The notes beneath the pieces were generated by a model. That model did no database searches and was not told the origin of the DNA. It saw only the letters and a program-made list of their open reading frames with translations. This document shows, piece by piece, positions 1-34,204 of a stretch of 34,204 nt of DNA; within the stretch, counting starts at the first letter, position 1; each line of letters starts with the position of its first letter. The translations under genes were made by a program, and so were the position numbers. Origin of the DNA: Sulfurimonas sp. (lineage in GTDB: Bacteria > Campylobacterota > Campylobacteria > Campylobacterales > Sulfurimonadaceae); NCBI GenBank assembly GCA_027082875.1, contig JALWTK010000200.1, positions 1-34,204 of the forward strand, written 5' to 3'.

Positions 1-274
1 CTTCCCCTTTTACGAAAAATAAATCCATACCCATTTCATCAGGAATAACTAAGATATCACTAAAAAGTATTGCAGCATCTACTCCAACAATATCAACAGG
101 TTGGAGTGTTACTTCACATGCCTTTTTAGGGTCGTGACATAGGTTTAAAAAGTTTCCAGCCTCAGCACGCACTGCCATATACTCTGGAAGATAACGTCCC
201 GCTTGTCTCATCATCCATACTGGTGTATATGGAGTCTCTTTACCTAAACATGCATCTACAAATATTTTACTCAT
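1..274 (-). CDS. hemE: uroporphyrinogen decarboxylase, N-terminal part (runs off the window)
   Basis: The first 91 residues are visible and the gene continues beyond position 1. They contain the family signature [15 protein letters not shown] at about residues 18-32, whose Arg residues bind the substrate carboxylates, followed by a [15 protein letters not shown] stretch that holds the conserved active-site Asp. HemE decarboxylates the four acetate side chains of uroporphyrinogen III to give coproporphyrinogen III in the cytoplasmic haem pathway. The ATG at 274 is preceded by AAGGGAAA, a good ribosome binding site. The gene follows the YqhA-family gene by 38 bp on the same strand, so it may be read from the asd transcript. 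Identification is certain; only the 3' part is missing. Confidence 0.95.
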
Positions 275-312
275 TTTATTTCCCTTAATAATTTTTTATA
301 TTGTTTCTTAGT

Positions 313-825
313 TTAATGTTTTCCGACTTTACCAAGAAAATATAAACCAACAGCTACAGCCGTGATTGAAAGTGCAAAATAGAGCATATCTAAGGCTCCA
401 TGATATTCTGTATGTCCCACTTTTTGAAAAAATCCAACAACTAAAACCATTACAATTACTTTACTAATCTTATCTTTAAGCTGATCAAGTGAATGAATAG
501 CAAGAATCTTATTATCTTCGCCATCTTCCTCTTTTGCTGCATCTATATCTGAAATAAAAAGTTCATAGAGTCCAAATGCAAAAAGAAGCATAACTACACC
601 TATAAGATATAAGTCAACAGCACCAATAATACCGCCCACTACATCTTCATGAAAAGTTTTTGGATGTCCATGATGTAAGTAAGTATTTATAACAAATTTT
701 GCTGTCTCGTAGACATCAACGGAAGCAACAATAAAAAGAACAACGGCACCAATTATTCCAAAAATAACAGCAAGTATAATCATAAAACGAGAAGACCAAA
801 GTCCTCCTTCAAAAATTCTTTCCAT
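313..825 (-). CDS. YqhA/UPF0114 family inner-membrane protein
   Basis: This 170-residue protein opens with MERIFEGGLWSSRFMIIL, the typical start of the YqhA (UPF0114) family. It has about four hydrophobic segments, roughly residues 15-35, 65-90, 120-135 and 145-165. The family is widespread in proteobacteria and its function is not known. The frame also has an upstream ATG at 858, but that would add an Arg-rich N terminus inside asd that the family does not have. The ATG at 825 lies two bases after the asd stop codon and fits the family start, so I prefer it. It probably belongs to the asd transcript. The function is unassigned. Confidence 0.85.
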   Translation of the reverse strand: MERIFEGGLWSSRFMIILAVIFGIIGAVVLFIVASVDVYETAKFVINTYLHHGHPKTFHEDVVGGIIGAVDLYLIGVVMLLFAFGLYELFISDIDAAKEEDGEDNKILAIHSLDQLKDKISKVIVMVLVVGFFQKVGHTEYHGALDMLYFALSITAVAVGLYFLGKVGKH

Positions 826-827
826 TA

Positions 828-1868
828 TTATGCTTCTTCTTCTTGAAACTCTATCCATTTTTGAGCAATACGAACAGCATTTGTAGCAGCACCAACACGT
901 AGGTTGTCAGCAACTATGAAAAGATGTAACATGTTTTTAGCATATACATCATTTCTTATACGCCCTACAAAAGTTTCATTTTTATCTACACAAGTTGCCG
1001 GCATAGGATAGAGTGCTTCATCCGGATTATCAAGGATAACAAGATTTGGTGCACGAGATAAAATCTCTCTTGATTCATCGGCATTTACCTCAGAGTCAAA
1101 AGTAAGTGTAAGTGCTTCTGCATGACCACGAAGAGTAGGTACACGAACACAAGTGGCACTAAGTGCTACATCTTTATTAAGGATTTTAACAGTTTCATTG
1201 ACCATTTTCATCTCCTCTTTTGTGTAGCCGTTATCAGTAAAAACATCAATCTGAGGAATAACATTAAGAGCGATTTGCTGGTTAAAAGCTTTGTGCTCTG
1301 CATCACTTAAAGTAAAGGCAAAGAAAGCTTGCATCTGGTTTACTAACTCTTCCATTGCAGTTTTACCAGCTCCACTTGTTGCTTGGTAAGTTGAGACATC
1401 AACACGAGTTAAGTCATAAGCCTCATCGAGGGGCTTAAGTGTTTGAACCATCTGTATAGTTGAACAGTTAGGATTTGCAATGATTCCAGTCTGTCTCCAT
1501 TTTTTAATGTCCTGTGGATTTACTTCAGGTACTACTAAAGGAGTGTTCTCATCCATTCTAAAGTGAGAAGTATTGTCAATGACTACTGCTCCAGCTTTGA
1601 CAGCAGAAGGTGCGAACTCAGCACTTACACTTCCACCAGCAGAAAAAAGTGCTATGTCCACTTTATAATCAGCAAATACATCATGTGTTAACTCTATAAT
1701 AGGAAGTTCTTCCCCATTGTACTCTACACTTTTTCCTACACTTCTTGAACTTGCAAGAGGGATAAGTTTATCTAGTGGAAAATCTATCTCTGCTAAGACT
1801 GTTAAAATCTCTTCACCAACGGCACCATTTGCACCTACTACTGCTACATTATATGTTTTGTTGCTCAT
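828..1868 (-). CDS. asd: aspartate-semialdehyde dehydrogenase
   Basis: The 346-residue protein matches the usual length of bacterial Asd. It has the N-terminal NADP-binding loop VGANGAVG (about 10-17), the SAGGS segment (76-80), and the catalytic cysteine in NPNCST (Cys135). Near residue 240-250 it has the RVPTLRGH segment that carries substrate-binding Arg and His residues. The enzyme reduces aspartyl phosphate to aspartate semialdehyde, the branch point to lysine, diaminopimelate, threonine and methionine. The neighbour upstream is flgR, 30 bp away, the same adjacency as in Campylobacter jejuni (Cj1023c-Cj1024c). Nothing looks damaged. Confidence 0.96.
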   Translation of the reverse strand: MSNKTYNVAVVGANGAVGEEILTVLAEIDFPLDKLIPLASSRSVGKSVEYNGEELPIIELTHDVFADYKVDIALFSAGGSVSAEFAPSAVKAGAVVIDNTSHFRMDENTPLVVPEVNPQDIKKWRQTGIIANPNCSTIQMVQTLKPLDEAYDLTRVDVSTYQATSGAGKTAMEELVNQMQAFFAFTLSDAEHKAFNQQIALNVIPQIDVFTDNGYTKEEMKMVNETVKILNKDVALSATCVRVPTLRGHAEALTLTFDSEVNADESREILSRAPNLVILDNPDEALYPMPATCVDKNETFVGRIRNDVYAKNMLHLFIVADNLRVGAATNAVRIAQKWIEFQEEEA

Positions 1869-1898
1869 ATTTATAATCTCCTATAATTTTTAATTTTA

Positions 1899-3041
1899 CT
1901 ATTTTCGTACATCAAGAAATAGTTCATCTTTTTGAATCTCTTGCGTTTCACTCAGTATAACAGAACGCTCTACAACTGAGATAAGCTCACGGATATTTCC
2001 TGGCCAGTTGTAGTCTAGGAGCTCGCTTTTTGCCTCTGTAGAAAATATTTTACTTTCAAAACCATACTTTTCACAGTTACTTTTACATGTTGCCTCAGCA
2101 ATCTCTAATATCTCATCTTTTCGCTCACAAAGTGGAGGAATATGAAGAGGAATTGTATTTAAACGGTAGTAAAGATCCTCTCTAAACTCACCGTTTTGTA
2201 TTTTCTCATTTAGGTTTGCATTTGTTGCTGAGACTACTCGAATATCTATTTTAATGCTTTTAGAAGAACCTAAACGGCGTACCTCTTTTTCTTGAAGTGC
2301 ACGCAGCAATTTGGCTTGAACACCATAAGGCATCTCACCTATCTCATCTAAAAAGAGTGTACCTCCATTTGCTAACTCAAACTGTCCTGCTTTTGCTTCA
2401 CTTGCATCAGTAAATGCACCTTTTTCAAATCCAAATAACTCACTTTCTATAAGGTTGTCAGGGATCGCTGCCATATTTAGAGCAATAAAAGGTTTTTTAA
2501 TGCGGGGAGAGTTTTTGTGTATGTAAGAAGCAAAGACCTCTTTTCCAACACCACTTTGTCCAAGTAGTAAAATACTTGCATCTGTTTTAGATGCTTTATC
2601 AGCGATGTTTAGTATTTTAGTAAGAGCATCACTTTTTCCAAGGAAACCACTGTTGATATTTTTTTTACTCTTTGGTGCACACTTCTGTACTTTTTGGATC
2701 TTATCTTCGCGTTTAATGGCACCGATGAGATCATCTATCTCAAATGGCTTGAGTAAAAAATCTTTTACTCCAAGATGAATCGATTCAATAGCTCTTGTGA
2801 GTGTTGCATTTCCAGTCATGATAATAACTTCAAAACGTCCATTAAGCTCTTTTACAAATTCAATACCATCCATTTTAGGCATATTTATATCTGTAATAAC
2901 AAGATCAAAACTATCATCAAGTTTTTTAAGAGCATCTACTGCATTTTTGTAGGTGATGACTTCAAACTCTTTATAGTCCACCATAGCAAGTTCAAGAGAC
3001 TTACGCATATTAATATCATCTTCAACTATTGCAATTTTCAC
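1899..3041 (-). CDS. flgR: sigma-54 flagellar response regulator FlgR, without DNA-binding domain
   Basis: The receiver domain spans residues 1-115, with the acidic pair at 8-9, the phosphoacceptor Asp51 in [11 protein letters not shown] and Lys98 in LLKPF. The sigma-54 AAA+ domain follows, with Walker A GQSGVGKE (161-168), the sigma-54 contact loop GAFTDA (208-213), Walker B TLFLDE (about 228-233) and WPGNIREL near residue 345. The protein ends about 25 residues later, so the C-terminal Fis-type helix-turn-helix of NtrC proteins is missing. That is the known architecture of H. pylori FlgR (381 residues), which activates sigma-54 middle flagellar genes after phosphorylation by FlgS, without binding enhancer DNA. 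Its position beside flgPQ supports the flagellar role. flgS is not in this window. Confidence 0.9.
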
Positions 3042-3060
3042 TAAGTCTCCTATTTGAGGG

Positions 3061-3450
3061 CTATTTTAAAGGTGAAATTTTAACAAAAGTATCATTAAAA
3101 TCGACTTTGAAGCAGGTTGTTTTTAGAGTAAGAAGTGTTGTTGAGCTATTAATATAATTTCTTGTACTCTCTGTGTGGTGTACACTGAGCCCAAGTTTAT
3201 GAATATACTCAATAAATCTTTCGTTATTTGTATTGAGAATCTTGTGTAAGTTTTTATCATCTCTAGTTTCAAAAATAATTGGATTATAGGGTGTACCTTG
3301 ACATTTTTGCATTGATTTGGCGATTTGTAGGGATTCATTGTAGAGGGTAGCATCTTTTATAAGGTAGCGGTAAGATATGAGGTATTCACTTGCATGAAGA
3401 GCAAGTGAAAAAAGAAGGAAAAAGAGTGTTACTGAAACTGAGCGTGAGAT
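3061..3450 (-). CDS. flgQ: FlgQ-like exported flagellar motility protein with a non-standard start
   Basis: The frame gives about 129 residues: a short basic start, the hydrophobic stretch VTLFFLLFSLALHA, then a likely signal-peptidase site before SEYLISYRYLIKDATLY. The mature part has two Cys (in KCQG and TTCFKVDF) and no domain that I recognise. Position between flgP and flgR matches C. jejuni flgQ (Cj1025c), which with FlgP is needed for motility. There is no ATG, GTG or TTG between the in-frame stop at 3472-3474 and the ATG at 3312, which would delete the signal peptide. An ATC at 3448-3450 lies 8 bases after a GGAG, so I take it as the likely start, overlapping flgP by 22 bases. The flgQ identity rests mainly on synteny and export. 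Confidence 0.65.
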   Translation of the reverse strand: MSRSVSVTLFFLLFSLALHASEYLISYRYLIKDATLYNESLQIAKSMQKCQGTPYNPIIFETRDDKNLHKILNTNNERFIEYIHKLGLSVHHTESTRNYINSSTTLLTLKTTCFKVDFNDTFVKISPLK

Positions 3451-3986
3451 ATTTTTATCTCCATCTCTACTTCACAAAGTCCCTCTTTAAAAGTTGTTTC
3501 AACAATGTTGGCATTTCTTACCATAGCCTGTACGGAAGTTCTTACAGTTGAGCGTTTAACCATCATGTTTTTAATGAGATCTTGCCCATCAACACGAACA
3601 CCTTTTACTTTTTCAGCGATAAGTCTATATGCATCAGCTACAGCAGCACGCTTAGCAAGTGCATAAGCTTGTGCTGGTGAAGATGTATTCATCGGGGCAA
3701 CTCCTTGACCAACTACACTGATAAGTAGGTCTTCATTGACTGAAAGAACTGGATCTTGCTCCTGTTGCATAGTTTCTTCTTTTGCTTGCATATTCTCATT
3801 TGTTGCAGATACTGGACAGTTTACATTTACTGTAGTATTAGTAGAAGGTGTTGTTGTTATTGTTGGTACTTCTTGCACTTGTGTTTGCTCTGGTACTGCT
3901 TCTACAGAGGAAACTACTATTGGTTGGGGTGTAGCAAAAAGTGATGTAACACTAAGAAGTGCTACTAATACTAATGACTTTTTCAT
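3429..3986 (-). CDS. flgP: FlgP-like LPP20-family flagellar protein
   Basis: The 185-residue protein starts with a signal peptide (MKKSLVLVALLSVTSLFA, residues 1-18). A Gln/Thr/Val-rich linker runs to about residue 75, then a compact LPP20-type domain with AYALAKRAAVADAYRLIAEKVKGVRVDG near 105-135. In C. jejuni, FlgP (Cj1026c) is an outer-membrane lipoprotein that forms the large basal disk around the flagellar motor. The same gene order here supports the assignment. Unlike that lipoprotein, no Cys follows the hydrophobic core, so there is no lipobox and the protein should be a soluble periplasmic form or use another anchor. The ribosome binding site AAGGATATGTA precedes the ATG at 3986. A close -10 sequence suggests its own promoter. 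Confidence 0.8.
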   Translation of the reverse strand: MKKSLVLVALLSVTSLFATPQPIVVSSVEAVPEQTQVQEVPTITTTPSTNTTVNVNCPVSATNENMQAKEETMQQEQDPVLSVNEDLLISVVGQGVAPMNTSSPAQAYALAKRAAVADAYRLIAEKVKGVRVDGQDLIKNMMVKRSTVRTSVQAMVRNANIVETTFKEGLCEVEMEIKISHAQFQ

Positions 3987-4002
3987 TACATATCCTTAAG
4001 GC

Positions 4003-4018
4003 GGAGTACAAGTACTCC
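4003..4018. repeat. perfect palindrome in the flgP leader
   Basis: GGAGTAC-AA-GTACTCC is a perfect 7+7 inverted repeat with a 2-base centre. It falls between the gyrA stop and the flgP start, at the expected transcription start of the flgP promoter. It could be an operator or a 5' hairpin. No T-tract follows on the minus strand, so it is not a standard gyrA terminator; on the plus strand a T-rich stretch follows, but no gene there needs it. Confidence 0.5.
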
Positions 4019-4019
4019 T

Positions 4020-4025
4020 ATTATA
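4020..4025 (-). promoter_or_regulatory. probable -10 element of flgP
   Basis: On the minus strand the sequence reads TATAAT in an A/T-rich stretch, about 34 bases before the flgP ATG, with a good ribosome binding site between them. A consensus -10 with weak -35 is usual for Campylobacterota sigma-70 promoters. No sigma-54 pattern (GG-N10-GC) was found here. Confidence 0.45.
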
Positions 4026-4045
4026 TTAGTTTTCTTTAGCAAAAA

Positions 4046-6526
4046 CTATTCCAAGATAAGTCTGTCTTGAAGCTCTTCGCCTTCATCTTCATCTTTTTCC
4101 TCTTTTGGACAGCGAGAGATACTTGCTACATCATCACCTTTAACTATATACACACCAGAAGTATTTCGGCTTGATTTTGAGATGGTCTGCATATCTACAC
4201 GAATCATTTTACCTGATTTTGTCAGTGCCATCATATCCATCTCTTCATCAACCATAAGACAACCTATGATATTTTTACCAGTTTTAGCAGTCATCTTCAT
4301 TGCGATAACACCAGAACCACCACGGTTAGTAAGTCTGTATTCACCAGCATCAGTACGTTTACCAATACCTTTTTCAGCAATCATAAGAATCTCTTGCTCA
4401 TCATTCGCAATGATGTTCGCATCAACTACTTCATCACCCTCATGTTTAAACTTAATACCACGAACACCACGAGTTGAACGACCCTGTTCTCGAGTTTTTT
4501 CTATCTCAAACTTAATACATTGAGCAAATTTTGTTACGATAAAGAGATAGCGAATATCTTGATTAGCAATTTTTGCTGTGATAAGTGCATCATCATCATC
4601 AAGAACAATAGCACGAACACCATTACTTCTAATGTTTGAAAATTCACTTAGGTTTGTACGTTTTACAACACCATTTTGAGTGAAGAAGACAAGACCTTTA
4701 TCTTCACTAAAGTCAGTTGTAGGAATGATAGAACGGATTTTTTCATCTGCTACAAGGTTGATGAGATTTACAACAGCTTTTCCTTTAGCTATACGGCTTC
4801 CCTCAGGAATACGATACACTTTTAACCAGTGAAGTTGACCACGATCAGTTACAAAGAGTAGGGTGTCATGTGTGTTACATGTAAAAAAGTTCTCTATAAA
4901 GTCATCTTCATAAGTAGTAACAGCAGTTTTACCTTTACCACCGCGTTTTTGCTTTTCATAAGCTGCAAGTGGCACACGCTTAATGTAGCCACGATGAGTA
5001 ATTGTAACAACCATAGGCTCATTTGGAATAAGATCTTCGATGTCTATGTCATCATAGTCATCTTCGATATCAGTACGACGCCCTTCAGTGTAAGTTGCAG
5101 CTACTTCATCAAACTCTTGGGCAATGATACCTTTGAGTACCTCTTCGCTTTTGAGGATAGACTCTAAGTAGTTGATGAGTTTCATAAGTTCTGCTAACTC
5201 ATTTTCTATCTTCTCAATCTCAAGACCAGTTAAACGCCCAAGTCTCATAGCAACGATACTTGATGCTTGAATTTCTGAGAAGTTGAACTCTGTTACGAGA
5301 TTTTCTTTCGCTTCTTCTTCATTAGTAGAAGCACGGATAACACGAATAACTTCATCGATGATATCGATAGCCTTTTTTAGACCTTCTAAGATGTGTGCAC
5401 GTGCTTTTGCTTTTTCAAGATCAAAAATAGTACGACGAATGATTACAGTTTTACGGTGATTGATAAACTGTTTAAGAATCTCTATAATTCCAAAGATACG
5501 AGGTTCTTGGTTCAATATAGATAGCATGATGATACCAAAAGTAGTCTGCATGCTTGTTTGTTTAAAAAGATTGTTAAGTACTATTTCACTCATCGCATCG
5601 CGTTTAAGTTCGATAACTACACGCATACCGTCACGGTCAGACTCATCACGAATAAGTGAAACACCATCTATCATTTTGTCTTTTACAAGGTTTGCAATGT
5701 TTTCAATAAGGCGAGACTTGTTAACTTGGTAAGGTAACTCATCAATAACAATAATCTCTTTTTTCGCCTGTTGCTCAATATGTGTCTTGGCACGTACTTT
5801 AATACGTCCACGACCTGTGTCATAAGCCTCTGTGATACCTTTTTTACCAAAAATGATACCACCAGTTGGAAAGTCAGGTGCTTTGATGTGCTCCATAATC
5901 TCAGGGAGTGTAATAGCTGGATTGTCAAGAAGTGCTTTAAGACCGTTAATAATCTCCGTAGGGTTATGCGGAGGAATATTTGTAGCCATACCAACTGCGA
6001 TTCCTGAAGAACCATTTATAAGAAGGTTTGGAACGCGAGTAGGCATAACATCGGGCTCTTTTGTAGTACCATCGTAGTTGTCTATCATGTTGACAGTGTT
6101 TTTATCGAGATCTTTGAGAAGCTCTCCTGCATACTTTGTCATACGAGCTTCCGTATATCTCATCGCAGCTGCAGAGTCGCCATCAACAGAACCGAAGTTC
6201 CCTTGACCATCTACAAGTTCCATACGCATAGAGAAGTCTTGCGCCATACGAACAAGTGCATCATATACTGCAGTATCACCGTGTGGGTGGTACTGACCGA
6301 TCACATCACCAACGATACGTGCTGATTTTTTGTACTTTGCTCCGTGAGAGAGGTTGAGTTTGTCCATTGCATATAGTATACGTCTATGCACTGGTTTTAA
6401 ACCATCTCTAACATCTGGTAAAGCACGTCCTACGATAACACTCATGGAGTAGTCAAGGTAAGAGTTCTGGAGAGTCTTTTCTATATTTATCTGTTCTATA
6501 TCGTCGTTTGTTAGCAAGTCAGCCAT
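4046..6526 (-). CDS. gyrA: DNA gyrase subunit A
   Basis: The 826-residue protein has the GyrA winged-helix core with the catalytic tyrosine Tyr124 in AMRYTEARM. The C-terminal beta-pinwheel domain carries a GyrA-box, QKRGGKGK, near residues 523-530. That box separates GyrA from ParC and is needed for wrapping DNA and introducing negative supercoils. The quinolone-resistance region reads [11 protein letters not shown], with Thr85 and Asp89 at the E. coli Ser83 and Asp87 positions; Thr is the wild-type residue in Campylobacter. The C terminus is acidic ([11 protein letters not shown]), as in many gyrases. The ribosome binding site is AGGG seven bases before the ATG. GyrB is not in the window. 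Confidence 0.98.
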
Positions 6527-6561
6527 TAATACACCCTATGTAATTAAAAATAAATTCATTA

Positions 6562-6567
6562 ATAATA
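6562..6567 (-). promoter_or_regulatory. probable -10 element of gyrA
   Basis: Read on the minus strand the sequence is TATTAT in an A/T-rich tract, about 36 bases upstream of the gyrA ATG. No convincing -35 is visible. Confidence 0.4.
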
Positions 6568-6662
6568 CCTAAAAATTACTTAAGAAAATGTTTAAACTTC
6601 ATAGATTTTGTTGAAAAAATATATTGATTAAATATTAGGCATAACAATGGTCTTACTCTTCT

Positions 6663-6685
6663 TGAATGTATGGCATACTTCAGGC
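6663..6685 (+). promoter_or_regulatory. inverted repeat and weak sigma-54-like site upstream of amtB
   Basis: TGAA-T-GTATG-G-CATAC-TTCA forms a nearly perfect 9-bp inverted repeat with one bulged T. The same stretch contains GG (6672-6673) and GC (6684-6685) with exactly ten bases between, the minimal sigma-54 spacing. The -12 part (AGGC) is far from the TTGC consensus, and the implied start would fall only about 14 bases before the ATG. A repressor or activator operator is at least as likely as a sigma-54 promoter. Confidence 0.3.
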
Positions 6686-6710
6686 GAAATAAAAATTCAA
6701 AAGGATTCAC

Positions 6711-8021
6711 ATGAAGAAATGGTTATTAGCACTTTTATTTGCTTTACCAACACTTGTACTTGCAGATGATGCACCTACATTAGATACGGGAGATACCGCA
6801 TGGATGATGATGTCTACTGCCTTAGTACTTCTTATGACACCAGCTGGTCTAGCACTATTTTACGGTGGTATGACAAGAAGTAAAAATGTATTAAATACAT
6901 ATGCTATGGTTTTTGGAGCATTTGTAGTTGCATTTGTTGTATGGATAGTTGCAGGTTACTCTATCGCGTTTGGAACAGCTGAGTCAGCTGCAGTTCAAAA
7001 TGTAATGGGTGGATTTGGAAATGTACTTCTAAATGGTATTAGCTGGAAAGATTTAAGTGGAACATATCCTACTTATGTATTCGTTGCATTCCAAGGAACT
7101 TTTGCTGCTATTACAGTTGCTATCGCTTCGGGTTCTGTAATCGAGCGTATTAAATTTTCTACTTGGATAGTATTTGTAGCTATTTGGGGACTTGTAGTAT
7201 ATGCTCCAGTTGCTCACATGGTATGGGGTGGAGACGGTGCCTTACTTTTTGATGCAGGCGCACTAGACTTCGCTGGTGGTACTGTTGTACACATGAATGG
7301 TGGTTTAGCTGGTTTAGTACTTGCTATCTTAGTTGGTAAACGTACTGGATACCCAAAAACTGCTATGAAACCTGCAAATGTAATGTTAACTGCATTAGGT
7401 GCAGCTATTCTTTGGTTCGGTTGGTATGGATTTAATGCAGGATCTGCATTTGGTGCTAATGCTGTTGCTGGAGTTGCTCTCCTTACTACGACTATTGCTA
7501 CAGCTGCTGCTGCTATCACATGGATGGTTGCTGAGTGGGTTGTTTACAAAAAACCTACACTTTTAGGAATCGCTACTGGTGCAGTTTCTGGTTTAGTTGC
7601 TATTACTCCTGCTGCTGGTTTTGTTAGTGTTGGTGGTGCTTTTGTTGTTGGTATCGTTGGTACACTATTTGCATTCTGGGGTGTTACAGTACTTAAGAAA
7701 AAACTTGGTTATGATGATTCACTAGATGCTTTTGGTGTTCACTTTTTAGCTGGTCTTTTTGGTGCACTTGCTACTGGTCTTTTAGCTGTAAAAGATGCAG
7801 ACTTACTATGGGACGGACCACTTAAAGAGTCTGGAGATAGAATGGGACAGTTCATGGTTCAAGTTGAATCTGTAGTTGTTGTTGGTCTCTTTACACTTGT
7901 TGGTACTGTTGTTGTTTACTACATCGCTACTGCGTTAACTGGTGGTGCACGTGTTGATGAAGAGCAAGAGTCTATGGGTCTTGACGAATCAGTTCATGGT
8001 GAAAAATACTCTAACTCTTAA
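6711..8021 (+). CDS. amtB: ammonium transporter Amt
   Basis: This 436-residue protein has a cleavable signal peptide (residues 1-18, ending VLA-DD) and eleven expected membrane segments. The pore twin histidines are visible as His194 in VVHMNGG and His344 in GVHFLAG, 150 residues apart as in E. coli AmtB (168 and 318). The structural Asp is Asp186 in DFAGG. The carrier brings ammonium into the cell; the cytoplasmic tail contains EEQESMGLDESVHGEKY. The PII gene follows in the same operon, and its product normally plugs the channel when nitrogen is plentiful. The ribosome binding site AAAGGAT precedes the ATG at 6711. Nothing is missing. Confidence 0.96.
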   Translation: MKKWLLALLFALPTLVLADDAPTLDTGDTAWMMMSTALVLLMTPAGLALFYGGMTRSKNVLNTYAMVFGAFVVAFVVWIVAGYSIAFGTAESAAVQNVMGGFGNVLLNGISWKDLSGTYPTYVFVAFQGTFAAITVAIASGSVIERIKFSTWIVFVAIWGLVVYAPVAHMVWGGDGALLFDAGALDFAGGTVVHMNGGLAGLVLAILVGKRTGYPKTAMKPANVMLTALGAAILWFGWYGFNAGSAFGANAVAGVALLTTTIATAAAAITWMVAEWVVYKKPTLLGIATGAVSGLVAITPAAGFVSVGGAFVVGIVGTLFAFWGVTVLKKKLGYDDSLDAFGVHFLAGLFGALATGLLAVKDADLLWDGPLKESGDRMGQFMVQVESVVVVGLFTLVGTVVVYYIATALTGGARVDEEQESMGLDESVHGEKYSNS

Positions 8022-8031
8022 TTGAGTTAGA
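8010..8031 (+). other. hairpin spanning the amtB stop codon
   Basis: TCTAACTC and GAGTTAGA form a perfect 8-bp stem around a 6-base loop (TTAATT) that includes the amtB stop codon. No run of T follows, so it is not a plain terminator. It might set the amtB to PII mRNA ratio through processing or partial termination; that is an inference from position. Confidence 0.4.
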
Positions 8032-8067
8032 TTATAAATAAAAAATAACTTTTATAAGGATTTATAG

Positions 8068-8406
<339 letters not shown>

Positions 8407-8420
8407 TTTCTGTCACCTCC

Positions 8421-8443
8421 GTATATGCCTCTTTGGCATATAC
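8421..8443 (+). terminator. hairpin terminator after the amtB-PII operon
   Basis: GTATATGCC-TCTTT-GGCATATAC is a perfect 9-bp stem with a 5-base loop, 15 bases after the PII stop codon. The following sequence (AAATTTACTCTTGTTTTT) is only loosely T-rich, so efficiency may be moderate. Confidence 0.55.
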
Positions 8444-8508
8444 AAATTTACTCTTGTTTTTCCTCACTTTTAACACTTCTATAACAAACATTTTGTTACC
8501 ATCTTTTT

Positions 8509-9240
8509 ATGATACGACACTCTAGCTCTTTTTTCATTTCACTTCTATTACATGCACTTATTGTGGCTCTTTTATTTATGGCTTATAGAGAGTATAAAAC
8601 AACTGTAGCAGAGAAAAGTGATGAACGTATGGTCTGTGTGCAACTCTCCTGCATGAGTGAAAAAAGCACTCCTCCTTCAGTAGAAAAACAAGTAAAAAAG
8701 ATTCCACCAAAAAAAATCAAACAGAAAATAAAAAAGATCATAGTAAAGAAAGATAAGGTGATAATTAAGAAGAAAACTGTTCAGCCTAAAACTCTTTCTA
8801 AACCGATACCTATGCCTGTCGTGATACCTGAGGTTGAAGAGGAAGCCTCAGTAGAAAAAGTAGTTACTCCTGCTCCTCAAAAAGAAGCACTACAAAAAAA
8901 TGGAAGGGCAGAACAAAAGAAGCCTGTCAAAACAGAGATAGAAAAAGTAAAGTCACCAGAAGAAGAGTATGTAGAAGAGCACTTAGCAGAGATAGTAGCA
9001 CTCTTGCAAGAAAACCTTTACTACCCTAGACGAGCTAGAAAACGAGGAGTGCAGGGTGAAGTAGTTATCCGTTTCACACTTTCAAAAAATGCAGAAGTCT
9101 CAGGCATAGAAGTGCTCTCTTCAAAGAGTGATATCTTAAGTCGAGGGGCGATAAAAACAATAGAAAACATAGAATACAAACTTCCAAAACCAAAACAGAG
9201 ACTCACTTTTAATGTCCCTATCTCCTACTCACTTAACTAA
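8509..9240 (+). CDS. tonB: TonB-family energy transducer
   Basis: Residues 8-25 form one membrane helix with the SLLLHALIVALLF pattern typical of TonB, including the Ser and His of the SxxxH motif. Residues 50-145 are rich in Lys, Pro and Glu, the periplasm-spanning rod. Residues about 150-243 match the TonB C-terminal domain, with YPRRARKRGVQGEVVIRF followed by a KNAEVSGIEVLSSKS segment. TonB carries proton-motive energy from ExbB/ExbD to outer-membrane receptors for iron complexes and other ligands. No exbB or exbD lies in the window, so the partners must be elsewhere. No consensus ribosome binding site stands out before the ATG. The 3' end overlaps the convergent WYL gene by four bases. 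Confidence 0.88.
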   Translation: MIRHSSSFFISLLLHALIVALLFMAYREYKTTVAEKSDERMVCVQLSCMSEKSTPPSVEKQVKKIPPKKIKQKIKKIIVKKDKVIIKKKTVQPKTLSKPIPMPVVIPEVEEEASVEKVVTPAPQKEALQKNGRAEQKKPVKTEIEKVKSPEEEYVEEHLAEIVALLQENLYYPRRARKRGVQGEVVIRFTLSKNAEVSGIEVLSSKSDILSRGAIKTIENIEYKLPKPKQRLTFNVPISYSLN

Positions 9241-10166
9241 AGAGATAAGTTCTTTAAATCTTTGAGATAGTTTTCAAGTTCTGATATGAGTCTCTTCCTA
9301 AAACGCGAAGGACTAATGACCTCTATGTGTGGTAGCCAAGCCTTTATAAGGTTATCTACATCTTCATCCGTACTCACAGTAAAGCTGACAAGTAGACTAC
9401 CATCCTTATTTTCTTTGAGAATCTCTTGAGAAGTGAGATGCTTTTTGAGTTTGAAGTAGTGGGCTATCTCTTCTTTTACTCTGACCTTTACTTCAAAACT
9501 ATTTCCATCTTCAAACCAAGCCGTATGAACATTTTCTAGTACAGCATCTATATCTGCATAGGTTTTACTAAAGACATGAGTACTAGCACGAAACTCTGTA
9601 ATATTTGCGATGAGATAAGTTTTTATTTTCTTATCTTCCGTGTCTCGAGCAAGTAGATACCAGATGCCATCAAATGCTGTCACCTTGTATGGTAGAACTG
9701 TAGAGGTGATCTCGTTACTAGTTACCTTAGAAGTGTTGCGTTTAGAGATGGCATCTTCTATTTTATTTAAGAGTTCCGAGTCCATATTTATCTCTTGAAA
9801 TCCCTCTTTTTTGATGTTATAGGGATTGAAGAAAAGAGGATTCACGAGTTTTGCACGAATAGCATGTAGTTTTTTATCAGTTTTCTCATCTATGCCATGA
9901 ATGGAGTTGAGTGCAAGTTCTGCTACGAGAAGTTCCTCTTGTTCTAATGCAAGGGCAGTGATATCATAATGTTCATCAAGATAGACAATGTTTTTACGAA
10001 GTTCTATGGGAAAGAAATGCATACGCTCCACATCTCTTCTGATGGTTCGATCACTTACATTGTGTTCCTCTGCAAGCTCATCGATAGGGATAGACTTTCT
10101 CTCTTGTAAAGCTTGCATCATGAGTAGTACTCGTGCAAACATTTTATCGTGATCTGATACTGCCAC
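9237..10166 (-). CDS. WYL-domain transcriptional regulator
   Basis: The 309-residue protein begins with a winged helix-turn-helix of the DeoR/HTH_11 kind (residues 1-60, with SIPIDELAEEHNVSDRTIRRDVERM). The WYL domain follows, with the DGIWYLLARD signature near residue 165-175, and then a WCX-like C-terminal region (about 225-309). WYL regulators bind nucleotide-type or nucleic-acid ligands and often control phage-defence genes (BrxR and CapW are examples). The start is GTG at 10166, six bases after a strong GAGGAG. It is the last gene of the phosphatase-ATPase-WYL operon, 46 bp after the ATPase gene. It is the likely binder of the 15-bp dyads found in this cluster, which would make it autoregulatory. 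Confidence 0.88.
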   Translation of the reverse strand: MAVSDHDKMFARVLLMMQALQERKSIPIDELAEEHNVSDRTIRRDVERMHFFPIELRKNIVYLDEHYDITALALEQEELLVAELALNSIHGIDEKTDKKLHAIRAKLVNPLFFNPYNIKKEGFQEINMDSELLNKIEDAISKRNTSKVTSNEITSTVLPYKVTAFDGIWYLLARDTEDKKIKTYLIANITEFRASTHVFSKTYADIDAVLENVHTAWFEDGNSFEVKVRVKEEIAHYFKLKKHLTSQEILKENKDGSLLVSFTVSTDEDVDNLIKAWLPHIEVISPSRFRKRLISELENYLKDLKNLSL

Positions 10167-10212
10167 TTCTTTCTCCTCATGATTAAGTACTCAAAGAATA
10201 GCAAAATAAACT

Positions 10213-11820
10213 TTAAGATGCCCAATACTCCTCTAAAGAATCTAGATGATGCTCTTCATCAGATTCTTGGTTATTCAAAGATTTCTTGATGGAGAGTAGG
10301 TACGAGCTCACTTCACTATTGAGATAGTCAATGTTACTTTTACTGAGTGACTCTCTGATATACTCTTTTTTAGTTTTGATATCTAAAACTATTAGCTTAT
10401 TATCTCTAAAAAGTCTTGCATCATACTCGAGTATCACTGCTGCACTTTTGTACTTATAGAGAAAATTTTCTAAGACATTAAGTCTTTTTTGGTAGAGATA
10501 CTCCACTTTTATTTTATGTTCACTCTCTAAAAAAAGTGGCTTAGCAATATGTATCTCTTCAAAGTTGTCCTCTGAACTTAGAAACTCAAAACCTTCTAAG
10601 TAAGAGAGTTCATTTTGAGACTCTAACTCTTCATCAGTTGAACTTTTATAGTAAAACTTCTTTGTTAGATTTCCCATAAGAGCATCAAACTTCTCCTCTT
10701 TGAGTTTCTCTTTGAGAAGTGCAGAGTTTTGAGTGGCTAAAAACATATCTACTTTCGCCTCACGTAGAACATCTATGGGGATGTCACTCTTCTCACTTAC
10801 TACACGTTGCACTTCATCTATAAAGATAGAGATAGGGTTGATATGAATACTTTTTGTGCGTTTACTCAGCTCATAGAGTATAGTATTGCTCAGAGACTCA
10901 ACTACTGAGTTTGAGAGTGACTCTACATTTATGATGATAATCTTGCCTTGGTTAAGAGCTTTAATGATATCAAGTGAGTTTGTATTAAAAGAGCTGTTCT
11001 GTGAAAGACTCAGTAGTGGAGCAGTCAGAGAACCCATGATGTTTTGAGTTAGGTTTTCGTTAGAGTCCCCACCAAAACTCTCTAAAGAACTACTATTTGC
11101 ATCTATGATGATCTTGTACTTCTCTTTGAGTGTGATGAGCTGAAAAAGTTTCTCTTTGAGCTCTTTTGTCGCTCCTGACTCAGCATAAGCAGACTTCACC
11201 GACTCTTTTATGAGTTTGTCAAACTCTTTTTCTAAAAACGAAAGATATGATACAAACTCTTTGAGTGTATCAAATGTCTTACACACTTCTACTAAAGAGT
11301 TGAGGTTTCTGATAGTCGGGTACTTAACATTTCCAACTTCAAAGTACTCGCGTTTTACACCGTCAAGTTTGTAAAGTTCTTTTGCGAATGCTTCTATGCC
11401 TTTGAGGACTTGAAGTACTGTTTGGCCTAATGACTTTGCACTATTTTGCCAGTACTGAGAATCTTTACCATGGTTGAGTATAACATCAAAGAACTTGTCC
11501 AGAGCATCTTCATCCATGTTCTCTATAAGGTTGATAGACTCACCCCAAGGCTTCCCTATCTCTATAACATCATCAAGGCGCGAAGTCTCTAGTGCAAAGC
11601 TTTTTACACTCAAATGCTCTTTACCCTTGTAGTCATAAAGCAGTATACCATGTCCAAGTTCAAGGCGTTTTTTGAGGTTGGAGTAGATATAACTAGAAGT
11701 CTTTCCTGCTCCTGTCTCCCCAAATGCGATAGAGTGTGTAAACGTCTCAGGAACGAGTATAGAAGTTTCTATCTTTGTTGTAGTTGTCTCTTCTTGTTTT
11801 ATAAATCCCATAGTTGCCAT
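10213..11820 (-). CDS. HerA/FtsK-superfamily ATPase related to VirD4/TraD coupling proteins
   Basis: The 535-residue protein has Walker A GETGAGKTS (34-42), then a DYKGKEH segment typical of the family. Walker B ISIFIDEVQRV lies near residue 335, followed by DVLREAKVDMFLATQN, which matches the sensor region (LATQ) of VirD4/TraG-type ATPases. There is no membrane anchor at the N terminus, so unlike true conjugation coupling proteins it is cytosolic. No relaxase or type IV secretion gene is near. A helical insertion of about 150 residues (roughly 110-260) separates the two Walker motifs. Such hexameric ATPases move DNA or protein. The ATG at 11820 follows AAGGAG by six bases. The role in this cluster is inferred to be a motor. 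Confidence 0.75.
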   Translation of the reverse strand: MATMGFIKQEETTTTKIETSILVPETFTHSIAFGETGAGKTSSYIYSNLKKRLELGHGILLYDYKGKEHLSVKSFALETSRLDDVIEIGKPWGESINLIENMDEDALDKFFDVILNHGKDSQYWQNSAKSLGQTVLQVLKGIEAFAKELYKLDGVKREYFEVGNVKYPTIRNLNSLVEVCKTFDTLKEFVSYLSFLEKEFDKLIKESVKSAYAESGATKELKEKLFQLITLKEKYKIIIDANSSSLESFGGDSNENLTQNIMGSLTAPLLSLSQNSSFNTNSLDIIKALNQGKIIIINVESLSNSVVESLSNTILYELSKRTKSIHINPISIFIDEVQRVVSEKSDIPIDVLREAKVDMFLATQNSALLKEKLKEEKFDALMGNLTKKFYYKSSTDEELESQNELSYLEGFEFLSSEDNFEEIHIAKPLFLESEHKIKVEYLYQKRLNVLENFLYKYKSAAVILEYDARLFRDNKLIVLDIKTKKEYIRESLSKSNIDYLNSEVSSYLLSIKKSLNNQESDEEHHLDSLEEYWAS

Positions 11821-11862
11821 CTTGTGCTCCTTGATGTTTGATAAGAGAAGTATAAGCAGAAG

Positions 11863-11883
11863 TTGTGACAGCTTGTGTCACAA
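11863..11883. promoter_or_regulatory. 15-bp dyad operator upstream of the ATPase gene
   Basis: The core TGACAGCTTGTGTCA (11866-11880) has flanks that extend the dyad to arms TTGTGACA and TGTCACAA. It differs by one base over 18 from the site at 12683-12700 read on the other strand. It covers the stop codon of the phosphatase gene, 43 bp upstream of the ATPase start. It is likely bound by the WYL regulator of the same operon. Confidence 0.65.
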
Positions 11884-12597
11884 AGAAGAATCTTTTTGAG
11901 AAGCCACACTCATTAGTTCATAGTTGTTCATAGGATCACTTGTATCACTTACTATACAAGCGGTGAGTCTATTTCCATAAACACAGCCTGTATCTATCCC
12001 TAAAGAGTGAGTATCTACCTTTACTTCTTTAAAAGCTTCATGTCCATAGATGATGATACCTTGCTTACCATCATAAAGCTCACTCCAAAAAGTAGAACTC
12101 TCATCTTCCGAGCCTAAAGCAAGAGGAGTCTTCTCATCCTTGAGGTATCTTATCCAGAGTAACTTCTCTAAGTCCTTCTTCTTGGCACTCTCTAAGTCGA
12201 TGTTGTTTAGTATCCCTGCATGAAGTAGTGTAAGATTATCTATCTTTATGAAAAATGGCAGACTCTCTAAAAACTCTAAGTCACCTTCATCAAAGCCATT
12301 AAAAAGGCTAAGTCTCCTTTCATCGAAGTTCATAGGGTTGTTTTTTTCTGTTTTGAGATATATATCATTATGCCTTTTATAGCGAAGGTATCTGTACTCG
12401 TGGTTTCCGAGTACCGACTCTATGCCATTTTCTCTTACATATCGAAAGAGCTCATTTGAGTGTGGACCGCGATCTACTATATCGCCTATGACTATCTCCC
12501 TGTCATCAGGAGATGGTTGTATTTTCTCTCTAAGTGCTATAAACTCATCAAGACATCCGTGGAGGTCTCCGTAGATTATTATTTTATTTTTTTGCAT
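11878..12597 (-). CDS. PPP-family metallophosphatase (ApaH/PrpA-like)
   Basis: The 239-residue protein shows every metal-binding motif of the PPP family: GDLHGC (10-15), GDIVDRG (38-44), GNHE (64-67), LLHAG near residue 130 and YGHE near 185. Members are Ser/Thr/Tyr protein phosphatases (PrpA, PrpB) or hydrolyse dinucleoside polyphosphates (ApaH); the sequence does not decide between them. The protein is cytoplasmic, with no signal peptide. It is the first gene of the minus-strand operon, with AAGGAG six bases before the ATG. Being next to a VWA protein recalls the TerY-P triads, where a phosphatase is paired with a VWA protein. A regulatory dephosphorylation or nucleotide-signal role is inferred. 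Confidence 0.88.
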   Translation of the reverse strand: MQKNKIIIYGDLHGCLDEFIALREKIQPSPDDREIVIGDIVDRGPHSNELFRYVRENGIESVLGNHEYRYLRYKRHNDIYLKTEKNNPMNFDERRLSLFNGFDEGDLEFLESLPFFIKIDNLTLLHAGILNNIDLESAKKKDLEKLLWIRYLKDEKTPLALGSEDESSTFWSELYDGKQGIIIYGHEAFKEVKVDTHSLGIDTGCVYGNRLTACIVSDTSDPMNNYELMSVASQKDSSL

Positions 12598-12641
12598 TTA
12601 CTACTCCTTTTATAAAAGTGTGAATTTTTTATTAGAAAAGA

Positions 12642-12649
12642 ATAGTATC
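12642..12649 (-). promoter_or_regulatory. probable -10 of the phosphatase operon
   Basis: The minus strand reads GATACTAT here, with overlapping -10-like hexamers GATACT and TACTAT, each four of six to consensus. Transcription would begin near 12635, and the operator at 12659-12673 would then cover the -35 region. Confidence 0.4.
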
Positions 12650-12658
12650 AAAATAAAA

Positions 12659-12673
12659 TGACAGCTCATGACA
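12659..12673. promoter_or_regulatory. dyad operator, left copy, in the divergent promoter region
   Basis: TGACAGCTCATGACA matches the site near 11866 (TGACAGCTTGTGTCA) at 12 of 15 bases. It overlaps the expected -35 region of the minus-strand promoter. Together with the copy 24 bp away it forms a larger inverted repeat with outer arms TGACAGC and GCTGTCA. Confidence 0.6.
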
Positions 12674-12682
12674 AAAAATAAA

Positions 12683-12697
12683 TGACACATGCTGTCA
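12683..12697. promoter_or_regulatory. dyad operator, right copy, in the divergent promoter region
   Basis: On the minus strand this reads TGACAGCATGTGTCA, one base different from the core near 11866. It overlaps the expected -35 region of the plus-strand promoter for the MoxR-like gene. Two sites, one per divergent promoter, fit joint repression by one regulator. Confidence 0.65.
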
Positions 12698-12708
12698 CAA
12701 ACTTCTTT

Positions 12709-12714
12709 TATACT
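12709..12714 (+). promoter_or_regulatory. probable -10 of the MoxR-VWA operon
   Basis: TATACT is five of six to consensus and lies 22 bases before the ATG at 12737. The strong ribosome binding site AAGAGGAG lies in between. Confidence 0.45.
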
Positions 12715-12736
12715 TTTAAAATAAGAGGAGTATGAT

Positions 12737-14092
12737 ATGACACGAGTAGAAATAGCAAAGCTTATAAAAGAGTCATCAGCTGGAGTGAAAAAGTTTATGT
12801 TTGTGAGTAGTGGGTATGTGGATTCTCCATTTATCTCTAAGTTTGCGACACTAAACAAGCATGAGTACAATGCTGCTTACTATAGTGTTTACTCCCTCGC
12901 TGCAAATCCGGCTATACATTATGTGACAGTGCTTAGTCTTTATAAAGATACTTATACTTTGAAGTGTGGTGATGCATATTTAGAGGGTGCTATTAGCGAA
13001 GAAACTCTTAAAAATCTTATAAATGTGACATTAGAAAAAGCACAAAGTACAAACAAGAGTCTACCATCTCTGCTTCAAGCAAACTACAACATTGCTCCTA
13101 GAAGTAGTACTTGTACATTTAACCAAAAAAACTATGAGCAAGTGGATTTTTTGTGTGAGCATATAAGTAACTTCTTGGCAAATCTCCCAAAAGATGTACT
13201 GAGTAAACTCTACACAAACTACCATAAAACACTCTATGGTATCAACGATGGAAAGGTATCCCCAGAGCTTCAGATGAAGTTCAAACGCTATGCTTTTAAA
13301 AAACATATACTTTTAGAGGGAGATAAGGGGAGTGGGAAGACCTATACTGCTACTTCTTGGGTGAAGGAAAATAATTTTACTCAGATATTTATAGGTGGGC
13401 ATGAGCAGTTTGAGTCTATAGACTTTTTGGGGCATTACATCCAGCAGAAATCTGGTGAGCTTGTCTGGAAAGATGGGGCTCTGAGTGAGGCTTATAGAAA
13501 AGCAGCCTTAGGAAAAAAAGTCGTAGTTATCATAGATGAGATACTTCGTATACCAAAACGTGAGCTCAACCTGCTTATCTCTGCACTCTCGCCTATAGAT
13601 GGTTCCTATACTTTAAGAACGGGACGGGCTGAGTCTTCACAAAACGGTATAGCCAAAGAGGAAGTCCTTCTCGCCCCAGCACAAAACCTTTGGGTTATAG
13701 GGACTACTAATGTCGGTGCAGCTTATGCAGTGGAGAGTATGGATGAGGCACTTAGTGATAGGTTTAAGCCCATACGAAAAGATACTACAGAAGAGGAGCT
13801 AAGAAAGATACTTCTCTCCACTGTCCAAAAGCGAAACTTCTCTAATGAACATGTTGAAAAACTGATGCAGTTTTACATAAAGATGAAGCGACTCTACACA
13901 ACAAATATACTCACGAAGATAGTAAATATCCGCCAACTTTGTGAGGCTATAGAGATAGCAACACATCAAAACGAGATAAAAGAGATCATAAAAGACTCGT
14001 TACTTCTATGGGTAGAGAGAGACTTCGATGGCAGACCAAACAGTGAACAGGTTTTAGCTGTACAGAGTGTGATAGGAAAAATCTATGTCTAA
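12737..14092 (+). CDS. MoxR-like AAA+ ATPase with an unrecognised N-terminal domain
   Basis: Residues 190-451 form an AAA+ module: Walker A GDKGSGKT (195-202), Walker B VVVIIDE (261-267), sensor GTTN (321-324), and the arginine finger Arg341 in ALSDRF. This resembles MoxR ATPases that act with VWA proteins. Residues 1-185 are not typical of MoxR, which usually starts the AAA+ part within 40 residues. I do not recognise this domain; it is mixed alpha/beta with no membrane segment. The gene overlaps the VWA gene by eight bases, so the two products are likely made together. MoxR-VWA pairs act as chaperone-like remodellers or metal-insertion machines. The substrate here is not known. Confidence 0.85.
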   Translation: MTRVEIAKLIKESSAGVKKFMFVSSGYVDSPFISKFATLNKHEYNAAYYSVYSLAANPAIHYVTVLSLYKDTYTLKCGDAYLEGAISEETLKNLINVTLEKAQSTNKSLPSLLQANYNIAPRSSTCTFNQKNYEQVDFLCEHISNFLANLPKDVLSKLYTNYHKTLYGINDGKVSPELQMKFKRYAFKKHILLEGDKGSGKTYTATSWVKENNFTQIFIGGHEQFESIDFLGHYIQQKSGELVWKDGALSEAYRKAALGKKVVVIIDEILRIPKRELNLLISALSPIDGSYTLRTGRAESSQNGIAKEEVLLAPAQNLWVIGTTNVGAAYAVESMDEALSDRFKPIRKDTTEEELRKILLSTVQKRNFSNEHVEKLMQFYIKMKRLYTTNILTKIVNIRQLCEAIEIATHQNEIKEIIKDSLLLWVERDFDGRPNSEQVLAVQSVIGKIYV

Positions 14093-15554
14093 AGAGGAGA
14101 TGATAAAAGTACTCAAAGCATACTATATACAGTTACAGATAGATGAGGTACTTCCTCCTGAAGTGTATGAAATCTATGTAAAACCTGACTTTAACACTGC
14201 ATCCTGGCATTTTCATAGAGGGGTGCATAAGATAGTTGTAGGGGAAGATATATTTGTCTCTTTTGACTCACAAGCGAGTAAAGCCTTGAGACAAAAGTGT
14301 CTCTACTCGTACTTTAACCATGAGTTAGGACACAGTATCTGGACATACAAGGATCTCAAAGCGATTAACAAAATGTTAGAGCACGATAAAATTCCCTTTA
14401 TGCTTTTTAATCTTTTTGAGGATGCTCGTATAGAGGAGAAGATGAGAATGCACATAAAAAAGCCTTTTCGATGGAAAGAGTTTGAGTCACTCGCTACCCC
14501 TACAAATGCTCTTGAACTCTTCTTTTTTATACTTCAGAGTGAGCACTCAAAATCTGAGATACTGCGTGTCAAATCAGATCCACTCTTTTCGCAAGTCTTT
14601 GGCTTTTACAAGAGAGTTGTTTTAGCTGATGATAGCTTTGATGTGATAGAGATACTCAAGGAATGGTTAGAAGTTTTTCCTCTCACAAAGGAGTATGTTG
14701 AGGAGATGCGCTACATTGATCATCTTTTTGTAAGTGAGGCAGAGTACTGTGATGAAGAGGCTTTTGAGCAACTCTTAGAAGGTGCTGTGGCTGTAGATAT
14801 GGGTGGATACGAGGGAGAAAAAAAAGCGGATATAAAGCAGAAATCACATCTAAAGAGCAAAAAAACTACTCAATCTGTGCTCCTCTCAGAGATATACACA
14901 GAACCTACTTTTGACACAAAAAAGAGAGATAAGTTACTTGTTACGATGAAAAAGCTCTTTGTAGAGAGTAGGGGAAATGAGGCTACACATCTACCCTCTA
15001 AAAGGTTAAATATCAAGCGAATAGCCTCAGGGTCACAGAAGCTTTATAAACGCCGATCAAGAGAGAAGATAGTTACAAAAAAGGTAAATATTATTCTTGA
15101 TCTTTCAGGTTCTATGCACTCTAGTATAGAAGATATGCAGTTAATAGTTGATGTACTCAATAGGATGAGTAGACTAGGGATAATAGATGCACAGCTTATC
15201 CTTACTGGAGTCAAACATGGCTATGCAGTACATCAATGCTTAGAGATGCCTTTTAAAGAGGAGACACTTGGATATCTCGATGCAGTTTATTATGGAGAAG
15301 GAATGGATCTCTGTTTGAGAAAGAACCTAAGCTCTTTGCAATCAGCAGACTATAACTTACTACTTACGGATGGTTATATAGATGAAGAGCCTCTTGATAA
15401 AAAGTTCTTCGCTTCAAAGCAAGTAAAAACTCATGCACTCTACATAGGTAATGAAGAGACTAGAGAAGAGATGCTAGAGTCATTTGACTATGTTTTATGT
15501 GAAAAAAATGTTGATGAGCTTACTCAAAAAATATTTACACTCTTTTTACACTGA
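14085..15554 (+). CDS. zincin HExxH plus VWA domain protein
   Basis: The N-terminal region carries HELGH (79-83), a zinc metalloprotease motif, in YFNHELGHSIW. About 30 residues on is FEDARIE (111-117), whose Glu could be the third zinc ligand. FEDARIE-type motifs also occur in NorD/CobT-like VWA proteins. A charged linker spans about 255-330. The VWA domain begins at NIILDLSGSM with the MIDAS residues Asp339, Ser341 and Ser343, and LLLTDGYID near Asp429. The 489-residue protein has no signal peptide or membrane segment. It is the expected partner of the MoxR-like ATPase, whose gene it overlaps. A metal-activated or MoxR-controlled peptidase is inferred; the peptidase activity is not shown. 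Confidence 0.82.
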   Translation: MSKEEMIKVLKAYYIQLQIDEVLPPEVYEIYVKPDFNTASWHFHRGVHKIVVGEDIFVSFDSQASKALRQKCLYSYFNHELGHSIWTYKDLKAINKMLEHDKIPFMLFNLFEDARIEEKMRMHIKKPFRWKEFESLATPTNALELFFFILQSEHSKSEILRVKSDPLFSQVFGFYKRVVLADDSFDVIEILKEWLEVFPLTKEYVEEMRYIDHLFVSEAEYCDEEAFEQLLEGAVAVDMGGYEGEKKADIKQKSHLKSKKTTQSVLLSEIYTEPTFDTKKRDKLLVTMKKLFVESRGNEATHLPSKRLNIKRIASGSQKLYKRRSREKIVTKKVNIILDLSGSMHSSIEDMQLIVDVLNRMSRLGIIDAQLILTGVKHGYAVHQCLEMPFKEETLGYLDAVYYGEGMDLCLRKNLSSLQSADYNLLLTDGYIDEEPLDKKFFASKQVKTHALYIGNEETREEMLESFDYVLCEKNVDELTQKIFTLFLH

Positions 15555-15572
15555 TTACAACAAAAAATAGAC

Positions 15573-15578
15573 TATAAT
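15573..15578 (+). promoter_or_regulatory. -10 element of gdhA
   Basis: A perfect TATAAT lies 30 bases before the gdhA ATG, in the 53-bp gap after the VWA gene. A TAGGA ribosome binding site is placed between them. It marks the start of the long plus-strand run that follows. Confidence 0.6.
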
Positions 15579-15607
15579 TATAGCTAGAAAATAAAATAGG
15601 AAAAAAT

Positions 15608-16963
15608 ATGCCAACTGCAGAACAAGAAATTAAAAAATTTGAGCATGGAGATTGTAAACAGGATGATGTCTTTTATCAAGCAATGGAAGAGGTAATTTAC
15701 TCAATAGCACCACTTCTAAAGTCAGATGAAAAGTACACTAGGCATGCAATTTTAGAGAGATTAGTTGTACCAGATAGAATTATAAAATTTAAAGTTGTTT
15801 GGTTAAATGATAAAAATGAAGTAGAAGTAAATACTGGTTACCGTATACAGTTTAACAATGCTCTTGGGCCATACAAGGGTGGTCTACGTTTTCACCCAAC
15901 TGTAAATGAAGGAATTTTAAAGTTCTTAGGTTTTGAGCAGATTCTTAAAAACTCTCTTACTGGTCTTCCTATCGGTGGTGGTAAGGGTGGTAGTGATTTC
16001 AACCCTAAAGGAAAGAGTGACTTTGAAGTTATGAAGTTTTGTTCTGCATTTATGACTGAACTTCATAAGTACATAGGACCACGTATAGATGTTCCTGCTG
16101 GAGATATTGGGGTAGGTGGTCGTGAGATTGCTTATCTTTTTGGCGAGTATAAGAAAATCACTTCTTCTTTTGAGGGTGTTCTTACTGGTAAACCATTTTT
16201 CTTTGGTGGTTCTTTGATGCGACCAGAAGCTACAGGATATGGTGCAGTTTACTTCACTGAAACTATGCTAGAGATGGAAGGAAAAGAGCCTCTTGAAGGT
16301 AAAGTATGTACTGTAAGTGGAGCTGGAAATGTTGCACTTCATGCCATAGAAAAACTCCAACAAATAGGAGCTATCACTGTAAGCTGTACAGATTCTAAAG
16401 GTACTCTTTATGACTCTCGTGGTGTTGACTTAGCACTTCTCAAAGAGATAAAGTTAGAGAGACGTGCCTCTTTAGAAGAGTACATTAAAACACATGAGAG
16501 TGCAAAGTATATTCCTGTGAGTGAGTATCCTGAAGGTGGACATGCTGTTTGGGATATCCCTTGTTATGCAGCATTTCCATGTGCTACGCAAAATGAACTG
16601 ACAGAGGTCGATGCTCACAACCTTATAACAAATGGGTGTCAAAGTGTTACAGAGGGTGCAAATATGCCTTCTACTCCTGAGGCTACAGCTGCTATTCAAG
16701 GGCATGGTTTATGTTTTGCTCCGGCCAAGGCAGCAAATGCTGGTGGTGTTGCTGTGAGTGAGTTTGAAATGAGTCAAAATGCTTCAATGAGTAAGTGGAG
16801 TTTTGAAAAAGTAGATAACAAACTTAAAGATACTATGCAGATGATCTGTAAGCGTGTGGCACTCACTGCTAAGGATTATGGTGTTGAGGGTAACTATGTT
16901 GATGGCGCAAATATCGCTGGTTTCAAAAAAGTTGCAGATGCAATGATCGCTGAGGGTATCTAG
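15608..16963 (+). CDS. gdhA: glutamate dehydrogenase, NADP-type
   Basis: The 451-residue protein matches the hexameric NADP-dependent GdhA family in length. The substrate region reads YKGGLRFHPTVN and LPIGGGKGGSDFNPKGKS, with the catalytic Lys in GGGKGG. It continues with PAGDIGVGGREI, which carries the conserved Asp, and the Rossmann loop SGAGNVA near residue 238. It forms glutamate from 2-oxoglutarate and ammonium in the cytoplasm, and so joins the ammonium import by AmtB at 6711 to biosynthesis. It has its own TATAAT promoter. The GDPD gene begins six bases after its stop codon. Confidence 0.96.
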   Translation: MPTAEQEIKKFEHGDCKQDDVFYQAMEEVIYSIAPLLKSDEKYTRHAILERLVVPDRIIKFKVVWLNDKNEVEVNTGYRIQFNNALGPYKGGLRFHPTVNEGILKFLGFEQILKNSLTGLPIGGGKGGSDFNPKGKSDFEVMKFCSAFMTELHKYIGPRIDVPAGDIGVGGREIAYLFGEYKKITSSFEGVLTGKPFFFGGSLMRPEATGYGAVYFTETMLEMEGKEPLEGKVCTVSGAGNVALHAIEKLQQIGAITVSCTDSKGTLYDSRGVDLALLKEIKLERRASLEEYIKTHESAKYIPVSEYPEGGHAVWDIPCYAAFPCATQNELTEVDAHNLITNGCQSVTEGANMPSTPEATAAIQGHGLCFAPAKAANAGGVAVSEFEMSQNASMSKWSFEKVDNKLKDTMQMICKRVALTAKDYGVEGNYVDGANIAGFKKVADAMIAEGI

Positions 16964-16969
16964 TCGATA

Positions 16970-17686
16970 ATGCACTGGTATGAAAACCGCCCTATAGCTC
17001 ATCGCGGACTACATGATAATGTAGGTATTCCAGAAAATTCTATGGCCGCGTTTCATGCGGCTATAGATGCAGATATCCCCTTTGAGTTTGATGTGCATCT
17101 CTCGAGTGATGGCGAGTTAGTAGTGCTTCATGATCATAACCTTCAGCGCTTAACGGGTGAAGATAGAAGTGTCGAAGAGAGTGACTCTAGGTTTATCTGC
17201 TCATTGTCTCTTATGGGTACAGAAGAGAAAATCCCTTCTCTTAAAGATGTTTTATCATTAGTAAATGGGCAAGTGCCTATTTTAGTAGAAGTGAAAAATG
17301 AAGGCAAAGTTGGGGACTTGGAGTCAAAGCTATTAGAAGTACTACAAGAGTACAAGGGTGAGTTTGCTATCCAATCTTTTAATCCTTTTGCACTTGAATA
17401 TTTCGCAAAAAATGCATCGCAGATGAAACGTGGACAACTTTCTGGTAGTTTCAAGGATGAGCAACTCCCTTTTTATGTGAAGTTTATCCTCTCAAATATG
17501 TTTCTAAACATAAAATCTAAACCAGATTTTATCGCTTACGAAATGACACATCTTAAAAAAATCTCTGTTCGTTTGCAAAGATATTTTGGTACTCCTGTTT
17601 TGGCTTGGACATTAGAACACACTGAAGAGGTAGCAGAGGTTTTAAAAGATTCTGATAATATTATTTTTAAGTTTTTTCGACCATAA
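16970..17686 (+). CDS. glycerophosphodiester phosphodiesterase
   Basis: The 238-residue protein has the GDPD signature in order: AHRG with His11 and Arg12, PENS (21-24), FEFDVHLS with Glu39 and Asp41, VVLHD with His54, and LVEVKNEG near residue 100. These are the catalytic His pair and metal ligands. The enzyme cuts glycerophosphodiesters from phospholipid breakdown into glycerol 3-phosphate and an alcohol. There is no signal peptide, so it is cytoplasmic (UgpQ-like). GAGGG inside the gdhA end is its ribosome binding site. It opens a group of lipid-related genes and a second, GDPD-like protein is encoded 2 kb downstream. Confidence 0.9.
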   Translation: MHWYENRPIAHRGLHDNVGIPENSMAAFHAAIDADIPFEFDVHLSSDGELVVLHDHNLQRLTGEDRSVEESDSRFICSLSLMGTEEKIPSLKDVLSLVNGQVPILVEVKNEGKVGDLESKLLEVLQEYKGEFAIQSFNPFALEYFAKNASQMKRGQLSGSFKDEQLPFYVKFILSNMFLNIKSKPDFIAYEMTHLKKISVRLQRYFGTPVLAWTLEHTEEVAEVLKDSDNIIFKFFRP

Positions 17687-17691
17687 TTAGC

Positions 17692-17697
17692 TATAAT
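17692..17697 (+). promoter_or_regulatory. -10 element directly before the HAD gene (possible leaderless start)
   Basis: A perfect TATAAT ends five bases before the ATG at 17703. Transcription from it would begin at or within one base of the start codon, and no Shine-Dalgarno sequence is visible before that ATG. This is the layout of a leaderless mRNA. Confidence 0.45.
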
Positions 17698-17702
17698 TTC
17701 AG

Positions 17703-18299
17703 ATGCAAAAAATAATATTTACCGATTTAGATGGAACACTTACTCTTAAAGATACTTATACAAAGTTTGTGCTTCAAAACTTAGACTTTTTTAAGGTACT
17801 CAAAAACCTCCCTACCCTCGCAACTATGCTAGTAAAACATAAACTCAAAATCTACAATGATGATGATGTCAAGAAGATAACATTTAAGATGTTTTTTGAA
17901 GGGTATGATAGTGCGCAGAGCTTAGGCTCATTTGCTGATGAGATACCGTGGAACATGAAAGTAAGAGCACTCATAGATGCTAAACGCGAAGAGGGCTACA
18001 AGGTTATTATTGTAACTGCTTCCCCAGATGTTTATGTAAAACAGGTGTGTGAATACTTAGGGTATGATGGTTTTATCTCCACACAAACGCAGGAAAATGG
18101 TCGCTATCTTAGTGGAGTATTTGAAGGTCGCGTTTGTAATTTTGATGAGAAGCCCAAACGTATAAAAGCTTTTATGGGTGAAGAAGAACTAGGTCACACC
18201 ATCTCTTATGGAAACTCCTCGGGCGACTTTGAGATGTTACGTTTTTGTGATGAAAGTTACTTCGTAAAAAAATTAGATATAAAAAGGTTTGAAAACTAA
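17703..18299 (+). CDS. HAD-IB family phosphatase (PgpC/SerB-like)
   Basis: The 198-residue protein starts with FTDLDGTLT, giving the nucleophile Asp8 and acid Asp10. Motif II lies in VIIVTASPDVYVKQV near residue 102, and the late motif is YGNSSGDFEML near residue 167-177. The helical cap between motifs I and II is of the C1 kind found in HAD-IB enzymes. E. coli PgpC, a phosphatidylglycerophosphate phosphatase, belongs to this group. Here the stop codon overlaps the start of a CDP-alcohol phosphatidyltransferase by one base (TAATG). That makes dephosphorylation of the transferase product the best guess. A serine-phosphatase-like role is possible. Confidence 0.8.
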   Translation: MQKIIFTDLDGTLTLKDTYTKFVLQNLDFFKVLKNLPTLATMLVKHKLKIYNDDDVKKITFKMFFEGYDSAQSLGSFADEIPWNMKVRALIDAKREEGYKVIIVTASPDVYVKQVCEYLGYDGFISTQTQENGRYLSGVFEGRVCNFDEKPKRIKAFMGEEELGHTISYGNSSGDFEMLRFCDESYFVKKLDIKRFEN

Positions 18300-19036
18300 T
18301 GCAAAAAGAGAATATTTTTAACATAGCAAACAACATAACATTTGTGAGAATTTTTGTCTCATTTATTGCGTTTGGACTTGTCCTTAGTGGAGATATAAAA
18401 CTTCTTCTAGTGGCTATCATCCTCATCGCTTACTCAGAACTCACTGATATGCTCGATGGTTATTTGGCTCGTCGTGATAACTGTGTTACAAGTTTAGGAA
18501 AGTTACTTGACCCTCTGAGTGATAGTATTTCGCGTTTTATGTACTTCTTCGCGTTTGGATATATGGGACTTTTTCCTTTATGGCTTGTGGTTGTACTTTT
18601 TGTACGAGATATCATAGTCGCTTACATCCGTACCTATATGTCACTTATGGGTATCGCTATGGGTGCTCGTTTTAGTGGAAAAGCGAAAGCTCTTGTACAG
18701 TTTGGTGGTCAGTATCTCCTCCTTTATGCTCTTTTGGTACTCTATCTTAATCAAGGACAGAGCTATAGTGAAGAGTATCTTCAGATGATGACGGCTATAG
18801 GAACTGTCTCAACATTCGCAATTTTACATTTTCTCAAAGTCAAGGGTGCTTACTACTGGTACTCACTTTTAGGTTATGTAGCATTTTTAATCCCTTTTTA
18901 TATGATAAATAAGTTTGATATTACTCTTGATACCTCATACTCTACAGGTGTGATGGTCTTTGTTGGTGCGGTAACTTTATGGTCTTTAGTAGATTATCTC
19001 TCAGCACTTTTTGAAGCAATGAAAGGAGAAAAGTAA
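18299..19036 (+). CDS. CDP-alcohol phosphatidyltransferase (PgsA-like)
   Basis: The catalytic motif D-G-x2-A-R-x8-G-x3-D-x3-D is complete: Asp53, Gly54, Ala57, Arg58, Gly67, Asp71 and Asp75. About seven hydrophobic segments follow and precede it, so this is an inner-membrane enzyme that uses CDP-diacylglycerol. Glycerol 3-phosphate (giving phosphatidylglycerophosphate) or inositol phosphate are possible acceptors. At 245 residues it is longer than a typical PgsA (about 180), with extra membrane segments at the C-terminal end. It overlaps the HAD gene and the next gene by one base each. I cannot tell whether it is the only PgsA of the cell, so no symbol is given. Confidence 0.85.
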   Translation: MQKENIFNIANNITFVRIFVSFIAFGLVLSGDIKLLLVAIILIAYSELTDMLDGYLARRDNCVTSLGKLLDPLSDSISRFMYFFAFGYMGLFPLWLVVVLFVRDIIVAYIRTYMSLMGIAMGARFSGKAKALVQFGGQYLLLYALLVLYLNQGQSYSEEYLQMMTAIGTVSTFAILHFLKVKGAYYWYSLLGYVAFLIPFYMINKFDITLDTSYSTGVMVFVGAVTLWSLVDYLSALFEAMKGEK

Positions 19037-19782
19037 TGGATACTCAAGTACTAGATATCATCAAAAAAATAGATATTTTTTATAAAGAACTTTACGAGAA
19101 AACAAATGACTCTGTACAGGTAAGCCTAAAAGATAATGGAACTTCTGTAAGTCAGTTTGACCTTGATGCTACAGCCTATTGTATAGAAGTCATCAACGAG
19201 ACTTTCCCTAATGCAAACATCTGGATAGAGGAAGATCAGGCTATCCTCAAGAGTGATGAAAATGAATACACTTTTGTCATAGATCCTCTTGATGGGACAG
19301 CCTCTTTTCTACGTGGCTATCCTATCTGGGGCATTGGGATTGGAGTTTTAAAAAATGGCACTCCACTTCTTTCATACTTTTATGGACCAGCTTGTAATCA
19401 AAAATATTTAGCTTATGATGAGAAGATCTTTATCAACGATAGAGAGCTCCATAGTGAAAACAATGTAGTAAATGCGGACACAAAGACTATCTTTATAAGC
19501 TCGCGGTTACACAAGAAGATAGACTTCAAAGAGTTTGAAGCACTTAAACTCCGTAACTTTGGCTCTACACTTTATCATGTTGTGATGGTGGCGTTAGGTA
19601 AGGCAGAAGCTACACTCATAGGCTCTTGTTACATCTGGGATGTGGCAGCTGTCTTTTTTCTCGCAGAGAAGTTTGACTATGCTTTTTATGAGTTTAGTTC
19701 ACAGAAGAAACTCACATTCGATGATCTTATGGTTTATAAGAGTGAAAAAATAGATGTCGTTTTAGAGTTTAAAAAGGCTTAG
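19036..19782 (+). CDS. inositol monophosphatase family enzyme
   Basis: The metal-binding motifs of the lithium-sensitive phosphatases are present: WIEED with Glu65-Glu66-Asp67, VIDPLDGTASF (81-91) and IWDVAA near residue 206. The 248-residue length is usual. Family members hydrolyse inositol phosphates, 3'-phosphoadenosine 5'-phosphate (CysQ) or sugar phosphates. Close packing with a phosphatidyltransferase, starting one base inside it, suggests a phospholipid headgroup or its precursor as substrate, but this is inference. The enzyme is cytoplasmic. Its 3' end carries the AAAAGG that probably serves the next gene. Confidence 0.85.
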   Translation: MDTQVLDIIKKIDIFYKELYEKTNDSVQVSLKDNGTSVSQFDLDATAYCIEVINETFPNANIWIEEDQAILKSDENEYTFVIDPLDGTASFLRGYPIWGIGIGVLKNGTPLLSYFYGPACNQKYLAYDEKIFINDRELHSENNVVNADTKTIFISSRLHKKIDFKEFEALKLRNFGSTLYHVVMVALGKAEATLIGSCYIWDVAAVFFLAEKFDYAFYEFSSQKKLTFDDLMVYKSEKIDVVLEFKKA

Positions 19783-19783
19783 T

Positions 19784-20632
19784 ATAAAGAAAGTTTTTAT
19801 CGGCTTAGTTCTGCTTTTCTTAGGAGTTCTAGCCATACGAGAATACAATAGTGAGGATATCTTATCTATGGATATAAAAAGTAAAAAATTTGTCTACCAC
19901 CGTGCTTTAAATACAGAGGAAGCTTTTAAAAAGTTTATCGCTCTCAATGCCGAGTCTGAGTATACTCTTGCAGCAGAGGGTGATGTCTGCTGGGCTTATA
20001 TAAATGGTGCTTATGTTATCTATATACACCACCCTGATGTACAAGGAAAGTCTCTTAGTAATGAGACAATCTCTGAGCTTTTAGCTAAAGATGAACTCCT
20101 GACTCTGGAGAAACTCTTTAGTATAAACGCCTCTGTAAACTTCATCCTGGAACTCAAAACTGGAAATGGTGATATAGAGGGTTTTTTTAGAGAGTTTAAA
20201 AAGATACTTGAAAAGTTTGATGTACACAATGCGGTAGTAGATGCCTTTAGTGTAGAGCAACTTCGTGGACTCAAAGCTGTGATGCCAGAGATAAAAACGA
20301 GTCTACATACAAAGTTTGTTCTAGGAAAATATGTTCTTGAGACTACCTTTGAGAAGCCCTATCTAAGAGTGCATAATCTCTATAACTTAGACTTTATAGA
20401 CTTTGTCACCATCTCCTACACAACTACACATGTGAATCTTTTTAACCTAGATATAGACAGTTCATACAAGGATATCTTCTCATCAAATAAACACTTAAGC
20501 CTAGGTTCAGTAAAATCACTAGAATCGTTTAAAAAAGTTATGGCTTCAAAGGCGGAATATATCTATCTTAGAAGTGATGATGTAAAACAAAACTATACAA
20601 AGGTACTCGAAAATTATGAAAAAACTCAATAA
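19784..20632 (+). CDS. membrane-anchored GDPD/PLC-like phosphodiesterase, divergent
   Basis: The frame is open from 19766 and reads KKVFIGLVLLFLGVLAIREYN before the first ATG at 19868. I therefore start it at the ATA of 19784, which would encode the initiator before that helix and has AAAAGG six bases upstream. The domain keeps the GDPD layout: YHRA, AAEGDVCW and YIHHPD, at His11, Glu37, Asp39 and His54/55 counted from the ATG at 19868. This is almost the spacing of the real GDPD at 16970. LELK near residue 95 could be the last ligand. It resembles GDPD and FAM151-type proteins. A periplasmic or membrane-facing lipid diesterase is plausible; activity is unproven. Confidence 0.6.
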   Translation: MKKVFIGLVLLFLGVLAIREYNSEDILSMDIKSKKFVYHRALNTEEAFKKFIALNAESEYTLAAEGDVCWAYINGAYVIYIHHPDVQGKSLSNETISELLAKDELLTLEKLFSINASVNFILELKTGNGDIEGFFREFKKILEKFDVHNAVVDAFSVEQLRGLKAVMPEIKTSLHTKFVLGKYVLETTFEKPYLRVHNLYNLDFIDFVTISYTTTHVNLFNLDIDSSYKDIFSSNKHLSLGSVKSLESFKKVMASKAEYIYLRSDDVKQNYTKVLENYEKTQ

Positions 20633-21434
20633 AATACTCTTCTCTCTTCTTGGATTTCTCTCGATACTCTCCGCTTCACCAGTACATAAGGATATCAAAT
20701 GGGTAAAATTATTTGATGTGAAGTCACTAAATGAAAGCTATGTTCCTCAAGCTATAGATGTCTACAAAGATTATGTACTTTTTAGTGTGCATGCAAAAGA
20801 TGCTAAGTCTGTGCTTATTGTTTTTAAAAAGTCACCGGGAAAGTTAGAGTATCTCTTTGAGGTAGATATGCCTAATGAGGCTACACATACAAGTGATTTT
20901 AATGTCCTTGGTGATATTCTTTATGCTATAGACTATGCGAGTAATAAAATATATGAGATAGATATTCCAACACTTATTAATGAGCAAAAGCTTGTGATAA
21001 ATGATGGTTTTTACCTTGATATGGCACGTACTGGATCGCTAGCTATAATAGATGTAGATGGAGAGCCTTATGTTTTTATAACTCAATTTATTCTCTCAAA
21101 TAAGCTTAAAGGTTTTAAACTCAGTGAGGTGAAAAATGGTGGTACACTAGATACTGATAAAATAGAGATTGAGATAAGTAATCACCGTTTTGTTCAAGGG
21201 CTCTTTGTGAAGTACAATATGCTCCTTATCTCTACAAACAACTGGGGAATTGATACTATTACTATAGTTGACATTCCTAAAATGCTTAAGACAAAAAGTG
21301 TAGAAGATGCAACACTTACAACAATGAATGCACCTTTTAAAATGGTAGAAGATCTTACAATATATGGTAATACTATTCTAACTTCGGATGAAGAGAGTAA
21401 CTACATCTATGAGTCAGAGGACTTAACAAAGTAA
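20616..21434 (+). CDS. exported protein, probable beta-propeller
   Basis: This 272-residue protein begins with a clear signal peptide (about residues 1-21, ending ILSASP). The rest is a series of beta-rich blocks with short aromatic and Asp-containing turns, such as DYVLFSVHAKD, GDILYAIDYASN, GEPYVFITQF and NMLLISTNNWG. That pattern suggests a WD- or YVTN-like propeller, but I do not recognise a family. No lipobox Cys is visible. It overlaps the GDPD-like gene by 17 bases and the NACHT gene by one base (TAATG), so these three are translated together. A binding or sensing role in the periplasm is a guess. Confidence 0.6.
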   Translation: MKKLNKILFSLLGFLSILSASPVHKDIKWVKLFDVKSLNESYVPQAIDVYKDYVLFSVHAKDAKSVLIVFKKSPGKLEYLFEVDMPNEATHTSDFNVLGDILYAIDYASNKIYEIDIPTLINEQKLVINDGFYLDMARTGSLAIIDVDGEPYVFITQFILSNKLKGFKLSEVKNGGTLDTDKIEIEISNHRFVQGLFVKYNMLLISTNNWGIDTITIVDIPKMLKTKSVEDATLTTMNAPFKMVEDLTIYGNTILTSDEESNYIYESEDLTK

Positions 21435-24400
21435 TGTATGTTGATGGTTTTTTAGAAGAGTATAGTGATGAGCAGACAGAGTTCTATGAAGAACTACTTG
21501 ATGAGGTTGAAGAGAGCTTTCCTACTGCTATAAGTCACCGTGTCGCAAGATACTTTGCACTTATGGATGATGAAGATTATCTTCGTGCCTCACTTATCAT
21601 AAGAGACTTTTTTGAGATCACTATGAGTTATGTCTCAACTGTGCTTATTCATGAGATAGACATCAACCTCATAGGCTCACATGATAAGTTTAAGTCTGTG
21701 CTTGATAAACTTATCTCTAAACCCCTTTCAACTGGTGACTGGGTAAATGATATTTTTATCGTTTTACTTAAAGTCGCGAAAGAACTTAATGTAGATACTC
21801 CTCTAGTAAACTCTATACATACTAAAATGATCGCTAAAAAAGGAAACCTTCTTCAGGGTTGGTCAAACAAAACTCCAGATGGTTATAAGTATGAAGGCTT
21901 TGCTAAGATAAGAAATGATTACTTTGGTCATGAGACTACTCTTGATGATGAGGAGTTACAAAAACTTCTTGCAGTTTTAGAGCCTCGAATGTTAGATTTT
22001 TTAGATGCTATTATGCCTATTGGTGAGTATACTGCGTTTAGTGTGGAGAAGGAGTCACCAAAAAAAGAGGGTGAAACACTTAATACTTATACTGTAAACC
22101 TTCTTAGAAATGATAACTCAAAGTGTAAAATATTCTCAGATATGGAGCTTCAAAAGGAGCATTTTTACTCTATTCACGGAGAGATAAAGAAAAAGGCTAC
22201 ACTCCAAGCAAAAGATATAGTGAGTTTTACTCCTATGATAGTCTATATGCCTGTGGATCGTGAGAACATAGATAAGAACTGGTGTACCTTTCTTTTCCAA
22301 ACTCTTCACTCTTCAGACCTTGGGAAGATGGTCTATATCTCCCCTTGTGAAAACGCGAAGAAGCAGCAGGTCTCTCACTTTAAAGATGATATGCTCTCTT
22401 ATCTACGTTTTGCATTAGATATGGATGAAAATAGTACGGAGACTTTTAATATAGAGGGCTATAAGGTAAAACGAACACAAGAAAAAAGCTGGAATGCTTA
22501 TGTGGACTATGCAGATATAGAGACAAAAACATTTTTGGGTCAGATGAAAAAAGAGAAGTATGATCCTAAACTTTTTATCGCGAGAAAAGAGTTACTTCAT
22601 GGTTTTGAGCAGTTTTTAGAAGATGAGCAAAACAGAGCCTTTGTTCTGCTTGGAAATGCCGGAAGTGGGAAAACAAATATAGTCTGCCACTTTACTGAAC
22701 TCTTAGCGAGAAAAGAGAAGAGTAAAGAGGAGCAAGAAGAAGCTGAGAGAAGTGGTCTTGTAGAAGAGCCTTCTGACTTAGTGCTGACTTTTTACTCTAA
22801 GGTCTTTACCGATTTTTCATTAGAGAGTAGACTCAAAGAGCTCTTTGATGAATCAAAAACTGATATAAATAAGCTACTGCAAAATATAAATAAGCAGGCA
22901 CAAAAAGAGAGTAAAAAAGTACTTTTTGTATTTGATGCTATCAATGAGTGTCTGAATTACAATGTCAAAAAGGGTGAAACTCTAGAGTATGATGGACCTG
23001 TAAAACTCATTCAAGATATAGATAAAATCTTAGTGCAAGAGAAGTTGACAAATATCAAAGTTATCATCACCTGTAGAACTTATACGTGGAGTGAGGCTAT
23101 CGAGTCTCAAGAGCATAGCCTTAAGCGAGGTTTGTACTTCACTACAAAAGATATGCAAGAGGATGTAGAGGAAGATACTGAAATTATTCTCTCAAAGTTT
23201 ACTTATGAAGAGTTCACTGAGGTCTATCCAAAATACCAAGAAAAGTATGAGCTTCTAACTACTGCAGAAGAGATAGAAGAGGCACGATATAGAATGACAA
23301 AAGAGCGACTTCTTGACCCACTCATTCTCAAAACTGCTTCAAAAGATTACAGAGGGACTACACTTCCTACTGACATTGTAGCACTTGACTCTATCTCTCT
23401 TTTTGAGGCACAGATAAAACAGGTGCTTGAGAGTGAAGCTGGAAAAGAGCAACTTCGTATACTTAATGAGTTTACAAAGTATCTCAAAAAGATAAAAGGG
23501 GATGCCCTAAAAATCCATAAACTTATGGATGCTTATGAAGATGAGATAGATCCTCTTCATAAACTCGCCAAACGCCTCTTAAAAAATGAAAATGGAGATA
23601 ACTCGCATCAACTCTCCCTACTCATAGATGGAGGAATCCTCAGAATAGAACACTCAACTCGCTATGAAGAGCTACGTTTTGTATATGAGCGCTTTCATGA
23701 GTATATGCTTGCACGACTCTTTGTTGATGAAGAGAGTGAAAAACTCAAAAAAGAGAGACTGCCTATTCCAGCTCAGGTGTACATAAAAGACCTTGAAGAG
23801 GCTCGTGAGTATGTTGTAATGTGGGGAGCACTTCGTAATGCACTTATCATTGACTATAGAAGAACAGAAGAGTTATTAAATAGTGATAGAGGTGACCCTA
23901 CTACTATCATAGAGCTTGCCGGAAATGAAGTTTTTGGTATTCAAGCACTTGTTGTGGATGCGCTTAAAGTTCTTGTACACGAAAACTATAACGATGTGTA
24001 CGAGCTTATAGAGGAGTTACTTATTATCCGTAACCCTCGTATAAAGTCTGATATAAAAGCTATGGAAAAGCTAGAAAAAGCGATGGAAGAGGAGGGTGAC
24101 TCACAAAGGGCTGATGAGCTCAACCAAGAGTATAAACTTCTCGTACAAAAAATAGCTCCGGAGATAAACAAGTGCAAGGTGGCCGTTGGAACTATCTATC
24201 TTGTCTTTAAGTCTGAGATATACTCGAAAACTCTCTATTCAGAGGATAAAAACCCTTTTAACTTACTCTGGAAATCTATGAAAAATGAGATAGCAGCAGT
24301 TCGTGACTATGTCTCACTCTACATCTACTATATAACAAAGTATGATCAGAGTATAGGGCAGAAAATTCTAAATACTTTGAATGAGTCTATTTTGGAGACA

Positions 24401-25771
24401 AACCTTATAAAACTTGTCTGGAAAGAGAAAAATGAACCTCTACTTGAACCTGCTGCAAGGCTCTCTCTTTTACTCCTTGTTGAAGCATGGTTGGAGGGTG
24501 GAAAAGATGATGCTTTTGTGCAAGAGATCTATGCTACATGGGATAAAATCCTTAAAAAGCTTACGTTTGGTCACCTGCTCACTAGAATAGCACAACCCTT
24601 TATAAAAGTAGTCCTTAAACGCCAAGGAAAAGTACAAACAGAGTATGTAAATAACGCCATAGAGTACCAACACTTCTGGGATGGAGATAGCAATGGAAAA
24701 CTCTTTATAAATGAGAAGAGTCAAGAGGGTGGATGGAATAAAGAGGATTATGGAAAACTCGTTGCTTATTTAGACAAAGATACAGAGGGCTTTTCAGACT
24801 TTCATGATGTTGTTTATGATGGAATGATGAGTGCAGATAGTTTTAGTTTTTTCCTTCTTGAGCGCGTGCTTATCTCTCAGGGTGTAAAAGATTGGCGAGG
24901 GCTTGAAGGGCTTATAGAGAATATATACACCTCTACTGATAACGAGTATATTGACTATATTCAGATGTCTATACTCTACACACTCTTTCATACTATGGAG
25001 AAATCAGAAACCATAGAAGATGAGGCCTTTGCCAACTATGAACGCTATATGCTCTCGTGGACTCGCCGTTGTAAGGGTTACTTTCATGCTCACTATGACT
25101 CCAAAGCAAATAATGGGAACAAGTACAAACAGTACACACTTAACTGGTATGGTGCACTCTACTGTAAAAAGTATGGAGATGGAAAAATCGCTCCTAGTGA
25201 TGAGGTGAGTGTTCCTATCTTTAGAGAGCTTATCGAGGAGGCTTTTTATGATGCAGATAAGGAACTTCTTTTCTACTGTATAGAAAATATTGCTGTTTTA
25301 GTCTCTGACTTTGGCTACTACAAAACAGCCCTAGAACTCTTTGAGTTTGTGCTTGGACTTTTTAAAACAGAGTCAGATATAGAGAAGTTTTCTCTGGAGA
25401 CTCCAGTAGAAGTAGAACACTACAATGTAGAGCTAAGACCTTTTATCTCTGCTATAATTGTGACAATAAAAAATTATTACCCAAAAGAGGTAGAACAGTT
25501 TATAAACAATGAACTTGCACAAACAAATTTCCCAGAGTTTGAAAAGTTTCGCCAAGAGCTTATAAGAGCAAATGAGGTGCATGAAAATTTTGGAGATCTT
25601 ATCACACATAAGGTAGGAAACTTTTTTGTCAGAGGGATTGTTTTTGATCCTAGTATTCGTGGATTTTTTCAAGATATTTTTTATGAGTCGAACAGGTCTG
25701 AGAACTATATAGAGTGGATAGATAAGGTAGTCGTATATATACTACGCTCCATCTTTAATGTAAAAATATAA
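21434..25771 (+). CDS. large STAND-type NTPase with HEPN-like N terminus and NACHT domain
   Basis: The 1445-residue protein is cytosolic and multi-domain. Residues 1-200 are mostly helical and contain RNDYFGH (160-166), an R-x5-H motif like that of HEPN ribonuclease domains. A region of unknown type spans 200-370. The NACHT NTPase follows, with Walker A GNAGSGKT (407-414), Walker B LFVFDAINE (497-505) and sensor ITCR (545-548). A winged-helix-like part ends in FVYERFHEYMLARLF near residue 750. The rest (750-1445) looks like helical repeats, the usual sensor side of such proteins. Bacterial NLR-like and Avs immune proteins share this plan. The gene starts one base inside the propeller gene and ends 13 bp before the MscS gene. 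Confidence 0.78.
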   Translation: MYVDGFLEEYSDEQTEFYEELLDEVEESFPTAISHRVARYFALMDDEDYLRASLIIRDFFEITMSYVSTVLIHEIDINLIGSHDKFKSVLDKLISKPLSTGDWVNDIFIVLLKVAKELNVDTPLVNSIHTKMIAKKGNLLQGWSNKTPDGYKYEGFAKIRNDYFGHETTLDDEELQKLLAVLEPRMLDFLDAIMPIGEYTAFSVEKESPKKEGETLNTYTVNLLRNDNSKCKIFSDMELQKEHFYSIHGEIKKKATLQAKDIVSFTPMIVYMPVDRENIDKNWCTFLFQTLHSSDLGKMVYISPCENAKKQQVSHFKDDMLSYLRFALDMDENSTETFNIEGYKVKRTQEKSWNAYVDYADIETKTFLGQMKKEKYDPKLFIARKELLHGFEQFLEDEQNRAFVLLGNAGSGKTNIVCHFTELLARKEKSKEEQEEAERSGLVEEPSDLVLTFYSKVFTDFSLESRLKELFDESKTDINKLLQNINKQAQKESKKVLFVFDAINECLNYNVKKGETLEYDGPVKLIQDIDKILVQEKLTNIKVIITCRTYTWSEAIESQEHSLKRGLYFTTKDMQEDVEEDTEIILSKFTYEEFTEVYPKYQEKYELLTTAEEIEEARYRMTKERLLDPLILKTASKDYRGTTLPTDIVALDSISLFEAQIKQVLESEAGKEQLRILNEFTKYLKKIKGDALKIHKLMDAYEDEIDPLHKLAKRLLKNENGDNSHQLSLLIDGGILRIEHSTRYEELRFVYERFHEYMLARLFVDEESEKLKKERLPIPAQVYIKDLEEAREYVVMWGALRNALIIDYRRTEELLNSDRGDPTTIIELAGNEVFGIQALVVDALKVLVHENYNDVYELIEELLIIRNPRIKSDIKAMEKLEKAMEEEGDSQRADELNQEYKLLVQKIAPEINKCKVAVGTIYLVFKSEIYSKTLYSEDKNPFNLLWKSMKNEIAAVRDYVSLYIYYITKYDQSIGQKILNTLNESILETNLIKLVWKEKNEPLLEPAARLSLLLLVEAWLEGGKDDAFVQEIYATWDKILKKLTFGHLLTRIAQPFIKVVLKRQGKVQTEYVNNAIEYQHFWDGDSNGKLFINEKSQEGGWNKEDYGKLVAYLDKDTEGFSDFHDVVYDGMMSADSFSFFLLERVLISQGVKDWRGLEGLIENIYTSTDNEYIDYIQMSILYTLFHTMEKSETIEDEAFANYERYMLSWTRRCKGYFHAHYDSKANNGNKYKQYTLNWYGALYCKKYGDGKIAPSDEVSVPIFRELIEEAFYDADKELLFYCIENIAVLVSDFGYYKTALELFEFVLGLFKTESDIEKFSLETPVEVEHYNVELRPFISAIIVTIKNYYPKEVEQFINNELAQTNFPEFEKFRQELIRANEVHENFGDLITHKVGNFFVRGIVFDPSIRGFFQDIFYESNRSENYIEWIDKVVVYILRSIFNVKI

Positions 25772-25784
25772 AGGAATATAAATC

Positions 25785-27629
25785 ATGCAAAACATAAAAT
25801 TTTTAGTAATTTTTTTATTTTTTACTAGTGTAGTGTTTGCTGGTAGTGTAAAGTTTGAACCCTTTATGCAAAGCCAGATATCTATAGTAGAAAAGATGGA
25901 TGATCTAAATGTTACACAAGCACAAATAGAAATACTTTTGAGTGAACAAAATAGGCTCTATGAAGATGCTATTGATGAGCTCATGATTAATAAGAAGAAG
26001 TATATTAATAATGTTACGAAGTATGAAAAAGAGATTTTTGCACTTCAAAAAATCATACAAGTGAACAGACGAGCTGGAAATACCTATGCAGTGCTTAGAG
26101 ATGAAGTGGCTCAAAAAACTTATTTACTTCTTCGCCTGCAAAATAGTATGATTAAGTCTATTCTTCTTGCACTTGATAATAACACTAAAGAGGAATTTGA
26201 AGAGTCTATAAATAAAATTATCTTAAAAAATCAAGAAGATATAACAAAACTGCTAAAAAAAGATTATAAGTACATACTCGACTTACCACCTTCAGGAAAG
26301 ATTATTATCCAAACACAGAAAAATGTACGAGATTTCTATGCAGTTGTGAATGTTAACAATGATATGATAGGCTATATTTATAAATTTGAATCAAATATGT
26401 ACCGACTCAATAAATACTCAAAGTACCATTTGATCTCTTTGGTAGTTTATGTGAACTCAATCGATATTGTTCGGGTAGTAAACCCTATTTTAGAAAATTA
26501 TGGCTTAAGTATTATGAAGCTTCTTCTTATATTGATTCTTATCGTAGTGATTTATTTTTTAAGAACTATTGTGTATGCTTCTATCGAAAAGTATATCTTA
26601 ACGATTAGTTTACTTCAAGAGTACTCTGTAGAGATTAGCACAAAAATCAAAAAACCTATAGAAATACTTATTATATTTATTAATGTCAATATGCTTATTT
26701 ATGTCTATAATGATTTTAGTTCTATAGAATCGATTTCTCGAATTTTTAATATGATGTATGGATTTATATTTACATTTATCATCTATCAAATTGTCAATGC
26801 AGTAGCATCAATCCGTTTAATTAAGGTGAGTAATAGCTCTTCTAATGTAAAAAATGATCTTGTCAATGTTGGTATAAAAATCATAAATTTTATTATTGTG
26901 ATCATTGGACTACTTATCATGCTGTTTTTTGCAGGAGTAAATCTTACTGCAGTCCTCTCTGGTCTTGGTATAGGTGGTTTCGCTGTTGCTTTTGCTGCTA
27001 AAGATACTATTAGTAATTTCTTTGGAACACTCTCTATCCTCTTTAGCGATGTTTTCTCTCAAGGAGATTGGATAGAAATTGATGGGCACGAAGGAGTAGT
27101 TGTTGAGGTAGGACTTCGTGTAACAACTATCCGAACTTTTGATAATGCACTCATTGCGATTCCAAATGGAACCTTTGCAAGTAAAGAGGTGAAAAACTGG
27201 AATAAACGAATACTTGGACGTCGTATAAAAATGCAGATTGGTGTCAAATATGATTCAAAAAGTGTAGATATAAAAAATGCAGTAGAGCAGATACGCACGA
27301 TGCTGGATAAACACTCTGGAATAGCAACTAAAGCGACAAAGTATCAACATCATAAATATAATAGTCATATTGCTAAACTTGTCTCAAAAGATGATTTAGA
27401 AGGTGTAAAAAATAATCTTTTGGTTTATCTAGACTCATTTGGAGACTCTAGTATTAATATATTAATCTACTGTTTTACAAAGTCAGTGAAATGGGATGAG
27501 TGGCTTGATACCAAACAAGATGTAATGCATAAAATAATGGAGATATTAGAACGCAATAACTTAGAGTTTGCCTTCCCTTCTCTCTCTGTTTATAATGAAT
27601 CAATATCACTTCCAAAGGAAAAAATATGA
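25785..27629 (+). CDS. MscS-family mechanosensitive channel with large periplasmic domain
   Basis: The 614-residue protein has a signal peptide (residues 1-19), then a periplasmic region rich in coiled-coil pattern to about residue 235. Around five membrane helices follow. The pore helix and beta domain are recognisable: LTAVLSGLGIGGFAVAFAAKD near residue 386-406, then FSQGDWIEIDGHEGVVVEVG and ALIAIPNGTF. This is an MscK/YnaI-like layout, not the small 3-helix MscS. Such channels open under membrane tension to release solutes. AAAGGA lies nine bases before the ATG. It ends with a four-base ATGA overlap with ywbE, and 13 bp separate it from the NACHT gene. Confidence 0.9.
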   Translation: MQNIKFLVIFLFFTSVVFAGSVKFEPFMQSQISIVEKMDDLNVTQAQIEILLSEQNRLYEDAIDELMINKKKYINNVTKYEKEIFALQKIIQVNRRAGNTYAVLRDEVAQKTYLLLRLQNSMIKSILLALDNNTKEEFEESINKIILKNQEDITKLLKKDYKYILDLPPSGKIIIQTQKNVRDFYAVVNVNNDMIGYIYKFESNMYRLNKYSKYHLISLVVYVNSIDIVRVVNPILENYGLSIMKLLLILILIVVIYFLRTIVYASIEKYILTISLLQEYSVEISTKIKKPIEILIIFINVNMLIYVYNDFSSIESISRIFNMMYGFIFTFIIYQIVNAVASIRLIKVSNSSSNVKNDLVNVGIKIINFIIVIIGLLIMLFFAGVNLTAVLSGLGIGGFAVAFAAKDTISNFFGTLSILFSDVFSQGDWIEIDGHEGVVVEVGLRVTTIRTFDNALIAIPNGTFASKEVKNWNKRILGRRIKMQIGVKYDSKSVDIKNAVEQIRTMLDKHSGIATKATKYQHHKYNSHIAKLVSKDDLEGVKNNLLVYLDSFGDSSINILIYCFTKSVKWDEWLDTKQDVMHKIMEILERNNLEFAFPSLSVYNESISLPKEKI

Positions 27630-27820
27630 AAGACGGTACAAAAAGAGCAGATATAAAACATGGAGATTCTGTAGCAATAGTACTCAAGAAGGATCAAGAC
27701 ACAGGATACTTAACAGATGGTATAGTAAGAGATCTTTTGACAAAGTCGCCTTCTCATCCTCATGGTATTAAAGTACGTTTGATGAGTGGGGAAGTGGGAC
27801 GAGTAAAAGAGATTTACTAA
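27626..27820 (+). CDS. ywbE: YwbE family protein
   Basis: The 64-residue protein matches the YwbE (DUF2196) family over its whole length, with the typical RADIKHGDSVAIVLKKDQ, TGYLTDGIVRDLLT and SHPHGIKVRLMSGEVGRV stretches. The family function is not established; a small beta-barrel that may bind nucleic acid is a common expectation. It overlaps the MscS-family gene by four bases and precedes pyk by nine, so it is translated within that operon. The short length is normal for the family. Confidence 0.85.
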   Translation: MKDGTKRADIKHGDSVAIVLKKDQDTGYLTDGIVRDLLTKSPSHPHGIKVRLMSGEVGRVKEIY

Positions 27821-27829
27821 AGGTTATTA

Positions 27830-29263
27830 ATGAAAAAAAGAACAAAAATTGTAGCAACTATTGGGCCTGCTTCGGACTCCCTAGATATGCTAGTAGGACT
27901 TATAAACGCAGGAGTGAATGTTTTTAGACTTAACTTCTCTCATGGTACTTATGAGCAACATCGTATAGTTTTAGAGAGGATTCATGAAGCTATGAAGCTT
28001 ACAGGTCTTGTTGTTGGGGTTCTTCAAGATATAAGTGGTCCTAAGATTCGTATAGGAGAGCTCAAAGAGAGTTTTTCCCTCAAAGAGAATGATACTATTA
28101 ATTTTATACGTGAGCATATCGTTGGAAAAAAGTTGACAGATAGTGAGTATGAAGTGAGTATAAACTATCCTGAAATTTTAGCACAGTTAGCTATTGGTGA
28201 CTATATCTATCTTTATGATGGAATTATTCGTACTCAAGTAGTGAGTATAGATGAGGTAGGTGTAAAAGTTGTTGTAGAAAACCAAGGCTTGCTCTCTTCA
28301 AAGAAAGGTGTGAACTTTCCAAACACTAGACTAGGAGTAGATGTCCTCACTGCAAAAGATAGAAAAGATATAGCTTGGGGTGTAAAAAACGGTGTAGACT
28401 TTATGGCTATCTCTTTTGTACAAACTGCAGATGATATGATAAACGCGAGAGCTATACTTAAGAGTCTTGGTGGTAAGCAAAATCTTATTGCGAAGATAGA
28501 AAAGTTTGATGCTATAGAAAACATAGATGCTATACTTGAACATAGTGATGGTCTTATGGTAGCTCGTGGAGACCTCGGAATAGAAGTGCCATACTATGAA
28601 GTGCCTAATATCCAGAAGATGCTTATCCGTAAAGCTAATGCTGCTTGTAAACCTGTTATAACTGCGACACAGATGCTACTCTCTATGACAACAAATGAAC
28701 GAGCGACACGAGCAGAGATAAGTGACATTGCTAATGCTGTGATGGATGGAACAGATGCTGTGATGCTCTCTGAAGAGAGTGCAGTGGGTGTACATCCTAT
28801 CTTAGCCGTTAAAACTATGTCCAATACTATAAGTGAGACAGAAAAGCTTTATAAATATAATCGTTATGAAGGTTTTGTGAAAAATGATAGTGGTGATACA
28901 ATTAGTGAGTCTGCAGTGAGACTCTCTTGTGACTTGGATACTAAGGGTATCTTCGCTATTACTTCTTCAGGTTCAAGTGCAAGAAAACTAGCTCGTTACA
29001 AGCCGAAAAAAACGATCTATGCTGTTACTCATGATGAGAGTGTTCGCTCTCAGATGACTCTCTCTTGGGGTGTTATCCCTCTTATGTCAGTAAAGAAAGA
29101 GAGTTTAGGAGAAATTTTGGAAGTATTAATGAGTAGAGGTCTAAAAAATGGCTCAGTAAGTCGAGAAAACTCTTACATACTCACTGCCGGAGATCCAATA
29201 GGAAAAGCAGGCACGACAAATATGATAAGGGTTATTTCAAAAGAAGATATGCAACTTTTTTAA
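27830..29263 (+). CDS. pyk: pyruvate kinase
   Basis: The 477-residue protein begins KKRTKIVATIGPAS, as pyruvate kinases do. It carries the family signature IAKIEKFDAIENIDAIL, the substrate loop PNTRLGVDVLTAKDRKD, and the active-site helix TATQMLLSMTTNERATRAE with DGTDAVMLSEESAVG. It converts phosphoenolpyruvate and ADP to pyruvate and ATP in the cytoplasm. Domains A and B and the C-terminal allosteric domain (about 345-477) are all present. AAAGG lies before the ATG. It ends the plus-strand run; the stop codon falls in a palindrome shared with the convergent pgpA-like gene. Confidence 0.96.
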   Translation: MKKRTKIVATIGPASDSLDMLVGLINAGVNVFRLNFSHGTYEQHRIVLERIHEAMKLTGLVVGVLQDISGPKIRIGELKESFSLKENDTINFIREHIVGKKLTDSEYEVSINYPEILAQLAIGDYIYLYDGIIRTQVVSIDEVGVKVVVENQGLLSSKKGVNFPNTRLGVDVLTAKDRKDIAWGVKNGVDFMAISFVQTADDMINARAILKSLGGKQNLIAKIEKFDAIENIDAILEHSDGLMVARGDLGIEVPYYEVPNIQKMLIRKANAACKPVITATQMLLSMTTNERATRAEISDIANAVMDGTDAVMLSEESAVGVHPILAVKTMSNTISETEKLYKYNRYEGFVKNDSGDTISESAVRLSCDLDTKGIFAITSSGSSARKLARYKPKKTIYAVTHDESVRSQMTLSWGVIPLMSVKKESLGEILEVLMSRGLKNGSVSRENSYILTAGDPIGKAGTTNMIRVISKEDMQLF

Positions 29264-29278
29264 GTGTTTAACACTTAA
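29260..29278. terminator. palindrome between convergent genes, weak terminator candidate
   Basis: TTAAGTGT-TTA-ACACTTAA is a perfect 8-bp inverted repeat in the gap between the pyk stop and the convergent gene. It is A/T-rich and lacks a clear T-run on either exit side, so it may only act weakly as a bidirectional terminator. Confidence 0.35.
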
Positions 29279-29739
29279 AGAGCTGCTTGAAGTTGTACAT
29301 AAACTTGCCAAAGAGCAGAGCTAGAGATTCCTGCAGCTGCTCCAGCTATAATCGCTGAGGCTATAATACCTACCCCTCCTTTAATATTTTTTTTCACACG
29401 ACCAATAACTGAGATCTTAGTAATCATAAAGAAGATAAAAAATACAAAAGAGAGTAGAGCTTGTATAAAAAAACCATTTTCAAAGGTGAAAATTTCTTTT
29501 ATTTCAACACCAAAGGCAGGAGCAATGCTTAGTGCAAACCAGAGTCCAACAAAAGAGTTTATCACTACCCCTTTGCTAGTAAAACTTGCATCTATATTTA
29601 TTTTGTTATTGATAGTTTTAATAGCTAATATACTGAGAAGAAGTGTCGCTAAAAAGAGTGTTTCCTCATCAAAATAGATAAGAATGCTAAGTCCACTTAG
29701 AAGTGAAAGCAGTGTTATTAGGATGGTTTTACTATTCAT
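29275..29739 (-). CDS. PgpA-like membrane protein lacking the catalytic acidic residues
   Basis: The 154-residue protein aligns by eye with phosphatidylglycerophosphatase A: VVINSFVGLWFAL (58-70) for V-x-D-E-x-x-G-M-W, and VIGRVKKNIKGGVGIIASAIIAG (101-123) for the W-x-D-R-N-x-x-G-G-x-G-I-M-x-D-D-x-x-A-G block. The position and order after ispDF, cemR and the sulfurylase-like gene match C. jejuni pgpA (Cj1610). The acidic residues are all replaced: Asp-Glu by Asn61-Ser62, Asp by Met95, Asp by Lys106 and the Asp-Asp pair by Ser118-Ala119. It has about four membrane segments. I expect no phosphatase activity. The gene starts 13 bp after the preceding gene. Confidence 0.72.
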   Translation of the reverse strand: MNSKTILITLLSLLSGLSILIYFDEETLFLATLLLSILAIKTINNKINIDASFTSKGVVINSFVGLWFALSIAPAFGVEIKEIFTFENGFFIQALLSFVFFIFFMITKISVIGRVKKNIKGGVGIIASAIIAGAAAGISSSALWQVYVQLQAAL

Positions 29740-29752
29740 ATCTTTTAAAATC

Positions 29753-30943
29753 CTATGTAAGTGATGTTGTTTGGTAGAGCTTCATAAGCTCAATATAAAA
29801 ATCTTTCTCTGAGTGTTCCTCTAAAAGACCTTTAGTGGCGAAAGTATCATAGTAGATTTTCTCTAAGTTTTTAAATCTATTTGGATAAAGTTTAGAGAGT
29901 AAAAAAGCACTAATCTGTTTTCGCATCAAAACTGCAGGGGGTAAAATACCCGCTTCAAGAAGTTGTAAAATAGAATCAGCATGATAAGAGATTTGATGGT
30001 GCTGACCATGTGGGCAAGTATTTTTACTTACAAGTGTCGTACACTGATCACAGTAAACATACTCACTTGCTATACGAATCTCGATATCGATCCCTGTAAC
30101 TTTGTCTATTATAGACTTGTTAGAGTTACAGTCATAGAACATACCAAGGCCAGCATGATTTCTTCCAACTGTAAGTCTATCACAGCCATAGTTTTTTGCA
30201 ACTATTGCATCGATGATGATCTCATTGTAACCGGCAAATATATAGCTGTTTTCCAAGGGAACAATAACTACACGGTTTTTTGGTAGGAAGTTATTGACAA
30301 AAAATTCTAAAGATTCGTAACGGAGATTGTAACTTAAATTGGCACTTTCATAAGGTTTGAGTAAGAAGATGACTAAAAGATCAGTAGCATCAAGAGCTTG
30401 TCTTATAAGACGCTCATGCCCTCGGTGTAGAGGGTTTGCTGCCATAACAAGAGCAGATGTGTGTTTTGCATCAACTGCTTTTTTTGCATTTAAAATATTT
30501 ATCTTATTTTTGTTTGGGCTATTGTCTGTAAGTACATAGCTCCCACTAACAGCCCATTTTCCAAGTCGTTTTATCGTAGCTTGAACACCAGGGTGTGTAA
30601 GATCATCAGTCCCATAGATATGTTTTACTCGTTCACTTGGATCGATTTGAAATGTTTCATCTACAATAAGTGTAGCAAAAAGTTTATCTTCACAGATAAT
30701 ATCTACACTCTCTTCTTTTTCTAAAGAACAAAGTGTCTCTTCATTTCTTTTTCCAGATGGGGCTAGGATAAAAGGAAAAGGAAAAGACTTTCCGTGAATA
30801 AGACCAGTTTGTAGTATCTCTTGTGAACCCTTTTCACACATGAGCTTTGTGACAGGTGCTAAAAGTCCATCAGAAACTAGTTCTAAAGCTGAAGCAGCCT
30901 CTTTATCTATAAAGAGTGTTTTATTTTTTCTTGACGATGTCAT
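29753..30943 (-). CDS. ATP-sulfurylase-like nucleotidyltransferase with altered active site
   Basis: The 396-residue protein has the ATP-sulfurylase plan: an N-terminal PUA-like part (1-150) and the nucleotidyltransferase domain with NPLHRGHE (170-177), VGRNHAG (259-265) and a Cys/His cluster YCDQC (297-301) with CPHGQHH (310-316). True enzymes read Q-x-R-N-P for the sulfate-binding site, VGRDHAG and S-G-T-x-x-R. Here the sites are MAANP, VGRNHAG and ISYHADS. The HxGH nucleotide motif is kept. It may transfer adenylate to another substrate, or only bind nucleotide. It overlaps the regulator gene by 23 bases. Its homologue in C. jejuni (Cj1609) is annotated as a sulfate adenylyltransferase. 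Confidence 0.75.
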   Translation of the reverse strand: MTSSRKNKTLFIDKEAASALELVSDGLLAPVTKLMCEKGSQEILQTGLIHGKSFPFPFILAPSGKRNEETLCSLEKEESVDIICEDKLFATLIVDETFQIDPSERVKHIYGTDDLTHPGVQATIKRLGKWAVSGSYVLTDNSPNKNKINILNAKKAVDAKHTSALVMAANPLHRGHERLIRQALDATDLLVIFLLKPYESANLSYNLRYESLEFFVNNFLPKNRVVIVPLENSYIFAGYNEIIIDAIVAKNYGCDRLTVGRNHAGLGMFYDCNSNKSIIDKVTGIDIEIRIASEYVYCDQCTTLVSKNTCPHGQHHQISYHADSILQLLEAGILPPAVLMRKQISAFLLSKLYPNRFKNLEKIYYDTFATKGLLEEHSEKDFYIELMKLYQTTSLT

Positions 30944-31808
30944 ATTTTTTTCGCTTTTCCCATAAGCTCTTACGGCTTATGCCTAGTTTTTTACTTAGCT
31001 CTGTATCTGGATACTTGTCTTGATAGTTAAGCACTATAAACTTTACATAATCTTCTATAGGTAAGATTTCACCCTTATCAAAGACATTATTTTCATTTTG
31101 AATCTCAATAACAGGATACTCAACATCCTCAAGCTTATCACTACTCGCAACAATCACTTGACGACCTTTAATCAAGTCACAAAATGTTTTTTTATCAGCT
31201 TTTTTAAGTGTTTGATAGTCTATGATGTAAATAAGTGTATTTTGCGGTAAAGAGCTTACTTCGCTAAGACTTTTTGGATCACTAAGTGTGACAAAATGCA
31301 TTGGTAAGTCTTTAGACTGTGCATATTCAAACGCGAAGGCATCAGCATGCTTTTGAAATCCAGAACTAATAAAAAGAGGAAGTTCAATAGCATCAATATT
31401 CTGTTCATGCTGAGCATTGATAAAGGTATGTTTGAGGTACTTCTCATAAGCACTATTTCTACGTTTGAGCTTTTCATAGTCTTGATAGTGGTTGATCTTT
31501 CGTACAAGTTCTTCAATCATAAATGGCTTCATGATATAGTCTTTAGCACCAGCGGCAAGAGGTTTTGAGACTGTGTCGTTACTTATGTATGAAACCATAA
31601 GAATAACGATAGAACTTTTAAAAGTTTCAACCACAGGAATAAAATCTTGACCATTTATGTTTGTAGAGAGAAGTACTACATCATAGTTGTTACTACGAAT
31701 AGCATCTTTAGTAGATGTACACATCTCACATATATGCCCTTGCTCACCAAGTTTTGTTGCGATGCTCTGTGCGAGGTAGACTTCATTTTCGATTATTAGT
31801 ATTTTCAT
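30921..31808 (-). CDS. cemR: CemR/HP1021-type atypical response regulator
   Basis: The 295-residue protein has a receiver-like domain (1-120) whose phosphoacceptor position is Ser48 in VVLLSTNI, so it cannot be phosphorylated in the usual way; MKPF is kept. A middle region (120-245) is followed by a Fis-type helix-turn-helix (about 250-290, YVKFIVLNYQDKYP and ELSKKLGISRKSLWEKRKKYD). This matches HP1021 of H. pylori and CemR (Cj1608) of C. jejuni, orphan regulators that bind oriC, respond to redox and control energy genes. Gene order with ispDF and the sulfurylase-like gene agrees. The frame has an upstream TTG at 31826 without a ribosome binding site; I take the ATG at 31808. Cys27 and Cys30 form a CxxC-like pair. 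Confidence 0.82.
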   Translation of the reverse strand: MKILIIENEVYLAQSIATKLGEQGHICEMCTSTKDAIRSNNYDVVLLSTNINGQDFIPVVETFKSSIVILMVSYISNDTVSKPLAAGAKDYIMKPFMIEELVRKINHYQDYEKLKRRNSAYEKYLKHTFINAQHEQNIDAIELPLFISSGFQKHADAFAFEYAQSKDLPMHFVTLSDPKSLSEVSSLPQNTLIYIIDYQTLKKADKKTFCDLIKGRQVIVASSDKLEDVEYPVIEIQNENNVFDKGEILPIEDYVKFIVLNYQDKYPDTELSKKLGISRKSLWEKRKKYDIVKKK

Positions 31809-31813
31809 GTATA

Positions 31814-32932
31814 TTATTTTTTCCAATTATAGTATTTTAAGTTTGCATTTGAGGTGACTGCTACACCCTCTTCTCGACCGATAAACCCTAGCTTTTCTGT
31901 TGTTGTTGCTTTGACATTGACACGACTCATATCTATCTTTAGGAGAGAGGCTATTGTCTCTCTCATCTGGCGTTTATATTTGCCAATACGAGGTTTTTGT
32001 GCTGCTATGGTAACATCTACATTGATGATGATAAAGCCAAAATTGTGTAGTTTAGTTACAACTACCTTGAGTAGCTCTTTAGAGTCTATGCCTTTATATT
32101 TAGCATCATTATCAGGAAAGAGCATACCTATGTCACCCATTCCCGCAGCACCCAGTAGGGCATCTATGAGAGAGTGTAGGGCTACATCCCCATCACTATG
32201 TGCTAAAAAGCCAAAGTCAGACTCTATCTTAACGCCACCAAGCCACATAGTCCCCTCTATGTCAAAAGCATGAACATCATAACCGTTACCACTTAGGGTG
32301 TCAGTTGATGGAGCTTCAAGACAAGGGATTTTATTTAAGTCATGGATATAAGTTATTTTGTGAGCATCTTCTTCACCGAGGATAAAACTACGCTCTCCTC
32401 CATTTGCGATAATGGCACTACTTTCATCAGTAAACTCTTCACTTGTTTGAAGTGCAGACTTTAAAGCACAAACGCGAGAGAGTTGAGGAGTCTGTATGCG
32501 TTTTACCTTTTCTCTATCTATAGTTTCATTTTCATATACTATAGTGTCAGTTACTCTGAGGTAAGGCACGACAGAATCACTTTTTCCTTGCTCACTAAGG
32601 ATAGCATCTAATAAAGTAGTGCTAATACAAGCACGAGCAATGTCACTTACAAGAACATATTCACTTTTGACAAATGTAAGTGCATTCTTGAGTGACTGCT
32701 GCCGAGTGTTACCACCCTTGACAAATCTATATGAAGCATAGTTTTGCATAAAAGGCATTTCATCTTCAGTACAAACGATAATTATCTCATCAAATTTTTG
32801 AGTTTTTTCTAAGTTTTGTGCTACAAAATGCCACAAAGGTGTGTGGTTTATACGCAACCAGTGCTTTTTTACACCCATCTCAAAACGGCTAGAACTACCA
32901 GCTGACAGTAGTACAAGTGATAATTTCGACAA
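31814..32932 (-). CDS. ispDF: bifunctional IspD/IspF enzyme of isoprenoid synthesis
   Basis: The 372-residue protein joins two MEP-pathway enzymes. Residues 1-215 are the IspD cytidylyltransferase, with LVLLSAGSSSRF at the nucleotide site. Residues about 218-372 are IspF (2-C-methyl-D-erythritol 2,4-cyclodiphosphate synthase), with GYDVHAF giving the metal ligands and SDGDVALHSLIDALLGA and GDIGMLFPD. The fusion is characteristic of Campylobacterota. It makes isoprenoid precursors in the cytoplasm. The start is TTG at 32932, preceded by AGGGAG at seven bases. The upstream TATAAT promoter probably serves ispDF, cemR and the next two genes. Confidence 0.95.
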   Translation of the reverse strand: MSKLSLVLLSAGSSSRFEMGVKKHWLRINHTPLWHFVAQNLEKTQKFDEIIIVCTEDEMPFMQNYASYRFVKGGNTRQQSLKNALTFVKSEYVLVSDIARACISTTLLDAILSEQGKSDSVVPYLRVTDTIVYENETIDREKVKRIQTPQLSRVCALKSALQTSEEFTDESSAIIANGGERSFILGEEDAHKITYIHDLNKIPCLEAPSTDTLSGNGYDVHAFDIEGTMWLGGVKIESDFGFLAHSDGDVALHSLIDALLGAAGMGDIGMLFPDNDAKYKGIDSKELLKVVVTKLHNFGFIIINVDVTIAAQKPRIGKYKRQMRETIASLLKIDMSRVNVKATTTEKLGFIGREEGVAVTSNANLKYYNWKK

Positions 32933-32964
32933 AAAGATACTCCCTAGCTTAAATGTGTTACGAA

Positions 32965-32970
32965 ATTATA
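32965..32970 (-). promoter_or_regulatory. -10 element of the ispDF operon
   Basis: On the minus strand the sequence reads TATAAT in GTGTATAATTTC, 32 bases upstream of the ispDF TTG. No clear -35 is visible, as is usual for this group. Confidence 0.5.
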
Positions 32971-33025
32971 CACATAAAAGACTTTTACAATCTTAAATGA
33001 AAGAAGTCTATTAATAGAGATTGAA

Positions 33026-33091
33026 ATGATATTTGCATATTTTATTGGTGGTTTTTTAGCAGATAGAAAAATTAAGAAAAAGCATAACTAA
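33026..33091 (+). CDS. possible 21-residue membrane micro-protein
   Basis: The frame encodes 21 residues: a short hydrophobic segment (IFAYFIGGFLA) followed by a strongly basic tail. AGAG lies about six bases before the ATG, which is weak. It lies alone between the ispDF promoter and a convergent gene whose 3' end it overlaps by four bases. The hydrophobic-plus-basic layout is that of many small membrane proteins, but a chance frame of this length is common. Confidence 0.3.
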   Translation: MIFAYFIGGFLADRKIKKKHN

Positions 33092-33540
33092 GAAATATTC
33101 TCTTTTTTGTAGAGAGAATAGCAATAACTAGTGCCAATTAGTAATATAATAATATCAATTTTATCAAATGCAAAGATGAACCAACTAGTTGTAAAAATCA
33201 AATAGAGTAAAATTAATAATTTTATAGATTTTCTTTTGAGCTTTAGAGTAAAAGTAGATATTAGTGACTGATCCCAAATGAATAGTTTATTAAGAACACT
33301 CTTTGGCACAAATAATAGAACTATACCGATAAGAGTAAAAGATGCTGTAAATATGACAGCTTGCAACTTTGGAGTAAATGCTGAAGTAACAACACCATTG
33401 ACTGTAATTGTTGATTCGGGGTCAAGTAATAGCATGCTAAAGTTCAATAGAAGAAATCCACCAACTAAGATGAATAGCACACCCATAAAACGCAAACCTT
33501 TACGAAACCGTTTCATCTGTTTGAATTGTGAAGTATTCAT
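33088..33540 (-). CDS. hypothetical membrane protein
   Basis: The 150-residue protein has a basic N terminus (MKRFRKGLRF) and four hydrophobic segments at about 18-38, 60-82, 105-122 and 124-140. I do not recognise a family. The stretch between segments 1 and 2 (DPESTITVNGVVTSAF) would be outside the membrane. The start is the ATG at 33540, with GGAGAA before it on the minus strand. It stands alone, convergent to the micro-ORF at 33026. Confidence 0.6.
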   Translation of the reverse strand: MNTSQFKQMKRFRKGLRFMGVLFILVGGFLLLNFSMLLLDPESTITVNGVVTSAFTPKLQAVIFTASFTLIGIVLLFVPKSVLNKLFIWDQSLISTFTLKLKRKSIKLLILLYLIFTTSWFIFAFDKIDIIILLIGTSYCYSLYKKENIS

Positions 33541-33885
33541 GTTCTTCTCCTACTTGTTATGCCTAGTTTTAATCTCAATGTTTATAAGTTTAACGAATAG
33601 TGTATAAATATAGACTGATTGGTATTTATTCTTTTATTTGCATTGATTCTAATTGACAACAGCTTACTATTAAAGTAGAATAGAAGAGACTTAAACCTAT
33701 AGAACAGTTAAAGTAATGTACGAGAGTGCTTCAGGATTTAATGTTGAAAAAAAAGTTCTTTTAACTGAGAAAACCACTGTGGCATAAAACTTCAAAAACC
33801 TTTTATAACTATAATTTCAAACACTAAAAAAGATGTCCACTCTTTTGCAGAGCAAATTTGTAAGAGTAACTAGGAGCTATAATTT
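33541..33885. other. gap without a clear gene; possible gene remnant
   Basis: No full gene is seen. Positions 33716-33787 (plus) hold a 23-codon frame, and 33769-33870 hold a second frame of 33 codons without a start, ending CKSN. Their codon use looks like coding sequence. Joining them near 33770 with a frameshift gives one peptide, so this may be the remains of a small gene. The stretch 33541-33715 is A/T-rich and holds nothing I can name beyond the promoter area of the minus-strand gene. Confidence 0.3.
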
Positions 33886-33945
33886 ATGAATATTAATTTT
33901 AAGATTTTACAAGAGGATATACCTGCATGGGTATATAAAGAATGA
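33886..33945 (+). CDS. possible 19-residue leader peptide
   Basis: AGGAG lies nine bases before the ATG and the frame encodes 19 residues ending in WVYKE. Its TGA overlaps the start of the next gene (ATGATG) by four bases, a layout that often couples translation. TATAAT sits just before the ATG, so the promoter and ribosome binding site overlap, which weakens the case. Confidence 0.35.
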   Translation: MNINFKILQEDIPAWVYKE

Positions 33946-34204
33946 TGAGTAGTTGGGAAGATTTATGGTGGTTGTTTACTCAGCCTTTATTTGTAGGATT
34001 ACTACTGTTTGGTGTACTCTTAGAGCCTTTGCTAAAATATTTACATCGTTTTTATCCTGCTTCATGGCAAGAGGAAGTAAAAAAGGCTGAGGTACTAGAA
34101 AATGAACAACTTATAAGGAGAGGTAGGCAATATACAGCAAAGATTGTGTTTTTACCTCCATCAGTAGTTTTTAGCTTCTATCTTTTATATACATACCTTC
34201 AGGG
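33942..34204 (+). CDS. membrane protein, N-terminal part (runs off the window)
   Basis: The first 87 residues are visible. They contain WEDLWWLFTQPLF, a membrane helix (about 17-31), a charged stretch (SWQEEVKKAEVLENEQL, about 46-62), and a second hydrophobic helix beginning near residue 74. I do not recognise it. The start could be either of two adjacent ATG codons (33942 or 33945). The first overlaps the stop of a 19-codon frame, so translation may be coupled to it. Confidence 0.55.
   Translation, partial: MMSSWEDLWWLFTQPLFVGLLLFGVLLEPLLKYLHRFYPASWQEEVKKAEVLENEQLIRRGRQYTAKIVFLPPSVVFSFYLLYTYLQ

What the first reader, a model, noticed from the sequence alone, without database searches (positions are those of the whole stretch)
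9237..15554. Candidate undescribed system: WYL regulator, VirD4-like ATPase, PPP phosphatase, MoxR ATPase and zincin-VWA protein
Five genes sit back to back around one divergent promoter and share probable operators, while the genes on either side are ordinary (tonB, gdhA). The parts are known: MoxR-VWA pairs, TerY-P-like phosphatase-VWA pairing, and WYL regulators common in defence loci. The combination with a soluble coupling-type ATPase and an HExxH-VWA protein is not one I know. A conflict or stress module, in which the MoxR ATPase controls a VWA peptidase and the phosphatase resets the switch, is inferred.
Basis: partly seen in the sequence, partly recalled or inferred. Interest (0 to 1): 0.78.

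Follow-up and report, generated by a model that had tools for sequence, protein, structure and literature searches.

The report
WYL-promoter regulon around AAA-peptidase genes
A bacterium related to Sulfurimonas carries five neighbouring genes that belong to a larger, patchily inherited set of molecular-machine and effector genes sharing one newly recognised promoter motif, probably a stress or anti-virus response.

Summary
The five genes are real and correctly placed, and the shared operator is real. A dyad, TGACA-N5-TGTCA, lies exactly 11 bp upstream of a TATACT -10 at the P2-P1 and P4-P5 promoters; a weaker copy precedes P3. In related genomes the same promoter precedes homologues of P2, P4-P5, a YbjN + double-AAA/M41 protease pair, and an inositol-monophosphatase-family gene (31 perfect dyads in 385 kb of cluster loci, 0 in 175 kb of other loci of the genus). 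The geometry matches WYL activators (dyad over -35 as in DriD, half-site at -26 as in PafBC), and P1's nearest solved structures are DriD.

The literal five-gene set is not conserved: it is complete only here among 135 genomes of the genus. Its parts co-occur non-randomly: all five genomes with an intact close P4-P5 also carry P2 and the AAA-M41 protease, which here sits on another contig. Neighbours in relatives include TIR-LRR, caspase-WD40 and DUF4062-NACHT-TPR genes.

The MoxR + zincin-VWA pair was already described in jumbo phages, and MoxR-vWA conflict systems are known. The new part is the regulon and the combination. Function (conflict or DNA-damage response) is inferred, not shown.

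The parts
9237..10166 (-). P1: WYL-domain transcription regulator (HTH_11-WYL-WCX), DriD-like; last gene of the P2-P1 unit
   Evidence: Pfam WCX 3e-12, HTH_11 6e-8, WYL 3e-6; profile of orthologues hits DriD structures 7tzv and 8tp8
10213..11820 (-). P2: soluble VirD4/TraG/HerA-class ATPase without membrane segment
   Evidence: TraG-D_C 4e-5; Walker A GETGAGKT and Walker B IFIDE, no hydrophobic segment; profile hits HerA 4d2i at 4e-8
11866..11880 (.). WYL-type operator of the P2-P1 unit; with N11 and TATACT read on the - strand
   Evidence: TGACACAAGCTGTCA-N11-TATACT, exact match
11878..12597 (-). P3: PPP-family phosphatase (ApaH/PrpE-like)
   Evidence: Metallophos 5e-16; ApaH 7e-24 but below cut-off; catalytic motifs intact
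12659..12673 (.). weaker operator copy for P3 on the - strand: TGTCATGAGCTGTCA-N11-TACTAT
12683..12714 (+). promoter of P4-P5: TGACACATGCTGTCA-N11-TATACT
12737..14092 (+). P4: MoxR-clade AAA+ ATPase (midasin/NorQ/CobS-like)
   Evidence: AAA_5 1.5e-12; CobS-type phrog_249 3e-11; profile hits midasin and NorQ
14085..15554 (+). P5: zincin (HELGH, NLFEDARIE) fused to VWA (DLSGSM MIDAS), CobT-like
   Evidence: zincin and MIDAS residues invariant or nearly so in 22 homologues; AlphaFold pLDDT 82.6, VWA matches midasin MIDAS and NorD, Z 15-16

Best explanation
The five genes are one locus of a modular, horizontally shuffled stress/conflict regulon. P1 is a DriD-type WYL activator that probably senses single-stranded DNA (phage replication or DNA damage). 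It binds TGACA-N5-TGTCA dyads that straddle the -35 position and switches on P2-P1 (a positive loop), P3, P4-P5 and unlinked genes such as the IMPase-family gene. P4 (MoxR AAA+) and P5 (zincin-VWA) then act as a chaperone-peptidase pair: the VWA MIDAS captures a protein, the AAA ring remodels it and the zincin may cut it. P2 is a second, DNA- or protein-pumping ring ATPase. The AAA-AAA-M41 protease with its YbjN partner, encoded on another contig of this genome and next to P4-P5 or P2 in relatives, completes the proteolytic arm. Shown: gene content, motifs, promoter motif, co-occurrence. Inferred: that P1 reads the motif, the ssDNA signal, activation rather than repression, substrate cutting, and the anti-invader role.
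For: Promoter: the exact dyad was found 31 times in 385 kb of cluster loci; the other 59 permutations of the half-site gave at most 4. Spacing 11 to a TATACT-like -10 gave 29 hits, other spacings 0-6; none in 341 kb of other Campylobacterota P2 loci and no dyad in 175 kb of other loci of the genus. It precedes P2, P4, YbjN-AAA-M41 and IMPase in several genomes. In the whole own genome the only perfect TGACAN5TGTCACAA sites are the two here and the IMPase promoter. Geometry: half-site at -28..-24, dyad centre -31, as in DriD (PMC12340889) and PafBC's -26 motif (PMC11804915). P1 profile hits DriD structures. Co-occurrence in 135 genomes: intact P4-P5 with P2 5/5 (p 1e-6), P1 orthologues with P2 6/7 (p 4e-7), AAA-M41 protease with P4-P5 (p 2e-8) and with P2 (p 6e-8). 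Neighbours in relatives: TIR-LRR, caspase-WD40, DUF4062-NACHT-TPR. A P2-WYL pair lies between two transposase genes with the same N-terminal sequence in G298 (L130).
Against: No experiment. The complete set of five occurs once. G386, G401, G408 and G304 carry the promoter or dyad without a close P1 orthologue, so another regulator may read it. The YbjN-AAA-M41 locus in this very genome lacks the motif. No PADLOC system covers P2-P5. P2 could not be modelled (pLDDT 42). Fisher tests treat species as independent although they are related. Catalysis by P5 is inferred from motifs only.
Confidence: 0.5

Rival explanations
1. Several independent accessory modules (P2-P1, P4-P5, YbjN-AAA-M41, P3, IMPase) were gathered into one DNA-damage or stress regulon but do not act in one machine; only their promoters are shared.
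For: Members split and recombine between genomes: P4-P5 next to YbjN-AAA-M41 without a nearby P2 in G401, P2-WYL alone in G298, P1 with caspase-WD40 and no P2 in G282. P4-P5 lives without P1-P3 in viral contigs, Variovorax and Agitococcus. P2 occurs alone or with ClpP in other Campylobacterota.
Against: The intact P4-P5, P2 and AAA-M41 sets coincide almost perfectly in 135 genomes although they lie at different places; regulon sharing alone would not require that.
Confidence: 0.3
2. P4-P5 is a protein-assembly or cofactor-insertion chaperone of the NorQ-NorD / CobS-CobT kind, captured from a phage, with no role in conflict.
For: VWA domain matches NorD and midasin; phage relatives are called CobT-like; the MoxR + metallopeptidase-vWA pair of jumbo phages is proposed to act in virion assembly (PMC7824862).
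Against: No chelatase, oxidase or virion gene was seen beside it; the shared promoter ties it to P2, WYL and effector-like genes; HExxH is invariant, which a pure chaperone would not need.
Confidence: 0.12
3. The dyad is not P1's site: it is read by another regulator (a more distant WYL paralogue or an unrelated factor), or P1 represses through it.
For: Motif-bearing genomes without a close P1 orthologue (G386, G401, G408, G304); the phage-defence WYL proteins BrxR and CapW are repressors (own knowledge of those families; papers listed were not read here).
Against: All seven genomes with a >=60% P1 orthologue carry the motif or a variant near cluster genes; a fixed 11-bp spacing to -10 without a -35 box suggests an activator; P1 is nearest to DriD, an activator.
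Confidence: 0.3

Closest known systems
MoxR AAA+ / metallopeptidase-vWA pair of group 2.2 jumbo phages (Iyer et al. 2021, PMC7824862)
   Same: Same two-gene architecture: AAA+ gene just upstream of a vWA protein with an N-terminal metallopeptidase
   Different: Chromosomal, under a WYL-type promoter, with P2/WYL/PPP and an M41 protease; about 20-26% identity to the viral copies found here
MoxR-vWA-centric ternary conflict systems (Kaur et al. 2020, PMC7159879)
   Same: MoxR-vWA pair plus, in relatives, TIR, caspase, WD40, TPR and a double-AAA protein
   Different: None of the four defining third components is in the window locus; the vWA protein carries its own zincin; the double-AAA protein has two intact ATPase sites and an M41 peptidase; VirD4 is not mentioned in that paper, and I saw no VirD4-like/WYL/PPP combination in the passages read
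DriD and PafBC WYL activators (PMC12340889, PMC11804915)
   Same: HTH, WYL and WCX domains; closest solved structures are DriD; site at fixed distance from -10 over the -35/-26 region
   Different: Perfect short dyad TGACA-N5-TGTCA; targets are AAA/peptidase and effector-like genes rather than DNA-repair genes
VirD4/TraG coupling ATPases and HerA
   Same: ATPase core motifs, TraG-D_C match, HerA profile match
   Different: No transmembrane domain and no type IV secretion genes beside it
TerY-P triad (own knowledge)
   Same: Phosphatase near a vWA protein
   Different: PPP not PP2C fold, no kinase, no Ter genes

Membership tests
MoxR-vWA ternary conflict system | adjacent MoxR AAA+ and vWA genes | tested here: met
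   P4 AAA_5 and P5 VWA genes overlap by 8 bp
MoxR-vWA ternary conflict system | third component VMAP, iSTAND, FtsH-type or vWA-fused beta-propeller in the locus | tested here: not met
   No FtsH-type gene among the five and no propeller on P5; no VMAP or iSTAND recognised, though P2 could not be modelled. The AAA-AAA-M41 protein elsewhere in the genome has two intact Walker sites, while the published FtsH component has an inactive first AAA
Phage MoxR + metallopeptidase-vWA pair | AAA+ gene next to vWA gene with N-terminal HExxH domain | tested here: met
   HELGH ligand residues invariant in 22 sequences
DriD-type WYL activator | HTH-WYL-WCX domain order and closest similarity to DriD | tested here: met
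DriD-type WYL activator | dyad over -35 at fixed distance from -10 | tested here: met
   compared. That P1 itself binds it is inferred
DriD-type WYL activator | binds ssDNA and activates RNA polymerase | not testable with these tools
   needs biochemistry
VirD4 type IV coupling protein | N-terminal transmembrane domain and neighbouring T4SS genes | tested here: not met
   max 19-residue hydropathy 0.88; no T4SS genes among the window's neighbouring genes scanned
TerY-P triad | vWA + PP2C phosphatase + kinase | tested here: not met
   phosphatase is PPP/calcineurin fold; no kinase among the five genes
CobS-CobT cobaltochelatase | CobN subunit partner | tested here: inconclusive
   no CobN-like gene noted beside the pair; the rest of the genome was not searched for it
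PADLOC-listed defence system | all required genes recognised | tested here: not met
   only generic WYL and weak mad8/ThsB/IetA-type hits

The most novel reading that the evidence does not exclude
A new WYL-activated, distributed conflict system: ssDNA made by a replicating invader activates P1, which through one fixed-geometry promoter fires a set of three ring ATPases (MoxR/zincin-VWA, VirD4-HerA-like P2, soluble AAA-AAA-M41 protease with YbjN) plus exchangeable effectors (TIR-LRR, caspase-WD40, NACHT-TPR, phosphatases) scattered over the chromosome.
Probability: 0.35. Interest if true: 0.82.

Novelty: new variant of a known kind. Interest (0 to 1): 0.66.

Why it matters
The promoter motif lets one find system members anywhere in a genome, so stress or defence genes that are not clustered become visible; here it led to an unlinked IMPase-family gene. 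It gives a directly testable WYL regulon in Campylobacterota, where I know of no characterised homodimeric WYL activator. It also links the enigmatic zincin-vWA/MoxR pair, known from phages, to a bacterial regulon with effector-like genes. If the conflict role holds, it extends MoxR-vWA systems to a group that the published survey text does not mention (no occurrence of 'Campylobacter').

Tried and rejected
A fixed five-gene operon: rejected by presence/absence. An empty tonB-gdhA insertion site: not found, because gdhA neighbours differ in almost every relative; a later search for tonB gave no insertion argument that I use. Phage or plasmid origin of the five-gene set: no P4 or P5 match in annotated phages, no P2 relative confirmed in viral contigs; plasmid hits are P4-P5 in Variovorax, other AAA genes, and distant P2 in Arcobacter. 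P2 structure: unusable model, not searched. The generic sigma-70 scan gave only chance numbers. N-terminal zincin fold of P5: no separate structural match was obtained, since the VWA domain filled the list. Literature searches for VirD4-like + WYL defence systems and for MoxR/VWA/FtsH/YbjN/WYL together found no published equivalent, which does not exclude one in subscription journals.

Full report
What is there. The five ORFs are as described. P1 is HTH_11-WYL-WCX. P2 matches TraG-D_C with intact Walker motifs and no membrane segment. P3 is a PPP phosphatase nearest ApaH/PrpE. P4 is an AAA_5 ATPase. P5 has no Pfam match but carries HELGH, NLFEDARIE, DLSGSM and TDG. The key residues of these P5 motifs are invariant or nearly so in 22 homologues. 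An AlphaFold model of P5 (pLDDT 82.6) places its C-terminal domain with the midasin MIDAS and NorD VWA domains (Z 15-16), the partners of MoxR-type ATPases. P4's own profile hits midasin and NorQ. The flanking genes are tonB and gdhA.

P4-P5 is a known pair. Thirty-eight viral contigs encode the zincin-VWA protein, most with the AAA gene directly upstream. The same order occurs on a Variovorax megaplasmid and in Agitococcus. Iyer et al. 2021 described this MoxR + metallopeptidase-vWA pair in jumbo phages (PMC7824862). None of the viral contigs shows a P1, P2 or P3 homologue near the pair.

Distribution. In the window's genus (135 genomes; two relatives are named Sulfurimonas), P5 is in 7, P2 in 14 (11 strong), P3 in 17, and P1 in 50, of which 7 are orthologues at 60% or more. 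All five together, with a close P1, occur only in the window's genome; G300 comes nearest, with a 44% P1 and divergent P2 copies. In a 298-genome sample of the phylum, P5 is in the window's genome only and P2 in 24.

Association. Five genomes have an intact close P4-P5 and all have P2 (p 1e-6). Six of seven P1 orthologues are in P2 genomes (p 4e-7). Physical linkage: P2, a TIR-LRR gene, P5 and P4 in G298; P2, IMPase, P3, ankyrin, P5 and P4 in G300; P5, P4, caspase-WD40, CHASE2, P2 and WYL in G325. These tests ignore relatedness between species, but the flanking genes differ from genome to genome.

A hidden partner. Beside P4-P5 or P2 in relatives lies a YbjN gene followed by a 914-969-aa protein with two AAA domains and an M41 peptidase. 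Both Walker sites and HEAGH are intact and there is no clear membrane segment. A full-length version is in only six of 135 genomes: the five with P4-P5 plus G351, all with P2. The window's genome carries it at G000:C36, 73% identical to that of G401.

The promoter. The P2-P1 and P4-P5 promoters read TGACA-N5-TGTCA-N11-TATACT without mismatch; P3 has a weaker version. In 385 kb of cluster loci from this genus the perfect dyad occurs 31 times; other permutations of the half-site give at most 4. The distance of 11 to a TATACT-like box gives 29 hits, other distances 0-6. In 341 kb of other Campylobacterota P2 loci there are none, and there is no dyad in 175 kb of unrelated loci of the genus. Its downstream genes are P2 (G000, G298 twice, G325, G386, G353, G331), P4 (G000, G298, G300, G325, G401), YbjN (G298, G300, G325, G401) and IMPase (G000, G300, G353). 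In the whole own genome the only perfect extended sites are the two here and one before the IMPase-family gene at C174. That IMPase is 83-87% identical to copies next to P2/P3 or WYL in G300 and G353.

How it probably works. Placing TATACT at -12 puts the inner half-site at -28..-24 and the dyad centre at -31. DriD binds either side of the -35 at a constant distance from -10 (PMC12340889), and PafBC uses a -26 motif (PMC11804915). The P1 profile's best solved structures are DriD (the identity of 7TZV and 8TP8 as DriD is stated). I therefore read P1 as a DriD-type activator, possibly sensing ssDNA. This is an inference: several motif-bearing genomes lack a close P1, and the own YbjN-M41 locus lacks the motif. 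The AAA/zincin-VWA pair, P2 and the M41 protease would be the induced machinery; the exchangeable TIR, caspase and NACHT genes suggest a conflict role, also inferred.

Against known systems. It resembles the MoxR-vWA ternary conflict systems (PMC7159879) but lacks their defining third components; the double-AAA protein differs by an active-looking first AAA and a peptidase. No PADLOC system fits. It is therefore filed as a new variant of a known kind, with the WYL-type regulon as its novel element.

Noticed in passing
window 19868-25771 (+): Three tightly packed genes ending in a 1445-aa NACHT-domain protein, 4-10 kb downstream of the cluster and without the WYL-type promoter; possibly another conflict gene.
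   Followed up: partly
L032 8224-10605, L034 7963-10313, L036 7440-9546, L037-L039, L049: In other Campylobacterota the P2-family ATPase lies directly downstream of a ClpP-type protease gene, suggesting a VirD4-like ATPase working with a protease.
   Followed up: partly
L044 3214-11882: A WYL gene, a P2 homologue and five different calcineurin-like phosphoesterase genes sit in one 9-kb stretch.
   Followed up: no
L130 3492-9922: P2 and WYL genes in G298 lie between two divergent transposase genes with the same N-terminal sequence, like a composite transposon.
   Followed up: no
L109 9290-12118: In G408 the P5 homologue is broken into pieces with a stop while P4 is intact and still has a dyad upstream.
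   Followed up: no
window 19036-19782 (+): A second inositol-monophosphatase-family gene lies in the window outside the cluster, without the promoter motif.
   Followed up: no
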